64,000 nucleotides of DNA from Sphingopyxis soli (lineage in GTDB: Bacteria > Pseudomonadota > Alphaproteobacteria > Sphingomonadales > Sphingomonadaceae): the NCBI RefSeq assembly GCF_018682675.1, contig NZ_JAFMTR010000042.1:1-64000 (forward strand), read 5' to 3'. Position 1 is the stretch's first letter; the number at the start of each line of letters is the position of its first letter. Position numbers and translations under genes: made by a program. This document shows, piece after piece, positions 1 through 64,000 of the stretch. The notes below the pieces were generated by a model that worked only from the letters and a program-made list of their open reading frames with translations, did no database searches and was not told where the DNA came from.

Positions 1-1149
1 GCCGATCAGGATCGACCCGGTGGCGCCGATCGGGTGGCCGAGCGCCATCGCGCCGCCGTTGATGTTGACCTTTTCGCGGTCGAGGTCGAGGTCGCGGATG
101 AACTTTTCGGCGACAACGGCGAACGCCTCGTTGATTTCCCAGACGTCGATATCGCCCTTCGTCAGACCCGCCTTTGCGAGCACCTTCTTGGCTGCCGGGA
201 CCGGCGCATTGAGCATCAGCGTCGGGTCGTCGCCGATATTGGCATAGGCAACGATCCGCGCGCGGGGTTTCAGCCCGTTCTTTTCGGCATAATCCTTCGA
301 CGTGAGCAGCACCGCCGCCGCACCGTCGACGACGCCCGACGAATTGCCCGCATGATGGAAATGCTGGATGTCGACATCGGGATAGCGTCGGTTGATCTGC
401 TTGCGAAAGGTCACGCCGCCGCCGAGGTCGAAGTCGGCGAGCGCTGCGAAGCTGGGCTTGAGCGCGGCCAGTCCTTCGGCGGTCGTTTCGGGACGCGGGA
501 ACTCCTCGTGGTCGAGCGCGACGCTGCCGTCGGGATTGAGCACCGGCACGACCGACTTGGCGAAGCGGCCCTCCTTGATGGCGCGGTCGGCGCGCTGCTG
601 GCTGACGAGCGCGAGCGCGTCGAGGTCCTCGCGGCTGATACCTTCGATCGTCGCGATCGCGTCGCCGCACACGCCCTGGTTCGACTGCGGATGCAGGGCG
701 TCGAGCGCTTCGTGACCCGATCCCATCATGCGCGGCGGTAGCCCGGCGTTCGCCTGTTCGGCCGCATAAGCAGCGGTGTAGCTCATCATTTCGGTGCCGC
801 CCGCGATAACACAGTCTTCCATGCCGCTCATCACGCTGGCTGCGGCGAAGTTCACCGCGCTGATTCCGCCGCCGCAGAAGCGGTCGAGCGTGGTGCCGCT
901 CGCCTTGATGTCATAACCCGCCGACAGCGCGGCCATGCGGCCAAGGTCGCCGCCCTGCTTGCCGTTCTGCGACGAGGTCGACCAGACGATGTCGTCGACC
1001 GTCGCGGTATCGAGATTGTTGCGGTCGCGAATCGCGGCGAGCACGGTCGCGGCGAGATGCTGGGGATGCAGATGCGAAAGCGCGCCCTTGCCGGGCTTGC
1101 CGATCCCGCGCGGGGTGCGGACGGCGTCGATGATGTAGGCGTCTGCCAT
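1..1149 (-). CDS. Acetyl-CoA C-acyltransferase (thiolase), 3' end missing
   Basis: Degradative-type thiolase that splits 3-ketoacyl-CoA with CoA in beta-oxidation. The reading frame starts with ATG at 1149 (MADAYIIDAVRTPRG) and stays open to the window edge: 383 residues are visible of a family length near 390-400. Visible hallmarks are the nucleophilic Cys92 in DRFCGGGISAVN, the NEAFA motif, and GGAMALGHPIGATG near the end; the final CxG catalytic loop lies outside the window. It is the last visible gene of a leftward run (two acyl-CoA dehydrogenases, an SDR, this thiolase), so it probably performs the last step of that pathway. The thiolase call is sure; the natural substrate is unknown. 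Confidence 0.93.
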   Translation of the reverse strand, partial: MADAYIIDAVRTPRGIGKPGKGALSHLHPQHLAATVLAAIRDRNNLDTATVDDIVWSTSSQNGKQGGDLGRMAALSAGYDIKASGTTLDRFCGGGISAVNFAAASVMSGMEDCVIAGGTEMMSYTAAYAAEQANAGLPPRMMGSGHEALDALHPQSNQGVCGDAIATIEGISREDLDALALVSQQRADRAIKEGRFAKSVVPVLNPDGSVALDHEEFPRPETTAEGLAALKPSFAALADFDLGGGVTFRKQINRRYPDVDIQHFHHAGNSSGVVDGAAAVLLTSKDYAEKNGLKPRARIVAYANIGDDPTLMLNAPVPAAKKVLAKAGLTKGDIDVWEINEAFAVVAEKFIRDLDLDREKVNINGGAMALGHPIGATGSILIG

Positions 1150-1214
1150 GGGGAGTTCCTTTCTTGGGTAATTATCCGGGTCGTCAGGGGATCGAAGCGG
1201 CGTTGTCGGCGTGA

Positions 1215-1997
1215 TCAGCGGGGCGCCATGCGGATCGCGCCGTCGAGGCGGACGGCCTGGCCGTTGAAATAGCTGTTGCGCGCCATCTCCATCGCTAGGC
1301 TGGCATATTCGCTCGCCTTGCCCAGCCGCTTGGGGAAGGGGACCGACGCCTCCAGGCTTTCCTTGACCTTCGGGTTCATGTTGCCGAGCAGCGGCGTTTC
1401 GAACACGCCGGGCATGATCGAATTGACCCGGATGCCAAGGTCCATCAGGTCGCGCGCCATCGGCAGGACGAGCCCGTTCACGCCCGCCTTGGCCGAGCCA
1501 TAGATCACCTGTCCGATCTGCGCATCCTGCGCGGCGACCGAGGCGGTGAAGATGATCACACCGCGCTCGCCGTCCTCGAGCTCGGGCAGCCCCGCCATGC
1601 CTTCGGCGGCGATCGAGCCGATGCGGTAGCTCGCGGTCAGGATGCCCGCGACGCCATAGGCATAATCCTCGGTCGGGGTGCGGCGGAACTTGCCGCTTTC
1701 CTTGTCATAGGCGAGCGTTTTGCCGCGACGCGATGTCATCGCGCAGTGAACGCAGATGCGCTCCTGCCCATGCGCCGCGCGGGCCTTGGCATAGCCGTCG
1801 AGTACCGACTGCTCGTCGGTGATGTCGACATGGACGAACAGCCCGCCGATCGCCTTCGCGACCTCTTCGCCGAGCGCATCGTTGATGTCGAAGATCGCGA
1901 CCTTCACACCCGCCGCGGCCAGTGCTTCGGCGGTCGCACGGCCGAGACCCGAGGCGCCGCCGGTTACAACTGCTGCGGTCGAGGAATCGATAATCAT
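1215..1997 (-). CDS. SDR-family dehydrogenase, likely 3-hydroxyacyl-CoA dehydrogenase type
   Basis: Short-chain dehydrogenase/reductase of 260 residues. The N-terminal nucleotide-binding motif TGGASGLG is at residues 12-19, and the catalytic Ser153, Tyr166 and Lys170 (YGSAK) are present. The usual NNAG motif is replaced by VHCAMTS, as in the type-II 3-hydroxyacyl-CoA dehydrogenase (HSD17B10-like) subgroup, where VHCAG is common. ATG at 1997 starts directly before the first beta strand (MIIDSSTAAVVTGG); a longer open frame upstream lacks SDR-like sequence and overlaps the neighbouring gene. Position between acyl-CoA dehydrogenases and a thiolase supports oxidation of 3-hydroxyacyl-CoA, by inference only. 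Confidence 0.85.
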   Translation of the reverse strand: MIIDSSTAAVVTGGASGLGRATAEALAAAGVKVAIFDINDALGEEVAKAIGGLFVHVDITDEQSVLDGYAKARAAHGQERICVHCAMTSRRGKTLAYDKESGKFRRTPTEDYAYGVAGILTASYRIGSIAAEGMAGLPELEDGERGVIIFTASVAAQDAQIGQVIYGSAKAGVNGLVLPMARDLMDLGIRVNSIMPGVFETPLLGNMNPKVKESLEASVPFPKRLGKASEYASLAMEMARNSYFNGQAVRLDGAIRMAPR

Positions 1998-2010
1998 GAT
2001 GCAGGCTCCT

Positions 2011-3216
2011 TCAGGCCGGAATCTGGTTGAACGGTATGCCCTTGTCGGGGCGATGGTCCTGCGGCAGGCCAAGAATGCGTTCGGCGATGGTATTGAGCAA
2101 AGTCTCGTCCGACCCGCCCGCGATGCGCCCGGTCGGCGCGTTGATCCAGCTCGACGCCCAGTCGTCCTTCGGCGAGGCATGTTCGTCGAACGGGAAGGCG
2201 TCGGTGCCCTGAAGGTCGAGCGCGAGCTCGGACAGCTTCTGGCGCGACCGCACCGCGACGAGCTTGTTGAGCGAGCCTTCGGGGCCGGGGGTCATTCCCG
2301 CCTGCATCATCAGCCGCGCGCGGCGGTTGATCGAGTCGAGCCCCGCGCGCATCGCATAGTTGCGCGCGATCTGCTGGCGGATGCGGCCATCCTCGATCGC
2401 GGGCTTGCCGTTGATCTTCACATCTTTGGCGAGGTCGACGAACAGGTCGAGGTGCGGACCGAAACCGGCGCTGTCGGTGGCGACATAACGCTCGATCATC
2501 AGCGTGGTGAGTGCAACCGCGAAGCCGCCACCCACCGGCGACATGCGGTGATCGTCGCTGATTTTCACATCGTCGAAGAAGACTTCGTTGACGTGGCTGT
2601 CGCCGCCCGCGAGCTTGATCGGGCGCACGGTGACGCCGGGCGCTTTCATGTCGACCCAAAAATAGGTGAGGCCCTTGTGCTTCGCGACCGTGGGATCGGT
2701 GCGCACGACGATGACGCCATAGTCCGAATATTGGGCCCAACTGGTCCAGACCTTCTGACCGTTGATCTTCCAGCCATTGCCGTCGGGTTCGGCGCGCGTG
2801 CGGAGGCCCGCAAGGTCGGTGCCGCCCGACGGCTCCGAAAAGAGCTGGCACCAGATTTCCTCGCCCTTCAGCGCCTTGACAACGCGCTCCTTCACGAACT
2901 CCCGGTCCGAACCGAACTGCATCAGGACGGGAACCGGCATCCCCAGCGAGATGCCGAAATAGACGTTGGGGAAGCCATGCTTCATTTCCTCCCCTTCGAA
3001 GGTGATCTTCTCGATATGGCCGAGCCCTTGGCCGCCATATTCGGTCGGCCAGTTGATGCCTGCGAAGCCCGCATCGAATTTGGCCTTCTGATAGCGGCGG
3101 CCGAGCGCGAGATCCTCTTCGACGCTCAACCCCTTGCGCGCCGCCTTGCCGAAGGCGGGCACCATCGATTCGCACCACGCCGCGACTTTCGCGCGGAAGG
3201 CTTCAAGATCGCTCAT
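2011..3216 (-). CDS. Acyl-CoA dehydrogenase, large subunit-type (401 aa)
   Basis: FAD-dependent acyl-CoA dehydrogenase of the FadE type that introduces the alpha-beta double bond. N-terminal helical domain, central beta domain with WCQLFSEPSGGTDLAGL and KVWTSWAQ, and a C-terminal helical domain ending in GGSDETLLNTIAERILGLP. This C-terminal signature is typical of dehydrogenases encoded as adjacent pairs in steroid or alicyclic acid clusters. Its start codon overlaps the stop of the upstream 364-residue dehydrogenase by 4 bp (ATGA), so the two are translationally coupled and may form a heteromer. Substrate unknown. Confidence 0.9.
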   Translation of the reverse strand: MSDLEAFRAKVAAWCESMVPAFGKAARKGLSVEEDLALGRRYQKAKFDAGFAGINWPTEYGGQGLGHIEKITFEGEEMKHGFPNVYFGISLGMPVPVLMQFGSDREFVKERVVKALKGEEIWCQLFSEPSGGTDLAGLRTRAEPDGNGWKINGQKVWTSWAQYSDYGVIVVRTDPTVAKHKGLTYFWVDMKAPGVTVRPIKLAGGDSHVNEVFFDDVKISDDHRMSPVGGGFAVALTTLMIERYVATDSAGFGPHLDLFVDLAKDVKINGKPAIEDGRIRQQIARNYAMRAGLDSINRRARLMMQAGMTPGPEGSLNKLVAVRSRQKLSELALDLQGTDAFPFDEHASPKDDWASSWINAPTGRIAGGSDETLLNTIAERILGLPQDHRPDKGIPFNQIPA

Positions 3217-4307
3217 GCGGCTTCTCCTGCCAGGCGGTCGACGAGTATATCTTCCCAGAAGAGGCTGTTTCCCTGTTCGAGAGCGAGGCTGCGCGAACGG
3301 CGCATGTGAAGGTGCAGCCCGATCTCCCAGGTGACCCCGATGCCGCCATGGATCTGCACGCAGTCGCGCGCGGCCGTGTCATAGGCTTCGGTCGCCGAAA
3401 GGCGCGCCGCGGCTGCGGCCGTGATGAAGTCGGCCTGATCCGCGCGTGCTGCCGCATGAATGCAGTTCGCGCGGGCGAGCTCGACGAGCCCGTAGAGTTC
3501 GGCGATGCGATGCTTGATCGACTGGAAGGCGCCGATCGGCTGCCCGAACGCCTTGCGCGTCACGGCATAATCGCGGGCGATTTCCATCAAGGCCTCGGCG
3601 CCGCCGGTCTGTTCGTGCGCGGTGACGACGGCCTGCAGCGCCAGAATTTGAAGCGCTGCGCCGTGTGCCGCCGGACCCGTGGCGATCACCTCGGCAGGCG
3701 TCCCGGCGAAGCGGAGGTCGGCGATCAGGCGGCTGTTGTCAAAGCTGTCGATCGCCGATCGTTCGACCCCGGCGAGATCGACGAGCGCGAGGACCGGCGT
3801 GCCGGCCTCGTCGGCGAGAACGATGGCGACATCGGCGGCCAGCCCCGCAGTGACGCTTCTCGCGCGCCCCTCGATATGGCCGCTTGCACAGGTGAGGTCC
3901 GGCCGGGCGGGAAGCGGGTCGGCGCCGGCGGCGAAGGCGACCGCGCCGATGGCTTCGCCGCTGGCGAGGCCAGGCAGCCAGCGCTGCTTCTGCGCATCGG
4001 TGCCCAGGAGCTCGATTGCTTTCGCGGCGCCGAAACCCGAGGTCAGAAAGGGAGCGCCGCTCAGCGAGCGTCCGGCCTGATGCGCGATCAGTCCGAGTTC
4101 GACGAGGCCGAGGTCGAGACCGCCATAGGCTTCGGGAAGGGCAAGGGCGGTCCAGCCCTGTTCCTTCGCCGTCGTCCAGAAGCCCTCGTGGTAACGACCG
4201 CTGGTCTCCAGCAGCGGCAGCAGGTCGTCCTTGCTGATCCGCGCTTCGAGAACGCGGCGGGACTCGGTCGCGATCGCCTGCTGCCCTTCATCGTGCAATA
4301 TCGACAT
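3213..4307 (-). CDS. Acyl-CoA dehydrogenase, short partner subunit (364 aa)
   Basis: Second acyl-CoA dehydrogenase and first gene of the leftward operon. It is shorter than a typical homotetrameric dehydrogenase (about 380-400 residues). It keeps the C-terminal motif CVQIHGGIGVTWEIGLHLHMRR found in the smaller member of paired dehydrogenases. A 4-bp overlap with the downstream 401-residue dehydrogenase suggests equimolar production. Established precedent: heterotetrameric FadE pairs in cholesterol side-chain degradation have this arrangement; assignment of this pair to such a complex is inference. A 16-bp palindrome about 50 bp upstream of the ATG is a likely operator. Confidence 0.88.
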   Translation of the reverse strand: MSILHDEGQQAIATESRRVLEARISKDDLLPLLETSGRYHEGFWTTAKEQGWTALALPEAYGGLDLGLVELGLIAHQAGRSLSGAPFLTSGFGAAKAIELLGTDAQKQRWLPGLASGEAIGAVAFAAGADPLPARPDLTCASGHIEGRARSVTAGLAADVAIVLADEAGTPVLALVDLAGVERSAIDSFDNSRLIADLRFAGTPAEVIATGPAAHGAALQILALQAVVTAHEQTGGAEALMEIARDYAVTRKAFGQPIGAFQSIKHRIAELYGLVELARANCIHAAARADQADFITAAAAARLSATEAYDTAARDCVQIHGGIGVTWEIGLHLHMRRSRSLALEQGNSLFWEDILVDRLAGEAA

Positions 4308-4353
4308 CGGCCCGATTCCTCACCCTGGTCTGTTTGCACCCATCATCTGTACG

Positions 4354-4369
4354 TTAACGTAAACGTCAA
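4354..4369. promoter_or_regulatory. Palindromic operator-like site A
   Basis: 16-bp near-palindrome (TTAACGTAAACGTCAA) 46 bp upstream of the first gene of the leftward dehydrogenase operon. A second, degenerate copy follows at 4375-4389 (TTGACGTTACGTTCA). It matches sites at 5654-5669 and 30234-30249; the last lies in front of a MerR-type regulator gene. Predicted binding site of that MerR protein. Confidence 0.6.
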
Positions 4370-4430
4370 GTCTTTTGACGTTACGTTCAGGGCGCAGAAG
4401 AACATTCCGCGCCCACGAATGTCGCGGCGC

Positions 4431-5612
4431 TCAGGCTTGGGCGGTCTTCCAGTCGCGTTTGATCTTCTTGGCGAGGCTCCATTTGTGGACCTCGGTCGGG
4501 CCGTCGTAGATGCGGAAGGCGCGGACCTCGCGGAACACCTGTTCGACGATCGTCTTGTCGGTCACGCCGGTTCCGCCCATGACCTGGACGCAGCGGTCGG
4601 CGATGCGCATCAGCGCCTCCGACACCGCGACCTTGGCCATCGAGCTTTCGACGGTACCGAGCGATCCGGTGTCGAGGACGGCCGCGCACCAGTCGATCAT
4701 CAGTTCGGCCTGTTTCAGATCGATCATATTCTCGGCGAGCATGAAGCCGACGCCCTCATGCTCGATCAGCGGCTTGCCGAAGGCCTCGCGGCGATTGGCA
4801 TAGTCGGTCGCGATTTCGTGTGCGCGGATGCACGCGCCCAGCCAGCGCATGCAGTGCGAAAGGCGTGCGGGGGAGAGACGAACCTGTGCATAGCGGAAGC
4901 CTTCGCCCGCCTGGCCGAGCATCTGGTCCGCGGGAATGCGCAGATTGTCGATCGTCAGCGTCGCATGGCCGCCGGGCATCGAGCTGTCGATCGTGTTGGG
5001 CACCTCGTCGATGCGAATCGCGGGGTCGGGCAGGTCGACCAGGAACATGCATGCCCCCTGTTCGGCCTTCGCCATGATGATGCCGACCCGTGCGCCCTGT
5101 GCGCCGGTGATGAAGGTCTTGCGACCGCTCACGACCCAGTGATTGCCGTCGGGGTGGCAGGTCGTTTTCATCATCGACGGGTCGGAGCCCGCGCCGCCCT
5201 CGTCGGCGGGTTCGGTCATGAAAAAGGCCGACCGCACCCGGCCGTCGACCATCGGCTTGAGGAAGCGCTCCTTGAGTTCGGGGCTTCCTTCCTTGCCGAG
5301 CAGATACATATTGCCCTCGTCGGGCGCCATCGTGTTGCAGGCGAGCGGGCCGAGCGGCGACAGGCCGCTTTTGATCAGCACCACGGCGGTCTCGCGCTGG
5401 TTGAGGTGGCTGCCGTCTTGCAGGATGTGCGGCGTCAGCACGCCCGCGGCGCGTGCCTGCTCGCGCATTTCCATGACCAGCTCGTCGGTCGGCGCGCCAT
5501 GATGGTCGCGGCGGGGATCGCGTTCATAGGGGATGACGGTCTCCCGGACGAAAGTCTCGACCTTTGCGGCAATCGCCAGCGCCCGATCCGATATGCCCTC
5601 GTTCGTCGTCAT
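4431..5612 (-). CDS. Acyl-CoA dehydrogenase, ACAD10/11-like (393 aa)
   Basis: Third acyl-CoA dehydrogenase of the region, of the ACAD10/ACAD11-like branch: FFMTEPADEGGAGSDPS in the beta domain, VMGGTGVTDKTIVEQVFRE, and RIYDGPTEVHKWSLAK carrying the probable catalytic Glu at the C-terminus. ATG at 5612 is chosen because GGAGGG lies 7-8 bases upstream; a GTG five codons earlier would bury that ribosome site. It is transcribed leftward as a single gene ending just before the promoter of the next operon, and divergently from the flavoprotein gene at 5731. Site B lies between the two starts, so both are probably co-regulated. Confidence 0.9.
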   Translation of the reverse strand: MTTNEGISDRALAIAAKVETFVRETVIPYERDPRRDHHGAPTDELVMEMREQARAAGVLTPHILQDGSHLNQRETAVVLIKSGLSPLGPLACNTMAPDEGNMYLLGKEGSPELKERFLKPMVDGRVRSAFFMTEPADEGGAGSDPSMMKTTCHPDGNHWVVSGRKTFITGAQGARVGIIMAKAEQGACMFLVDLPDPAIRIDEVPNTIDSSMPGGHATLTIDNLRIPADQMLGQAGEGFRYAQVRLSPARLSHCMRWLGACIRAHEIATDYANRREAFGKPLIEHEGVGFMLAENMIDLKQAELMIDWCAAVLDTGSLGTVESSMAKVAVSEALMRIADRCVQVMGGTGVTDKTIVEQVFREVRAFRIYDGPTEVHKWSLAKKIKRDWKTAQA

Positions 5613-5653
5613 CCCGATTCCCTCCACGCTTCTGCAAATCGCTCAACCCGACG

Positions 5654-5669
5654 TTGACGTAAGCGTCAA
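5654..5669. promoter_or_regulatory. Palindromic operator-like site B in divergent promoter
   Basis: 16-bp palindrome TTGACGTAAGCGTCAA between the divergent genes starting at 5612 (-) and 5731 (+). It shares the TTGACGT half-site with site A and with the site before the MerR gene at 30270. Predicted MerR-family operator. Confidence 0.6.
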
Positions 5670-5730
5670 GTTAATTCATGTGCAAAGACGACGGTGCCGT
5701 AAGGGCAATAAAATCAGGGAAGGATGGGGC

Positions 5731-6711
5731 ATGGCTTTCAAGACGCGTATCACCGAGATGCTGGGCATCGAACATCCGATCGTTCAGGGCGGGATGCAGA
5801 GCGTCGGCTATGCCGAGCTTGCGAGTGCGGTGTCGAACGCGGGCGGCCTCGGCATCCTGACCGCGCTGACCCAGCCGTCTCCCGACGCCCTGCGCGCCGA
5901 GATCGAGCGCTGCCGCGCGATGACCGGCAAGCCCTTCGGCGTGAACATGACGGTGTTTCCGACGATCAACGCGCCCGATTACAAAGCCTATGCGCAGGCG
6001 ATCATCGACGGCGGGGTGAAGATCGTCGAAACCGCGGGAACGCAGGCGGTGCGGGAGATCTGGGAGATGCTGAAGCCCCATGGCGTCACCATTCTCCACA
6101 AATGCACGGCGGTCCGTCACGCCCTGTCGGCGGAGAAGGCGGGGTGCGATATCATCTCGATCGACGGTTTCGAATGCGCCGGCCATCCGGGCGAGGACGA
6201 TATTCCCGGCCTGATCCTGATCCCGGCCGCCGCCGACAAGGTCAAGATTCCGATGCTCGCCTCGGGCGGCTTCGGCGACGGGCGCGGCCTCGTCGCCGCA
6301 CTCAGTCTCGGCGCCGAGGGCATCAATATGGGCACGCGTTTCTGCGCGACCGTCGAGGCGCCGATCCACGACAATGTGAAACAGGCCTATATCGAGAATG
6401 ACGAGCGCGGCAGCTTCCTGATCTTTCGCAACTTCAAGAACACCGCGCGCGTCGGTCGCAGCCCGGTCAGCGAAGAGGTCGCGCGCCGTCTCGCCAATCC
6501 CGATGCGCAGTTCAGCGACGTGCAGGAGCTGGTGTCGGGCGCCGCGGGGCGCGAACTGCTCCAGACCGGCGACCTGTCGAAGGGCGTGTTCTGGGCCGGG
6601 ATGGTGCAGGGGCTGATCCACGATATCCCGACCTGTCAGCAACTGATCGACCGGATCATCGGCGACGCCGAAGCGATCATCGACCGGCGGCTTGCCGGTT
6701 TCAGGAACTGA
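5731..6711 (+). CDS. Nitronate monooxygenase / FabK-like flavin oxidoreductase
   Basis: FMN-dependent TIM-barrel protein of the nitronate monooxygenase (2-nitropropane dioxygenase) family, 326 residues. Visible: IEHPIVQGGMQSVGYAELA at the N-terminus, NAGGLGILTA, GFECAGHPGEDD around the active-site histidine, and the phosphate-binding ASGGFGDGRG / GAEGINMGTRF segment. ATG at 5731 follows a purine-rich ribosome site (GGAAGGATGGGG). Members act as nitronate oxidases, as NADH:quinone reductases, or as enoyl reductases. They recur in lipid and steroid catabolic clusters without a settled role, so the reaction here is unknown. It heads a rightward transcript with the fusion protein downstream, controlled from the promoter carrying site B. 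Confidence 0.85.
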   Translation: MAFKTRITEMLGIEHPIVQGGMQSVGYAELASAVSNAGGLGILTALTQPSPDALRAEIERCRAMTGKPFGVNMTVFPTINAPDYKAYAQAIIDGGVKIVETAGTQAVREIWEMLKPHGVTILHKCTAVRHALSAEKAGCDIISIDGFECAGHPGEDDIPGLILIPAAADKVKIPMLASGGFGDGRGLVAALSLGAEGINMGTRFCATVEAPIHDNVKQAYIENDERGSFLIFRNFKNTARVGRSPVSEEVARRLANPDAQFSDVQELVSGAAGRELLQTGDLSKGVFWAGMVQGLIHDIPTCQQLIDRIIGDAEAIIDRRLAGFRN

Positions 6712-6820
6712 CGCCCGCCGATCCTCGCGCTCCGTCCTTGCGGTCGGCCAACGGGTGCCGCTATGCTGGCAGGGTCCAACCTGCCGGCCCGTTCACCCGC
6801 CGGCCCGTCGAGGGGGCTGC

Positions 6821-7909
6821 TTGGCTATCATCGAATATAAGGGATTTGGCGGCTTTCGTCTGTCCGTCGATGTTCTGGGCGACGAGAATGATCCCGCTGT
6901 TCTGCTGCTCCCCGAACCGGGGCAGGGGCGCGAGGTCTGGCGCGCGGCAGCCGAAGCGCTGGTGCTGTCGGGGCGGCGCGTCGTCAATGTCGAGCCGCGC
7001 GCCCGTGCAGCGGAAGTCGGCGATATCGCTGCGCATGTCGAGGATCTGCGCGCTATCCTGGCGCAGATGGGATCGCGCCCCGTCGTCGCGACCGCCCGGC
7101 GCGGCGGATGGGTCGCCACGCAGGCGCTGGCTCCCGATGGCGCGCATCTCGCGGCGGGATTGATTCTGGTCGACATGCCGGTCAGCGATGAGGCGGTCGC
7201 GTCGGCGCCGCGCCTCGCGCTTCCGACGCTGGTCGTTCGCGGCGGCTTTTCGCCCGCCGAATGCACCGCGGCGAGTGACGCCTTCGCCGCGGCGCTTCCG
7301 ATCGGCGAAAGCGCCGATATCGAGGACAGAGACCTGGCGTTTGCGGTCGACCGCAACGAGGCGCTGCTCGGCCAGCTGCTCGAATTTCTCGAGCGGCGCC
7401 AGCCGCGCGAGGCGATGGAGTTCAAGGCCGGATCGGACCCGCGCACGCTGCGCGATGCGATGGGCTGTTTCGCCACCGGCATCACGATCGTCACCGCGCT
7501 CGACGCGTCGGGGGCACCGGCGGGACTGACGGCGAACAGTTTCACCTCGGTGTCGCTCGACCCGCCGCTGCTGCTCGTCTGCATCGCCAATACCTCAGGG
7601 ACCGCGCCGATCCTGCGCGACGCGGTACATTTCGGCGTCAACGTCCTCCAGATCGGGCAGCAACCGGCGTCGAACCGTTTCGCGTCGAGGGGCGGGGACC
7701 GCTTCGCCAACCTGCCATGGGCGCCGGGCGAGACCGGCGTGCCGTTGCTCGGCGGCTCGCTCGTTTCGTTCGAATGCCAGCGCGAGTCGCTGCATGAAGC
7801 GGGCGACCATTTTATCCTCGTCGGGCGGGTGGTGCGCGCGCAGTTCGAGCCGCACCGCGACCCGTTGCTCTATTTTCGCGGCAAGTACCGGCGGCTCCAT
7901 TTCGCCTGA
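6821..7909 (+). CDS. Degenerate alpha/beta-hydrolase domain fused to a flavin reductase domain
   Basis: 362-residue two-domain protein starting with TTG at 6821, preceded by AGGGGG at good spacing. Residues about 1-190 resemble an alpha/beta hydrolase (PAVLLLPEPGQGREVWRAAA, then a final helix LGQLLEFLERR). The nucleophile elbow is TARRGGWVA (91-99) with no serine, and the region expected to hold the catalytic histidine reads EDRDLAFAVDRN, so the domain looks catalytically dead. Residues about 196-362 are a complete FMN-binding flavin reductase (MGCFATGITIVTA, LTANSFTSVSLDPPLLLV, FGVNVL). The reductase part probably supplies reduced flavin to a monooxygenase; the role of the dead hydrolase part is unknown. 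Confidence 0.78.
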   Translation: MAIIEYKGFGGFRLSVDVLGDENDPAVLLLPEPGQGREVWRAAAEALVLSGRRVVNVEPRARAAEVGDIAAHVEDLRAILAQMGSRPVVATARRGGWVATQALAPDGAHLAAGLILVDMPVSDEAVASAPRLALPTLVVRGGFSPAECTAASDAFAAALPIGESADIEDRDLAFAVDRNEALLGQLLEFLERRQPREAMEFKAGSDPRTLRDAMGCFATGITIVTALDASGAPAGLTANSFTSVSLDPPLLLVCIANTSGTAPILRDAVHFGVNVLQIGQQPASNRFASRGGDRFANLPWAPGETGVPLLGGSLVSFECQRESLHEAGDHFILVGRVVRAQFEPHRDPLLYFRGKYRRLHFA

Positions 7910-7924
7910 CCGGAAAGTTTTCGA

Positions 7925-9463
7925 TCAGGCTGGCGAACCAAGCTTCCCGGCGCGAATTTCGCGCTTCAGCACCTTGCCCACTTTCGACCGCGGCAAGTCG
8001 TCCCAGATTTCGAGCTGCTTCGGCGTCTTGACGCTGCCGATGGCGGCCTTGACGTGCGCGATGATCGCTTCGGGATGCGCCCGCTGGCCCGCGCGAAGCT
8101 GCACGACCGCGCAGACCCGCTCACCCCATTTGTCGTCGGGAAGCCCGAACACCGCGCCGTCCTGAACCGCCGGGTGCGACAGCAGCGCCGCCTCGACCTC
8201 GGCCGAATAGACGTTGAAGCCGCCGGTAATGATCATGTCCTTGGCACGGTCGACGATGAACAGAAAATTGTCGGCGTCGAGATAGCCGATGTCGCCAGTG
8301 CGGTGCCAGCCGTTCACCGTCGCTTCGGCGGTCGCTTCCGGATTCTTGTAATAGCCGTCCATGACGAGCGAGCCCCTGACGACGATCTCGCCGCGCTCGC
8401 CCTGCGGCAGTTCGTTGCCGTCGGCATCGACGATCGCGACGCGCACGAGCGGCCCCGGTTTGCCCGCCGACGACAGGCGATGCCGCGCGACCGATCCGTC
8501 GGGTGCCAGATGATCCTTCGGCGCCATCATCGAGATCATCATCGGCGCTTCGGTCTGTCCGAAAAGCTGCGCCATCACGGGCCCGATCTTGCCGATCGCC
8601 TCTTCGAGCCGCGCGGGCGAGATCGGAGCGGCACCGTACCAGAAGCATTGCAGCGCGGAGAGGTCGGCGGCCGCGAGATCGGGATGATCGAGCAGCATAT
8701 AGATCAAGGTCGGCGGCAGGAAGGTGTGCGTGGCGCGGTGCCGCGCCGCGAGGGTCAGGAACTGGCCGATATCGGGATAAGGCATGATCACCACTTCGCC
8801 GCCGAGCGCCATGATCGGAAAGGTCAGCACCCCGGCGGCGTGGGTGAGCGGCGCCATCGCCAGATAGACAGGGCGTCCCTCGAACGGATAGCCGATCAGC
8901 GTCAGCGCGGTCATCGCCTCCAGATTGCGGGCCGTCAGCATGACGCCTTTCGGTTGGCCTGTCGTACCGCCGGTGCCGGGAAGCATCGCAAGATCGCCGA
9001 CCGGCTCCACCTGAAACGGGGCATCGGGAACGCCGGTCAGCCACCCCTCGAGCGAGGGCGCGAACGGTTGTTCGGCATCGAGACAGACGAGCAGCCCTAG
9101 CTTCGGCAACTGCGGGCGCAGATCGTCGACCAGATCGGCGAACTTCGAATGGAAGAACAGCGCCGTGCAATCGAAATTGTCGAGAACATAGGCATTCTCC
9201 GCGGCTTCGTTGCGCGGGTTGATCGGACACCACACCGCACCGGCGCGCGAGATCGCGAAGACGCAGGCAAAGGCGACCGGGTCGTTGCCCGACAGGATCG
9301 CGACGTGCTTGCCCGGCGTGATCCCCGCCGCATTCAGTCCGCGCGCAACGCGATGCGTCAGCGCCTGCACCTCGGCATAGGACAGGCTCTTGCCGTCCAT
9401 CGTGAGGCAGGGCGCGCCGGCGCCCAGCGAAGCCCCCTTGTCGAGCCAGTCAACCAGCCGCAT
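7925..9463 (-). CDS. AMP-dependent acyl-CoA synthetase / ligase (FadD-like)
   Basis: 512-residue ANL-superfamily ligase that adenylates a carboxylic acid with ATP and transfers it to CoA. The P-loop-like A3 motif reads GTGGTTGQPKGV, the A5 region FGQTEAPM, the A7 motif YLDADNFLFIVDRAKDMI, and the A10 lysine region PRSKVGKVLKREIR. ATG at 9463 is preceded by GGAGG about 8 bases upstream; the longer open frame would translate through a palindromic repeat and is rejected. It probably activates the acid feeding the dehydrogenase genes nearby. It converges with the flavin reductase fusion gene (15 bp apart). Confidence 0.9.
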   Translation of the reverse strand: MRLVDWLDKGASLGAGAPCLTMDGKSLSYAEVQALTHRVARGLNAAGITPGKHVAILSGNDPVAFACVFAISRAGAVWCPINPRNEAAENAYVLDNFDCTALFFHSKFADLVDDLRPQLPKLGLLVCLDAEQPFAPSLEGWLTGVPDAPFQVEPVGDLAMLPGTGGTTGQPKGVMLTARNLEAMTALTLIGYPFEGRPVYLAMAPLTHAAGVLTFPIMALGGEVVIMPYPDIGQFLTLAARHRATHTFLPPTLIYMLLDHPDLAAADLSALQCFWYGAAPISPARLEEAIGKIGPVMAQLFGQTEAPMMISMMAPKDHLAPDGSVARHRLSSAGKPGPLVRVAIVDADGNELPQGERGEIVVRGSLVMDGYYKNPEATAEATVNGWHRTGDIGYLDADNFLFIVDRAKDMIITGGFNVYSAEVEAALLSHPAVQDGAVFGLPDDKWGERVCAVVQLRAGQRAHPEAIIAHVKAAIGSVKTPKQLEIWDDLPRSKVGKVLKREIRAGKLGSPA

Positions 9464-9513
9464 CAACGGCCTCCGCAAGGATAAGAGCGTGACGCAAAGG
9501 AAGATGCAGCCGT

Positions 9514-9593
9514 TCCCCCGCGAAGGCGGGGGCCCATCATCCGATGGCTCCAAATGGGACCGGCCGGTGATGGGTCCGCGCCTTCGCGGGGAC
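9514..9593. repeat. Imperfect inverted repeat (short intergenic palindrome)
   Basis: Arms CCCCCGCGAAGGCGGGGGCCCAT.. (from 9515) and ATGGGTCCGCGCCTTCGCGGGG (to 9591) are near-complementary around a 26-base spacer. Each arm also folds on itself. This looks like the REP-like intergenic palindrome common in sphingomonad genomes (from memory). It lies between the acyl-CoA synthetase start and the reductase gene stop, both leftward. Confidence 0.7.
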
Positions 9594-9640
9594 ACGCAGC
9601 TTCCATGCGTCCCAACACCGGGGGCATCGTCGCTCTCCCC

Positions 9641-10762
9641 TCAATCATGCACGGTGACGACCGGTTTCAGCACCAGCCCGAACTGGCGCAGCGCGCCGAA
9701 AATCTCGCGATGCCCGAAGGCCTGGCAGGCCGACGCGAAGCCCGTGCGGCGCGGCGGCTGCTGGAGCAGGTTCATCGCCGCCCATGCCTGCATCAGCCCG
9801 GTCTGCTTATAGTTGCAATTGCCGTGGATCAGCACGTGCACGCGCCCGAGCGGGCCGGAGGCATGGACCGAGTCGATGCTGGTGTTAAGCCGCGGATTTT
9901 CGCGCGGCGGCATGTCGCCCTGAACCGATTCCGCCATCTTGGCGAGCGCGGCTTCCTGTTCCGCGAACGGCAGCGGCTTGATGTCGGTATCGATCATCTT
10001 CGTCATATTGACGACATTGTCCATCACCTCGCGCGCGAAGACGCCGCCATAGACCTTGACGGTCGAAACGCGCGGGTCGTCCTTGAACCAGAGCGGGTGC
10101 GATGTCCCGCCCCACGGCAGGGTCAGCGCGGTGGCGTGCTGGCCGGGGACATGGCATTCGGTGGTCGTCAGCGTCGGCCATTGGACATACTGGTTGTTCT
10201 GCAGATAATACCAGTCGGCCTTCAGGATGGTGAAGATCGTCTGCACCGAGGCATAGGTCGGGAAGCCCTTCCACAGCACGAGCATGTCGAGCGTATCGAG
10301 CCCCGGCATGTTTTCGAGCGCGATGTTCGCGGCGATCTCTCCCGTCGTGTACATGTGCGCGACGCACGGCGAGAGCAGCAGACCCCTCTTTGCGAAGCCT
10401 TCGCCCCACTTCTCCTGCGCCAGCATCATCCAGTCCTGCTCGCCGGTCGTGTCGAGATAGTGACATCCCGCCGCCAGACTCGCCTCGACGGTTTCGGGGC
10501 CATATTTGATGAACGGGCCGACCATGTTGCACACGACCTTCGCGCCCTTGAACAGCTTCGTCAGCGCCTCGACGCTATGTTCGACCTCGACGACTTCGTA
10601 GTCCGCCGTCTCGATGCCCGGCACCTTGTCCATCACCTCCCGCACGCGCTTCGCATCGCGCCCGGCGGCGATGAACGGAATGCCGAGCTCGCGCAGATAT
10701 TCGCAGACGAGGCGCCCCGTGTAGCCAGAGGCGCCATAGACGATGACCGGTTTCTTGCTCAT
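9641..10762 (-). CDS. Saccharopine-dehydrogenase-like NAD(P)-binding reductase (DUF5938-like)
   Basis: 373-residue protein beginning with a Rossmann motif (VIVYGASGYTGRLVCEYL, GxSGYTG type) as in saccharopine-dehydrogenase-like and trans-acting enoyl reductases. Further family features are VCNMVGPFIKYGPETVEA and CHYLDTTGEQDWM. Start at 10762 is the first methionine, directly before the first beta strand. Members reduce or isomerise lipid-linked or polyketide substrates; true saccharopine dehydrogenase activity is unlikely. It is transcribed leftward after an SDR gene and before the acyl-CoA synthetase, so a role in the same catabolic route is inferred. Confidence 0.75.
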   Translation of the reverse strand: MSKKPVIVYGASGYTGRLVCEYLRELGIPFIAAGRDAKRVREVMDKVPGIETADYEVVEVEHSVEALTKLFKGAKVVCNMVGPFIKYGPETVEASLAAGCHYLDTTGEQDWMMLAQEKWGEGFAKRGLLLSPCVAHMYTTGEIAANIALENMPGLDTLDMLVLWKGFPTYASVQTIFTILKADWYYLQNNQYVQWPTLTTTECHVPGQHATALTLPWGGTSHPLWFKDDPRVSTVKVYGGVFAREVMDNVVNMTKMIDTDIKPLPFAEQEAALAKMAESVQGDMPPRENPRLNTSIDSVHASGPLGRVHVLIHGNCNYKQTGLMQAWAAMNLLQQPPRRTGFASACQAFGHREIFGALRQFGLVLKPVVTVHD

Positions 10763-10793
10763 GAAATGTCGTTCCTGTTCTGAAGGATACGGA

Positions 10794-11564
10794 TCAGACA
10801 GCGGTGTAGCCGCCGTCGACGATCAGCTCGCTGCCGCACATGTATGCGGCATCGTCGCTGGCGAGGAAAAGAAGCGGGCGGGCGATCTCGCGGGTCGTCG
10901 CCATCCGGCCGACCGGAATGGCGCCGACCGTTGCGGTCGCGAAATCCGCGGCCGCGTCGCCGAGGCTGCCGACCGCATCAGCGACGAGCTTGGTCTCGCA
11001 ATAGCCGGGATGGAGCGAGTTGATCCGCACCGGCCAGCCCTTGCGCGCGCAATCGACCGCAACGGCCTTGGTGAGCATCGCAACGCCGGCCTTGCTGGCG
11101 TTGTACGCGGGGAAGAGCGGTTCGGCGACGTTCGCCGCGATCGAGGCGACATTGACGATCACACCGCCCTTGTCCTTCATCGCCTCGATCCCGGCGCGCA
11201 CGCCGAGGAAGACGCTTTCCAGATTGACCGCCATCAACCGTTGCCATTCGGCGAGGTTCGTATCGACGACCGATTTCAGGAAACCCATGCCGGCGTTGTT
11301 GACGAGGATGTCGAGCTTGCCCTCGCGCGCGACGACGTCGGCAATCACCGATTTCCACTCCGCCTCGTCGGCGACGTCCTGGCGTCGTGCTTCGGCTTTC
11401 AGTCCCTCGGCACGGATCGCGGCCGCCGCGGCGTCGGCCTCGTCCGCGTCGATGTCGGTGATCGTCACCGATGCGCCCTCGCGGGCGAATTCCTGCGCGG
11501 CGGCGAGGCCGATCCCGCGCGCAGCGCCCGTGATCAGCACGCTCTTGCCGGAAAAACGCATCAT
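10794..11564 (-). CDS. SDR-family oxidoreductase
   Basis: Classical short-chain dehydrogenase of 256 residues with the cofactor motif TGAARGIG (12-19), NNAG (ILVNNAGMGF), the catalytic Tyr and Lys in YNASKAG, and the C-terminal LFLASDDAAYMCGSELIVDGG. The ATG at 11564 is preferred because AGGAG sits 7 bases upstream; an in-frame ATG at 11588 would precede that site. DITDIDADE after beta strand 2 suggests NAD(H) rather than NADP(H). It is 31 bp upstream of the saccharopine-dehydrogenase-like gene on the same strand and downstream of a TonB-dependent receptor. Confidence 0.88.
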   Translation of the reverse strand: MMRFSGKSVLITGAARGIGLAAAQEFAREGASVTITDIDADEADAAAAAIRAEGLKAEARRQDVADEAEWKSVIADVVAREGKLDILVNNAGMGFLKSVVDTNLAEWQRLMAVNLESVFLGVRAGIEAMKDKGGVIVNVASIAANVAEPLFPAYNASKAGVAMLTKAVAVDCARKGWPVRINSLHPGYCETKLVADAVGSLGDAAADFATATVGAIPVGRMATTREIARPLLFLASDDAAYMCGSELIVDGGYTAV

Positions 11565-11596
11565 CTGATGCTCCTTGTGAAATGCCATAAAGGGTC

Positions 11597-11629
11597 GGGG
11601 GCGGCGCGGGAGGAGGGGGCGCCGCCCCC
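11597..11629 (-). terminator. Perfect 11-bp GC stem-loop, possible terminator
   Basis: GGGGGCGGCGC (11597-11607) and its exact complement (11619-11629) flank a 10-base loop. It sits in the 76-bp gap between the receptor stop and the downstream SDR. Read on the minus strand it is followed only by a short T run (CCTTTA), so it may be a weak terminator or an mRNA-stabilising structure. Confidence 0.5.
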
Positions 11630-11640
11630 AGGGGGGTGCC

Positions 11641-14226
11641 TCAGAATTTGGCGGTCAACTCGACACCATAGGTGCGGGGCGTGCCGCGGTTGAGATAGTC
11701 GAGCCCGAAGATGTCGATGTTGAGCCCATAGCTGTAGTAATATTTGTTGGTCAGGTTCTTGACCCACGCACTGACCGCATAGTTGCCATGCTCGAAGGTC
11801 AGGCGGCTGTTCACCAGCCAGTATCCGGGATTGCCGCAGGTGATCGCGGGGCCGGCCGGGCGGACGTTGCCGGGCGCGCCGGGACGGTCGCACGGGGTCT
11901 GGTCATAATCGCCGAACGGGTCGAAATAATATTTGCCGGTATAGGCGGCGTCGCCGCGCAGCGTCAGCTTATTGTCCCCGCTTTCAAAGACATCCCAGTC
12001 GAAGCCAGCCGAGAAAGTGGTGCGCGGCGCGTTGGGGAAGGGATTGCCGTTGACGTTGCGCGTCGGGCTCGACGGATCGGTCGGATCGATGACATTACCC
12101 TTGTATTTGCTGCGCAGCAAACTCATCGAGGCGTCGAGGCGCAGGCTGTCCGCGGCCTGGATCGTCAGCTCGGCCTCGCCGCCGTAGAGGCGGCCATTGG
12201 CGCTGCGGGTGAAGGTCGTTGCGCCGATGACCTGCGTCACCTGGTGGTTCTTGTAGTCGTAATAGAAGCCAGCGAGATTGAGCTGCACGCGCCGGTCGAA
12301 GAAGCGCATTTTCAGCCCGCCTTCGTATGCGTTGATCTGCTCGGGCTCGATATAGTAAACCTGATTGGTGCCCTGATAGGCGAGCCCGTTGAAGCTGCCG
12401 CTGCGATAGCCGCGGCTGTAGTTAAGATAGCCCATGACATCGTCGGCGAAGTCGTAGCTGACGTTGATCCGCCCGGTCAGTCGATTGGCCTTTTCCTTCT
12501 GCCGCAGCGCCGGAACGCTCGCGTCATAGGGAAAAGTGTAGGGAATGGTGCTTGCGCGGATCGTCCCGCCAAGGTCGTAAAGCACGGTCCGGCCGTTCAG
12601 ATATTTGACCTTGTCCATCGTGTAGCGAAGACCGACGCTGACGGTCAGCGCATCGGTGATGTCATAGCTGCCGTCGAAATAGATCGCCGCCGAAGGCCGC
12701 TTGATCGTGTAGCGCTGCTCGCCTTCGATCGGACCGAAGGGCGGCGCGCCGGCGGCGCGGCAGGCCGCCGAAATGGCGCCGCCGAAGCCGCCACCGCCCG
12801 AATTGTTGAGCTGGATGTCGGTTAGCAGAGCGATCAGCGAGCGGGCGTCGAGGAAGCCGTTGGGATTGCCCGTCGGAACAGCGGCGCAGCTTGCGGGGTT
12901 GGTGGGGTCAAGCGCCGGATTGACCGCGAACGCGGGAACGAACGCCGCCGCCTGCGGCGCCGAAACCGGCGCGTTGAAGAAGCTGTTCGGAACCCCCGCG
13001 CCCTGCAGAATCGGCTTCAGCACGCCGAAGAAGTCGATCTCGTTGCGCGTGTCGATCTTGTCGACACCATAATAGAGCCCGGCCACCGCGTTGAAGCGGT
13101 CGCCCTTGAAGTTCAGACGCAGATCCTGGTTGAAATTCTTGCTGAACGAATTGTAGCGCAGCGCGCAGACGCTGTTGGGCGATCCGTCGCAGTCGAACGG
13201 CGAGTTACGGTATTTGCCCGTGTCGTACCCGGTGATCGAGGTCAGCGAGAGGCTGTCGCTGAGTTCGATCGCGACATTGAGCGCAAAGCCCTGCGACGAA
13301 GTGTAATAGCGTCCGCCCGTGTCTGCGGCGACTTCATTCTTGCCGAGCGGGGCACCGCCGTTCTGCGCCGGATCGAAGCGCGAGTAGCCGAGCACGTCGC
13401 GCCCCTCGGCGAGCTGGCCCAGTGCGTAGGGATTGGGCGCCAGCGGATTGTCGCGCGCGAAATAGCCTTTCAGGTTGATGTCGACCGTATCGGTCGGCTT
13501 CCAGCGGAGCGAGGCGCGGCCCGCAACCGTGTTCGTCGTGCCGACATGGCGGTCCTGGACGGGATTATATTGCCAGCCGTCGCCCTTTGCGAAGGTGCCG
13601 GCAAGACGGATACCCAGCTTGTCCGGGATCAGCGTCGCCTCGACCGCGCCCTCGACCGTCTTGGTGTCGTAATTGCCGTAGCCGAGCGTGATCGTGCCCT
13701 CGTTCCCGTCGAGCTTCGGCTTGTTGCTGAAAAAGCTGATCGCGCCGCCGGTGGTGTTGCGACCGTAAAGCGTACCCTGCGGGCCGCGCAGCACTTCGAC
13801 CCGTTCGAGATCATAGAGTTGCTGCCCGTGGCTGGCGCGGAAGCTCTGATAGACTTCGTCGACATACACGCCCACCGGCGACGCGGTGGAGGCCGAGAAT
13901 TCGTTCGCGACCGAGACACCGCGCAGCGAGAAGTTCGGCTGGGTGCGGCCATAGGGCGTCGTGATCTGGAGGCTGGGCACGAAGCCTTGCAGGTCCGATG
14001 TCTCGCTGATTCCGCGCGATTCCAGCTCCTCGCCCGCCAGCGCGGACACCGCGACGGGAACGTCCTGCAGGTTCTGCGCTCGCTTCTGTGCGGTGACGAC
14101 GATTTCGGCGATGCCGCCGCTACTTGCCTCTTCTGGGGCAGAGGTTTCCTGTGCGAACGCGGCGCCCGGCCATCCCATCAGCATCGTCGTCGACAGGCAG
14201 GTCGCCAGAAAAGCTTTGTGCGTCAC
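11641..14226 (-). CDS. TonB-dependent outer-membrane receptor
   Basis: 861-residue TonB-dependent receptor. A GTG start at 14226 (ribosome site GGGAG) gives a clean signal peptide ending GAAFA before Gln26; an upstream in-frame ATG would add about 50 residues without signal-peptide character. The plug domain contains EIVVTAQKRAQNLQDVPVAV and LRGPQGTLYGRNTTGGAI. The beta-barrel follows and the protein ends with a terminal phenylalanine (GVELTAKF), as required for barrel insertion. This QDVPVAV/GRNTTGGAI class is very expanded in sphingomonads and takes up varied organic ligands or siderophores. The ligand is unknown; adjacency to acyl-CoA catabolic genes suggests uptake of their substrate. Confidence 0.93.
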   Translation of the reverse strand: MTHKAFLATCLSTTMLMGWPGAAFAQETSAPEEASSGGIAEIVVTAQKRAQNLQDVPVAVSALAGEELESRGISETSDLQGFVPSLQITTPYGRTQPNFSLRGVSVANEFSASTASPVGVYVDEVYQSFRASHGQQLYDLERVEVLRGPQGTLYGRNTTGGAISFFSNKPKLDGNEGTITLGYGNYDTKTVEGAVEATLIPDKLGIRLAGTFAKGDGWQYNPVQDRHVGTTNTVAGRASLRWKPTDTVDINLKGYFARDNPLAPNPYALGQLAEGRDVLGYSRFDPAQNGGAPLGKNEVAADTGGRYYTSSQGFALNVAIELSDSLSLTSITGYDTGKYRNSPFDCDGSPNSVCALRYNSFSKNFNQDLRLNFKGDRFNAVAGLYYGVDKIDTRNEIDFFGVLKPILQGAGVPNSFFNAPVSAPQAAAFVPAFAVNPALDPTNPASCAAVPTGNPNGFLDARSLIALLTDIQLNNSGGGGFGGAISAACRAAGAPPFGPIEGEQRYTIKRPSAAIYFDGSYDITDALTVSVGLRYTMDKVKYLNGRTVLYDLGGTIRASTIPYTFPYDASVPALRQKEKANRLTGRINVSYDFADDVMGYLNYSRGYRSGSFNGLAYQGTNQVYYIEPEQINAYEGGLKMRFFDRRVQLNLAGFYYDYKNHQVTQVIGATTFTRSANGRLYGGEAELTIQAADSLRLDASMSLLRSKYKGNVIDPTDPSSPTRNVNGNPFPNAPRTTFSAGFDWDVFESGDNKLTLRGDAAYTGKYYFDPFGDYDQTPCDRPGAPGNVRPAGPAITCGNPGYWLVNSRLTFEHGNYAVSAWVKNLTNKYYYSYGLNIDIFGLDYLNRGTPRTYGVELTAKF

Positions 14227-14403
14227 GCTCTCTCTCCCTTCGCTCGGTCCCGTTCTGTGCGGAACCTTCGTCATTCGGGAGGCTATGGCGGCGGGGCGGC
14301 GCGCAATAGACAAGGCGTCGGGGGGAGCGATGGGGGGGTGGATGCCTGCCGCTTGCCCCCGAACGGCCAAGGCGATAGCGTCCGATCATCGATGGGGGGC
14401 AAA

Positions 14404-17034
14404 ATGACCGTCCAACAGGGATCGAGGAGTATCGCCAAACCGCGCCTGCGGGCCGTGCCGAACGAAGGCGCATCCGCTTTGCGTCCCCGCCATTCGGCGC
14501 CTCCCCGCTTTCCCGCCGACCTTGTCGGACTGGCGACGCAGCGGGTTTGGCTGGACAAGCTGTTCCAGCATGAAATCGGCATCGTCTGCGCCCCCGTCGG
14601 GTACGGGAAGACGGCATGGTGCGCGACGCTGTTTACAGAGGCGGCCGCTGCGGGCTGGCGGACGGCGTGGTTGTCGGTCGATGCCGAAACCGATGCCGCG
14701 ATGCTGCTCGCCGCCTTTGGGCTCGATCTTTCGGAGGATATTGGCGCTCCGGCAAGCGCCGATGCCCTGGCGAGGCTCATCGACGCGGACCCGCGTCCCA
14801 TGCTGTTCGTTGCCGACAATGCCGACCGTCTTGCCGATCCCGTGGCGCGCGGCATTCTTGCCGGGCTGGTCCGGTACCCGCCCGAACGGCTGCGGCTGGT
14901 GGTCGTCGGCCGGGCGAGGCCCGATATTGCGCTTGGCGATGTCGAGGCGCGCGGCATGGCGCTGGCGATCGGCCGCGCCGATCTCGGGATGTCCGATACC
15001 GCTATCCAGCAGTTCCTGGCCGCGTCGGGTATCGCCCTCGATGCGAGCGAGGCGCGTTCGCTCAATCGCTTCCTGCTCGGCTGGCCCGCGGGCGTTAGAA
15101 TGGCGGCGCAGTGCGGCGACGATCTGCGCGCGATGGCGGCGGCGGGCGATTGGCGGCCGCTCGCGCGGCGCCTAGCGGCGATCGTCGACCCGGTGGTCGA
15201 CGCGTTGCCCGCCGCGATGGGCGATATGCTGGCGCGGGGCGCCGTGGCGCCGTGGCTCGACGATGCGCTTTGTCTGTTGATGGGCGGCGGCGACAGCGGG
15301 ACGGCCGTTCGCGACCTCGCGTCGCATTCGACCTTCCTCGAAGCGGACGGCGACGGCGGATTTCGCATCCTTCCCGCCGTGCGCGCGGCGCTGAAAATCC
15401 GGCTCGATCCGGCGGACGCCGTTCAACTGCATCGTGTCGCCGGCCGCTATTACGCCGCAAGGGGACGGACGGCCGACGCCGTGGACCAGTTCCTCGCTTG
15501 CGGCGATCTTGACGATGCGGCGGGGCTCATCGCCGAGCTTGCGATGCCGATGATCAGGAATGGCGCGATCGATCGCGTGGCGGCCTGGATCGACCATCTG
15601 CCGCCGGAGAAGGTCGCTGCGGCGCCGCGTCTCGCAAGGGTACGCGCCTGGCTTGCGCTGTTTCGCGGCGAAAGCGGCCCGACCGACCATGCCGCACCGG
15701 ATGAGGCGCGCGCCCTCGACCTGTTGCGCCGCGCCTATGCCGACGACCGGCCCGACGACATCGTCGAGACGAGTGACCGGCTGCTGGCCGCATCGGCAGG
15801 AGAAGACGATTTCGTCACCGACATGGTCAGGGTCGCGCTGGCGGAAGGCGCCGCCGGCCGCGGCCTTTTCGGGCTTGTTCACGATGCGCTGCGTCCCGTC
15901 ATGCAGCATGGCGTCGGGCGCCCGCTCGACCTGGCGGGGGCGCTCGCCGCGAGGTTGAAGGCCCGCGTGTCGCGCGCGCAAGGGCAATTGGGCGAGGCCG
16001 AACGGCTGCTGCGCGAAGCGAAGGCGCGGCACGGCGGTTCGGATCTCGCATCGGCCTTGACCGATGCTGCGCTCGCGCGCGCCTGCTACGAACGGGATGC
16101 GCTGGATGATGCGGCCGATCTTTCCGCGCAAGCGCTGCCGTATCTCGAGGGCAGTATTTTTCAGGATGCGCTGATCGACGCTTTCATTGTCGCCATTCGC
16201 GTCGCGGCGAGCGCAGGGCAGGGCGATCGCGCCGCATCGCTGATCGATCGTGCCGAGTTGCTGGCCTTCCACCGCGGCTGGGCGCCGCTCAAGGCGCTGT
16301 GCATCGTCGAACGCGCGCGACTTCGCCTGCCGCAGACGATCGATGCCGAGACCGTCGTGGCGATCGGTGAGGAAGAACGCGCCATAGTCGACCCGCTTTC
16401 GGCGCCCGCACGGGCCTTTGCGCTTCTTTCCGAAATGCGCGCCTATGAAGCCATTGCGAACGGAGACCGACCGCGCCTCACCACTGTCGCCGACCGGCTG
16501 CTGCGCCTTGCGTCGAGCAGCGACAGCGCCGAACTGCGCGCGAGCGCGACACTGTTCAACATCCTGCCGCAACTCAGCGGGCGCTGCGACAAGATGGTCG
16601 AGCTTGAAACGGTGCGCTTCCTCAACCATGCCGCTAGCCGCGGTTTCCGGCGCACGATCGTCGATGTTCTCGACGTCACCGGGGTGCGGGCGGTGCAGAA
16701 TTTCTGCAGCGAGGCCTATTCTTCCGACTGTTTTCTCGCATTGTTGAAACTGGCCGAACCGTCGCGGCGCAACCCCGCGCTCGAAGGTGGATACAGCGCC
16801 GCGCCCGGCGAGGCATTTTCGTTCCTGACCGAGCGCGAGATCGAGATCCTGAGCGCGCTGAATGTCGGCGAGTCGAACAAGGAAATCGCCCGAACGCTGC
16901 ACCTCGCGCCCGAAACGGTGAAATGGCACCTCAAGAATGTGATGCGCAAATTGCGCGCAGGCAGCCGCGAGGAAGCGGTCGTCAACGCGACGATGCTTGG
17001 CCTGAAGCTGATCGAAAAGGTGCCAGCGGCGTAA
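14404..17034 (+). CDS. LuxR-family transcriptional regulator with N-terminal ATPase (MalT/LAL type)
   Basis: Large regulator of 876 residues. A Walker A motif APVGYGKT lies at residues 63-70, with a Walker B-like MLFVADNADRL after it. The middle is all-helical, alanine-rich TPR-like sequence. A LuxR helix-turn-helix fills residues 808-876 (LTEREIEILSALNVGESNKE onward). This architecture is that of MalT/LAL regulators, in which ligand and ATP binding drive oligomerisation and activation. ATG at 14404 follows GGGGGG; further upstream the open frame is only the complement of the receptor gene. Divergent transcription from the TonB receptor (177-bp gap) suggests it controls that receptor. Confidence 0.85.
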   Translation: MTVQQGSRSIAKPRLRAVPNEGASALRPRHSAPPRFPADLVGLATQRVWLDKLFQHEIGIVCAPVGYGKTAWCATLFTEAAAAGWRTAWLSVDAETDAAMLLAAFGLDLSEDIGAPASADALARLIDADPRPMLFVADNADRLADPVARGILAGLVRYPPERLRLVVVGRARPDIALGDVEARGMALAIGRADLGMSDTAIQQFLAASGIALDASEARSLNRFLLGWPAGVRMAAQCGDDLRAMAAAGDWRPLARRLAAIVDPVVDALPAAMGDMLARGAVAPWLDDALCLLMGGGDSGTAVRDLASHSTFLEADGDGGFRILPAVRAALKIRLDPADAVQLHRVAGRYYAARGRTADAVDQFLACGDLDDAAGLIAELAMPMIRNGAIDRVAAWIDHLPPEKVAAAPRLARVRAWLALFRGESGPTDHAAPDEARALDLLRRAYADDRPDDIVETSDRLLAASAGEDDFVTDMVRVALAEGAAGRGLFGLVHDALRPVMQHGVGRPLDLAGALAARLKARVSRAQGQLGEAERLLREAKARHGGSDLASALTDAALARACYERDALDDAADLSAQALPYLEGSIFQDALIDAFIVAIRVAASAGQGDRAASLIDRAELLAFHRGWAPLKALCIVERARLRLPQTIDAETVVAIGEEERAIVDPLSAPARAFALLSEMRAYEAIANGDRPRLTTVADRLLRLASSSDSAELRASATLFNILPQLSGRCDKMVELETVRFLNHAASRGFRRTIVDVLDVTGVRAVQNFCSEAYSSDCFLALLKLAEPSRRNPALEGGYSAAPGEAFSFLTEREIEILSALNVGESNKEIARTLHLAPETVKWHLKNVMRKLRAGSREEAVVNATMLGLKLIEKVPAA

Positions 17035-17044
17035 AGGCGAATTA

Positions 17045-17120
17045 TGGTGAGCCCTGCTGGGTTCGAACCAGCGACCTACTGATTAAAAGTCAGTTGCTCT
17101 ACCGACTGAGCTAAGGGCCC
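17045..17120 (-). tRNA. tRNA-Lys (anticodon UUU)
   Basis: Read on the minus strand, the 76-nt gene folds fully: acceptor GGGCCCT/AGGGCTC with one G-U pair, D-arm AGCTCAGTCGGTAGAGC, anticodon stem ACTGA/TCAGT with loop CTTTTAA (anticodon TTT), T-arm with GGTTCGAACC, discriminator A, and an encoded CCA at 17045-17047. It lies between the LuxR regulator and folK. Confidence 0.96.
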
Positions 17121-17163
17121 ATCGCGGCGACGAAAGCTTCGGCGCCCGAAGAGAGCCGTCGCC

Positions 17164-17700
17164 CTAGTGCGCCTCGGCGTTCCGGTCAACCGGCTTGGCA
17201 CGGATCAGGCGCGCGGCGAGTTGACGGACCGTTCGCCCGCTGACCGGATCGCGCCATTCGGGGGCGACGGTGCGGAGCGGGCCGAGGACGAAGGCGCGCC
17301 CGGCCATTGCGGGGTGCGGGACGGTGACGTCGGCGTCGCTCCACGCGCCGCCCGACCAGAGCAGAATATCGAGGTCGAGCGTCCGCGCGCTCCATCGCTG
17401 GCCGGTGCGGCGGCCGAACTGCGCTTCGATTTCGTGCAGCCGCGCGAGCAACTCGGGCGGCGTGAGCGGCGAGGCGACGAGCGCGACGGCATTGGCATAG
17501 CGCCGGCGCGACGGCCCCAGCGGATCGCTGGCGATGATCGGGCTGGCGTCGACCGGCTCGATCTCGTCGCTTTCGAGTGCGGCGAGCGCGGCGAGCAGAA
17601 TGCGCCGCGGATCGCCATGACGCGCATGGCGGCGGTTCGAGCCGAGCCCGATGGCATAGAGGGCCAATCGACGCTTTGAGGCGGGCGTTGCGCTGGTCAT
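17164..17700 (-). CDS. folK: 2-amino-4-hydroxy-6-hydroxymethyldihydropteridine pyrophosphokinase
   Basis: HPPK transfers pyrophosphate from ATP to 6-hydroxymethyl-dihydropterin in folate synthesis. The 178-residue protein has the N-terminal IGLGSN motif, the family signature RTLDLDILLW with catalytic metal-binding aspartates, and PHPAMAGRAFVLGPL. ATG at 17700 lies close before the first strand (RRLALYAIGLGSN). Other folate genes are not adjacent. The loop region GSNRRHARHGDPRR is more basic than in most HPPKs. Confidence 0.93.
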   Translation of the reverse strand: MTSATPASKRRLALYAIGLGSNRRHARHGDPRRILLAALAALESDEIEPVDASPIIASDPLGPSRRRYANAVALVASPLTPPELLARLHEIEAQFGRRTGQRWSARTLDLDILLWSGGAWSDADVTVPHPAMAGRAFVLGPLRTVAPEWRDPVSGRTVRQLAARLIRAKPVDRNAEAH

Positions 17701-17723
17701 GGCGGAGCGCCTATCGCAGCCGC

Positions 17724-18413
17724 GTGGAGATTGTAAGCCCCCTGCCGGGAACCGAGCCGTCCCGCGATTGCCTGCGCTGTCCGCGGCTTGTCGCGTTTCG
17801 GCGCCAATGTCGGGTCGATCATCCCGACTGGTGGAACGCGCCGGTTTATGCCTTTGGCGATCCAGATGGATGGCTCGCGTTCGCAGGCCTCGCGCCCGGA
17901 AAGCATGGGGCGAACCGGACGGGGCGTCCATTTACCGGCGACCATGCCGGCGACCTGTTGTTCGCGACGCTTGCCGAGTTCGGATTGAGCGAGGGCATTT
18001 ATGACGCGCGCCCCGACGATGGGCTGCGCCTTCGAGGGGCGATTATCGTCAACAGTGTCAAATGCCTGCCGCCCCGGAACAAGCCGACGCCAGCAGAAAT
18101 CGCGAACTGCCGCCCCTTTTTCGAACGACAGCTCGCCGCTTTGCCAAATTTGCGGGTCATCGTCGCGCTCGGACGAATTGCGCATGACGCGGCGCTTCGC
18201 GCCGCCGGTGCGCGGCTGGCGGCTTACCCTTTCGCGCATGGTGCGGTCCATGCGCTGGCCGATCGACGGTATCTTGTCGATAGCTATCACTGCTCGCGCT
18301 ACAATATGAACACCGGTCGGTTGACGCCGGCGATGTTCGCCGATGTGTTCCGCACCGCGCTCGTTCTCCGCGATCAGACGAGCGGCCGAAATTCCTCGAC
18401 GACGGCGCGATAG
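17724..18413 (+). CDS. Type-5 uracil-DNA glycosylase (UdgB)
   Basis: Base-excision repair enzyme that removes uracil from DNA. The 229-residue protein has the N-terminal 4Fe-4S cysteines (CLRCPRLV), motif 1 GLAPGKHGANRTGRPFTGD characteristic of family 5, NSVKCLPPRNKPTPAE, and motif 3 SYHCSRYNMNTGRLT with the histidine. There is no ATG in a suitable position; GTG at 17724 places the cysteine pair at the normal distance from the N-terminus, but no strong ribosome site is visible, so the start is tentative. The 3' end overlaps the convergent rppH gene by 40 bp. Confidence 0.88.
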   Translation: MEIVSPLPGTEPSRDCLRCPRLVAFRRQCRVDHPDWWNAPVYAFGDPDGWLAFAGLAPGKHGANRTGRPFTGDHAGDLLFATLAEFGLSEGIYDARPDDGLRLRGAIIVNSVKCLPPRNKPTPAEIANCRPFFERQLAALPNLRVIVALGRIAHDAALRAAGARLAAYPFAHGAVHALADRRYLVDSYHCSRYNMNTGRLTPAMFADVFRTALVLRDQTSGRNSSTTAR

Positions 18414-18847
18414 AGCTGGCGCTTGAACGGCACGATCAGCATTTCGAGCTCATCGAGCTCGGCCCAGCGCCACGCCCGGAACTCCTGGTGCCGGGTTGCG
18501 ATGTCGACGTCGCTATCCTCGCCCATGAAGCGCATCAGGAACCAGTGCTGCCGCTGGCCGCGATATTTGCCGCCCCACATCTTGCCCATCAGATGGTCGG
18601 GCAGGTCATAGAAATACTCGGTCTTGCTGCGCGCAATGATCTCGACCAGCCCGCCATGGACGCCCGTCTCTTCGCCAAGCTCGCGGATCGCCGCTTCTTC
18701 GGCATCCTCGCCGGGATCGATCCCCCCTTGCGGCATCTGCCAGGCGTCCTCCGCCGAATCGAGCCGCTGGCCGACGAACACGCGGCCATCGCGGTTCGCG
18801 AGCATCACGCCGGCGCAGGGGCGGTAGGGGAGATTGTCGTCACTCAT
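18374..18847 (-). CDS. rppH: RNA pyrophosphohydrolase, Nudix family
   Basis: 157-residue Nudix hydrolase that removes pyrophosphate from the 5' end of mRNA to start decay, or the related dinucleoside polyphosphatase. The Nudix box is GGIDPGEDAEEAAIRELGEE followed by TG. The RppH/NudH-like start YRPCAGVMLANRDGRVFVGQR and the GQRQHWFLMRF strand are also present. Its ATG overlaps the stop of the upstream esterase gene by 4 bp, so the two are cotranscribed leftward. Confidence 0.93.
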   Translation of the reverse strand: MSDDNLPYRPCAGVMLANRDGRVFVGQRLDSAEDAWQMPQGGIDPGEDAEEAAIRELGEETGVHGGLVEIIARSKTEYFYDLPDHLMGKMWGGKYRGQRQHWFLMRFMGEDSDVDIATRHQEFRAWRWAELDELEMLIVPFKRQLYRAVVEEFRPLV

Positions 18848-19785
18848 GCGCCGGCTTCGGTGACGATAGCCTTGAGCACTGTCAAGGCGCCGCGAATATC
18901 ATCCTTCGCGCTCGGAATGCCCTGCGACAGGTTGATGAAGCCGTGGATGGTGCCGCGCGCCTCGCGATAGGTCGTGGGGACGCCCGCTTCGATCAGCTTC
19001 GCCGCATAAGCGCGGCCCTGATCGCGGAGCGGGTCGAGCCCTGCGGTGACGAGCAGCGTCGGCGGCATCCCCTCTGCCGGGAAATCGAGCGGCGCGGCGC
19101 GGCGGTCAGCCGGGTCGGGGGCATAATGGCCCGAGAACCAGGTCATGCTGCTTTCGGTCAGCAGATGCCCTTCGCCGAAATCGCGATAGCTTTGCCAGTC
19201 GTTGCTGGTCGTCACGGCGGGATAGATCGGGTGGATCGCGATCACCGGCTTCGACGCGGGATTGTCGCGCAGCGCAAGCGCGGTGACGATCGTAAGGTTG
19301 CCGCCTGCGCTCTCACCCGCCAGCACGAGGCCGGTGCAGGGGATATTGTCGGCGACCCAGCGCGCTGCGGCCTCGCAATCCTCGGGGGCGGCGGGGAAGG
19401 GGTGTTCGGGCGCCAGGCGGTAATCGACCGCGACCACCGGCATGTCGAGGCTGCGCGCCGCTTCCGCGCAATAGGCGTCGTGCGTGTCGAGATCGCCGAT
19501 CACCCAGCCGCCGCCGTGGAAAAAGACCAGCACGGGCCCCGATCCGCGATCGGGCCGATTGTCGTAGATGCGGACGCGAATCTCGCCCGCCGGTCCCGGA
19601 ATGACGCGGTCCTCGACCTTGGCGATGTCGCCGCGTGGAGAATCCGCCATTTGGGTCATCGCCCGGAACATCTCGCGCGCGCCGTCGGCCGGAAGATCCT
19701 CCATCTTCGGGCCTTCCTGCGCGTTGAGGAACGCAAGAAAAGCGGCCACGTCGGGGCGGGTGTAGTGGGTCGTGCCGTCGGTCAT
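18844..19785 (-). CDS. Alpha/beta-hydrolase, hormone-sensitive-lipase family esterase
   Basis: 313-residue carboxylesterase of the HSL/bacterial family IV type. The oxyanion-hole motif HGGGW, the nucleophile elbow GESAGG, the aspartate region TAGLDPLRDQG and the histidine in GTIHGFINL are all in order. Start at 19785 is preferred because AAGGG lies 9 bases upstream; an ATG three codons earlier leaves no spacing. No signal peptide is visible, so it is cytoplasmic. It is the promoter-proximal partner of rppH. The natural ester is unknown. Confidence 0.88.
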   Translation of the reverse strand: MTDGTTHYTRPDVAAFLAFLNAQEGPKMEDLPADGAREMFRAMTQMADSPRGDIAKVEDRVIPGPAGEIRVRIYDNRPDRGSGPVLVFFHGGGWVIGDLDTHDAYCAEAARSLDMPVVAVDYRLAPEHPFPAAPEDCEAAARWVADNIPCTGLVLAGESAGGNLTIVTALALRDNPASKPVIAIHPIYPAVTTSNDWQSYRDFGEGHLLTESSMTWFSGHYAPDPADRRAAPLDFPAEGMPPTLLVTAGLDPLRDQGRAYAAKLIEAGVPTTYREARGTIHGFINLSQGIPSAKDDIRGALTVLKAIVTEAGA

Positions 19786-19972
19786 CCTGTCCATCCCTTA
19801 CTCATGTTCTTCGGTCCGGGTATTCGGCATCGGCCGGCCAAATTCAATCGCAAATCGAAACCGACCGCGTCCTGCCGCTTTGCGGCGCACAATTTTTTCT
19901 CAATTGCGGCTCGTGCCGTACAGGCCTAGGCCAATGTCACAGGTTCGCAAGATTCAAAGGCAGATACGAAAA

Positions 19973-21835
19973 ATGGCGACAGCGGTAGAGGACCGGGCCG
20001 ACAATCGGCAGTCCCCCCTTTCGGATGCGGTTGTAGTCAGATTTGCAGGCGACAGTGGCGACGGGATGCAGCTGACCGGCGGTCAGTTTACCTTGTCGTC
20101 GGCGCTTGCGGGCAACGACTTTGCGACTTTCCCCGATTTTCCGGCCGAGATTCGCGCCCCGCAAGGAACATTGTTCGGGGTCTCGGCCTTCCAGATCAAT
20201 TTCGGCTCGTCGGCGATCGAGACCGCGGGCGACGCGCCCGACGTGCTCGTCGCGATGAACCCGGCGGCGCTCAAGACCAATGTTCCGCAGCTGAAGCCGG
20301 GCGGGCTGATCATTGCCGACGAGGGCGAATTCAACGATCGCAACCTCGCCAAGGCGAAATATGACGCGAACCCGCTCGACGACGGCAGCCTTGCGAAGTG
20401 GCAGCTGCTGAAGCTGAATATCAGCCAGCTCACCATGGATGCCGTGAAACCCTTCGGGCTCGGCAACAAGGAAGCGCTGCGCTGCAAGAATATGTGGACG
20501 CTGGGACTCGCGCTCTGGATGTTCGACCGCGACCGCCAGCCGCTGATCGACTGGCTCGAGGCGAAATTCGCCAAGGACCCGAACCTTGCCGCGGCGAACG
20601 TCGCGGCGCTGAACGCCGGCCACGCCTATGGCGAGACCGCCGAGCTTGCGGGACCGCTCAAGCAACATCATGTCGATCCCGCGCCCGTCGCGCCCGGTCT
20701 CTACCGCACGCTGACCGGCGCCGAGGGCATCGCGCTCGGTCTCGTCGCGGGCGCACAGCTTGCGAAACTGCCGATGTTTTTCGGCGGCTATCCGATCACC
20801 CCGGCATCGGCGATCCTGCACCATCTGTCGCGGCTCAAGGAATATGACGTCACGACCTTCCAGGCCGAAGACGAGATCGCGGCAATCTGTTCGGCGATCG
20901 GCGCGAGCTATGGCGGGTCGCTCGGCGTGACCAGTTCGTCGGGGCCGGGCATCGCGCTGAAGGGCGAGGCGATGGGCCTTGCCATCATGACCGAGCTGCC
21001 GCTCGTCATCGTCAATTCGCAGCGCGGCGGACCCTCGACCGGCCTGCCGACGAAAACCGAGCAGTCGGACCTCTATCAGGCGGTCTATGGCCGCAACGGC
21101 GACGCGCCAATGCCGGTGATTGCCGCGCGATCGCCCGGCGACGCGTTCGAATGCGCGATCGAGGCGTGCCGCATTGCGGTGCAATATATGACCCCGGTGA
21201 TGCTGCTGACCGACGGCTATATCGCCAACGCGGCCGAGCCGTGGGCGGTACCCGACCTGACCAGCTATGAAGCCTTTCCGGTCGAATTCCTGACCGAAGT
21301 GCCCGAGGGCGGATTCAAACCCTATGGCCGCGACGATAATCTCAAGCGCCCGTGGGTGAAGCCCGGCACGCCCGGCCTTCTTCACCGCATCGGCGGTATC
21401 GAGAAGGAAGTCGACACCGGCCACATCAACTATGCGCCCGACAACCATCAGGCGATGACCGATATCCGCAAGGCGAAGGTCGATGGTGTAAAGGTGCCCG
21501 ACCAGGTGGTCGAACTCGGCGCCGAGGGCGGCAAGCTCGCGGTCGTCGGCTGGGGCTCGACCTTCGGCCCGATCCATCAGGCGGTGCGCCGCAAGCGCGC
21601 CGAGGGCAAAGACGTCAGCCACATCCACATCCGCCACATCTGGCCGCTGCCCGCCAATCTGGGCGAACTGCTCAAGAGCTTTGACAAGGTGATCGTGCCC
21701 GAAATGAACACCGGCCAGCTCAAGACGGTGCTGCGCGACCAGTATCTGGTCGACGCGAAGCCCGTGAACAAGGTGTCGGGCCAGCCGTTCACCATCGCCG
21801 AAATCGAAACCGCCATCGAAGGAGCGCTCGCATGA
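19973..21835 (+). CDS. korA: 2-oxoacid:acceptor oxidoreductase subunit alpha (gamma-alpha fusion)
   Basis: Subunit of a 2-oxoglutarate:ferredoxin oxidoreductase-type enzyme (2-oxoglutarate plus CoA to succinyl-CoA with reduced ferredoxin). About 620 residues: an N-terminal gamma domain (VVRFAGDSGDGMQLTGGQF; FPDFPAEIRAPQG) then an alpha domain (FFGGYPITPASAILHHLSRL; TSSSGPGIALKGEAMGLA; PVMLLTDGYIANAAEPW). An in-frame ATG at 19934 is also possible; 19973 is chosen because the family usually begins shortly before the gamma domain, but neither ribosome site is decisive. It overlaps korB by 4 bp. Confidence 0.9.
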   Translation: MATAVEDRADNRQSPLSDAVVVRFAGDSGDGMQLTGGQFTLSSALAGNDFATFPDFPAEIRAPQGTLFGVSAFQINFGSSAIETAGDAPDVLVAMNPAALKTNVPQLKPGGLIIADEGEFNDRNLAKAKYDANPLDDGSLAKWQLLKLNISQLTMDAVKPFGLGNKEALRCKNMWTLGLALWMFDRDRQPLIDWLEAKFAKDPNLAAANVAALNAGHAYGETAELAGPLKQHHVDPAPVAPGLYRTLTGAEGIALGLVAGAQLAKLPMFFGGYPITPASAILHHLSRLKEYDVTTFQAEDEIAAICSAIGASYGGSLGVTSSSGPGIALKGEAMGLAIMTELPLVIVNSQRGGPSTGLPTKTEQSDLYQAVYGRNGDAPMPVIAARSPGDAFECAIEACRIAVQYMTPVMLLTDGYIANAAEPWAVPDLTSYEAFPVEFLTEVPEGGFKPYGRDDNLKRPWVKPGTPGLLHRIGGIEKEVDTGHINYAPDNHQAMTDIRKAKVDGVKVPDQVVELGAEGGKLAVVGWGSTFGPIHQAVRRKRAEGKDVSHIHIRHIWPLPANLGELLKSFDKVIVPEMNTGQLKTVLRDQYLVDAKPVNKVSGQPFTIAEIETAIEGALA

Positions 21836-22869
21836 ACGAGATGACCACCATCGCGCGCACCACCACGCTCAAGGATTGGGAAACCGATCAGGAAGTCCGC
21901 TGGTGCCCCGGCTGCGGCGACTATGCGATCCTCAAAGCCGTGCAGCGCACGATGCCCGAAATCGGCACCGCGCCCGAGAACACCGTGTTCATCAGCGGCA
22001 TCGGCTGCTCGTCGCGTTTCCCCTATTATATGGAAACCTATGGCTTCCACACGATCCACGGCCGTGCGCCGGCGTTCGCGACAGGGCTGAAGCTTGCCAA
22101 TCCGGACCTCGATATCTGGATCGTCACCGGCGATGGTGATGGGCTGTCGATCGGCGGCAACCACACGATGCACCTCATCCGCCGCAATCTCGATTGCCAG
22201 ATCATGCTGTTCAACAACGAGATCTACGGCCTCACCAAGGGGCAATATTCACCGACCAGCCGCGTCGGCACGACAAGCCCGTCGACGCCTTACGGCTCGG
22301 TCGATCGTCCGGCGCAGCCTGCGGCGTTCGCGCTGGGCGCCGGTGCGCGGTTCGTCGCGCGCGGCTTCGACGTATCGAAAGAGTTGCCCAACGTGCTGAA
22401 GGCCGCTCATGCCCATAAGGGCGCGGCCTTTATCGAAATTTTCCAGAACTGTATCGTCTATAATAAAGACGTGTTCGAGGATTTCGCCGCACCGAAGGGC
22501 GCCGAAGATCGCCAGCTCTGGCTCAAGCAGGGCGAACCCATGCTCTATGCCAAGGGCACCAAGGGCATCGCGCTCGACGCCGACGAACTGCACCTCAAGA
22601 CCGTCGATGTCGTCGATGGCGACTGGGAAGCAGCGGGCGTGATCGTCCACGACGTGACCAACCGCAGTGTCGCGCACATGCTCGTCGAAATGCGCTTCGG
22701 CGAATTCCCGATGGCGCTCGGCGTCCTTTACGACGATCCGCGCCCGACTTTCGAGGCCGACGTCGTCCGCCAGAACAAGGCGGCGAGCGAAGGCAAGACG
22801 GCCGATCTGCAAGGCCTGCTCAAGAAGGGGCAAACCTGGACGGTGACCGAGGGCGGTCCCGAACTCTGA
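21832..22869 (+). CDS. korB: 2-oxoacid:ferredoxin oxidoreductase subunit beta
   Basis: Thiamine-diphosphate-binding beta subunit, 345 residues, partner of the preceding alpha subunit. Cys25 and Cys28 (WCPGCGDYAI) and the later GIGCSSRF cysteine are probable 4Fe-4S ligands. The TPP motif runs from VTGDGDGLSIGGNH to NNEIYGLTKGQYSPTS. The ATGA overlap with korA shows coupled translation. KorAB-type enzymes are found in several aerobic bacteria beside or instead of the 2-oxoglutarate dehydrogenase complex; which holds here cannot be seen from this window. Confidence 0.93.
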   Translation: MNEMTTIARTTTLKDWETDQEVRWCPGCGDYAILKAVQRTMPEIGTAPENTVFISGIGCSSRFPYYMETYGFHTIHGRAPAFATGLKLANPDLDIWIVTGDGDGLSIGGNHTMHLIRRNLDCQIMLFNNEIYGLTKGQYSPTSRVGTTSPSTPYGSVDRPAQPAAFALGAGARFVARGFDVSKELPNVLKAAHAHKGAAFIEIFQNCIVYNKDVFEDFAAPKGAEDRQLWLKQGEPMLYAKGTKGIALDADELHLKTVDVVDGDWEAAGVIVHDVTNRSVAHMLVEMRFGEFPMALGVLYDDPRPTFEADVVRQNKAASEGKTADLQGLLKKGQTWTVTEGGPEL

Positions 22870-22909
22870 CGTCTTGCGAAGGGCTTGCCGGTCGGGTTTA
22901 TAGGCCGGG

Positions 22910-23860
22910 ATGGACAATCTGACGCACAGTCTCGTCGGCGCGGTACTCGGTCAGCTCGGTCTCAAGAAAAGGACCGGGCTCGCGATGCCGACGCTGATTA
23001 TTGCGGCGAACCTGCCTGACATCGACGCGGGCTGTGCGATCTATGGCATCGAGTCGCTGTCGATGCGGCGCGGGATCACGCATGGTCCGATCGCGCTGTT
23101 GGTGTTGCCGCCGATCCTCTGGGCGCTGATGCTTGCCTTCGATCGCTGGCAAGACCGGCGCGGCAAGCGCCCCGCAGGAAGGCTGCCGGTCGATAAAGGC
23201 TGGCTGCTCGCGCTCGCCTATATCGGTTGCCTCAGTCATCCGGCGCTCGATTGGCTCAACAATTACGGCATCCGGCTGCTCGAGCCGTTCAGCCATCGCT
23301 GGTTCTACGGCGATACGCTGTTCATCATCGATCTCTGGATCTGGATCGCACTCGGCCTGTCGGTGTGGCTGTCGCTCCGCCGCGAACGGCGCGGGACGGC
23401 GAACTGGCAGCGCCCGGCATGGGTCGGCTTTACCGCCGCCTGCGCCTATATTTTTGCCAACGGGTTGATCACCGGCCGCGCCGAAGCGCAGGCGGCCGAG
23501 TTGTTGCGAAGGGCGGGGCAGGACGGTGCGCTCGTTGTCGCCAGCCCGCCGCCGCTGGCGTTCTGGAGGCGCGACATCGCCTGGCGCCGCGACGGCTATT
23601 ACGGCGGCGGCGCCTATGCGCTCGGTTCCGGCAGCACGGTCGAGCCCGGCATTCCCGACGGCATGAACGATCTGCGACTCCAGGAATGGATAAAGGACGA
23701 CCCTGCCGCACGCGCCTTCCTCTTCTGGTCCAGGATGCCGGTCGCAGAAACCGGGGGCAGCGCGATCGTGCTGCATGACCAGCGCTATATGCAGCCAGTG
23801 GCGCGCGACCGCTTTACCGTCCGCGTGGAGGATCCCCGCGCCGCGACGGGTATCGAATAG
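22910..23860 (+). CDS. YdjM-like membrane-bound metal-dependent hydrolase (DUF457)
   Basis: 316-residue membrane protein of the LexA-binding, inner-membrane putative hydrolase family. Conserved metal-type residues are NLTHSLVGA at the N-terminus, NLPDID, the RRGITHGP histidine and the CLSHPALDWLNNYG block; several hydrophobic segments surround them. A soluble C-terminal part of about 120 residues (from about 205) follows and is longer than in short YdjM proteins. ATG at 22910 lies 40 bp after korB. The substrate is not known for this family. Confidence 0.78.
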   Translation: MDNLTHSLVGAVLGQLGLKKRTGLAMPTLIIAANLPDIDAGCAIYGIESLSMRRGITHGPIALLVLPPILWALMLAFDRWQDRRGKRPAGRLPVDKGWLLALAYIGCLSHPALDWLNNYGIRLLEPFSHRWFYGDTLFIIDLWIWIALGLSVWLSLRRERRGTANWQRPAWVGFTAACAYIFANGLITGRAEAQAAELLRRAGQDGALVVASPPPLAFWRRDIAWRRDGYYGGGAYALGSGSTVEPGIPDGMNDLRLQEWIKDDPAARAFLFWSRMPVAETGGSAIVLHDQRYMQPVARDRFTVRVEDPRAATGIE

Positions 23861-23999
23861 GCGCGCGTTCGCCCTGCCGCTTGTCGGAAAATCTCTGAAA
23901 AATTAGAGGGATCGCGCGCTCGCACTGGCCGCGCGTGACGTCATGAAGGCGTGCGACAACCGATTGTCAGGCCGCTGCTTTTCCGGCAGAAAGCGATAG

Positions 24000-25280
24000 A
24001 TGAACACGCATGTCAGTCCCCGCCGCGGCAAGGAGTTACTGCGGGCAGACCGGGCGTTTCGCACCGGCGGAGGGCTGGCGCGCCTGATGGCGCTCGCGCC
24101 GGCGCGCTTCTTCCACCGTCAGCTCGACCGCATCGACGCCGGGCTCGCTTATGGCGCGCTCGAAGGTCATCTGCCCGACGGCAGCGTGCGCATCCTCGGC
24201 GGTCGCGGCAAGGGGCCGACTGCGATCGTCCATCTGAAAAGCTGGGCGGCGCTCGTGCGGCTTGTGCTGTCGGGTTCGGTCGGCTGGTACCGCGCCTGGG
24301 AGGCGGGGGAGTGGAGCTCGCCCGATCCGGTGGCGCTGTTCGACCTGTTCATGCGCAATGGCGAGACGCTCGGCAATGCGGGGCGGCCGCGTGGCCCGTT
24401 GCACTGGCTCAACCGTGCGTCGCATTTCCTCAACCGCAACAATCGCGCGGGGTCGCGGCGCAACATCCACGCGCATTACGACCTCGGCAATGATTTCTAC
24501 AGCCTGTGGCTCGATGCGCGGATGAATTATTCGAGCGCGCTCTTCGGCGATGCAGGACAGACGCTGGAGGAAGCGCAGATATCGAAGCTCGACGCGATCC
24601 TCGACCGGCTCGACCTGCGTTCGGGCGGGCGTCTGCTCGAGATCGGCTGCGGCTGGGGCGCGCTTGCCGAACGCGCCGTCGAGCGGCACGACGTCATCTA
24701 CACCGGGATCACCCTGTCACCGTCGCAGGCCGAGATTGCCGACCGGCGGTTGCACGCGGTCGACCTGTCGGGGCGATCGCGGATCGAGCTTTGCGATTAT
24801 CGCGATGCGCAGGGCCCCTATGACGCAATCGCGAGTGTGGAGATGGTCGAAGCGGTCGGGCAGGCCTATTGGCCCGTCTATCTCGACACGATCGCGCGCC
24901 TGTTGCGCCCCGGTGGCCGCGCGGCGATCCAGTATATCCTGATCAGCGACGCGCTGTTCGAGCGTTACGCGGCCAGTACAGACTTCATCCAGGCCTATAT
25001 CTTTCCGGGCGGCTGCCTGATTTCCGAAAGCCGTTTCCGCGCGTTGGCCGAGGAGAGGGGGCTTGCGTGGCGTGACGTTCGACATTTCGGGCTCGGCTAT
25101 GCCGAAACGCTGCGCCAGTGGCGCGAGCGGTTCGATGCGGCGGTCTCCGAGGGGCACCTGCCGGCGGGGTTCGACGACCGTTTCGTGCGGCTCTGGCGCT
25201 ATTATCTGCAATATTGTGAAGGGGGCTTTCGCGGCGGCGGCATCGACGTCGCGCAGGTGACGCTCGAAAAAACAGGCTGA
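24000..25280 (+). CDS. cfa: Cyclopropane-fatty-acyl-phospholipid synthase
   Basis: SAM-dependent methyltransferase that adds a methylene bridge to unsaturated acyl chains of membrane phospholipids. 426 residues: an N-terminal lipid-binding region, HYDLGNDFYSLW (159-170), the SAM motif LEIGCGWG (213-220), the SVEMVEAVGQ active-site segment, QYILISD and FIFPGG-like YIFPGGCLIS. ATG at 24000 has only a weak ribosome site. The next gene, a serine hydrolase, starts 20 bp after the stop. The methyltransferase family is sure; related mycolic-type methyltransferases cannot be fully excluded. Confidence 0.9.
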   Translation: MNTHVSPRRGKELLRADRAFRTGGGLARLMALAPARFFHRQLDRIDAGLAYGALEGHLPDGSVRILGGRGKGPTAIVHLKSWAALVRLVLSGSVGWYRAWEAGEWSSPDPVALFDLFMRNGETLGNAGRPRGPLHWLNRASHFLNRNNRAGSRRNIHAHYDLGNDFYSLWLDARMNYSSALFGDAGQTLEEAQISKLDAILDRLDLRSGGRLLEIGCGWGALAERAVERHDVIYTGITLSPSQAEIADRRLHAVDLSGRSRIELCDYRDAQGPYDAIASVEMVEAVGQAYWPVYLDTIARLLRPGGRAAIQYILISDALFERYAASTDFIQAYIFPGGCLISESRFRALAEERGLAWRDVRHFGLGYAETLRQWRERFDAAVSEGHLPAGFDDRFVRLWRYYLQYCEGGFRGGGIDVAQVTLEKTG

Positions 25281-25300
25281 AAACAAGCAGGGAGAAGGCA

Positions 25301-26488
25301 ATGCGAAGACTTTTGGCAGGCGCGCTGCTGTGCGCAGCCGTGGGGGCTAGTGTCCCCGCAGCCTCGCAAACCACCGAAGTTCGGCCTACCGACAATCTGC
25401 CAAAGGATCTGAATGTGCTGTTTTGGAGCCAGGACCAGCGTGACGCCGCCTTCCGGACGATGGAGACGGTCCCGAAAGTCGTCGTGCACACGATCAAGGC
25501 CGGCGGTCGCGCCTATCCCATGCCGCGGGGCAAGCCGATCGACCTCGGGCTCGACGTCGACGCCCATATGGCGGCACAGCGCAATGCGGGGCTGATCATC
25601 GTCCAGGACGGCAAAGTGCGACTGGAAAAATATGCGCTCGGCTATGGCGCCTCGGGTCGCTGGACGAGCTTTTCGGTCGCGAAGAGCTTCACTTCGACCC
25701 TCGTCGGCGCGGCGGTGAAGGACGGCTATATCAAGAGCCTCGACGACAAGGTCACCGTCTATATCCCGGGACTCAGGGGCTCGGCCTATGACGATGTCAG
25801 CGTGCGGCAATTGCTGACGATGACCTCGGGCGTCAAATGGAACGAGGATTATACCGATCCCAGATCCGACGTCGCGCAGTTCAATCTGCAAAAGCCGGTG
25901 CCGGGCGAAGACATAACGGTCAGCTATATGAAGACCCTGCCGCGCGAAGCGCCGGCGGGGTCGAAATGGGTGTACAAGACCGGCGAGACCAATTTGATCG
26001 GTGTGCTGGTGTCGAGCGCGACCGGCAAGACACTCTCGGATTATCTGTCGGAGAAGGTCTGGAAACCGTTCGGCATGGAGCAGGACGGGGTCTGGATGCT
26101 CGGGCCGACGGGGCACGAGATCAGCGGCTGCTGCATGTCGGCGAGCCTCAGGGATTATGCGCGCTTCGGCCAGTTCATCCTGAACGGCGGCGTCGCGGGC
26201 GGGAAGAAGGTTCTGCCGGACGACTGGCTCGCCGCGGCGACGACCAAACAGGCGGGGATCGACGTTCCCGGCCGCGGCTATGGTTATCAGTGGTGGACGA
26301 ACGACGATGGCAGCTTCGCCGCGCAGGGCATTTTCGGTCAGGGCATCTTCATCGACCCGAAACGCAGGCTCGTGATTGCCTCGAACGGCAATTGGCCGAC
26401 CGCGACCGACCCCGAAGGCGTCGGCAAGGCGCGCGAGGCCTTTTACAAGGCGGTGCAGGCTGCGATCGACCGCGAAGCGGCGAAATAA
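25301..26488 (+). CDS. Exported serine hydrolase, beta-lactamase/class C type
   Basis: 395-residue periplasmic protein with an N-terminal signal peptide (MRRLLAGALLCAAVGASVPA then AS). The penicillin-binding-protein-like active site is S125-V-A-K128 (FSVAKSFTSTLVG). A YKTGETN segment fits the third motif region, and WTNDDGSFAAQGIFGQGIFI is typical of class C-like esterases and 6-aminohexanoate-dimer-hydrolase-like proteins. A clear ribosome site (AGGGAGAAGG) precedes the ATG. It is likely cotranscribed with cfa. The substrate is unknown; true beta-lactamase activity should not be assumed. Confidence 0.85.
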   Translation: MRRLLAGALLCAAVGASVPAASQTTEVRPTDNLPKDLNVLFWSQDQRDAAFRTMETVPKVVVHTIKAGGRAYPMPRGKPIDLGLDVDAHMAAQRNAGLIIVQDGKVRLEKYALGYGASGRWTSFSVAKSFTSTLVGAAVKDGYIKSLDDKVTVYIPGLRGSAYDDVSVRQLLTMTSGVKWNEDYTDPRSDVAQFNLQKPVPGEDITVSYMKTLPREAPAGSKWVYKTGETNLIGVLVSSATGKTLSDYLSEKVWKPFGMEQDGVWMLGPTGHEISGCCMSASLRDYARFGQFILNGGVAGGKKVLPDDWLAAATTKQAGIDVPGRGYGYQWWTNDDGSFAAQGIFGQGIFIDPKRRLVIASNGNWPTATDPEGVGKAREAFYKAVQAAIDREAAK

Positions 26489-26494
26489 GCGGGG

Positions 26495-26887
26495 TCAGGC
26501 GGCGACGGGAGCCGTCGTCGCCGCGCGCTGGGCGAGCCACGCCGCCGCAAGCGGTATGGCGATGCCCAGCAGCATGATCCACCAGGTGTCGGCCAGCGTC
26601 ACGGCACGATAGAGCCCGGCGCCGATCACCGCCCCGGCGACGGTCCATCCGGAATTTGCGCTGGCGGAAATGCGCATCGCCAGCCAGCTTCCGCCAAAGG
26701 TGCCGACGAACCAGCCGATCAATAGGGCGATGGTCGATGCAAGGGGGATCAGCACCTCCCCCGTTTCGAGGTCATAGACGTCGGGCGACAGTTCGTTTCC
26801 CGCATATTGCGCGAGCCATAGCAGCGCGAAAGCGACGACGATCCCCACGATAGTTGCTGCGACCGTCCTCAGGATGCTGCGACCCAT
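26495..26887 (-). CDS. Small integral membrane protein, unknown function
   Basis: 130 residues with about four hydrophobic helices (TVAATIVGIVVAFALLWLAQ; LASTIALLIGWFVGTFGG; GWTVAGAVIGAGLYR; WIMLLGIAIPLAAAWLAQ). ATG at 26887 has AAAGG 7 bases upstream; a TTG two codons earlier is less likely. No known enzyme motif. Transcribed leftward toward the convergent serine hydrolase, with only 6 bp between the stops. Confidence 0.65.
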   Translation of the reverse strand: MGRSILRTVAATIVGIVVAFALLWLAQYAGNELSPDVYDLETGEVLIPLASTIALLIGWFVGTFGGSWLAMRISASANSGWTVAGAVIGAGLYRAVTLADTWWIMLLGIAIPLAAAWLAQRAATTAPVAA

Positions 26888-26947
26888 AACCAAGCCTTTG
26901 ACCAGATATTTCGGGCCGAAACCTAACGGCCGAACGCAAAGATCGCG

Positions 26948-27676
26948 TTAAGCATCCGCCATCACTTTGGGCAAGGCATGGAAAGCGGTGCTGTCGAAGC
27001 CCGCGATCATCAACTTCGCGACATATTCGCCGACGGCCGCGGGATCCTTGATGCTTTGCGGATCCTCGCCCGGATAAGCGCGCGCGCGCATCTGGGTGCG
27101 CGTGCCGCCGGGGTCGAGGATCGCGGTGCGGACGTTCGAGATATTGCGCATCTCGGCGCCATAGCTCGTCACCAGCACTTCAAGCGCGGCCTTCGACGCG
27201 GCATAGGCGCCCCAATAGGCGCGGGGATCGCGCGCGACGCTGCTCGACAGCGCGAGCAGGCGGCCACCCGGCGCGCGGCGGAGCAGCGGATCGAAATTGG
27301 CGATCAGCGCCTGCTGCGCGACAAGGTTCAGCGTCAGCAGCTTGTTGAATTCCTTGCCGTCGATCGCGCCGACCGGGGTCAGCGTGCCCAGCATCGCGGC
27401 GTTGAGGACGAGCATGTCGAGGTGCTGCCAGCGTTCGGCCATCGCAGCGGCGAGCCGCGCGATACTGTCGCCGTCCGTCAGGTCCAATGGCGCGATCGTT
27501 GCGCTGCCGCCGGCTTCGTGAATCCGGTCTTCGAGTTCCTCGAGCCCGCCGGCGGTGCGGGCGGTGATGACGACATGCGCGCCGCGCGCGGCCAACGCTT
27601 CGGCGATCGCCGCGCCGATACCGCGGCTCGCCCCGGTCACGAGCGCGACCTGGCCCGCCAATTCTTCAGATACCAT
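26948..27676 (-). CDS. SDR-family NAD(P)-dependent oxidoreductase
   Basis: 242-residue short-chain dehydrogenase with TGASRGIG, the LNAAMLG variant of the NNAG motif, and catalytic Tyr/Lys in YAASKAA. VVITART after beta strand 2 suggests NADP(H). The start at 27676 is supported by GGAGTGACC directly upstream. It follows purF with a 10-bp gap and is probably cotranscribed with it, an arrangement that recurs in related genomes (from memory). It is similar to YciK-like enzymes; the substrate is unknown. Confidence 0.85.
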   Translation of the reverse strand: MVSEELAGQVALVTGASRGIGAAIAEALAARGAHVVITARTAGGLEELEDRIHEAGGSATIAPLDLTDGDSIARLAAAMAERWQHLDMLVLNAAMLGTLTPVGAIDGKEFNKLLTLNLVAQQALIANFDPLLRRAPGGRLLALSSSVARDPRAYWGAYAASKAALEVLVTSYGAEMRNISNVRTAILDPGGTRTQMRARAYPGEDPQSIKDPAAVGEYVAKLMIAGFDSTAFHALPKVMADA

Positions 27677-27686
27677 GGTCACTCCG

Positions 27687-29144
27687 TCAGACAACGCGCT
27701 CGGCGAGCAGCGAAAACTGGTCATCGACCGCTTGCTCGTCAAAATCGGTCAGCGTGGTCGGATAATCGCCCGTAAAGCAGGCGTCGCAATATTGCGGGAC
27801 GTCGTCGTTGCGCCGCGCCTCGCCCAGCGCGCGATAGAGCCCGTCGATCGTCAGGAAGGACAGGCTGTCGGCGTTGATGAAGTTCGCCATCTGGCCGACG
27901 GTCATCTGTGCCGCGAGCAGCTTGGCGCGCTCGGGCGTGTCGACGCCATAGAAACAGCTGTGCTGGGTCGGCGGGCTGGCGATGCGCATATGCACCTCGG
28001 CGGCACCTGCATCGCGCATCATCTGCACGATCTTCAGGCTGGTCGTGCCGCGAACGATCGAATCGTCGATCAGCACGATGCGCTTGCCGCTGATCAGCGC
28101 GCGGTTCGCATTGTGCTTCAATTTCACGCCCAGGTGGCGAACCTTGTCGCCCGGCTGGATGAAGGTGCGCCCGACATAGTGCGAGCGGATGATCCCCAGT
28201 TCAAAAGGAATGCCCGATTCCTGCGCATAACCGATCGCGGCGGGCGTACCCGAATCGGGCACCGGGATCACCAGATCGGCCTCGACCGGGTTCTCGCGCG
28301 CGAGTTCGGCGCCGATTGCCTTGCGCACCGAATAGACGCTGGTGCCGTCGACGATCGAATCGGGGCGCGAGAAATAGACATATTCGAAGATGCACGGCCG
28401 TGCCGAGCGTTCGGCGAAAGGGCGGTGCGACGACAGCTGGCCGTCACGGATGATTACCAGCTCACCCGGATCGACCGAGCGGACGAATTCCGCGCCGACG
28501 ACGTCGAGCGCCACCGTTTCGGATGCAAGGATGTGCGCGTCGCCGAGCTTGCCGATCACGAGCGGGCGGATGCCGAGCGGGTCGCGGCATCCGATCATCC
28601 CTTCCGCGGTCAGGCAGATCAGCGAATAGGCGCCCTCGACCTGCTTCAGCGCGTCGATGAAGCGATCGAGCAGGGTACGATAGTTCGATGTCGCGACGAG
28701 GTGAATGATGACCTCGGTATCGCTGGTCGACTGGAAAATCGAACCGCGTCGCACGAGAATCTTCTTCAGCGCCGTGGCGTTGGAGATATTGCCGTTATGC
28801 GCGACCGCGAAACCGCCCGTCGACAGGTCGGCGAACAGCGGCTGGACGTTGCGCAGCGCCGTCTCGCCGGTCGTCGAATAGCGGACGTGGCCGATCGCCG
28901 ATGCGCCGTCCAACTGGCGGATGATGTCGTCGCGGTCGAAATTGCCGGCGACATGACCCATTGCACGATGCGTATGGAAATCCTTGCCGTCGAAGGCGGT
29001 GATGCCCGCGGCTTCCTGGCCGCGGTGCTGCAGGGCGTGGAGACCCAGCGCCACGACCGCAGAGGCGCTCTCGGCGCCGTGAATACCAAATACGCCGCAC
29101 TCCTCGCGGAGCTTGTCGTCATCGAAAGGGTGGGTCGTCAGCAT
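27687..29144 (-). CDS. purF: Amidophosphoribosyltransferase (glutamine PRPP amidotransferase)
   Basis: Catalyses the first step of de novo purine synthesis: PRPP plus glutamine to phosphoribosylamine. 485 residues, with the N-terminal glutaminase nucleophile at Cys16 after a 15-residue propeptide (LREE|CGVFGIHG), GHVRYSTTG and AHNGNISN in the Ntn domain, and the PRPP-binding motif VLIDDSIVRGTT in the C-terminal phosphoribosyltransferase domain. Start 29144 gives the normal propeptide length; a longer open frame upstream runs into the hisI promoter region and is rejected. Confidence 0.96.
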   Translation of the reverse strand: MLTTHPFDDDKLREECGVFGIHGAESASAVVALGLHALQHRGQEAAGITAFDGKDFHTHRAMGHVAGNFDRDDIIRQLDGASAIGHVRYSTTGETALRNVQPLFADLSTGGFAVAHNGNISNATALKKILVRRGSIFQSTSDTEVIIHLVATSNYRTLLDRFIDALKQVEGAYSLICLTAEGMIGCRDPLGIRPLVIGKLGDAHILASETVALDVVGAEFVRSVDPGELVIIRDGQLSSHRPFAERSARPCIFEYVYFSRPDSIVDGTSVYSVRKAIGAELARENPVEADLVIPVPDSGTPAAIGYAQESGIPFELGIIRSHYVGRTFIQPGDKVRHLGVKLKHNANRALISGKRIVLIDDSIVRGTTSLKIVQMMRDAGAAEVHMRIASPPTQHSCFYGVDTPERAKLLAAQMTVGQMANFINADSLSFLTIDGLYRALGEARRNDDVPQYCDACFTGDYPTTLTDFDEQAVDDQFSLLAERVV

Positions 29145-29297
29145 GACATTCCAGGGGCAGGGGCCAAGGGGCGGGGGCAGTGACTGCGGCGCATATAGGG
29201 AGGCTTGCCGCAAATGTCGCCCCCCAAACTTCACATGATTGTCACAGGGCAGACCCGATGGGTGACAAGCCCCGCAATGCTGCTCTAAAGGCCCATC

Positions 29298-29672
29298 ATG
29301 GACCAGAAAGCCGATACGACCGACCGCTTCCAGCCGCGCTTCGACCCCGCGGGTCTCGTCACCGCGATCGTCACCGATGCCGCGACGGGCACGCTGCTGA
29401 TGGTCGCGCATATGAATTGCGAAGCGATCCGGCTGACGCAGGAAACCGGGCAGGCGCATTTCTGGTCACGCTCGCGGCAGGCGATGTGGCGCAAGGGCGA
29501 GACCTCGGGCAACGGACTGACGCTGGTCGAGATGCGCGTCGATTGCGACCAGGATGCCCTGCTGCTCCGCGTGACGCCCGCGGGGCCCGCCTGCCACACG
29601 GGCCGTCGCTCCTGCTTCTATCGCCGGGTCGAGGCGGACGGCAGCCTGACGTTCCTCCACGACGATGCGTAG
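29298..29672 (+). CDS. hisI: Phosphoribosyl-AMP cyclohydrolase
   Basis: Histidine biosynthesis step 3: opens the purine ring of phosphoribosyl-AMP. 124 residues, single-domain HisI without the HisE part. Motifs are [19 protein letters not shown], the metal-binding Asp/Cys segment [12 protein letters not shown], and [12 protein letters not shown] with zinc-binding cysteines. Divergent from purF. The stop overlaps the next gene (a lipoprotein) by 8 bp. Other his genes are not in the window. Confidence 0.95.
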
Positions 29673-30204
29673 GGCGCTCGCGACGGTCCTGTTCGGCGTG
29701 CTGTTGCTCGCGGGCTGCGACAGGCACCCGCAGACGGACGGCGACCGGACGGTCGACACGAACAATCCGCTCGAACTGACCGCGCGCGAACGCGGAATCG
29801 TGCGACCCGATACCGCCAGCCCGACGGGCGTGTTCGAACGCTCGCACGAACTCGGGCGCGACGCGATGTGCGTGGTGCCCGACGGCGCAGGTCAATGGCG
29901 CTTTGCCTTGTCTGCGTCCTTCGGCCCCGGACTGCGCTGCGCCGCGCGCGGGACGATCGTGCGCGAGGGGCAGGGGTGGCGGATGCGCTTCGCAGACGCC
30001 GAGGGTTGCGAAGCGCTGGTCCATGAGGAAGAGGACGAACTCCGGCTGCCTGGCAGCCTGCCCGCGCAATGCCAAACGATCTGTTCCGCGCACGCGTCGC
30101 TGTCCGGTTTACGGCTCCCGCGCGCAAGCTGGTCGGAGGAGGACGCGAAACGCTTGCAGGTAACCGATCCGCGCGGCAATATGATCCAGCCCTGCGGCCG
30201 TTGA
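29665..30204 (+). CDS. Putative lipoprotein, unknown function
   Basis: 179 residues with a lipoprotein signal peptide (FGVLLLAGC, lipidated Cys18). Five more cysteines are spread through the mature part, including CVVP, RCAA, GCEAL, AQCQTIC and PCGR, suggesting disulfides in the periplasm. No recognised domain. It overlaps the hisI stop by 8 bp, so its translation may be coupled to hisI although no link to histidine synthesis is evident. Confidence 0.7.
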
Positions 30205-30233
30205 CACGCCCCGATTCCCGCCGCGTCGCGCCC

Positions 30234-30249
30234 TTGACGTTCACGTCAA
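30234..30249. promoter_or_regulatory. Palindromic operator-like site C before the MerR gene
   Basis: TTGACGTTCACGTCAA, a perfect TTGACGT/ACGTCAA inverted repeat with a 2-base centre, 20 bp upstream of the merR-type start codon. It has the same half-sites as sites A and B; position suggests autoregulation. Confidence 0.65.
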
Positions 30250-30269
30250 CGGAAACTATTCTCGCCCGC

Positions 30270-30701
30270 ATGACCGAAGAATACGGCCACGCCCATATCG
30301 ATACGCCCGATCACCTCGGCCGCGACCAGTTCAGCATCACCGACCTGTCGACCGAATTCGGCGTCACCGCCCGCGCGCTGCGCTTTTACGAGGACGAGGG
30401 GCTGATCAGCCCGTCGCGCCGCGGCCTGTCGCGCATCTATTCGAAGCGCGACCGTGCGCGGCTCGCGTGGATATTGCGCGCCAAGCGCACCGGCTTCAGC
30501 CTTGCCGACATTCGCGAGATGATCGACCTCTACGACGTCGGCGATGGCCGCAAGCTGCAGCGCCAGGTGACGATCGAGAAATGCGAGCAACGCATCAACC
30601 TGCTGCAACGCCAGCGCGACGATATCGACAGCGCGGTCGAGGAACTGACACGCTTCATCGATATGGTGAAAAAGGTCGACGCCAGCCAGAAAGTGCGCTG
30701 A
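30270..30701 (+). CDS. MerR-family transcriptional regulator
   Basis: 143-residue regulator: an N-terminal winged helix (FSITDLSTEFGVTARALRFY, EDEGLISPSRRGLSRIYSKR) followed by a dimerisation coiled coil (KLQRQVTIEKCEQRINLLQ to about residue 135). No obvious metal- or drug-binding tail. It resembles the LiuR-like MerR proteins that regulate branched-chain and fatty-acid catabolism in proteobacteria (from memory). ATG at 30270 follows palindrome C by 20 bp. The next gene, an acyl-CoA dehydrogenase, is cotranscribed or separately promoted 64 bp downstream. Predicted targets are the operons at 4.3 and 5.6 kb. Confidence 0.85.
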   Translation: MTEEYGHAHIDTPDHLGRDQFSITDLSTEFGVTARALRFYEDEGLISPSRRGLSRIYSKRDRARLAWILRAKRTGFSLADIREMIDLYDVGDGRKLQRQVTIEKCEQRINLLQRQRDDIDSAVEELTRFIDMVKKVDASQKVR

Positions 30702-30765
30702 GCCTCGACTCTCGGGCCTCCCCGGGCGAGATATTGCCAAACCCTGTTTTCCAGAAAGATGAGTC

Positions 30766-32568
30766 ATGCCCGCTTACCGTGCCCCCGTTCAGGATACGCT
30801 CTTCCTGATCAACGAAGTCCTCGGCGTCGAACGCTATGCCAATCTTCCCGGCTTCGCCAACGCGACGCCGGACATGATCGAGGCAGTGCTGACCGAGGCA
30901 GGGAAATTCTGCGAAGAAGTGCTGTTCCCGATCAATTACTCGGGCGATCAGGAGGGCTGCACGCGTCACGAAGACGGGTCGGTGACGACGCCGAAGGGAT
31001 TCAAGGAAGCCTATAAGGCCTATTGCGACGCCGGGTGGACGACGCTGACCCAGCCGGAGGAATTCGGCGGACAGGGCTTGCCGCACGTCGTCGGCTTCCC
31101 GGTCGAGGAATATCGCATGGCGGCGAACCAGGCCTTTTCGATGTACCCCGGCCTCACCCAGGCGGCGGTCGCTGCAATCCTCGTCAAGGGATCGGAGGAG
31201 CAGAAGGCGACCTATGTTCCCAAGATGATCTCGGGCGAATGGGGCGGGACGATGAACCTGACCGAGCCGCATTGCGGCACGGACCTCGGCCTCATTCGCA
31301 CCCGCGCGGTGCCGAATGGCGACGGCAGCTATGCGGTGACCGGCACGAAGATCTTCATCTCGTCGGGCGAGCATGACCTTACCGAAAATATCGTCCACCT
31401 CGTCCTCGCGAAGACCCCCGATGCACCCGACAGCGTCAAGGGCATCTCGCTCTTCATCGTACCCAAATTCCTCGTCAACGAAGACGGCTCGCTCGGCGCG
31501 CGCAACACGCTCCAGTGCGGCTCGATCGAACACAAGATGGGCATTCACGCCAATTCGACCTGTGTCATGAACTATGACGGGGCGACGGGCTGGATGGTCG
31601 GCGAGGAGAACAAGGGGCTTGCCGCGATGTTCGTGATGATGAACGCGGCGCGTCTCGGCGTCGGCATCCAGGGGCTCGGTCAGGCCGACGTCGCGTTTCA
31701 GAACGCGGTGCAATATGCGCAGGATCGCCGCCAGGGCCGCGCGCTGACCGGACCGCAAGACCCGCAGGAAAAGGCGGACCACCTGTTCGTCCATCCCGAC
31801 GTGCGCCGCATGTTGATGGATGGCAAGGCGGTGGTCGAGGGGCTGCGCGCGCTGTGTCTGTGGGGAGCGCTGCAAGTCGACCTCGCACATGCTGCGGAAA
31901 CCGAGGAGGAGCGCCAGCACGCCGACGATCTGGTGAGCCTGCTCACCCCCGTGATCAAGGGCTATGGCACCGACAAGGGTTATGAGGTCGCGACCAACGC
32001 GCAGCAGGTGTTCGGCGGCCATGGCTACATCGAGGAACAGGGCATGTCGCAATATGTCCGCGATGCCCGCATCACGATGATCTATGAAGGCGCCAACGGC
32101 GTGCAGGCGATGGACCTGGTCGGCCGCAAGCTCGCGCAGAACGGCGGCCGCGCGATCCAGACCTTCTTTGCGATCGTCGATGCGGAATGCGCGGCGGCGA
32201 AGGACAAACCGGCATTTGCCGATTTTGCGGGGCGTCTCGAAAAGGCGAACGGCGAACTCAAGGCGGCGACGATGTGGTTCATGCAAAACGGCATGACCAA
32301 CCCGAACAACATCGGCGCGGGCGCGCATCACTATATGCACATCATGGGGATCGTCGCGCTCGGCCTGATGTGGCTGCGCATGGCCGAAGCGGCGCAGAAG
32401 GCGCTGGACGACGGGCGCGGCAACAAGGATTTCCTTGAGGCGAAGATCGTCACCGCGCGTCACTTCGGCGAACGTTTCGTCCCCGACGCCGGCGCGCTGC
32501 GCCGCAAGATCGAAGCGGGCAGCGAGGCGATGATGAGCTTGACGCCGGAGCAGTTCTTCGCGGCTTGA
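30766..32568 (+). CDS. Acyl-CoA dehydrogenase, long form (DmdC/FadE-like, 600 aa)
   Basis: 600-residue dehydrogenase with an extra N-terminal segment (PVQDTLFLINEVLGVERY) and a C-terminal extension domain (from about residue 470), as in the 3-methylmercaptopropionyl-CoA dehydrogenase/long FadE subgroup. Beta-domain motif NLTEPHCGTDLGLIRTRA, FAD/Glu region ITMIYEGANGVQAMDLVGRK with the catalytic Glu in YEGANG. A ribosome site (GAAAGATGAG) precedes the ATG. It lies directly downstream of the MerR gene. DmdC-specific activity is not implied; medium- or long-chain acyl-CoA is equally possible. Confidence 0.9.
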   Translation: MPAYRAPVQDTLFLINEVLGVERYANLPGFANATPDMIEAVLTEAGKFCEEVLFPINYSGDQEGCTRHEDGSVTTPKGFKEAYKAYCDAGWTTLTQPEEFGGQGLPHVVGFPVEEYRMAANQAFSMYPGLTQAAVAAILVKGSEEQKATYVPKMISGEWGGTMNLTEPHCGTDLGLIRTRAVPNGDGSYAVTGTKIFISSGEHDLTENIVHLVLAKTPDAPDSVKGISLFIVPKFLVNEDGSLGARNTLQCGSIEHKMGIHANSTCVMNYDGATGWMVGEENKGLAAMFVMMNAARLGVGIQGLGQADVAFQNAVQYAQDRRQGRALTGPQDPQEKADHLFVHPDVRRMLMDGKAVVEGLRALCLWGALQVDLAHAAETEEERQHADDLVSLLTPVIKGYGTDKGYEVATNAQQVFGGHGYIEEQGMSQYVRDARITMIYEGANGVQAMDLVGRKLAQNGGRAIQTFFAIVDAECAAAKDKPAFADFAGRLEKANGELKAATMWFMQNGMTNPNNIGAGAHHYMHIMGIVALGLMWLRMAEAAQKALDDGRGNKDFLEAKIVTARHFGERFVPDAGALRRKIEAGSEAMMSLTPEQFFAA

Positions 32569-32613
32569 CCGGCGCCTTTGCAACCATCGCCGCCGCCATG
32601 CGTGGAGGCGGCG

Positions 32614-34104
32614 ATGAGCGACCTCGTCCCGATCGTCGTTGAAGGCCGCAACTGCTGGCGGATCGAACGCGCCAACAAGGCGCGGATGATCGTCGATGCC
32701 GCCGACTATTATGCGCTGCTTGAACGGCTGATGGCCGATGCCAAGGAGCGCATCCTGCTGATCGGTTGGGATTTCGATCCGCGGATCGCGCTGAAGCCCG
32801 ACAAGGAGGGAGCGGGTGAGCCGCTCGGCGACTATCTGCTTCGCCTCGCAAAGACCTGCCCCGATCGGGACATCGACATCCTCCGCTGGAATTTCGGGGG
32901 ACTGAAGCAGTTCGCGATGCCGCGCATCGTCGCAATGATCGTGCGGTGGAAAATCACGCGCTCGATCAGCTTCCGGCTCGACAGCGCACATCCGGTCGGG
33001 TGCAGTCATCATCAGAAGGTCGCGGTCTTCGACGATCATCTCGCGGTCTGCGGCGGCATTGACGTCGGCGCGCGGCGCTGGGACACACGCGATCACAAGG
33101 ACGCCGACCCGCACCGCACGGCTCCCGACGGCAAAGCCTATATGCCCTGGCACGACAGCACGATGCTGCTCTCGGGCCCCGTCGGCAATGCACTGGCCGA
33201 TCTGGGCAACGAACGCTGGCAGCGCGCGACGAAGAAGCCGCTCCGCGAAATCAACGGATCGGGAGAGGGCTGGCCCGACGATCTGGAGGCCGATTTCGAG
33301 GGCGTCGACGTTGCGATCTCGCGCACCCGCGCCGAATATGGCGACGCGCCGCAAGTGCGCGAGATTGAGCAGCTTTATCTCGACATGATCGCCGCCGCCA
33401 AGCGCTTCGTCTATTTCGAGAATCAATATTTCACCTGCGGCAAGATCGCGGCCGCGATCGCCGAGCGGCTGAGCGAGGATGATCCGCCCGAATTCGTGAT
33501 GGTGATGCCCGAGACCGCCGACGGTTGGCTCGAACAGATGGCGATGGACGCCGCGCGCGTGCAACTGGTGCGCGAGGTCGCGAAAGCGAAGCACGGCGAC
33601 CGGCTGCGGGTCTATTATCCGCGCACCAAAGGCGGCACATCGATTTACGTCCACGCCAAGACGGCGATCGTCGACGACCGGGCGATCCGCGTCGGGTCGG
33701 CCAATCTGAACAACCGGTCGATGGGGCTCGACAGCGAGTGCGACGTGACCATCGACTCGGCGCTACCGACCAATCGCGGCATCGAGCCAGTCATCCGCCG
33801 CCTACGCGAATCGCTGATCGCCGAGCATCTGGATGTCGATCCGCAACAGGTCGCGCGCCGGTTCGAGGCAACCGGCTCGCTGATCGAGACGATCGAAGGG
33901 CTCCGCGGCGGAGGGCGCTCGCTTGAGCTGCTCGATCTCGTTCCGCCGGGTCCGATGGACGAATTCATTGCCGAAAACGAACTGCTCGATCCGACAAGCC
34001 CCGATGCGATGTTCGAAAGCCTGACCGAACGGGGTCTCAGGAAAAGCTGGCATCGCGGTCGGGACTGGATGGCCCGCACCCGGCCTTTCGGACGAAAACG
34101 CTAA
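32614..34104 (+). CDS. Phospholipase D-family protein with two HKD motifs
   Basis: 496-residue PLD-superfamily enzyme. HKD motif 1 is HQKVAVFD at residues 133-140; motif 2 is HAKTAIVD at 347-354. Both carry the full HxKx4D triad and are followed by the usual G/S-x-N block (GSANLNNRS). ATG at 32614 is preceded by GGAGGCGGCG. No signal peptide or transmembrane helix is visible at the N-terminus. Could be a phospholipase D or a transphosphatidylase; cardiolipin synthase is less likely because the membrane helices are missing. Its stop overlaps the convergent lyase gene by 4 bp. Confidence 0.88.
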   Translation: MSDLVPIVVEGRNCWRIERANKARMIVDAADYYALLERLMADAKERILLIGWDFDPRIALKPDKEGAGEPLGDYLLRLAKTCPDRDIDILRWNFGGLKQFAMPRIVAMIVRWKITRSISFRLDSAHPVGCSHHQKVAVFDDHLAVCGGIDVGARRWDTRDHKDADPHRTAPDGKAYMPWHDSTMLLSGPVGNALADLGNERWQRATKKPLREINGSGEGWPDDLEADFEGVDVAISRTRAEYGDAPQVREIEQLYLDMIAAAKRFVYFENQYFTCGKIAAAIAERLSEDDPPEFVMVMPETADGWLEQMAMDAARVQLVREVAKAKHGDRLRVYYPRTKGGTSIYVHAKTAIVDDRAIRVGSANLNNRSMGLDSECDVTIDSALPTNRGIEPVIRRLRESLIAEHLDVDPQQVARRFEATGSLIETIEGLRGGGRSLELLDLVPPGPMDEFIAENELLDPTSPDAMFESLTERGLRKSWHRGRDWMARTRPFGRKR

Positions 34105-34952
34105 TCCGCCAGCGACAGGATATGCTGCGCCTGCTTGAGGTGCGGCGCGTCGACCATCTTCCCGTCGACCTGCAGCACCCCGACGCCCGGGTTGGCCGCA
34201 AAGGCATCGACGATCGCCTGCGCGCGCGCGGCTTCGTCGGCCGACGGGGTGAAGGCGGCGTTGATCGACGCGACCTGCGAAGGATGGATCGCCATCATGC
34301 CCGTGAAGCCGTCGCGGCGCGCGCGCGCGGCATAGGCGGCGAGGCCGGCCTCGTTCTTGATCGCGGGAAACACCGTGTCGACCGCGGCGACACCCGCGCC
34401 GTGCGCGGCGAACAGGGTGAGGCTGCGCGCGACCTCATAGGGCGCGGTGTAGCTGCCATCCTCGTTGCGGCTTGTGGTCGCGCCGATCGCGGCGGGTAAA
34501 TCCTCGGCGCCCCAGGTAAGGCCGATAAGGCGGTCCTTCACTTCGCGATAGCTGCCGAGCGTGAAGATCGCCGCGGCGGTTTCGGTCGCGATGGGCAGGA
34601 TCGGCGGCAGCGAGGCATCGCGCGCGGATTCGCTGCGCAGGATCGTGTCGAGTTGCTGGATGCTCGGCGCGCCCTCTGCTTTGGGCAGCATGATCGCGTC
34701 GGGCCGTCCACCGACGATCGCCGCGACGTCAGCGGCGGTCATATGGCCGTCGAGTGGATTGACGCGCACCAGTGTGATGACCTCGCGCGTTCCCGACAGA
34801 TATTCGGCCACGGCGGTGCGCGCGGCGTCCTTGTTCGCGAGCGACACCGAATCCTCCAGGTCGAGGATGATCGCGTCGGCACCCGATGCTGCGGCCTTGG
34901 CGAAGCGTTCGGGACGATCACCAGGAACGAAGAGGAGTGAGCGCAGGCGCAT
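34101..34952 (-). CDS. CitE-like HpcH/HpaI aldolase/citrate lyase family protein
   Basis: 283-residue TIM-barrel lyase of the CitE/CLYBL type acting on malyl- or citramalyl-CoA-like thioesters. Visible: LRSLLFVPGDRPERFAKAA, DAIILDLEDSV with metal-ligand acidic residues, VRVNPLDG, ETAAAIF (second acidic ligand), and GLTWGAEDLPAAIGA. The ATG at 34952 shares one base with the upstream MaoC stop (TGATG), so it is the last gene of the leftward carboxylase operon. With MaoC it may hydrate and cleave a branched CoA ester; the exact substrate is inferred only. Confidence 0.85.
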   Translation of the reverse strand: MRLRSLLFVPGDRPERFAKAAASGADAIILDLEDSVSLANKDAARTAVAEYLSGTREVITLVRVNPLDGHMTAADVAAIVGGRPDAIMLPKAEGAPSIQQLDTILRSESARDASLPPILPIATETAAAIFTLGSYREVKDRLIGLTWGAEDLPAAIGATTSRNEDGSYTAPYEVARSLTLFAAHGAGVAAVDTVFPAIKNEAGLAAYAARARRDGFTGMMAIHPSQVASINAAFTPSADEAARAQAIVDAFAANPGVGVLQVDGKMVDAPHLKQAQHILSLAD

Positions 34953-35404
34953 CAGGCGGCCTTTCCCTTGATCAGCGCGGCCCGCTCGCACTGGCAGACG
35001 ATTTCGCCGCGCTGGTTGATGCAGCGGTGGAGAAAGGTCACGATACCCGATCCGGGGCGCGATTTGGACTCTTTCAGGCCGATGACTTCGGTCTCCGCGC
35101 GAAGCGTGTCGCCGATGAACACCGGCTTCGGCATCACCAGCTTGTCATAGCCGAGGTTGGCGACGAGCGTGCCGAGCGTCGTGTCGCCGACCGACAGCCC
35201 GACCATCAGGCTGAAAGTGAAGGTGCCGTTGACGAGGATCTGCCCGAACTCCGACGCCTTCGCCGCCTCGATGTCGAGGTGCAGCGGTTGCGGGTTATGC
35301 GTCATCGTGGTGAACAGCAGATTGTCGGTCTCGGTCACCGTGCGCCGGATCTCGTGCGTGATCGTCTCGCCAATCTGCCACTCGTCGAAATATTTGCCTG
35401 CCAT
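34952..35404 (-). CDS. MaoC-family (hot-dog fold) dehydratase
   Basis: 150-residue single hot-dog domain protein, enoyl-CoA hydratase type. The hydratase segment reads [15 protein letters not shown], a variant of the usual G-D-x-N-P-L-H motif with Asn37 near the expected Asp and His42 kept; Asp27 in TDNLLF may contribute. [18 protein letters not shown] is the typical final strand pair. The start at 35404 puts [13 protein letters not shown], the usual family start, at the N-terminus. Translationally coupled to the CitE-like lyase and 2 bp after the GNAT gene stop. Confidence 0.87.
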
Positions 35405-35406
35405 CG

Positions 35407-35865
35407 TCAGTCCCTCAAATGCAATTTCATGCCGACATGGCTCTGCACGAAGCCGAGCCGGGCGTAAAAGCGGTGCGCGTCGGTGCGTTTGGCCGACGAT
35501 GTGAGCTGAACCAGCTTGCAATCGCGCGCGCGGCATTGCTCGACCGCCCACAGGATCATCTTTTCGCCAAGCTTTTGGCCGCGCAGGTCGGCGGCAATGC
35601 GCACCGCCTCGATCAGCCCGCGCCAGCTCCCGACGAAGGAAAGCCCCGGCAGGAAGCTGAGCTGCATCGTGCCCACGACGCGGCCGTTCAGCTCGGCGGC
35701 GATCAGCCGCTGGTTGGAGTCGGCGTCGATCGCCTCGAACGCCGCCAGATAGCGCGGGTCCGACGGATCGGCCTCGCGGTTCGCGGGAATCGTATCCTCC
35801 GCGAGCATGGCGAGAATGGCGGGAAGGTCCGCTACCGTCGCGTCGCGAAGGATAAGCTCGCTCAC
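35407..35865 (-). CDS. GNAT-family N-acetyltransferase
   Basis: 152 residues. [18 protein letters not shown] start and the acetyl-CoA-binding A motif variant [20 protein letters not shown] (R-x-x-G-x-G type), then [20 protein letters not shown], the GNAT B motif. It overlaps the biotin carboxylase stop by 4 bp and is embedded in the carboxylase operon. The acceptor is unknown; a role tied to leucine catabolism is only suggested by position. Confidence 0.87.
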
Positions 35866-37700
35866 TCGGCGGCCTCGATCTTCGCGAGCAGCGCCTCGAC
35901 CTGCACCTGCGCGCCAGCGGTCGCGTTGAGCTCGGCGACCACGCCGTCGAACGGCGCGGTCAGGCTGTGCTCCATCTTCATCGCCTCGAGCGTCAGCAAT
36001 TTCTGCCCCTTGGTCACCGTGTCGCCCGCGGCGACATCGACCGCGATGATCTTGCCCGGCATCGGCGACAGGATCGCCCCGTCGCTGGCGCCGCCGCTTG
36101 CGCTACCGGCGGCGCGCCAGGGGGAGAGCTGCCACACGGCGCCGCTCTCGGCGACGAGCATCGCGGGCGCGGGCTCCTCGGCGCCGGGGCCGTGCAGCGT
36201 CACATCGACGCGCTTGCCGTCGAGCAGGAAGGGCGCCGTCCGGACATCCGGCGCGTTGAGACGGAAGCCCGACTGCAGCGACCGCGGGACCATCGCCATC
36301 GCGGCATTGGTCAGCGCGGTCTCGGTCGGCATCGGCTCGGCGGTCATGCTGTCGCCATCGCGGCCGATCAGGCCGGTATCGACCGTGCCCGAGACGAAGT
36401 CGGGATGGTCGAGCGCGGCGATCAGAAAGGCCGAATTGGTCTTCACCGGCCAGATCGCGCTGTCCTCCAGCATCTCCGACAAGAGTTCGCGCGCTTCCTC
36501 GCGATCCTCGCCATAGGCGATGACCTTGGCGATCATCGGGTCATAGAAAGGCGAAACCTCGGCGCCTTCATATACGCCGGTGTCGATGCGGCCGAGATGT
36601 TCGGGAAGCTGGAATAGTTCGAGCGTACCAATGCTCGGCAGAAAGCCCTTCGCGGGATCCTCCGCATAAAGCCGCGCTTCCATCGCCCAACCGTTGATCG
36701 CCAGCTCGTCCTGCGTCAGCGGGATCGGCTCCCCCGACGCGACGCGGAGCTGCCATTCGACCAGATCGACCCCGGTAATCTCCTCGGTCACCGGATGCTC
36801 GACCTGCAGCCGCGTGTTCATCTCCATGAACCAGATGCGGTCGGCGCGCAGGCCTTCGCTGGCGTCGGCGATGAACTCGATCGTCCCCGCGCCGACATAA
36901 TCGACCGCCTTTGCCGCGCGCACCGCGGCGGCGCAGAGTTCGGCGCGCGTCGCCTCGTCCATGCCGGGGGCGGGGGCTTCCTCGATCACCTTCTGGTGGC
37001 GGCGCTGCAGCGAGCAGTCGCGCTCGAACAGGTGGACAACATTGCCATGCGTATCGCCGAACACCTGCACCTCGATATGGCGCGGGGTCAGGATATATTT
37101 TTCGATCAGCACATGGTCGTTGCCGAACGAGGCAGCGGCTTCGCGCTGGCACGAGGCAAGCGCGTCGACGAAGTCCGCCGCGGCATCCACCTTCCGCATC
37201 CCCTTGCCGCCGCCGCCTGCGACCGCCTTGATGAGCACAGGATAGCCGATCTGACCCGCCTGCTCGGCGAGGAAGGCCGGGTCCTGGTTCTCGCCCATAT
37301 AGCCCGGCGTCACCGGTACGCCCGCCTCGGCCATCAGCTTCTTGGCGGCGTCCTTGAGCCCCATCGCGGTGATTGAGGACGGCTTTGGCCCGACCCACAC
37401 CAGCCCCGCATCGGCGACCGACTGCGCGAACTCGGCATTCTCGGACAGGAAACCATAACCCGGATGGATCGCCTCGGCCCCGGTCGCCTTGGCGGCGGCG
37501 ATGATCTTCTCGCCCACCAGATAGGATTCGCGCGCCGGCGACGGCCCGATATGCACCGCCTCGTCAGCCTCGCGCACATGCAGCGCCTTGGCGTCGGCGT
37601 CCGAATAGACCGCAACGGTTCGAATGCCCATCTCGCGCGCGGTGCGGATGATGCGGCAGGCGATCTCGCCGCGATTGGCGATGAGGAGGGACTGGATCAT
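35862..37700 (-). CDS. mccA: Methylcrotonyl-CoA carboxylase-type alpha subunit (biotin carboxylase plus biotin carrier)
   Basis: 612 residues. Biotin carboxylase domain: [35 protein letters not shown] (ATP grasp glycine loop), [35 protein letters not shown]. The C-terminal biotinyl domain carries EAMKMEH with the biotin-accepting Lys575. Together with the beta subunit encoded at 38306-39904 it carboxylates 3-methylcrotonyl-CoA in leucine breakdown, the best fit given the beta subunit and the nearby isovaleryl-CoA dehydrogenase; another acyl-CoA carboxylase is the alternative. Start 37700 overlaps the DUF559 gene stop by 4 bp. Confidence 0.88.
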
Positions 37701-38125
37701 GCACGATCCTCCCCAGCCTGTCCCCGCGTAGGCGGGGAGGGAGGGGGACCATCCGCAGGATGGTGGAGGGGCCGCAAGCTGGCAGCGAAGGTTGCGATGG
37801 ATTGAGCTGTCGCCGCAGCGTCCTTCAGAACTTCACTCGCTGCTATCCGCACGATCTGCCATCCTCTCTCGGTCAAAATCCGGTCGCGCCGCGCGTCCCG
37901 TTCGGGGCGCCCGGCCAGGGCATGTGCCATCCCATCGACTTCAATCAGCAGTCGAATTTCGATACACGCGAAATCGGCGACGTAGTCGAGCACTGGAAAC
38001 TGGCGCCGAAATTTCAGTCCGGTCCGCTTGCCCCGCAGCTCGCGCCACAAAAGCCCTTCAGGCAACGTCATTTCCCGCCGCAGCTTGCGGGCGAGCTTCA
38101 CTGTCTTGTCCGGCGCGCCCACCAT
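37697..38125 (-). CDS. DUF559 endonuclease-like protein inserted in the carboxylase operon
   Basis: About 142 residues. The DUF559 domain (Vsr-like PD-(D/E)xK fold) covers residues about 10-115: MTLPEGLLWRELRGKRTGLK, FRRQFPVLDYVADFACIEIR, LLIEVDGMAHA with probable catalytic Asp/Glu, then RDRILTERGWQIVRI. The last 25 or so residues (LRPLHHPADGPPPSPPTRG) are translated from palindromic repeat R1, and upstream of the chosen ATG the frame runs back through repeat R2. The start is uncertain: no ribosome site precedes 38125, and a TTG at 38146 follows the GGGGAGG of R2. Located between the two carboxylase subunit genes, with 4-bp overlap onto mccA. Confidence 0.75.
   Translation of the reverse strand: MVGAPDKTVKLARKLRREMTLPEGLLWRELRGKRTGLKFRRQFPVLDYVADFACIEIRLLIEVDGMAHALAGRPERDARRDRILTERGWQIVRIAASEVLKDAAATAQSIATFAASLRPLHHPADGPPPSPPTRGQAGEDRA
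37708..37772. repeat. Palindromic repeat unit R1
   Basis: Unit of the form CCTCCCC...GGGGAGG...GGAGGGGC with two internal hairpins: TCCCCGCGTAGGCGGGGA (37721-37738) and CCATCCGCAGGATGG (37749-37763). It encodes the C-terminal tail of the DUF559 protein. Same family and orientation as R2. Confidence 0.75.
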
Positions 38126-38148
38126 CCGATGCCGTACACGCGCCAAAT

Positions 38149-38196
38149 CCTCCCCGGAACGGGGAGGGGGACCACCCGAAGGGTGGTGGAGGGGCC
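38149..38196. repeat. Palindromic repeat unit R2
   Basis: CCTCCCCGGAACGGGGAGGG then ACCACCCGAAGGGTGGT (hairpin, 38171-38187) and GGAGGGGCC. Lies at the 5' end of the DUF559 gene. Inverted relative to R3, with a 44-bp spacer between them. Confidence 0.75.
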
Positions 38197-38240
38197 AGGC
38201 GCTATCGGTCATCTGCAAGCACCAGATGGCGAGGTGTCGA

Positions 38241-38285
38241 CCCCTCCGACCCCGCTTTGCGGGGCCACCTCCCCGTTCCGGGGAG
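38241..38285. repeat. Palindromic repeat unit R3, inverted copy
   Basis: CCCCTCCGACCCCGC with TTTGCGGGG, then CCACCTCCCCGTTCCGGGGAG: the reverse complement of the R2 pattern with a different inner stem. R2 and R3 together can form a long cruciform between the beta-subunit gene and DUF559. Confidence 0.7.
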
Positions 38286-38305
38286 AAATTTGAATGCCCA
38301 TCGCA

Positions 38306-39904
38306 TCACATCCTGAACACGCCGAACCCTCGGTCCTCGACCGGGGCGTTCAGCGTTGCCGCAAAGGCCAGCCCGAGCACATCGCGCGTCTGTGCAGGAT
38401 CGATGATGCCATCGTCCCACAGCCGCGCGGTGGCGTGATAGGGGTTGCCTTCGTCCTCGTACTTCTGGCGGATCGGCGCCTTGAAGGCTTCGGCCTCTTC
38501 GGGCGTCCATTTGTCGGCGTCGCGGTGGACCGTCGCCAGCACGCTTGCCGCCTGCTCGCCGCCCATCACGCTGATCCGGCTGTTGGGCCAGCTGAACAGG
38601 AAGCGTGGGCTATAAGCCCGCCCGCACATGCCATAATTGCCAGCACCGAAGCTGCCGCCGATCAGCACCGTGATCTTCGGCACTGTCGCCGTCGCGACCG
38701 CGGTGACCAGCTTCGCGCCATGCTTGGCGATTCCCTCGGCCTCATATTTGCCGCCGACCATGAAGCCGCTGATGTTCTGGAGGAAGAGCAGGGGGATGCG
38801 CCGCTGCTGCGCCAGCTCGATGAAATGCGCGCCCTTGACCGCGGACTCGCTGAACAGCACGCCGTTGTTGGCGAGGATCGCGACCGGGATGCCCCAGATA
38901 TGCGCGAAGCCGCACACCAGGGTGGCGCCGTAGTTCGCCTTGAATTCGTGAAACTCGCTGCCGTCGACGATGCGCGCGATGACCTCGTGGACGTCATAAG
39001 GCGCGCGGACGTCCTGCGGGATGATCCCGTACAGCTCTTCGGGATCATATTTCGGCGGGCGCGGTTCCTTCATCGCGACCTTGAAGCCCTCGTCGGCACC
39101 GAGGTGGCTGACGATATCGCGCACGATCGTCAGCGCATGTTCGTCATTTTCGGCAAGATGGTCGACGACGCCCGATTTCTTGGCGTGCAGGTCGCCCCCG
39201 CCAAGGTCTTCGGCGCTGATCTCCTCACCCGTCGCCGCCTTCACCAGCGGCGGCCCGGCGAGGAAGATCGTGCCCTGACCCCGCACGATCACCGTCTCGT
39301 CGCTCATCGCGGGAACATAGGCGCCGCCCGCGGTGCAGCTGCCCATAACGCAGGCGATCTGCGGGATGCGCTTCGCCGACATGTTCGCCTGATTGAAGAA
39401 GATGCGCCCGAAGTGATCGCGGTCGGGAAACACCTGATCCTGATGCGGCAGGTTGGCGCCGCCGCTGTCGACAAGGTAGATACAGGGCAGGCGGTTCGTC
39501 TCGGCAATCTCCTGCGCGCGGAGATGCTTCTTCACCGTCATCGGATAGTAAGTGCCGCCCTTCACGGTCGCGTCGTTGCAGACGATCATCGCCTGCCGCC
39601 CCGACACGCGGCCGATCCCCGCTATGATGCCCGCGCCGGGAACCTCGCCCTCATACATATCGCACGCGGCGAGCTGGCCGATCTCGAGGAGCGGCGAGCC
39701 CGGATCGAGCAGCCGTTCGACGCGCTCGCGCGGCAGCAGCTTGCCGCGGCTCGTGTGCCGCTCGCGCGACTTCTCGTTGCCGCCCAGCGCCGCTTCCGCG
39801 ACGCGCGCATAGAGCTCGTCGCGCAGCGCGCGATTATGCGCAGCATTGGCGCGAAAGCCATCACTGTCAGGGTTGATCATCGTTCCCAATATTGGCGCGC
39901 TCAC
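38306..39904 (-). CDS. mccB: Methylcrotonyl-CoA carboxylase-type beta subunit (carboxyltransferase)
   Basis: 532 residues, the normal length for the MCC beta subunit. Carboxyltransferase features: [69 protein letters not shown], and the C-terminal [20 protein letters not shown] plus [15 protein letters not shown], which separate MCC from propionyl-CoA carboxylase. A GTG start at 39904 has AGGAGAG 8 bases upstream; an ATG 31 codons earlier lies in non-homologous sequence. First gene of the leftward operon (mccB, DUF559, mccA, GNAT, MaoC, CitE). Confidence 0.92.
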
Positions 39905-40050
39905 GTCGCAATCTCTCCTCTGTGGGCAGGTCCGATTATCCTGCCGCTCGTCGACGAACAAGCACCGCAGGCCGAAAATGGTTGGCATTGAAACCATCTG
40001 GCCGCAGGCCTATGCCCGCCGCGTGCCCCCTGAAAAACAAGGTTAGCCCA

Positions 40051-42135
40051 ATGAAAAAAGCCGTCTTTGCCATTCTGCTTTCGACCGCCGCGATCGTCGC
40101 GGGGCCCGTCGCCTGTTCGAAGGGCGACAAGGAAAGCGCCGCCTACACCGTCGGGACCGAACTCGGCATCAGCAAGGCGGCGATGGATCCCAGCGTCAAA
40201 CCGGGCGACGACTTTTACGCCTATGCCAACGGCAACTGGCAGAAAACGACCCAAATCCCGGCTGATCGTTCGTCGACCGGCGCCTTCTACACGGCGTTTC
40301 TCGAAACCGAGAAGCGCACCCGCGAGCTGGTCGACGCGATCGTCAAGAGCGGCGGCGACCCGAAGACCGACGACGGCCGCATCGCCGCTTTCTACAAGGC
40401 CTACACCAACACCAAGGCGATCGACGCCGCGGGCATGAAGCCGGTCGAAGCCGACCTCGCCCGCTTTGCCGCGATCTCCGACAAGGCCGGGCTCGCGAAG
40501 GTGCTGGGCGAGCAGACGCGCGCCGACGTCGACCCGCTCAACGCCACCGACTTCGAAACCGAAAATCTGTTCGGCATATTCGTGACGCAGGGTCTCGCGA
40601 CGCCGGGCGAGGTCATTCCCTATGTTCTGCAGGGCGGGCTCGGGATGCCCGAGCGCGAATATTATCTGTCGGCCGATCCGAAAATGGCCACGCTGCGCAC
40701 GCAATATCAGGCCTATATCGCCAAGCTGCTGACCGAAGCGGGGCAGAGCGACGCCGCGGCGAAGGCGAAACGCATCTACGACCTCGAGGTCAAGATCGCA
40801 AAGGCGCACGCCAACCGCGCCGATAGCGAAGACTTCGCGAAGTCGGCGGGCGTCTGGACGAAAGCCGATTTCGCCAGGAAGGCGCCGGGGCTCGACTGGG
40901 ATGCCTATTTCGCCGCCGCCGGCCTGGGCAATGTGTCGAAATTCGGCGCCTACCACGCCCGCGCGATCACCGGCCTGTCGGCGCTTGTGGCGTCGGAGCC
41001 GCTCGAGGCGTGGAAGGACTGGCTGGCGTTTCACCAGATCAACACGCACACCGACGTCCTGCCGTCGGCGCTCGACAAGACGCATTTCGCCTTTTACGGG
41101 ACGGCGCTTGCGGGCACGCCGGAGCAGCGCAGCCGCGACAAGCGCGCGCTCGACGCGCTGAACATCTATCTCGGCGACGCGGTCGGCCGCGTCTATGCCG
41201 AGAAATATTTCCCGGCGCCTGCGAAGGCCGAGGTCGGCGACATGGTGAAGGGGATCAAGGCCGCGTTCGCGAAGCGCGTCGAGACGATCGACTGGATGGC
41301 GCCCGAAACCAAAAAGGAAGCGATCAAGAAGGTCGAAACGATCGTCGTCGGCGTCGGCTATCCCGAGACCTGGCGCGACTATGGCCGCTACACGGTCAGC
41401 GCGACCGACGCCTATGCGAACATGGTTGCGGGCGAGAAAGCCGAATATGCGCACCAGCTCGCGAAGATCGGCAAGCCGCTCGACAAGGGCGAATGGTGGA
41501 TGGTCCCGCAGACGGTCAATGCGGTGAACCTGCCGGTCCAGAACGCGCTCAATTTCCCCGCCGCGATCCTGCAGCCGCCCTTCTTCAACGCCAAGGCCGA
41601 TCCGGCCTATAATTATGGCGCGATCGGTGCGGTCATCGGCCACGAGATCAGCCACAGTTTCGACAATAACGGCGCCGCGTTCGACGCAAGCGGCGCGCTC
41701 CGCAACTGGTGGACCGCTGCGGACCTTGCGAAGTTCAACGCTGCGGGCGCGGCGCTCGCGGCGCAATACGACAGCTACAAGCCGTTCCCCGACCTTGCGG
41801 TCAACGGCAAGCTCACGCTGGGCGAGAATATCGCCGACGTCGCCGGGTTGCAGGCGGCCTATGACGCGTACCGCGCGTCGCTGAACGGGCAGGAAGCGCC
41901 GGTGATCGACGGCTTCACCGGCGACCAGCGTTTCTTCATCGCCTATGCGCAGACGTGGGCGACGAAGATGCGCGACGAGGCGCTGCGCGCGCGGATCGCG
42001 ACCGACGGCCACGCGCCGGGTATGTACCGCGCGCTCACCGTCCGCAACCTCGACGCCTGGTACAAAGCCTTCGATGTCAAGGAAGGCGACAAGCTCTACC
42101 TCGCGCCCGACAAGCGCGTGCGCGTCTGGGGCTGA
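40051..42135 (+). CDS. M13-family zinc metallopeptidase (neprilysin/PepO-like)
   Basis: 694-residue exported endopeptidase. Signal peptide MKKAVFAILLSTAAIVAGP; Cys23 follows, but with proline at the -3 position the lipobox is atypical, so lipidation is uncertain. The catalytic HEISH is at residues 531-535, the third zinc ligand and partner Asp are in GENIADVAGL (Glu592, Asp596), and NAVNLPVQNALNFPAAILQPPFF is the substrate-binding segment. It ends VRVWG, close to the usual M13 C-terminus but without the conserved cysteine of animal members. Divergent from mccB. Confidence 0.93.
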   Translation: MKKAVFAILLSTAAIVAGPVACSKGDKESAAYTVGTELGISKAAMDPSVKPGDDFYAYANGNWQKTTQIPADRSSTGAFYTAFLETEKRTRELVDAIVKSGGDPKTDDGRIAAFYKAYTNTKAIDAAGMKPVEADLARFAAISDKAGLAKVLGEQTRADVDPLNATDFETENLFGIFVTQGLATPGEVIPYVLQGGLGMPEREYYLSADPKMATLRTQYQAYIAKLLTEAGQSDAAAKAKRIYDLEVKIAKAHANRADSEDFAKSAGVWTKADFARKAPGLDWDAYFAAAGLGNVSKFGAYHARAITGLSALVASEPLEAWKDWLAFHQINTHTDVLPSALDKTHFAFYGTALAGTPEQRSRDKRALDALNIYLGDAVGRVYAEKYFPAPAKAEVGDMVKGIKAAFAKRVETIDWMAPETKKEAIKKVETIVVGVGYPETWRDYGRYTVSATDAYANMVAGEKAEYAHQLAKIGKPLDKGEWWMVPQTVNAVNLPVQNALNFPAAILQPPFFNAKADPAYNYGAIGAVIGHEISHSFDNNGAAFDASGALRNWWTAADLAKFNAAGAALAAQYDSYKPFPDLAVNGKLTLGENIADVAGLQAAYDAYRASLNGQEAPVIDGFTGDQRFFIAYAQTWATKMRDEALRARIATDGHAPGMYRALTVRNLDAWYKAFDVKEGDKLYLAPDKRVRVWG

Positions 42136-42142
42136 TCTACGG

Positions 42143-42177
42143 GGGCGGGGCGTCATGCTCCGCCCTCATTCTTTTTC
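42143..42177 (+). terminator. Likely rho-independent terminator of the M13 peptidase gene
   Basis: 8-bp stem GGGCGGGG / CTCCGCCC (one G-U pair, 42143-42150 with 42158-42165) around a 7-base loop, followed by TCATTCTTTTTC. It starts 8 bp after the peptidase stop and overlaps the 3' end of the convergent small membrane protein gene. Confidence 0.6.
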
Positions 42178-42431
42178 GTGGGCTTCTTGCGGATCAGGTG
42201 GCTGTAAACGCCGACCAGATTGATGCACAGCAGCGCGACATTCTGCCAGCCGATCCCCTCGCTGTCGGGTTGCAGAAATCCCCAGCCGATCAGCGCAAGG
42301 CTGCTCGTCACGAAGATCACGAAGGCCCAGCCGGTCCACCGCTCGCCGAGATTGAGCGAGACAAGCAGCGCCGCGAGCGTCGAGGCGGCGGCGCCATAAT
42401 ATTGCAGCGCGTCGAGCAGGGTGTCGGTCAT
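42153..42431 (-). CDS. Small membrane protein, unknown function
   Basis: 92 residues with about three hydrophobic helices (YGAAASTLAALLVSLNLG; GWAFVIFVTSSLALIGWGFL; NVALLCINLVGVYSHLI) and a basic tail (RKKPTKKN). The C-terminal pattern resembles small sugar-efflux or YgjV-like membrane proteins but not enough to assign. It overlaps the VOC gene by 4 bp, so it belongs to the same leftward transcript. Confidence 0.65.
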   Translation of the reverse strand: MTDTLLDALQYYGAAASTLAALLVSLNLGERWTGWAFVIFVTSSLALIGWGFLQPDSEGIGWQNVALLCINLVGVYSHLIRKKPTKKNEGGA

Positions 42432-42841
42432 GCGCCGGTGGCCCCGAACACGAACTCCAGTTTCAGTCCGTCAGGATCGGCGAAGAAGACGGCGTAATAG
42501 GTGGGGCCGTAGCGCGGATAGTCGGCAGGCGCATCGAGCACGGTCGCATCGATGCTGCGCAGCAGATTGTGGAGCGCATCGACATCCTCGCGGCTTTCGG
42601 CGGTCCATGCAAGGTGATGAAGCCCCGGCGAGTAGCGATCGTGTGGCCGCTCCGCCCCTGCGCCGCGTGCCTCCAGAATCCCGATCGAATGGAAGGGCTC
42701 GCCTTCGCGGTCCCAGTCGCTGCCATGGTCATAATCGGCGGCGCGGCGATAGCCGAGGAAGCCAAGCACCGCGTCGTAAAAGACACGCGACCGCTCCTTG
42801 TCGGTGACCGTCAGGTCGATGTGATGGACGAGGCCGCGCAT
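42428..42841 (-). CDS. VOC-family protein (glyoxalase/dioxygenase superfamily)
   Basis: 137 residues in the paired beta-alpha-beta fold: LVHHIDLTVTDKERSRVFYD at the start with a metal-ligand histidine, SPGLHHLAWTAESREDVDAL in the middle with the second His, and YYAVFFADPDGLKLEFVF at the end with the Glu ligand. It is coupled by a 4-bp overlap to the downstream membrane protein. The substrate is unknown. Confidence 0.82.
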   Translation of the reverse strand: MRGLVHHIDLTVTDKERSRVFYDAVLGFLGYRRAADYDHGSDWDREGEPFHSIGILEARGAGAERPHDRYSPGLHHLAWTAESREDVDALHNLLRSIDATVLDAPADYPRYGPTYYAVFFADPDGLKLEFVFGATGA

Positions 42842-42856
42842 ACTAAGATCCTGACC

Positions 42857-43207
42857 CTAAGCCAACGCGCCGATAACGGCGAGGATGCCCGACGCAGTCA
42901 GGAACGGCCAGCCGATATGCTTGCCACGCGTATAGACCGCATCGAACAGGCCGGTCGCGGTCCAGGCTGCGCCAATCAGCAGGATAAGATCGCGCGGCGT
43001 GCCGGGCCAGACGACCGCCGCCGCCGACACCAGCATCAGCACCGACAGCGCATACCACGCCAGCCGGAACACCCTGCGCGCCAGATCGATGCCCATCACG
43101 CCCTGATCGCGCGTCATCAGCGGCCGGATTAGCCGCCGTTCGCCCAGAAAGCCGTGAACTGCGGCGGTCGACGCCATGAAGGCGGCCGACAGCCAGAGCC
43201 AGATCAC
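42857..43207 (-). CDS. Small membrane protein, unknown function
   Basis: 116 residues with about four hydrophobic segments ([74 protein letters not shown]). Its ATG overlaps the isovaleryl-CoA dehydrogenase stop by 4 bp, so it is cotranscribed with that gene. No domain recognised. Confidence 0.68.
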
Positions 43208-44373
43208 GCGCCGGCGCCGATCAGCTCGCGGCCGATCAGCATGCGGCGGATTTCGTTCGTGCCCGCGCCGATGTCGAGCAGCTTGGCGTCGCGCCAGTAG
43301 CGTTCGACCGGCCAGTCCTTCGTGTAGCCCGCGCCGCCGAGCGCCTGGATCGCCTCGCCCGCGACCTTCACCGCATTCTCACTTGCGAGCAGGATCGCCC
43401 CCGCGGCGTCGAAGCGCGTGGTCTGCCCCGCGTCGCACGCCTTGGCGACGTTGTAGACATAGGAGCGCGCCGACTGGAGCATGACATACATGTCGGCGAC
43501 CTTCGCCTGCATCAGCTGGAACGATCCGATCGGTTTGCCGAACTGCTTGCGCTCGCGAACATAGGGAATGACCGTGTCGAGGCACGCCTGCATGATCCCG
43601 AGCTGGAGCCCTGCGAGCACGACGCGCTCATAGTCGAGCCCCGACATCAGCACGCCGACGCCGCCGTTTTCGGGCCCCATCACCTGCTCTTCGCTGACCT
43701 CGCAGTCGGTAAAGACCAGCTCGGCGGTCGGCGATCCGCGCATACCCACCTTGTCGATCTTCTGCCCGATGCTGAACCCCGGCATATCCTTTTCGATCAG
43801 GAACGCCGTGATCCCGCGCGATCCCGCGTCGGGGCTGGTCTTGGCATAGACGACCAGCGTGTCGGCGTAGGTCGCGTTGGTGATCCAGAATTTCGTGCCG
43901 TTGAGGACGTAGCCGCCCTGAACCCTGTCCGCCTTCAGCTTCATCGAAACGACGTCGCTGCCGGCGCCCGCTTCGGACATCGCGAGGCTGCCGACATGCT
44001 CGCCGCTGATCAGCTTGGGCAGATATTTCGCCTTCTGCGCGGCATTGCCCCAGCGGCGGATCTGGTTGACGCAGAGGTTCGAGTGCGCGCCATAGGACAG
44101 GCCGATCGCGGCGCTCGCGCGGCTGACTTCCTCGACCGCGATGACGTGCTCCAGATAGCCGAGCCCGAGCCCGCCAAATTCTTCCTCAACGGTGATCCCG
44201 TGCAGACCGAGCGCGCCCATCTGCGTCCACAGCTCGTCGCGCGGGAACCAGTCCTCGGCATCGGCCTTGGCCGCGAGCGGCGCGATCTGTTCGTCGGCGA
44301 AGCGGGCGGTCGTGTCGCGGATCATGTCGGCGGTCTCGCCGAGCGCAAAATCGAAATCGGGGGTGGCGCGCAT
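43204..44373 (-). CDS. liuA: Isovaleryl-CoA dehydrogenase
   Basis: 389-residue acyl-CoA dehydrogenase that oxidises isovaleryl-CoA to 3-methylcrotonyl-CoA in leucine catabolism. The subgroup marker is the catalytic Glu249 in [12 protein letters not shown], the position used by isovaleryl-CoA dehydrogenase instead of the C-terminal Glu; the latter site reads [38 protein letters not shown] and [20 protein letters not shown] also fit. Start at 44373 has AAGGG 7 bases upstream; an ATG two codons earlier lacks spacing. Its product is the substrate of the MCC encoded at 35.9-39.9 kb. Divergent from a LysR gene. Confidence 0.92.
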
Positions 44374-44424
44374 GAGCATCCCTTTGATCAGGGTCGGAAC
44401 ATGGCCCGGTTGTGCCTCAAAGCA

Positions 44425-44475
44425 TCTTCATATGAAAATTGAAACTTCATACGTATCAGTATAAGAAAATCTTAT
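44425..44475. promoter_or_regulatory. AT-rich divergent promoter/operator region (liuA and lysR)
   Basis: The 100-bp gap between the divergent starts contains unusually AT-rich palindromes for this genome: TTCATATGAA (44427-44436), ATACGTAT (44449-44456) and ATAAG-AAAAT-CTTAT (44461-44475). Such clustered dyads fit LysR-type binding sites next to the regulator's own promoter. The three-site palindrome of the MerR regulon is absent. Confidence 0.5.
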
Positions 44476-45370
44476 GATAAAGCGCTCGCACATCCGGCAG
44501 TTCCTCGCCGTCGTCGACGCGGGCAGCTTTACGCGTGCCGCGCAGCAAATCCGGGTCACCCAGCCCGCGCTATCGACCGGCGTGGCCGATCTCGAGCGTC
44601 TTGTCGGCGCGCCGCTCTTCATCCGTAACCGCCGCCAGATTCGTCTCACCGAAGCCGGCGGCCGGTTCCTGCCGATCGCGCGCGATCTTGAGCGGGGTTT
44701 CCGTACCGCCGACGGCTTCGGCCGGGGCGAAGAGAGCGACAAACCGGTGCTCAGGCTCGGGACGATCCGCTCGGTGCCCGGCGAGTTTTTCCAGACCGTC
44801 GCCGCCTTGCTTTCGCGCGATTTCGCTTTGGAGATCGGCGAGAATAGCGACTCCGAACTCCGCGCAGCCATTCACGGCGGCCGCCTCAACATGGCGCTCG
44901 TCCCGCTCCGGTCGGGCGAGCGCGGTGCCAATGTCGTTTCGCTGTTCGAGGAACCGATGGTGATGTTCGTCGGGACGGGGCATCCATTGGCGGGGCAGGA
45001 TGCGGTCTCGCCCGAGGCGCTGGCGCCCGAGACGATGATCGCGCGCCGCTCGTGCGAGTTTCTCGACGCGACCAGCCGCTTCTTCACCCGCCACCGCGTC
45101 CGCCCGCGCTTCGCGCTGCGCAGCGACAGCGACGACCGCTGCCTGCGCATGGTCGCGGCGGGGATCGGGATCACGACCGCGCCCGTCTCGCTGGCGATTG
45201 ACGGAGTCGTTCCGATCAAGGTGAGCGGCTACGACTTCCGCCGCGAACTCGGCCTCTTCATCGATCCCGCGTGGCGTGCCCAGCCCGAGATGGAGCAACG
45301 TCTCTCCCGTGCTCTTCCGGCCATCCAACGCGCCGCCGCCGAATGGCAGGAGGCGAGGGTCAATGGCTGA
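44474..45370 (+). CDS. LysR-family transcriptional regulator
   Basis: 298 residues. The N-terminal winged helix-turn-helix has SHIRQFLAVVDAGSFTRAAQ, then QIRVTQPALSTGVADLERLV; the C-terminal periplasmic-binding-protein-like effector domain starts near residue 90. ATG at 44474. It is divergent from isovaleryl-CoA dehydrogenase and 75 bp upstream of cysD, so it could control leucine catabolism, sulfate assimilation, or both; divergence favours liuA. Confidence 0.9.
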   Translation: MIKRSHIRQFLAVVDAGSFTRAAQQIRVTQPALSTGVADLERLVGAPLFIRNRRQIRLTEAGGRFLPIARDLERGFRTADGFGRGEESDKPVLRLGTIRSVPGEFFQTVAALLSRDFALEIGENSDSELRAAIHGGRLNMALVPLRSGERGANVVSLFEEPMVMFVGTGHPLAGQDAVSPEALAPETMIARRSCEFLDATSRFFTRHRVRPRFALRSDSDDRCLRMVAAGIGITTAPVSLAIDGVVPIKVSGYDFRRELGLFIDPAWRAQPEMEQRLSRALPAIQRAAAEWQEARVNG

Positions 45371-45445
45371 GCTTTCAAGTCTGGCTTGCCCCCCCGAAAG
45401 GCCATACAGCTTGATCGCCCTCGGCCGGGGCGGCAAGGGCGGGGC

Positions 45446-46351
45446 ATGACCGATACACTGACCCATCTCGACCGGCTCGAGGCCGAGAGCATCCATATCA
45501 TGCGCGAAGTGATGGCCGATGCGGCGAAGCCGGTGATGCTGTATTCCGTGGGCAAGGACAGCGCGGTGATGCTCCATCTCGCGCGAAAGGCCTTCTATCC
45601 CTCGCCGCCGCCATTCCCTTTGCTGCACGTCGACACGACCTGGAAGTTCAAGGCGATGTACGACATGCGCGACCGCATGGCCGCCGAGAGCGGTATGGAG
45701 CTGATCGTCCATCAGAACCCCGAGGCGAAGGCGCGCGGGATCAACCCGTTCGACCACGGCCCGCTGCACACCGACATGTGGAAGACCGAGGGGCTGAAGC
45801 AGGCGCTCGACCTCCACGGCTTCGACGTGGCCTTTGGCGGCGCGCGGCGCGACGAGGAAAAGAGCCGTGCGAAGGAACGCATCTTTTCCTTCCGCACCGC
45901 GACCCACGGCTGGGACCCGAAGAAGCAGCGACCCGAGCTTTGGAACCTCTACAACGCCCGCAAGGCCAAGGGAGAGAGCATCCGCGTCTTTCCGATCTCG
46001 AACTGGACCGAGCTCGACATCTGGCAATATATCGCGCGCGAAAATATCCCGATCGTACCGCTCTACTTCGCCGCCCCGCGCCCCACGGTGGAACGCGACG
46101 GCCTGCTGCTGATGGTCGACGACGACCGCTTTCCGCTCGAGGATGGCGAGGTTCCGGTGGAACGTTCGGTGCGCTTCCGCACCCTCGGCTGCTACCCGTT
46201 GACGGGCGCGGTCGAAAGCGAGGCGACGACGCTTTCCGAGGTGATCCAGGAAATGTTGCTGACGACGACCAGCGAACGGCAAGGCCGCATCATCGACAAG
46301 GATGGCGGTGATGCCTCGATGGAAAAGAAGAAGCAGGAGGGGTACTTCTAA
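45446..46351 (+). CDS. cysD: Sulfate adenylyltransferase subunit 2
   Basis: ATP sulfurylase small subunit that makes adenosine 5'-phosphosulfate from sulfate and ATP. 301 residues, PP-loop SVGKDSA at 34-40, [30 protein letters not shown], and the C-terminal [10 protein letters not shown] typical of CysD. ATG at 45446 follows AAGGGCGGGG. The stop is adjacent to the start of cysNC (no gap), so the two subunits are coexpressed. Confidence 0.96.
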
Positions 46352-48253
46352 ATGACCGATCCTGTTTATGTCACCGACGCGCTGATCGCCGAAGATATCG
46401 ACGCCTATCTCGCGGCTCACGAAAGGAAGTCGCTGCTGCGCTTCATCACCTGCGGTTCGGTCGACGACGGCAAGTCGACCTTGATCGGCCGCCTGCTCTA
46501 CGACAGCAAGATGATCTTCGAGGACCAACTCGCCGCGCTCGAAGCCGACAGCAAGCGCGTTGGCACACAGGGGCAGGAGATCGACTTCGCGCTGCTCGTC
46601 GACGGCCTCGCCGCGGAGCGCGAACAGGGGATCACGATCGACGTCGCCTATCGCTTCTTCACGACCGAAAAACGCAAGTTCATCGTCGCCGACACGCCGG
46701 GGCACGAGCAATATACGCGCAATATGGTGACCGGCGCCTCGACCGCCGACCTCGCCGTCATCCTGATCGATGCGCGCAAGGGCGTGCTGACGCAGACGCG
46801 GCGGCACAGCTTCCTCGCGCACCTGCTCGGTATCCGGCACATCGTTCTGGCGGTGAACAAGATGGACCTTGTCGGGTACGACAAGGCCGTCTTTGATCGC
46901 ATTACGCTCGCCTACCGCGCGTTCGCGAGCGAGATCGGGATCACCCACTTTACCCCGATCCCCATCTCGGGGTTCAAGGGCGACAATATCACCGCGCTTT
47001 CGGCGAACACACCCTGGTTCAGGGGCCCGGCGCTGATCGAGCACCTCGAGGCAGTCGAGATCGGCGCCGCGGCCGACGAGACGAAGCCCTTCCGAATGCC
47101 GGTGCAATGGGTGAACCGCCCCAATCTCGATTTTCGCGGCTTCTCGGGCCAACTCGCGAGCGGGACGGTCCAGCCCGGCGATCCGGTGCGCATCCTGCCC
47201 AGCGGCAAGACGACAACCGTCGATCGTATCGTTACGCTCGACGGCGATCTCGATAAAGCCGTCGCCGGCCAGTCGGTGACGCTCACGCTTGCCGATGAGG
47301 TCGACTGCTCGCGCGGCGACGTGATCGCCGCCGCCGATGCGCCGCCCGAGGCAGCCGACCAGTTCGAGGCGACGCTCGTCTGGATGGCCGACGAGGCGAT
47401 GATCGCGGGCCGCGCCTATTGGCTGAAACTTGCGACGCAGACGGTGTCGGCGACTATCCAGCAGCCGAAGTACGAGATCAACGTCAACACGCTCGACCAT
47501 CTCGCGGCGAAGACGCTCGACCTCAACGGCATCGGCGTCGTCGAACTGTCGACCGACAAGCCGATCGTTTTCGAAGCCTATGCGGACAAGCATGCGCTCG
47601 GCGGGTTCATCCTGATCGACAAGCTCACCAACGCCACCGTCGCGGCGGGGATGCTGCACTTCAGCCTTCGCCGCGCGCAGAATGTCCATTGGCAGGCGAC
47701 CGACATCAGCCGCGAGATGCGCGCGGACCTCAAGAACCAGAAGCCCGCCTTGCTCTGGTTCACCGGCCTCTCGGGTTCGGGCAAGTCGACAATCGCCAAC
47801 CTCGTCGAGAAGAAGCTGCACCGGATGAACCGCCACAGCTTCCTGCTCGACGGCGACAATGTCCGCCACGGGCTCAACCGCGACCTTGGCTTCACCGAGG
47901 CCGACCGGATCGAGAATATCCGCCGCGTCGGAGAGGTGGCGAAGCTGATGACCGATGCCGGGCTCATCGTCATCACCGCCTTCATCTCCCCCTTCAAGGC
48001 CGAGCGCGACATGGTGCGATCGATGCTGCCCGAAGGCGAGTTCCTCGAAATCTTCATCGACACGCCGCTTGCCGAAGCCGAGAAGCGCGACGTGAAGGGT
48101 CTCTACAAAAAGGCGCGCGCCGGACAGCTCAAGAATTTCACCGGCATCGACAGCCCCTATGAGGCGCCCGAGCAGCCGGAAATCCGGATCGACACGACCG
48201 CGATGACACCCGATGAAGCGGCGGACCTGATCATCGATCGCTTGCTGGGATAG
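46352..48253 (+). CDS. cysNC: Bifunctional sulfate adenylyltransferase subunit 1 / APS kinase
   Basis: 633-residue fusion. The N-terminal CysN GTPase domain has P-loop GSVDDGKST (35-43), [12 protein letters not shown] and NKMDL, and drives ATP sulfurylase by GTP hydrolysis. The C-terminal CysC kinase domain has P-loop GLSGSGKST (472-480), [15 protein letters not shown] and [13 protein letters not shown], and phosphorylates APS to PAPS. The CysN-CysC fusion is established in many alphaproteobacteria. Followed after 3 bp by cysQ, which removes the PAP produced downstream of PAPS use. Confidence 0.96.
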
Positions 48254-48256
48254 AGT

Positions 48257-49006
48257 GTGACTGTGGGGGAAACGGACGAACATCTGGCCGAACGGCTCGC
48301 AAATGCTGCGGGTGAGATCTTGCTCGACCTTCGGGCATCTGGCGAATTCGTCGACAAGGCGCTCGGCAGGGTCGGCGACGCACGGGCGAACGCCATGCTG
48401 ATGGACGAACTCCGCGCCGCGCGCCCCGACGACGCGATCCTGTCCGAGGAAGAAAAGGATAATGTTGCGCGCTGCGGCGTCAGCCGCGCGTGGATCGTCG
48501 ATCCGCTTGATGGCACCCGCGAATATAGCGAGGGACGCAGCGACTGGGCGGTCCATGTCGCGCTCGCGGTCGACGGAGTGCCGACGGTGGGCGCAGTGGC
48601 GTTGCCGGGCCTCGGGCTTATGCTCACCTCAGGATCGCCGACGCCGCTTGCGCCGGCCAATGCGCCGCTGAAAATGCTCGTGAGCCGCACCAGGCCGGCA
48701 GCCGAAGCCGTCTATGTCGCCGAAAAAATGGGCGCCGATCTGGTCGCCATGGGCTCGGCAGGCGCGAAAGCGATGGCGGTCGTCCGGGGCGAAGCGGATA
48801 TTTATCTCCACACCGGCGGCCAATATGAGTGGGACAATTGCGCGCCGGCGGCGGTCGCGATCGCGGCAGGCCTCCACGTCAGCCGCGCCGACGGCTCGCC
48901 GCTCGTCTATAACTGCGCGAACCCCTATCTCCCCGACCTGTTGATCTGCCGGAAGGAGCTGGCGGACGAGGTGCTGCGCCTGGCGGGCGAATTTGTCGTT
49001 GAATAG
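48257..49006 (+). CDS. cysQ: 3'(2'),5'-bisphosphate nucleotidase
   Basis: 249-residue inositol-monophosphatase-superfamily enzyme that degrades 3'-phosphoadenosine 5'-phosphate and recycles PAPS. Metal-binding motifs: LSEEE (62-66), VDPLDGT (81-87) and the C-terminal YEWDNCAPAAV. The start is GTG at 48257; a second GTG two codons later is also possible. It directly follows cysNC, completing the sulfate activation operon. Confidence 0.9.
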   Translation: MTVGETDEHLAERLANAAGEILLDLRASGEFVDKALGRVGDARANAMLMDELRAARPDDAILSEEEKDNVARCGVSRAWIVDPLDGTREYSEGRSDWAVHVALAVDGVPTVGAVALPGLGLMLTSGSPTPLAPANAPLKMLVSRTRPAAEAVYVAEKMGADLVAMGSAGAKAMAVVRGEADIYLHTGGQYEWDNCAPAAVAIAAGLHVSRADGSPLVYNCANPYLPDLLICRKELADEVLRLAGEFVVE

Positions 49007-49042
49007 GTTCCCGTTTCGGACGAATCTCGACACTCATGCTAT

Positions 49043-49071
49043 CGTCATCCTGAACTTGTTTCAGCATGACG
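49043..49071. repeat. Short hairpin repeat (REP-like)
   Basis: CGTCATCCTGAA / TTCAGCATGACG, 12-bp arms with one mismatch and a 5-base loop, 37 bp after the cysQ stop. The sequence type (GTCATCCTGAACTTGTTTCAG) is a familiar dispersed repeat in sphingomonads (from memory). No T run follows, so it is not called a terminator. Confidence 0.6.
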
Positions 49072-49192
49072 GGATTTGAAAGGCGGCTCCACATTTCGAA
49101 GAAGCTACCTCCATCCAAGCTTCGCGATTGCCTCGGCGTCCTGCTCCCCCTAAACCAGTTTCATCCAAAAACCGAACACCGGGAGATGCGCG

Positions 49193-50332
49193 ATGACCGA
49201 TTTGCCCACCACCAACACCGTCATGGTGACCATCGTGAAGCCCGAGGGGCAGCTCGAGGTCTATTTCGAGCGCCGCCCGATGCCCGAGCCCAAGCCGCAC
49301 GAGGTGCTGGTGAAGGTGCTCGCGACGCCGATCAATCCGTCCGACCTCGGCCTGCTGTTCGGCGGGGCCGACATGGCGACCGCCCGCGCCGGGGAAAGGG
49401 ACGGACTCCCGATGATCACCGCCGATGTCCCGCCCGCGGGCATGCGCGCGATGGGCGGGCGGATCGGCGACGCGCTGCCGATCGGCAACGAAGGCTGCGG
49501 CGTGGTCATCAAGGCCGGCGACTCGCCCGAAGCGCAGGCGCTCGTCGGCAAGACCGTCGCGCTGCTCGGCGGCGAGATGTATGCTGAATATCGTTGCCTT
49601 CCCGTTCAGATGACGATGCCGCTGCCCGACGGCACCGATCCGGTCGACGGCGCCTCCTGCTTCGTCAATCCTCTGACCAGTCTCGCTTTCACCGAAACGA
49701 TGCGGATGGAGAACCACAGCGCGATCGTCCACACGGCGGCCGCGTCGAACCTCGGCCAGATGCTCGTGAAGATCTGCGCGAAAGACGGCATCCCGCTGGT
49801 CAACATCGTGCGCAGCGACGCGCAGGTCGAGATACTGAAGGGCATCGGTGCGCAGCATATCGTCAACAGCAGCGCCGACGACTTCATGGATCGCCTCGTC
49901 GATGCGATCGCCGAGACCGGCGCCACGATCGGTTTCGACGCGACCGGCGGCGGCAAGCTGGCGGGGCAGATCCTGACCGCAATGGAAGCTGCGGCGGTCC
50001 GCAAGATGACGACCTACAGCCGCTATGGTTCGGACACGTTCAAACAGGTCTATATCTACGGCGCGCTCGACCTGTCGCCGACGACCTTCTCGGCGCGCAG
50101 TTTCGGCCTGACCTGGGCGCTCGGAGGCTTCCTGCTGACGCCGTTCATGGCGAAGGCCGGGATGGAAACGGTGGGTCGGATGCGCAAGCGCGTGGTCGAC
50201 GAGCTGACAACGACGTTCAAGAGCCACTACAGCCACGAGATCTCGTTGACCGAGGCGCTGGATATCGACACGGCGCAGGCCTACAACGCGAAGCGCACCG
50301 GCGAGAAATATCTGATCAAGCCGCACGGATAG
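49193..50332 (+). CDS. Zinc-type alcohol dehydrogenase/quinone oxidoreductase family (MDR) protein
   Basis: 379-residue medium-chain dehydrogenase/reductase: an N-terminal GroES-like domain (PHEVLVKVLATPINPSDLGL; IGNEGCGVVIKAG) and a Rossmann domain with the ASNLGQMLVKICAKDG nucleotide-binding segment and IGFDATGGGKLAGQIL. The catalytic zinc cysteines of alcohol dehydrogenases are absent, which fits quinone reductase or enoyl reductase types. A ribosome site (GGGAGATG) lies before the ATG. Monocistronic, between cysQ and a repeat region. Confidence 0.85.
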   Translation: MTDLPTTNTVMVTIVKPEGQLEVYFERRPMPEPKPHEVLVKVLATPINPSDLGLLFGGADMATARAGERDGLPMITADVPPAGMRAMGGRIGDALPIGNEGCGVVIKAGDSPEAQALVGKTVALLGGEMYAEYRCLPVQMTMPLPDGTDPVDGASCFVNPLTSLAFTETMRMENHSAIVHTAAASNLGQMLVKICAKDGIPLVNIVRSDAQVEILKGIGAQHIVNSSADDFMDRLVDAIAETGATIGFDATGGGKLAGQILTAMEAAAVRKMTTYSRYGSDTFKQVYIYGALDLSPTTFSARSFGLTWALGGFLLTPFMAKAGMETVGRMRKRVVDELTTTFKSHYSHEISLTEALDIDTAQAYNAKRTGEKYLIKPHG

Positions 50333-50756
50333 CGCGGGTTGCGCCCGGTTTCGACCGATTGCGGCGATAAGGCCCTCCCTGTCGCGCAGCGATGGGGAGG
50401 TGGCTGCGCGAAGCGCTGACGGAGGGGCTTTCGCGCCGACGTCGCGGCCCCTCCACCAATCGCTTCGCGAGCGATCTCCCTCCCCATGGCTGCGCCACAG
50501 GGAGGAGCTTGCGACTGCTCCCCACCCCAAGGCAGACGCGAAGAAAGGTCTGTCCTACATTATCCGGCTGTGCCAGCCTTCATCCGGTAGATGACGGCGT
50601 CGCGCCGCGGCAAGGCGGGCAGGATGGGTTCGGCAGCGCTCCCGGGCACAAATGGGCGACGCAATGGGCTGAACTTTCCTGAACTTTGGACATTCAGGCA
50701 GCGCTGATCCCGGTGAACCCGCCGCTCCAAATCCGACATTCACGAAGAGTCGGCCG
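50333..50756. other. 424-bp intergenic region, no supported gene
   Basis: Holds the long inverted repeat described separately (50373-50505). The remaining 250 bp contain only short frames (about 60 codons or less) without recognisable protein features. They carry two copies of CCTGAACTTT-like sequence near 50690. No promoter or terminator is clear. Confidence 0.6.
50373..50505. repeat. Long imperfect inverted repeat (R4/R5) of the CCTCCC..GGAGGGGC family
   Basis: Arm R4 (50374-50428) begins CCTCCCTGTCGCGCAGCGAT and ends GGAGGGGC; arm R5 (50447-50505) is its imperfect reverse complement, starting GCCCCTCC and ending ACAGGGAGG. An 18-base loop lies between. Outer motifs match R1-R3 at 37.7-38.3 kb, inner stems differ. 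Confidence 0.75.
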
Positions 50757-51911
50757 CTACCGCTTCATGCACTGGCGCACATCGTCGCGCTTATACTCGC
50801 TGCAATTCCACAGCGCCTTCTCGAACCCCGCCCTGTCGTCGCGGAGGTAGGAAAAGGTCATCGCCGATCGCTGCATGTCGCTCATCGCGTCGCTGTCGGG
50901 CTTCAGCATCGGGTTGGTCCAGCCCATGAACTTGCAATAGGGCTTCTCGCCGCAGAGCCTGAGCGCCGTGGTCACAAAACTCTCGGGCGTCGCGCGGCGG
51001 TCGAGCGAAACATAGATGGTGTCGCGTCCCGCTTTCTCGCCCGCGCCGGGGACGAGCTTGGCCTCGCCGACGGCGGCGTTGGCATCGACGCCGGCCAGTT
51101 CCACCGGCGGCAGCGTTCCGATCGCCAGCGCGTGCGAGGGCGACAGCGCCGCCATCTTAACGATTCCGGCATCGTTGCCCGACACCAGACCGCGAAACGC
51201 GCCGGGCGTTCCCCAGAAGCCCGGCCAGCGGAAGAAGAGGTGCGTATCGACGACCGCGATCTTCTCGAGGCTGTCGCTCCAATAGGGACGCACCCAGTCG
51301 GTGTGATAATGCGTCGCGAGCCCGACCTTGGGATAGGTCGTCCCCGACAGCATCATCTCCGCATTCGCCTGCGCACGTGCCCAGGCGGCGTCCGAATAGC
51401 GGCGATTGAGAGCGCCATCGCAGGTGAAGGTGAACTGGCACCCCGTCGTGCGCTCCGAACCCTGGAACACGACGCCGCAGATCGACTTGGGAAAGGCGGG
51501 ATGGCGCGCGCGGTTGATGACGACCTGACCGACCGCCTGCTGGCCCTTGGCGTCGTCGCCCGCTTCATAGAGCATGGCGGCGGCAAGGCAGTCGCGCGCG
51601 CGGGCGCGGCCGTCGCCGCTACCGGCGTAGATGAAAGGGCGCGCGGCGACGAAACCCTTGGTGACGAGCGGGATTTCGGCATTCTGCGCCTTGGCGTCGG
51701 CCTCGCTCACCGGCGCCAACTCGACCGGCGCCACCTCCGGAACGACGTCGGCAGGCGGTGCGACCGGATGCGGGCGCACACCATGCTTGCCCGCCCCAGC
51801 ATGGTTGCTCGCGTAGAGGACGGCAACGATCGCCGCGGCCGTCATCAGGACGAACAACCAGCCCGTCCAGTCGCGCCGCAGGGGCATCGCCTGTTCGCCT
51901 TCGGGGCGCAT
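50757..51911 (-). CDS. Cell wall hydrolase, SleB family
   Basis: 384-residue membrane-anchored protein: one N-terminal transmembrane helix (GWLFVLMTAAAIVAVLYAS) and a periplasmic SleB-type hydrolase_2 domain at about residues 105-215, with CLAAAMLYEAGDDAKGQQAV containing the catalytic Glu, VINRARHPAFPKSICGVVFQ and GCQFTFTCDG. The remaining C-terminal 170 residues have cysteines but no known domain. It likely cleaves peptidoglycan as a lytic transglycosylase or amidase. Start at 51911 or 51887 is possible; neither has a strong ribosome site. It follows cysK with a 9-bp gap. Confidence 0.85.
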   Translation of the reverse strand: MRPEGEQAMPLRRDWTGWLFVLMTAAAIVAVLYASNHAGAGKHGVRPHPVAPPADVVPEVAPVELAPVSEADAKAQNAEIPLVTKGFVAARPFIYAGSGDGRARARDCLAAAMLYEAGDDAKGQQAVGQVVINRARHPAFPKSICGVVFQGSERTTGCQFTFTCDGALNRRYSDAAWARAQANAEMMLSGTTYPKVGLATHYHTDWVRPYWSDSLEKIAVVDTHLFFRWPGFWGTPGAFRGLVSGNDAGIVKMAALSPSHALAIGTLPPVELAGVDANAAVGEAKLVPGAGEKAGRDTIYVSLDRRATPESFVTTALRLCGEKPYCKFMGWTNPMLKPDSDAMSDMQRSAMTFSYLRDDRAGFEKALWNCSEYKRDDVRQCMKR

Positions 51912-51920
51912 CAGCGGAGA

Positions 51921-52841
51921 TCAGATTTCGGGCAGGAAATCGGGAACCGACAAATAGCGCTCGCCGGTGTCGTAGTTGAAGCCGAGCACGCGCGTGCCGG
52001 GGGGCAATTCGGCGAGCTTCTGGCTGATCGCGGCAAGCGTCGCGCCCGACGAAATGCCGACGAGCATGCCTTCTTCGGTCGCGGCGCGGCGCGCGAAATC
52101 CTTGGCGGCGGCGGCATCGACCTTGATTACGCCGTCGAGCAGATCGGTGTGCAGGTTGCGCGGGATGAAGCCGGCGCCGATGCCCTGGATCGGGTGCGGC
52201 GCGGGCTGGCCGCCCGAGATGACGGGGGAGGCTGCGGGCTCGACCGCGTAGACCTTCAGGTTCGGCCAGTGCTGTTTCAGGAATTGCGCGGTGCCCGTGA
52301 TATGGCCGCCGGTGCCGACGCCGGTGATCAGCACGTCGATCGGCGTGTCCTTGAAATCGGCGAGGATTTCGGGCCCCGTCGTGCGGACGTGGACGTCGAT
52401 GTTCGCTTCATTCTCGAACTGCTGCGGCATCCACGCGCCGGGCGTCGTCTCGACCAGCTCGATCGCGCGCTCGATCGCACCCTTCATGCCCTTTTCGCGC
52501 GGGGTCAGATCGAAGGTTGCGCCATAGGCGAGCATCAGGCGGCGGCGCTCCAGCGACATGCTCTCGGGCATGACGAGAACCAGCTTGTAGCCTTTGACGG
52601 CAGCCGCCATCGCGAGGCCGATGCCGGTGTTCCCCGACGTCGGCTCGACGATGGTGCCGCCTTCCTTCAGGCTGCCATCGCGTTCGGCCGCCTCGATCAT
52701 CGCAAGCCCGATACGATCCTTGATCGACCCGCCGGGGTTGCTGCGTTCCGACTTCACCCAGACTTCGGCGTCGGGGAACAGCTTCGCCACGCGGATGTGC
52801 GGGGTGTTCCCGATGGTCTCCAGGATCGAATTGGCTTTCAT
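51921..52841 (-). CDS. cysK: Cysteine synthase A (O-acetylserine sulfhydrylase)
   Basis: 306-residue PLP enzyme that makes cysteine from O-acetylserine and sulfide. PLP lysine Lys41 in [12 protein letters not shown], the substrate loop [11 protein letters not shown], the phosphate-binding [10 protein letters not shown], and the C-terminal tail lacking a heme or CBS domain are all in place. Its ATG overlaps the stop of the upstream hydrolase by 4 bp. Functionally linked to the cysD-cysNC-cysQ operon 3 kb away. Confidence 0.95.
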
Positions 52842-53506
52842 GATCGGTGCGCTCTTTCTTTATACTCGAACCGCGGGTCGAGACGGACCCGGTTCGGCCA
52901 GTCCCCGGCGCGCAGCCACTTGGTCTCGTCGGCCAGGGCGGGCAGCGGCGGGGGTTGTAACGAGGCGAGCAGATACTGTCCATAAGGCCAGTCGCCGATC
53001 CCTGAATCCGCGTTGATGTGACCGAACGGCCCGGCGTTGACGAAACGCGCATCCCACTGCCGCGACAGGCGCCAGACGTCCGCCGTCTTGGCATAGGGGT
53101 CATTGTCGCTTGCGACGACGATCATCGGCGTATGCGAGGTGAAGCCCGGCGCGTCGCTGAAGCCATAGACGCGATTTTCTTGCCGCAACCGCGCCAGTTC
53201 GGGCGGCGCGACGAGCAGCGCGCCGGCGATGCGCGTGCGCGTCAGCGCGCTGGCTGCGGCAAACCAGTGCGCGAAAGCATGGCAGCCGAGGCTGTGCGCG
53301 GCGACCAGCACCGGCTCGCTTTCGGCGTCGATCGCTTCGGCGATACGCTTGACCCATTCGTCCTTGTCGGGGTTCGACCATCGGCCGAGATCGACTCGCT
53401 CACAGTCGGCGAACTTGTGCTCCCACAGGCTCTGCCAATGGGTCGGGCCGCTGTTGTGCAGCCCCGGAATGGTCAGGATTTTGTGGCGTATGGTGGCGCT
53501 GGGCAT
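52838..53506 (-). CDS. RBBP9/YdeN-family alpha/beta hydrolase
   Basis: 222-residue serine hydrolase. [20 protein letters not shown] at the N-terminus is the family signature; the nucleophile Ser72 is in AAHSLGCHA, the Asp in VASDNDPY and the His in [28 protein letters not shown] precedes the ATG. Coupled by overlap to cysK. Physiological substrate unknown for bacterial members. Confidence 0.88.
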
Positions 53507-53657
53507 CGGGGGTTCTCCATCGAGGTGGGGGAGGGGAACCGCGGTGACGGGTGCAATCGAGGTAATTCAACTATTTTAATTGGCAATCACTTTGTGATGA
53601 ATGGGAGGCAGTTTGCGACGAGCCGATTTTGCATTTTCGGGCGACCGCAAAAATGCG

Positions 53658-54968
53658 CTATTCGGCCGGTTTGAATTGCGGTTCGAAGGTCTTGGCGCGG
53701 CGCAGTTCGGGAAAGAGCCATGCCCAAAGTGCGGTTACACCGACCGCGGCCGCTCCGCCGACGACTACGGCAGGAACCGGACCCAGCGCCGCGGCCATCG
53801 CGCCGGCCCGCATCTCGCCAAGCTCGTTCGACGCCGATATGGCGAGGCCCGACGCTGCGCTGACGCGGCCGCGCATATGATCGGGGGTGTTGAGCTGGAT
53901 CAGCGTCCCGCGCACGAAGACCGAGAACATGTCGGCCGCCCCGAGGAGGACAAGCATCGCGAGCGAAAGCAGGAGGCTGGTCGACAGGCCGAAGGCCACT
54001 GTCGCGAGGCCAAACACAACAACTGCCCAAAGCATCTTCACGCCGACGTTGCGTTCGATCGGGCGGAACGATAGTCCCAGCGCCACAATCGCCGCTCCCA
54101 AGGCGGGGGCCGCGCGCAGCAGCCCGAGCCCTTCCGAGCCGACATGCAGGATGTCGCGGGCATAGACGGGCAGCATCGCGGTCGCACCCGACAGGATCAC
54201 CGCGAACAGGTCGAGCGTGATCGTGCCGAGCAGAAAGCGCTCGATCCAGACGAACTTCAGGCCGTCGAGCATCTCGCGCAGCGGATGGCGGCGCACCTCG
54301 ACGGGCGGTGGCAGCACAGGGCGGACACGGCTGATCGTGAACGCCGAGACGGCGAGGAGGATGGCCGCGAAGATATAGACCGCCGTCGGATGCGCGGCAT
54401 AGATCAAGCCGCCGACCGCCGGGCCGATAACCGAAGCGGATTGCCAGGCGATGCTGCTCATCGCGATCGCCCGCGGGAGTACAGCGGGCGGAACGATATT
54501 TGGCGCGATGGCGCTCATCGCGGGGCCCGAAAAGACGCGCGCCACCCCATGCAGCGCAGCAAGGCCGAACAGCAGCGGCAGCGTCAGCCCGCCGACCCAT
54601 GTGAACCAACCGAGTGTGGCTGCGATCGTGATGTCGATCAGGTTAGAGAAGATCGCAACGCTGCGGCGCTCGAACCGATCGGCCGCCCAACCCGCGACCG
54701 GCGTCAGCAGCGCAAGCGGGATGAACTGCACGAGCCCGAGCAGTCCGAGCTGGAACGACGCCTGCCTGATCGACATGCCATAGTCGGTCCGCGCGGTGTC
54801 ATAGAGCTGGTATCCGATCACGACGACCATCGCGATCGTTGCCATCACCGCGGTGAAGCGTGCCGCCCAATAATAGCGGTAATCGGGAAAGCTGAGTGGG
54901 GAGGGAGCTCTCGGCGTCGATTCCGGCATCACCGGTTCGTCGCCGTCGGGAGGGAGTATCGTTGCCAT
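53658..54968 (-). CDS. MFS transporter, EntS/MFS_3-like exporter
   Basis: 436-residue major facilitator with about 12 predicted hydrophobic helices. The loop motif WAADRFERRSVAIFSNLIDI and PVYARDILHVGSEGLGLLRA are typical of the MFS_3 group that includes siderophore exporters such as EntS. A charged, proline-rich cytoplasmic N-terminus of about 30 residues precedes helix 1. It is transcribed leftward alone, with 151 bp before the next gene. No siderophore genes lie in the window, so the cargo is unknown. Confidence 0.87.
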   Translation of the reverse strand: MATILPPDGDEPVMPESTPRAPSPLSFPDYRYYWAARFTAVMATIAMVVVIGYQLYDTARTDYGMSIRQASFQLGLLGLVQFIPLALLTPVAGWAADRFERRSVAIFSNLIDITIAATLGWFTWVGGLTLPLLFGLAALHGVARVFSGPAMSAIAPNIVPPAVLPRAIAMSSIAWQSASVIGPAVGGLIYAAHPTAVYIFAAILLAVSAFTISRVRPVLPPPVEVRRHPLREMLDGLKFVWIERFLLGTITLDLFAVILSGATAMLPVYARDILHVGSEGLGLLRAAPALGAAIVALGLSFRPIERNVGVKMLWAVVVFGLATVAFGLSTSLLLSLAMLVLLGAADMFSVFVRGTLIQLNTPDHMRGRVSAASGLAISASNELGEMRAGAMAAALGPVPAVVVGGAAAVGVTALWAWLFPELRRAKTFEPQFKPAE

Positions 54969-55095
54969 CGCCTCCCGCCCTATCGGAGAATTCGCCGGTG
55001 TCCAGTCGCCCTCGCCGATGCCGTTCGTCGATTTACGGATGTCATCGCCCGATCATGGTGGCACTAGCCGCCCATCGATTGAGGGAGATCATCGA

Positions 55096-56817
55096 ATGAC
55101 GCGTAAATTTGCCCGCTTCGGCGGCGCCGCGATGGCTGCGACGCTGCTGGTCCTGACCGCCTGCAACGCATCGGACAAAACGCCGGCATCGGCATCGGGT
55201 GCGAAGAACTGGACCGAGTTCCGCGATAATTTCCTCGCGGGCTATTTCCCGCTCAACCCCAATTTCGCGGTCTATCAGGGCAAGCACGAATTCGACGGCA
55301 AGCTCCCCGACTGGTCGCCCGAGGGGCTCAACAAACAGATCGCCTTCCTCGAAAAGACGATCGCCGATGCCAAGGCGTTCGACGGCGACATGACCGATGC
55401 GGAAAAGTTCGAACGCGACTACCTTGTCCACGTGGCGCAGGGCCAGCTCTTCTTCCTGAAGGACGCCGATTTCCCGCACAAGAACCCGGCTTATTATGTC
55501 GGCCAGCTCGATCCCAACGTCTATATCGCGCGCCCCTATGCCGACGCGACGACGCGGATGAAGGCCTTCATCGCCTATGCCCGGAAAGTTCCGGCGGCGG
55601 CCGAGCAGATCAAGACAAATATCAAGCTGCCGTTGCCCGCAACCTTCGTCAAATATGGCACGGCGGGTTTTGGCGGCTTCGCCGACTATTACACCGGCGA
55701 CGCCAAGAAGGCGTTCGCCGAAGTCAAGGACCCCGAACTTCAGAAGCAGTTCGATGACGCAGCCGCGAAGGCCGCCGCGTCGATGAAAGATCTCGCCGCC
55801 TATATCGGGTCGAAACCCGGCACGGCCGACGGCTATGCGATCGGCGCCGACAAGTTCGCCAGGATGATCCTGACCAACGAAGCGGTCGACACGCCGCTGG
55901 ATGAGCTGGAACGCATCGGACAAGCCGACCTCAAGCGCAATCAGGACGCGCTGAAGGCCGCCTGCGCGACCTATGCCGCGGGGATGACGATCGCCGATTG
56001 CATGAAGAAGATGAACTCGGACAAGCCGGCTGACGGTCCGGTCGCCGAAGCGCGGCGCCAACTCCCGACGCTGCGCGCCTTCCTCGTCGAGAAGGATCTT
56101 GTGACGATCCCCGGCACCGAACAGGCGCAGGTCGAGGAATCACCGCCCTACAATCGCCAGAACAGTGCCTATATCGACATTCCGGGGCCGTATGAAAAAG
56201 GCCTGCCGTCGGTCTATTATATCTCGCCGCCCGATCCGACGTGGGACAAGGCGACGCAGGATGCGTTCGTTCCCGGCAAGAAGGATCTGCTTTTCACCTC
56301 GGTGCACGAGGTGTGGCCCGGGCATTTCCTGAACTTCCTCCACTCGAACCGCGCCGAAAGCATCTTCGGCAAGCTGTTCGTCGGCTATGCCTTCGCCGAA
56401 GGCTGGGCGCATTATACCGAGGAAATGATGTGGGATGCGGGGCTCGGCAATGGCGATCCCGAAACGCATATCGGCCAGCTTTCGAACGCGCTGCTCCGCG
56501 ACTGCCGCTATCTCTCGGCGATCGGGCTGCATACCAAGGGGATGACCGTCGCGGACTCGGAAAAGCTGTTCAAGGAGCAATGCTATCAGGATGACGGTAA
56601 CGCCAAGCAGCAGGCGGCGCGCGGCACCTACGACCCGCTCTACCTCAACTACACCATGGGCAAGCTGATGATCCGCAAGCTCCGTGACGACTGGACGAAA
56701 GGCGACCGGACGAAGTGGAAAGCCTTTCACGATGAATTCCTGTCCTATGGCGGCCCGCCGATCCCGATGGTGCGCGCGGCAATGATGAAGGAGGATAGGC
56801 CGAAGGCGGTCTTCTGA
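55096..56817 (+). CDS. DUF885-family lipoprotein, probable metallopeptidase-like
   Basis: 573-residue protein with a lipoprotein signal (ATLLVLTAC, lipidated Cys22). The DUF885 hallmark HEVWPGH is at residues 404-410, an HExxxGH pattern like that of gluzincin-type metallopeptidases, with EGWAHYTEEMMWDAGLG downstream providing a further acidic ligand and YLNYTMGKLMIRKLRDD near the end. ATG at 55096 follows GAGGGAGATC. Peptidase activity is plausible from motif and fold but not proved for most members. It lies 54 bp upstream of the TIR gene and is probably separately regulated. Confidence 0.87.
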   Translation: MTRKFARFGGAAMAATLLVLTACNASDKTPASASGAKNWTEFRDNFLAGYFPLNPNFAVYQGKHEFDGKLPDWSPEGLNKQIAFLEKTIADAKAFDGDMTDAEKFERDYLVHVAQGQLFFLKDADFPHKNPAYYVGQLDPNVYIARPYADATTRMKAFIAYARKVPAAAEQIKTNIKLPLPATFVKYGTAGFGGFADYYTGDAKKAFAEVKDPELQKQFDDAAAKAAASMKDLAAYIGSKPGTADGYAIGADKFARMILTNEAVDTPLDELERIGQADLKRNQDALKAACATYAAGMTIADCMKKMNSDKPADGPVAEARRQLPTLRAFLVEKDLVTIPGTEQAQVEESPPYNRQNSAYIDIPGPYEKGLPSVYYISPPDPTWDKATQDAFVPGKKDLLFTSVHEVWPGHFLNFLHSNRAESIFGKLFVGYAFAEGWAHYTEEMMWDAGLGNGDPETHIGQLSNALLRDCRYLSAIGLHTKGMTVADSEKLFKEQCYQDDGNAKQQAARGTYDPLYLNYTMGKLMIRKLRDDWTKGDRTKWKAFHDEFLSYGGPPIPMVRAAMMKEDRPKAVF

Positions 56818-56871
56818 GGCTGGCGAATCGACGGACCCGCGGCTAGCCTCCCCGAAACGGGAGGCTAGCCG

Positions 56872-58023
56872 ATGGTCGACGTCTTCATTTCCTACTCGCG
56901 CGACAACAAGGCGCGCGTCGCACAGATCGCGCAGGCAGTTTCCGTCGCCGGCTATGACGTGTGGTGGGACGCCGAATTGCCGCCTCACCGGTCCTACGGC
57001 GATGTCATCACCGAAAAGATCGGCAGCGCGAAGGCCGCGATCGTCGTCTGGTCGCACCAATCGGCGCAGTCCGAATGGGTCCGCGCCGAAGCCGACGTCG
57101 CACGCAACCAGAAGAAGCTGGTGCAGACGGCGATCGACGATGTCATGCCGCCGCTTCCCTTCAACCAGATCCAGTTTGCCGAGCTTGCCGACTGGAATGG
57201 CGAGCCCGATCATCGCGGCTGGCGCAAGGTGCTGATGAGCCTTGAGGAACTATGCGGGCGGGAAGCCGCGCTGGCTGGCGCGGCGCCCGAGCCGCCGAGG
57301 CCGGCCCCGAACAACAGGCAGGCGCAACCCGGCGCTCGCAAGCCGTCCATCCTGCCGTGGGCACTGCTCGGCGTGGCGGTGATCGCGGTCGCGCTGCTTG
57401 CCTGGAAACTGCTCCGGCCAACATCGGAACCCGTCGCGGCTTCGGCCCCGACCGAGACAGCGGCGTCTGCCGAAAATGTCGAGGCCGCCCCCGCGTCGGC
57501 AACATCAAACCCGGCCGAAGCCTTCACACTCGCCGCGGTGATCGACGATCCCGACGGCTTCACCAATATCCGCGCGGGGCAGGGGACGCATACGCCGATT
57601 GTCGGCAAGGTACTCGAGGGCGAGAAGTTTTTGACCTACAAGCAGCCCGGGCAGTGGTGGCGCGTGCGCAAGGCCGACGGCACGACGGGATATATGTTCC
57701 ACAAATATATCCGACTGGTCGAAGGTGGGGTGGCGTCGGCATCCGAAGGCTATGAAGGGAAGCTGGATGGGCCAGTGGTTATCGCCGACTCCTCGACACG
57801 CGAGCTGACGCCTGCGGACGTTGCGCCGCTGACGAAGCAACAAGCCCGTCTGGCGCGGAACGAAATCTTTGCACGAAAGGGGCTTCGTTTCAAAGACCCC
57901 GAGCTACGGGAGGTCTTTGGTCGCTACGCCTGGTACAAGCCGACCTCCGATGTGGTCGAACTGTCACCGATCGAGAAGGCCAATGTCGCGCTGCTGAAAT
58001 CGGTCGAAGACGCGGCGCAATGA
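56872..58023 (+). CDS. TIR domain - transmembrane - SH3-like - YARHG protein
   Basis: 383 residues in four parts. Residues 1-130 form a TIR domain: FISYSRDN, the box-2-like region VWWDAELPPHRSYGDVI, and SEWVRAE with Glu73 at the position of the NAD-hydrolysing glutamate of SARM1-type TIRs (WVxxE). Residues 159-180 are one transmembrane helix. Residues about 215-285 form a bacterial SH3-like domain (GFTNIRAGQGTHTPIVGKVL; WWRVRKADGTTGYMFHKYI). Residues about 310-378 are a YARHG domain (LTKQQARLARNEIFARKGLR; FGRYAWYKP). SH3b and YARHG domains usually act outside the cytoplasm, so the likely topology is cytoplasmic TIR with a periplasmic sensor. GGGAGGC precedes the ATG at 56872. A 4-bp overlap couples it to the cyclase gene. 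Confidence 0.85.
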   Translation: MVDVFISYSRDNKARVAQIAQAVSVAGYDVWWDAELPPHRSYGDVITEKIGSAKAAIVVWSHQSAQSEWVRAEADVARNQKKLVQTAIDDVMPPLPFNQIQFAELADWNGEPDHRGWRKVLMSLEELCGREAALAGAAPEPPRPAPNNRQAQPGARKPSILPWALLGVAVIAVALLAWKLLRPTSEPVAASAPTETAASAENVEAAPASATSNPAEAFTLAAVIDDPDGFTNIRAGQGTHTPIVGKVLEGEKFLTYKQPGQWWRVRKADGTTGYMFHKYIRLVEGGVASASEGYEGKLDGPVVIADSSTRELTPADVAPLTKQQARLARNEIFARKGLRFKDPELREVFGRYAWYKPTSDVVELSPIEKANVALLKSVEDAAQ

Positions 58024-59786
58024 CCGACCGCGCCGCTGTCGAGGCGGAAGTCGCGTACCGCCTTGGGCAGGGCGATGCGCTTAGCGCCTTCGATTGCGCG
58101 GCTGCAGCGCGCCGCGAAGGCGTCGATAGTCCGCGCCTCCGTTACCTGATGGTCCGCGCGCTCGCGGCGTCGGGCGACAGCCTCGGCGCGATGCATCTTT
58201 ACGAGCAACTCGACCTGGCGGCGACGGGCGACGTCGACAGTCTCGCGCTCGCCGGGCGCATCTGGAAGGATGAGGCGTTCGATCATGAGGGCGCCGAACG
58301 GGCGTTGTTTCTTCGCAAGGCCGCAGCGGCTTACGAGAATGCGTTCAAGACGTCGGGCGCCGACTTTCCGGCGATCAATGCCGCAAGCCTTTATGCGATG
58401 CTCGGCGAACGCGATCGCGCGGCGGCGCTCGCGGGTCCGATCGCGGCCAATGGCGCGTCCGACAATTATTGGGATCAGGCGACGCTCGTCGAGGCGCTGT
58501 TGCTGCTCGGCCGCGGCGAGGAAGCGCTCGCCCATGCCGCCGCCGCCGCGCAGGCGACTGCGCGAGCTGGGGATCGCGCTTCGACCTGCCGCCAGATCGC
58601 GCGGCTCGCGGCAAGCGGTGCGATCGACGCCGCCCGCGCGGCGGCAATCGTCGCCTTGCTGCGCCCGCCGCCCGTCGGCGTCTATTGCGGACGTATGTTC
58701 CGCGCGGGCGGCGAAGGCGAGGCGCGTGCCGCGCGCGCAATCGCCGAAGCGCTCGATACGCAGCCGCTCTCTGCGCTGATCGGCCCGCTCGCGTGCGGGG
58801 CCGACATATTGTTCGCCGAAGCGGCGCTCGATCGCGGTATCGACCTCACCATCGTGCTCCCCTTTGCAGAGGATGATTTCATCGCCCAATCGGTGCAGTC
58901 GGGGGGCGAGGCGTGGGTGCCGCGCTATCTTCGCTGCCGCCAGAGAGCAGCGATGGTCCATTTCGCGAGCAACGCGCGCTATGTCAGCGACGATTGCCAG
59001 TTCATCCTCGGCTCGCACACTGCGATGGGTCTCACGAAGCTCCGCGCGCGCGAACTCGAAACCGAGGCGATCCAGCTCGCCGTGGTCGATCCCGAATTCG
59101 CCGCGCGATCGGGGGCCGAGATTGCCGGGACCAACGCCGATATCGCGCTGTGGCGGGGCAGGGGCGAGCGGACGCTGGCCATCCCGGTCGGCAATCTTGA
59201 CCGCAATCTCGACTTTCCTCCGGCCCCCAAACCACCCGAAGGGACGCAGCGCGGCCTTTACGCGATTCTCTTTGCGGACTTCGCCGGCTTCTCGAAACTC
59301 GGCGAGGCCGAGCTTCCGGTCTTCGCGGCCGAGGTGATGGGCGGGATCGGGCGAATCCTCGACGATTTCGGCGACGCGGTACTGTTCCGCAACACCTGGG
59401 GCGACGCGGTTTACGCGGTAATCGACAATCCCGCGACCGCCGCGCGAATCGCGCTCGCGATGCAGGAACGGCTCGACGTCCTGCCGCCCGGCCTCGGCCT
59501 CGAAGGGCACAAGGCCGGGATGCGGACCGGCATCCACTTCGGCCCGATCTATCGCGGCGTCGATCCCGTCGTCGGCAACGAGCTGTGGTACGGAACCGAA
59601 GTCACGCGCACCGCGCGGATCGAGCCCGTCACGCTGGTCGGGCAGGTCTATTGCACCCAGCCGCTCGCGGCGATGCTGGCGCTTGAAAATGCGCGCGATT
59701 TCGACTGCGACTATGTCGGCAAGGTCCGCCTGGCCAAGGATTATGGCGAGCTGGCGCTCTATCGCCTCTCGCGCCGCTCAGCTTGA
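58020..59786 (+). CDS. TPR-like - SLOG-like - class III nucleotidyl cyclase protein
   Basis: 588 residues. Residues 1-210 are alanine-rich helical repeats of TPR or TRAFs-binding type. Residues about 215-400 form a Rossmann-like domain with GVYCGRMF, IGPLACGADILFAEAALDRG and LTIVLPFAEDDF, which I judge SLOG-like. Residues about 408-585 are a class III cyclase domain: metal Asp420 in LFADFAGFSK, second metal Asp462 in TWGDAVYAV, and the transition-state Arg533 in VTRTARIE. The usual base-recognition Lys is replaced by Asn458, its partner Asp by about Leu522, and the catalytic Asn by Thr529, so the nucleotide used may not be ATP or activity may be lost. Cytoplasmic; no transmembrane helix. Coupled to the TIR gene by ATGA overlap. 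Confidence 0.8.
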   Translation: MTDRAAVEAEVAYRLGQGDALSAFDCAAAARREGVDSPRLRYLMVRALAASGDSLGAMHLYEQLDLAATGDVDSLALAGRIWKDEAFDHEGAERALFLRKAAAAYENAFKTSGADFPAINAASLYAMLGERDRAAALAGPIAANGASDNYWDQATLVEALLLLGRGEEALAHAAAAAQATARAGDRASTCRQIARLAASGAIDAARAAAIVALLRPPPVGVYCGRMFRAGGEGEARAARAIAEALDTQPLSALIGPLACGADILFAEAALDRGIDLTIVLPFAEDDFIAQSVQSGGEAWVPRYLRCRQRAAMVHFASNARYVSDDCQFILGSHTAMGLTKLRARELETEAIQLAVVDPEFAARSGAEIAGTNADIALWRGRGERTLAIPVGNLDRNLDFPPAPKPPEGTQRGLYAILFADFAGFSKLGEAELPVFAAEVMGGIGRILDDFGDAVLFRNTWGDAVYAVIDNPATAARIALAMQERLDVLPPGLGLEGHKAGMRTGIHFGPIYRGVDPVVGNELWYGTEVTRTARIEPVTLVGQVYCTQPLAAMLALENARDFDCDYVGKVRLAKDYGELALYRLSRRSA

Positions 59787-61076
59787 CGGCGCGCGCAGGC
59801 GGGCCGCGAAAAAGCCGTCGAGCCCGCCAACATGGGCCAGCATCCCCGGAAGGGTGCGGATGAAGCCGTTCGGGTCGGGAACGATGCCGCCGGGAAGTTC
59901 GTGGGCGAGGGCAGGGGCCACGGCCCAGCCCGGATGATCGGCGAGGAAGGCGGCGATCCGCTCTTCCCCCTCGGCGCGTTCAAGCGAGCAGGTCGCATAG
60001 ACGAGTGTGCCGCCTGGCCTCAACCAGCGCGCCGCGCGGTCCAGCAGCGCGGCCTGCAGCTCCGCCATGTCTGTAATCTGGCGAGCTTCGATCCGATGCA
60101 GCACGTCGGGATGGCGACGGAAAATTCCGGTGGCGGAGCAAGGCGCGTCGAGCAGGATCGCATCGGCGGGCGCCGATGGCTCCCAGACGCGGATGTCGCC
60201 CTGCACGACCTGCGCCGTCAGGCCGGTCCGGTCAAGATTGTCGGAAAGCCGCCCAAGCCGCTTCGCGCTCGCATCGACCGCGACGACGTCCCAGCCCGCT
60301 GCGGCAAGCTGCATAGTCTTGCCGCCCGGCGCGGCGCAGAGGTCGAGGACACGGCGGCCATCGCCCGTTCCCAGCAGGCGCGCGGGAAGGCTGGCCGCGA
60401 GATCCTGCACCCACCAGCCGCCTTCGCGATAGCCGGGGAGACTTTCGACCGCCTGTCCGCGCGCAAGGCGAACATGACGCGGCGCGAGCGCAACGCCATC
60501 GGTCCATTCGCCAGACACGGGGTCGGCCGCGAAGCTGAGATCGACGGGCGGCGGCACGCTCCACGCCTTCGCCGCCGCGTCGGCTACGCCATCACCCCAT
60601 TGCGCCGCCCAGCGCTCGGCAGCGTCGTGCGGCAGGCTTGCCTGGTCCGGCAGCGCCCATTCTTCCTGCTGCGCGCGCGACAGCAGCGCGTGTACCAGCC
60701 GCCGCGGCCCACCGGCGACGAGCGGCAGCGCGGTCGAAACCACCGCGTGCGGTGGGCTCTTCAACACGAGCAGCTGTGCAAGCGCGATGCGAAGCACCGC
60801 GCGGGATTTCACGTCGCCGGGCAGTTGCTGCGCCGTCGCGCTATCGATCAGCGCATCGATAGCGACCATCCAGCGCAGCGTTTCGGACACGATCGCGATC
60901 GCAAAGGCACGATCGGCACTGCCCAGCCCCTGCGTCGCAGCATGGGCTGCGAGGTCGAGCGGATCGCCGCGGCGCAGGATCGCATCGATCAGGCGTAGCG
61001 CGGCGCGGCGCGGTGCCGTGCCGGGCGGGTCGGGTTCATTTGCGCCGCGCCGGCGGTTTGGACGCCGTTCAGCCAT
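59778..61076 (-). CDS. rsmB: RsmB/NOP-family SAM-dependent RNA (cytosine-5) methyltransferase
   Basis: 432 residues. The N-terminal NusB-like RNA-binding domain covers about 20-150; the methyltransferase domain has the SAM loop DLCAAPGGKT, LDAPCSATGIFRRHPD with one conserved cysteine, and YATCSLERAEGEE with the catalytic cysteine. The likely target is C967 of 16S rRNA. Start at 61076 gives a basic N-terminus; another ATG 13 codons upstream is less likely. Its 3' end overlaps the convergent cyclase gene by 9 bp. Confidence 0.88.
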   Translation of the reverse strand: MAERRPNRRRGANEPDPPGTAPRRAALRLIDAILRRGDPLDLAAHAATQGLGSADRAFAIAIVSETLRWMVAIDALIDSATAQQLPGDVKSRAVLRIALAQLLVLKSPPHAVVSTALPLVAGGPRRLVHALLSRAQQEEWALPDQASLPHDAAERWAAQWGDGVADAAAKAWSVPPPVDLSFAADPVSGEWTDGVALAPRHVRLARGQAVESLPGYREGGWWVQDLAASLPARLLGTGDGRRVLDLCAAPGGKTMQLAAAGWDVVAVDASAKRLGRLSDNLDRTGLTAQVVQGDIRVWEPSAPADAILLDAPCSATGIFRRHPDVLHRIEARQITDMAELQAALLDRAARWLRPGGTLVYATCSLERAEGEERIAAFLADHPGWAVAPALAHELPGGIVPDPNGFIRTLPGMLAHVGGLDGFFAARLRAPSS

Positions 61077-61134
61077 GCGGGCGATCACTCTTCTGGTTGG
61101 CGGCGGACATATCAAGGCCTATGTTGCGGCGATC

Positions 61135-61341
61135 ATGGCCGACAATAGCAAATCGATGATGGGCGGTACGCCGCGCGCGACGAAACGCCCCGCGCATGTG
61201 AAGCCGCCCGAAGGCTGGACGAACGAGCCCGTTCCCGCGCCCGAACCCTTGCTTGAGGACAAGGCCGAGGACCAGCCCGGCGGACGCAATCCGGTGCGCT
61301 ACGGCGATTGGGAACTCAAGGGACTTGCCATCGATTTCTGA
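61135..61341 (+). CDS. DUF1674 protein (SDHAF4-like succinate dehydrogenase assembly factor)
   Basis: 68-residue protein with the complete C-terminal DUF1674 signature GGRNPVRYGDWELKGLAIDF. The eukaryotic homologue SDHAF4 protects flavinylated SdhA before assembly of complex II; bacterial members are thought to do the same. The N-terminal half is low complexity (KRPAHVKPPEGWTNEPVPAP). Starts at ATG 61135, divergent from rsmB with a 58-bp gap. No succinate dehydrogenase genes are in the window. Confidence 0.85.
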   Translation: MADNSKSMMGGTPRATKRPAHVKPPEGWTNEPVPAPEPLLEDKAEDQPGGRNPVRYGDWELKGLAIDF

Positions 61342-61358
61342 ATCGCAGGCTGTAAAGA

Positions 61359-61901
61359 TCAAAAGGGATTCATCCGCGAAAGAAGCCGGTCACGGTCGAT
61401 GAACTGATGCTTCAGCGCCGCCGCGATATGCAGGACGACCAGCGCCAGCATGGTCAGCCCAAGCATTTCGTGCCGTTCATGAAGAACATCGGCGACCTGC
61501 TTGTCGGGCCCGACGATGGAGGGAATGGCGAACAGTCCGAAGAAATCGATCGGACGATCCGCCGCCGACATCCAGACCCAACCCGAAAGCGGCAGCAGGA
61601 TCAGCAGCACATAGAAAAGGAAGTGCGCGAAGCGGCTGGCCCGGCGTTCCCACGCGCGCATCGTTTCGGGTGGCGGCGGCGCCTTGTTGACCAGGCGCCA
61701 CAGGATGCGGATCAGCGTCAGCGCCAATATCGCCATGCCCAGCGCCTTGTGGGCGTTCATCGCGGCGCGATGGGCGTCGCGGGGCAAACCTTCGGTCAGC
61801 ATGGCGAGGCAGATGTTCGCGATCACTGCCAGGCCGATGAGCCAGTGAAGCCCTATGGCCACCCTCGAATAGCGCGATCGGGCGTTGTCGATGGTGGCCA
61901 T
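61359..61901 (-). CDS. Cytochrome b561 family membrane protein
   Basis: 180-residue di-heme b-type cytochrome. Four hydrophobic helices hold the heme histidines: IGLHWLIGLAVIANICLAM, MNAHKALGMAILALTLIRIL, FLFYVLLILLPLSGWVWM and HERHEMLGLTMLALVVLHIA. Probably transfers electrons from ubiquinol, for example to superoxide in the manner of CybB. ATG at 61901. Thirteen bp downstream of the SapC gene stop on the same strand. Confidence 0.9.
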   Translation of the reverse strand: MATIDNARSRYSRVAIGLHWLIGLAVIANICLAMLTEGLPRDAHRAAMNAHKALGMAILALTLIRILWRLVNKAPPPPETMRAWERRASRFAHFLFYVLLILLPLSGWVWMSAADRPIDFFGLFAIPSIVGPDKQVADVLHERHEMLGLTMLALVVLHIAAALKHQFIDRDRLLSRMNPF

Positions 61902-61914
61902 GGAAATATGCTCC

Positions 61915-62691
61915 TTAGACGGCAGGAACCTGGATCAGTTCCGGAACCTTACCCGAGCGGACCTGCTCGGCAAAGATTTCGCGCATCAGCTGCAGCGAGA
62001 AGAGGTGGGCAAAGATCAGCGCGAGAATGCCGTTCTGCATCATCTTGCGAAGCACGTCACCGCGCAGCTCGCGCAGCTTGTTCTCGTCGACCATCTGGAA
62101 GCCGCGATAGATGAATGGCTTGTCGTTTCCTTCGGGCTGGATCGCCACTTCGCCGTCCATCAACAGGTCGGCCTTTTTCAGTTCTTCGACGAACATGCTG
62201 GTGCGCTGACCCGCTTCCTCGAAGGTGCGGCAGAATTCGAGCACCGAATTCACCGGCTCGGTCGGCTGGCCATCGGCGAACAGAGCGTCGCCTTCCTCGA
62301 ACTTGCCGATCGCGGGCGAGGTCGGGTCGAAGCACAGCGACAGATCCTCGCTGTCGGGGTTGAGCCGCGCGAGCATGAAGGGATAGCGGCGGACATAGGC
62401 CGGGACATAGACCGGATTGATCAGCTTGCCCTGGTCGTCGACGAAGACGTTGACGCCCTCGTTCAGGCCCATCAGCGCCAGCGGGACCGGGTTTTCGCCG
62501 GACGAGAAGACGATGGGGAAATAGCGGCCGGCCGACACGAACTCGTCCGACGTCAGCGGAATGGCGTGCTGGCCGACCAGGAACTCCGCAGTGTCGAGGC
62601 TACGTGCGTGATAATCGGCGTGATCGACGCTCGAGAGCGGAACGAGATCCTTGTAGAAAAGCGGCAGGTTGTTTGCGGGCGCAGTGGCCAT
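61915..62691 (-). CDS. SapC-family protein
   Basis: 258-residue SapC-like protein of the type common in sphingomonads and caulobacters: PLFYKDLVPLSSVDHADYHA, FPIVFSSGENPVPLALMGL and YPFMLARLNPDSEDLSLCFD are family blocks. The name comes from a Campylobacter S-layer gene region; in alphaproteobacteria these genes often neighbour TonB receptors and their function is unknown. No signal peptide is visible. Probably cotranscribed with cytochrome b561. Confidence 0.88.
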   Translation of the reverse strand: MATAPANNLPLFYKDLVPLSSVDHADYHARSLDTAEFLVGQHAIPLTSDEFVSAGRYFPIVFSSGENPVPLALMGLNEGVNVFVDDQGKLINPVYVPAYVRRYPFMLARLNPDSEDLSLCFDPTSPAIGKFEEGDALFADGQPTEPVNSVLEFCRTFEEAGQRTSMFVEELKKADLLMDGEVAIQPEGNDKPFIYRGFQMVDENKLRELRGDVLRKMMQNGILALIFAHLFSLQLMREIFAEQVRSGKVPELIQVPAV

Positions 62692-62800
62692 GATCGAACT
62701 CCGGCTACATGCCCCGGACCGTTCGGGGCAATGAATAATGGCGCGCCTTATTGGCCCGCGCCGCGCGGCGCAAGGGCGTTTGCACGGGATGCCCCGGCTA

Positions 62801-64000
62801 TCAGCCGATCAGTTTCCCGGGATTGAACAGGCCGGCCGGGTCGAGACCCGCCTTGACGGCCCTTAGCGCATGCAACCGCGCCGGACTGTCGAGCTCGGCC
62901 AAAATGTCGCGTTTCATCTGTCCGATCCCGTGTTCGGCGGAAATCGACCCGCCGAGCTCGATGACATGCGAATAGACGGCGCGGCTGAGCGCCGCGCCAT
63001 GCTGCGCGAGCCACGCCTGGCCGTCGACGCCGGCGGGCGGCTGGACATGATGGTGGATATTGCCGTCGCCGAGATGGCCGAACGACGTCGTGCGAACCCC
63101 GGGGAACTCGGCGGCAAGGCGCGCCGGATTGTCGGCGATGAAGCGCGGCATGAGGTCAACCGGAACGCTGACGTCATGCTGGAGCGCCGGTCCTTCCGCA
63201 CGTTCGGCCTCCGAGATGGAATCGCGGAGCTTCCAGAAATCTTCGCTTTCGCGCTCGTTCTTCGCGAGGGCGACGTCGTCGATCAGGCCGGCGTCGAGCG
63301 CGGCCGCCAAAGTCGCCTCGAGCGGAACCGCAAGCGCCCCTTCATCGTCGCCCGCCAATTCGATCAGCGCATTCCAGGGCGCCGGATTGGCGAGCGGCGC
63401 ACGGGTCTGCGGAATGTGGCGCAGCACGGCGTCCAGGCTGCTTTTCGGCACGATCTCGAACCCTTCGAGCGCGTCGCCAACGCCGTCGTCGAGTTTGCGC
63501 AGCAGCGCCAGCGCGGCCTCGGGCGATTTGAGTCCGACCCACGCGGTCTGGCGCGCCGCGTTGGCGGGAATGAGATGCAGGCAAGCCGCGGTAACGATCC
63601 CCAAGGTCCCCTCGGCCCCGCAAAGCAGGTGGCGCAGGTCATAGCCGCGATTGTCCTTCTTCAGCGGCGCCAGTCCGTCGAAGATGCTGCCTTCGGGCAG
63701 GACGGCCTCGATCCCCGCGACAAGCGCGCGCATCGTGCCGTGGCGCAGGACCTGCGTGCCGCCGGCGTTGGTCGACACGAGCCCGCCGATCGTCGCCGAT
63801 CCCTTGCCGCCGAGCGTCAACGGGAAGCGCAGACCGACGTCGAGCGCCGCATGATGAAAATTCTCCAGAACCACGCCCGCTTCGGCGACGGCCGTCCGCG
63901 CCGCTGCATCAATCGAACGGATGCGGTTCATGCGCCGGAGGCTCAGCAGCAACTGATGTCCGCTGGCATCGGGCGTCGCGCCGCCCACCATGCCGCTGTT
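62801..64000 (-). CDS. FAD-linked oxidase, D-2-hydroxyacid dehydrogenase type, 5' end missing
   Basis: About 400 residues are visible up to the window edge; the frame remains open, so the N-terminus (roughly 60-90 residues) is outside. PCMH-type FAD-binding domain: MVGGATPDASGHQLLLSL, GGKGSATIGGLVSTNAGG, and GAEGTLGIVTAA. The C-terminal domain has the metal-site SFGHLGDGNIHHHVQPP and SAEHGIGQMKRDIL. These are features of D-lactate/D-2-hydroxyglutarate dehydrogenases. Ends FNPGKLIG, as in family members. Which hydroxyacid is used is not visible. Confidence 0.9.
   Translation of the reverse strand, partial: NSGMVGGATPDASGHQLLLSLRRMNRIRSIDAAARTAVAEAGVVLENFHHAALDVGLRFPLTLGGKGSATIGGLVSTNAGGTQVLRHGTMRALVAGIEAVLPEGSIFDGLAPLKKDNRGYDLRHLLCGAEGTLGIVTAACLHLIPANAARQTAWVGLKSPEAALALLRKLDDGVGDALEGFEIVPKSSLDAVLRHIPQTRAPLANPAPWNALIELAGDDEGALAVPLEATLAAALDAGLIDDVALAKNERESEDFWKLRDSISEAERAEGPALQHDVSVPVDLMPRFIADNPARLAAEFPGVRTTSFGHLGDGNIHHHVQPPAGVDGQAWLAQHGAALSRAVYSHVIELGGSISAEHGIGQMKRDILAELDSPARLHALRAVKAGLDPAGLFNPGKLIG

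What the first reader, a model, noticed from the sequence alone, without database searches (positions are those of the whole stretch)
56872..59786. Two-gene TIR / SLOG-like / nucleotidyl-cyclase module, a candidate undescribed signalling or defence system
Seen: two genes with a 4-bp overlap encode TIR-TM-SH3-YARHG and TPR-SLOG-cyclase proteins. Established: Thoeris pairs a TIR enzyme with a SLOG sensor of its product; Pycsar pairs a class III-like cyclase with a TIR or membrane effector. Inference: here TIR, SLOG and cyclase parts meet in one operon, so a TIR-made signal could be read by the SLOG domain to switch the cyclase, or the cyclase product could drive the TIR. The TIR protein has no cyclic-nucleotide-binding domain and there is no Sir2, so neither known system fits.
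Basis: partly seen in the sequence, partly recalled or inferred. Interest (0 to 1): 0.88.

Follow-up and report, generated by a model that had tools for sequence, protein, structure and literature searches.

The report
Membrane TIR receptor wired to cyclase
Two overlapping bacterial genes form a widespread signalling pair in which a membrane-anchored immune-type (TIR) enzyme that may sense the cell wall appears to switch an enzyme that makes cyclic nucleotides, joining two signalling chemistries usually treated as separate.

Summary
Gene 1 (56872-58023) is TIR, a transmembrane segment, SH3_3 and YARHG. Gene 2 (58020-59786, 4-bp overlap) is TPR-S, a SLOG-fold domain and a class III cyclase. The SLOG call, invisible to sequence search, is confirmed by fold (YpsA, Z 17.5). 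The two genes go together: 21 of 60 genus genomes have both, none has gene 1 or a full-length gene 2 alone, and they sit at one fixed site. In an even draw of the order, a TIR gene lies within 1.6 kb of 20 of 25 newly fetched full-length relatives from other genera; outside the order the link is weaker (2 of 8 in the class). TIR sensor parts swap (SH3, YARHG, LprI, FHA, TPR, WD40) while gene 2 stays, so the TIR looks like the input. Where a CRP regulator adjoins gene 2, its cyclic-nucleotide cassette is kept in 26 of 26 loci with an intact cyclase and lost in 8 of 8 without one, in two lineages: the cyclase most likely makes a cNMP. Best reading: envelope, TIR, TPR-S/SLOG, cyclase, cNMP. Not Thoeris or Pycsar. 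Evidence for defence is weak; the window's cNMP receptor is unknown.

The parts
56872..58023 (+). Gene 1: TIR-TM-SH3_3-YARHG protein, 383 aa
   Evidence: ORF; Pfam
56881..57210 (+). TIR domain (residues 4-113), conserved Glu73 at 57088-57090
   Evidence: TIR_2 E 7e-19; Glu in 58 of 58; PDB TIR protein 3h16 E 3e-5
57346..57402 (+). Predicted transmembrane segment SILPWALLGVAVIAVALLA (residues 159-177)
   Evidence: Kyte-Doolittle mean 2.4 over 19 residues
57562..57711 (+). SH3_3 domain (residues 231-280), inferred periplasmic
   Evidence: Pfam E 2.6e-8
57775..58008 (+). YARHG domain (residues 302-379), inferred periplasmic, proposed peptidoglycan binder
   Evidence: Pfam E 3.1e-20; PMC3355149 (listing and start of abstract)
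58020..58023 (+). 4-bp ATGA overlap of the two genes
   Evidence: the same 4-bp overlap in several genus members (coordinates)
58020..59786 (+). Gene 2: TPR-S / SLOG / class III cyclase protein, 588 aa
58092..58391 (+). TPR-S domain (residues 25-124)
   Evidence: Pfam PF20308 47.4 bits, cut-off 27.6; family profile matches the ASK1/MAP3K5 entry 5ulm at E 0.0021
58674..59186 (+). SLOG-fold domain (about residues 219-389)
   Evidence: YpsA Z 17.5, DprA 12.2, LOG 10-11, TRPM2 9.2
59247..59774 (+). Class III nucleotide cyclase domain (residues 410-585); D420 59277-59279, D462 59403-59405, R533 59616-59618
   Evidence: VIA Z 22 to class III cyclases; D420, D462, W460, R533 in 47 of 47, N458 in 41 of 47

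Best explanation
The pair is a transmembrane relay. Gene 1 is a receptor: SH3_3 and YARHG outside the membrane watch the cell envelope (probably peptidoglycan), and the TIR inside is the switchable part, most likely an NAD+-using enzyme (E73). Its product, or its activated form, is read by the TPR-S and SLOG domains of gene 2, which switches on the attached class III cyclase. The cyclase then makes a 3',5'-cyclic mononucleotide as the output. In related loci the output is read by an adjacent CRP-type transcription factor; in the window's genus the receptor is elsewhere and unknown. Shown here: anatomy, folds, conserved catalytic residues, pairing in the genus, and co-loss of cyclase and CRP cassette in relatives. 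Inferred: NADase activity, that SLOG or TPR-S binds the TIR product, the direction of flow in the window, membrane topology, and what the envelope part senses.
For: Pairing: both genes in the same 21 of 60 genus genomes; a short remnant of both in G023. Wider link: TIR within 1.6 kb in 20 of 25 newly fetched full-length loci outside the genus from an even draw of the order, 13 of 16 genera. In the similarity-ranked set, 52 TIR ORFs in 158 kb within 1 kb of gene 2, against 9 in 741 kb at 2-8 kb; the TIR lies up- or downstream on either strand, so adjacency survived rearrangement. Direction: partner TIRs carry swapped sensory parts: SH3+YARHG, SH3, LprI, FHA, TPR, WD40. Output: in 34 distinct loci with a CRP within 300 bp, the phosphate cassette (Glu and Arg) is present in 26 of 26 with an intact cyclase and 0 of 8 without; the tree needs two changes. 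Catalysis: TIR Glu 58 of 58; D420, D462, R533 47 of 47. SLOG fold, with TRPM2 among the matches. TPR-S relates to the TPR of ASK1.
Against: No biochemical data. In even draws outside the order the TIR link is weak: 2 of 8 near-full-length loci in the class draw (one of the two a weak match, E 4e-11, in a 1432-aa ORF) and 2 of 4 newly fetched loci in the phylum draw. In the ranked set 22 of 83 loci have no TIR within 5 kb. The window has no CRP at the locus and no clear orthologue of the linked CRPs (29-33% identity at best), so the output step there is by analogy. The cyclase lacks the usual purine-selecting Lys/Glu and the transition-state Asn (N458 and T529 instead). G017 has a distant cyclase-less gene-2 relative with a different TIR, so gene 2 also works, or is kept, without a cyclase. 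Topology is inferred. The role of the small pNTSase1-like gene of some relatives is unknown.
Confidence: 0.5

Rival explanations
1. Scaffold relay without a small-molecule step. The TIR is an assembly domain that binds the TPR-S/SLOG protein directly, as in the ASK signalosome, and clustering switches the cyclase.
For: The family profile matches the ASK1 TPR region and gene 2 matches MAP3K_TRAF_bd; translational coupling by a 4-bp overlap.
Against: TIR Glu is invariant in 58 of 58, which binding alone would not obviously require; a SLOG domain, a fold that binds nucleotide ligands in known cases, is present.
Confidence: 0.22
2. Pycsar-like order: the cyclase is the sensor and its cNMP activates the TIR as a cell-killing NADase.
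For: A class III-like cyclase beside a membrane TIR resembles Pycsar in parts list; a weak profile match to PycC 7r65 (E 0.019).
Against: No cNMP-binding domain in gene 1 nor in the lists for 16 partner TIRs scanned (for L085 only the best 25 of 56 families were shown); sensory domains sit on the TIR side; 7 of 8 CRP-linked loci without a working cyclase keep a TIR; linked CRP cassettes track the cyclase; no PADLOC match for gene 2.
Confidence: 0.1
3. The cyclase domain is catalytically inactive and serves as a nucleotide sensor or dimerisation module; the real output is the TIR.
For: Three of the usual class III positions differ (N458, position 522, T529).
Against: Both metal Asp and the catalytic Arg are in 47 of 47; loss of the cyclase goes with loss of the CRP cassette; the cyclase domain is well conserved in the genus (median 88.3% identity against 77.6% for RsmB).
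Confidence: 0.12
4. It is an anti-phage abortive-infection system, whatever the order of steps (a claim about role, not exclusive of the others).
For: TIR, TPR-S and SLOG are common in conflict systems (general knowledge); the pair is patchy (21 of 60); gene 1's TIR has weak PADLOC matches (SAVED_TIR 32.9 bits, ThsB 24.1 bits); some loci have nSTAND1-WD40 or TIR-WD40 partners.
Against: Fixed site between DUF885 and rsmB, with loss including a remnant; TIR 91.3% and cyclase 88.3% median identity in the genus; no match in phage records or in the viral-contig scan.
Confidence: 0.25

Closest known systems
Thoeris (ThsB TIR + ThsA)
   Same: A TIR partner and a SLOG domain in adjacent genes; a TIR product read by SLOG is the leading scheme here too.
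   Different: No SIR2 or macro domain found; SLOG sits between TPR-S and a cyclase, so the output would be a second messenger rather than NAD depletion.
Pycsar (PycC + PycTIR/PycTM)
   Same: Class III-like cyclase next to a TIR or membrane protein; non-purine residues at the base-selecting positions (compared with passages of PMC11224242).
   Different: The TIR lacks a cNMP-binding domain; the cyclase carries TPR-S and SLOG; the linked reader in relatives is a CRP transcription factor, with a Thr-Thr pair at the base-contact place in 20 of the 26 with a cassette, which suggests cAMP rather than cUMP.
TPR-S systems and the ASK (MAP3K5) signalosome
   Same: TIR plus TPR-S; the family profile hits the ASK1 structure 5ulm at E 0.0021.
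   Different: ASK ends in a protein kinase (general knowledge); here the output domain is a nucleotide cyclase with a SLOG domain before it.
Class III adenylate cyclase - CRP circuits
   Same: Cyclase with an adjacent cNMP-binding regulator in relatives.
   Different: Linked to a TIR partner; the purine-selecting Lys/Glu is replaced by N458.

Membership tests
TIR domain (Pfam TIR_2) | Family score over cut-off and catalytic Glu | tested here: met
   68.9 bits against 28; E73 in 58 of 58
TPR-S (PF20308) | Family score over cut-off | tested here: met
   47.4 bits against 27.6
SLOG fold superfamily | SLOG/DprA/LOG-type Rossmannoid fold | tested here: met
   YpsA Z 17.5 over 153 residues, DprA 12.2, LOG 10-11
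SLOG fold superfamily | Detectable sequence similarity to a known SLOG family | tested here: not met
   No SLOG-type Pfam family among the matches of 47 members; no PDB sequence match
Class III nucleotide cyclase | Fold and two metal-binding Asp | tested here: met
   Z 22; D420 and D462 in 47 of 47
Class III nucleotide cyclase | Purine-selecting Lys/Glu and transition-state Asn | tested here: not met
   Position 458: Asn 41, Asp 4, Glu 1, Ala 1 of 47; position 529: Ser 21, Thr 15, Ala 7, Val 2, Ile 1, Asn 1
Thoeris | ThsA-type effector (SLOG with SIR2, or macro-domain effector) | tested here: not met
   Gene 2 has a cyclase instead; no SIR2 or macro match; no PADLOC match for gene 2
Thoeris | ThsB-type TIR | tested here: inconclusive
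   Pfam ThsB_TIR 19 bits, below its cut-off 21.2; PADLOC ThsB models match weakly (best 24.1 bits, E 5e-6)
Pycsar | Effector with a cyclic-nucleotide-binding domain | tested here: not met
   None in gene 1
Pycsar | PycC cyclase producing cCMP or cUMP | not testable with these tools
   Weak profile match to PycC 7r65, E 0.019, only; the product needs biochemistry
Anti-phage defence system | Reduces phage plating | not testable with these tools
   Indirect evidence only

The most novel reading that the evidence does not exclude
A TIR-to-cyclic-nucleotide relay: a family of exchangeable TIR receptors (cell-wall, lysozyme-inhibitor-like, phosphoprotein, TPR or WD40 sensors) feeds an NAD-derived signal into one conserved TPR-S/SLOG-gated cyclase with a non-canonical base pocket, turning NAD signalling into cNMP signalling. 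It would be a bacterial counterpart of receptor-to-second-messenger cascades and a relative of the ASK1 TIR/TPR input.
Probability: 0.4. Interest if true: 0.87.

Novelty: new variant of a known kind. Interest (0 to 1): 0.72.

Why it matters
TIR enzymes and nucleotide cyclases are known as separate sources of second messengers. A conserved pair in which one appears to switch the other would show a two-step relay in bacteria, give TPR-S (shared with animal ASK kinases) a testable ligand, and suggest that some bacterial TIRs act in envelope signalling rather than suicide. The co-loss of the cyclase and the CRP cassette gives an unusually direct genomic prediction of the output, testable by one mass-spectrometry assay.

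Tried and rejected
Mobile-element reading: tblastn of gene 2 found no match in phage records and only partial matches under 60% identity in 8 plasmid records; the viral-contig scan gave 88 pattern matches but no relative. Rejected as the main story.

Window-genome CRP partner: the loci of the 10 cNMP-binding matches of the genome were compared with the linked CRPs; the best are 29% identical over 185 residues and 33% over 113, so none can be named. DUF885 as part of the unit: rejected, since G002 keeps the pair without it and G023 keeps it beside the remnant; in many pair-less genomes the MFS-rsmB interval has its size.

Simple vertical inheritance: distance matrices agree only moderately (gene 2 parts against flanks r 0.31-0.59, flanks among themselves 0.43-0.78), so some recombination of the locus is possible. 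The whole-model fold searches were filled by cyclases, so the middle domain was folded alone. The TPR part alone against PDB sequences gave only designed repeats. Of three small linked proteins scanned, L060's matched pNTSase1 just over its cut-off (25.2 against 25) and those of L062 and L074 had no match; the count of 16 pNTSase1-like genes rests on a profile of my own. Alignment A4 was a poorly trimmed trial and was not used.

Literature: no held paper has TPR-S, TIR and NAD together (0 papers), and none of the 6 papers (three of TPR-S, TIR, SLOG, cyclase) has TPR-S; searches added nothing that joins them (listings were cut at 20 of 43 and 25 of 28). Most subscription papers, including the one I recall as most relevant (doi 10.1128/JB.00365-20, not held), could not be read, so absence from print is not claimed.

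Rows dropped before counts: one search used 83 loci (80 plus L058, L062, L063); the tree left out L058, L062, L063 and the three loci with ORFs outside 480-760 aa. A3 (47 rows) holds the window and 46 of the 80 loci. In one search, 4 of the 38 rows were dropped as duplicate genomes (L071, L195, L198, L205); two of the 34 kept (L076, L077) are near-copies, and L187 is a very distant member. A regular expression missed 3 intact cassettes (L073, L075, L081), which I corrected on the alignment. Of 47 order-draw hits 41 were fetched; the 6 left (G747, G823, G890, G917, G999, G1002) are partial members of one genus. Of the 29 full-length members outside the window's genus, 25 are counted; the other 4 (G063, G071, G075, G097) were fetched earlier and each has an upstream TIR-like ORF. 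The order draw shares several genomes with the ranked set, so the two are not independent.
Full report
Check. Gene 1 is TIR, a hydrophobic segment from residue 159, SH3_3 and YARHG. Gene 2 is TPR-S, a domain without sequence match, and a cyclase. AlphaFold gave gene 2 mean pLDDT 95.4 from a 47-row alignment, and the middle part alone 95.5. The middle part aligns best to YpsA (Z 17.5, 153 residues, 2.4 A), then DprA (12.2), LOG proteins (10 to 11) and TRPM2 (9.2): a SLOG fold. The cyclase part aligns to class III cyclases at Z 22. The family profile also meets human ASK1 (5ulm, E 0.0021), in keeping with the Pfam TPR-S and MAP3K_TRAF_bd matches.

Place in the genome. The pair lies between a DUF885 gene and rsmB. 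Among 60 genus genomes, gene 2 proper is found in 21 counting the window (in G027 cut by a contig end) and gene 1 in the same 21 (in G012 split by a contig end, in G055 in pieces). Of the other 39, G023 holds a short remnant of both at the same site, G017 a distant gene-2 relative (38% identity) without cyclase beside a different TIR, and a few have only weak matches to other cyclases. The interval from the flanking MFS gene to rsmB, measurable in 52 genomes, is 4.8-6.2 kb in 16 of 17 with the pair (3.1 kb in G002, which lacks DUF885) and 24-3069 bp in 34 of 35 without it; in G017 the two genes are far apart. Median pairwise identity in the genus is 91.3% for the TIR, 88.3% for the cyclase, 80.0% for SLOG, 75.9% for the TPR part and 73.4% for the SH3-YARHG part, against 77.6% for RsmB, 84.5% for SapC, 87.5% for the MFS protein and 90.3% for DUF885. 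The pair thus behaves like a conserved, sometimes lost, chromosomal gene pair rather than a mobile island.

Relatives. Of 83 loci examined, 61 have a TIR gene within 5 kb, 30 a CRP-like gene and 16 a pNTSase1-like gene. TIR ORFs are 52 in 158 kb within 1 kb of gene 2 and 9 in 741 kb at 2-8 kb. That set was ranked by similarity, so I added even draws. Order: 47 of 397 genomes have a member, in 20 of 81 genera; among 25 newly fetched full-length loci outside the window's genus, 20 have a TIR within 1.6 kb, in 13 of 16 genera. Class: 18 of 241 genomes counting the window; 17 loci were fetched, and of 8 that cover the profile from position 6 or before to 546, 2 have a TIR nearby, one of them weak, and 3 (one genus) an adjacent CRP. 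Phylum: 10 of 397; of 4 newly fetched loci, 2 have a TIR. The TIR link is therefore strong in this order and partial beyond it. On the family tree the TIR is found up- and downstream, on either strand, in Pseudomonadota, Actinomycetota and Verrucomicrobiota.

Who is input. The partner TIR proteins scanned keep the TIR but change the rest: SH3+YARHG in the window and in L211, SH3 in L219, LprI in L194, FHA in L208, TPR in L112, L116 and L210, WD40 in L085, and no other Pfam domain in L087, L098, L193, L196 and L217. 35 of 57 neighbouring TIRs have a clear hydrophobic segment after the TIR. YARHG was described as extracellular and proposed to bind peptidoglycan (PMC3355149, listing and start of abstract). 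This is the pattern of exchangeable receptors on a constant transducer.

What is output. The cyclase keeps D420, D462 and R533 in 47 of 47, while the base-selecting position is Asn in 41 of 47 and W460 is invariant. These offsets (minus 4 and minus 2 from the second metal Asp) are where pyrimidine cyclases carry base-selecting residues of their own (PMC11224242, passages), so the substrate cannot be read off. In relatives a CRP-like gene with cNMP-binding and HTH domains adjoins gene 2. In 34 distinct loci with such a CRP within 300 bp, the phosphate cassette (GE and Arg) is intact in 26 of 26 beside an intact cyclase, and lost in all 8 where the cyclase domain is missing (7) or has lost its metal motifs (L212). 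The tree needs two changes, with one change in 4% of bootstrap trees; starred branches alone force only one. This ties the cyclase to production of a cNMP that CRP reads. A Thr-Thr at the base-contact place in 20 of the 26 suggests cAMP (numbering partly recalled). 7 of the 8 cyclase-less loci still have a TIR near TPR-S/SLOG, which places the TIR upstream of TPR-S/SLOG rather than downstream of the cyclase.

Mechanism. I commit to: envelope signal, gene 1 TIR, NAD-derived product or activated TIR, TPR-S/SLOG, cyclase, cNMP (0.5). A direct-contact version is the main rival (0.22). Thoeris and Pycsar membership fail on tested features; the workings resemble the first half of Thoeris joined to a cyclase-CRP circuit.

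Limits. No activity was measured; the window's receptor is unknown; topology is inferred; the link outside the order is partial; the 2020 paper that I recall as naming TPR-S could not be read, so priority for the general TIR/TPR-S idea should be assumed to lie there.

Noticed in passing
G000:C87 84660-94038 (outside the window): Three TIR_2 genes lie within 10 kb in the window's own genome, a possible conflict-gene cluster.
   Followed up: no
L064 (G023) about 5478-6147: Remnant of both genes at the same site between DUF885 and rsmB, showing loss of the pair.
   Followed up: partly
L104, L119, L122, L132, L141, L063, L188: TPR-S/SLOG proteins without a cyclase sit beside CRP proteins without the cNMP cassette; what the changed CRP now senses is open.
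   Followed up: partly
L060 5449-5982 and 16 of 83 loci: A small pNTSase1-like gene (PF20301, barely over its cut-off in L060) lies between TIR and gene 2 in many Maricaulis and Kordiimonas loci.
   Followed up: partly
L142 493-7581: Three TIR genes beside one gene-2 relative in an Opitutia genome.
   Followed up: no
Genus g29 (9 genomes; L218, L219, L220 fetched): Family members that begin near profile position 154-177, i.e. SLOG and cyclase without TPR-S; of three fetched, one has a TIR.
   Followed up: partly
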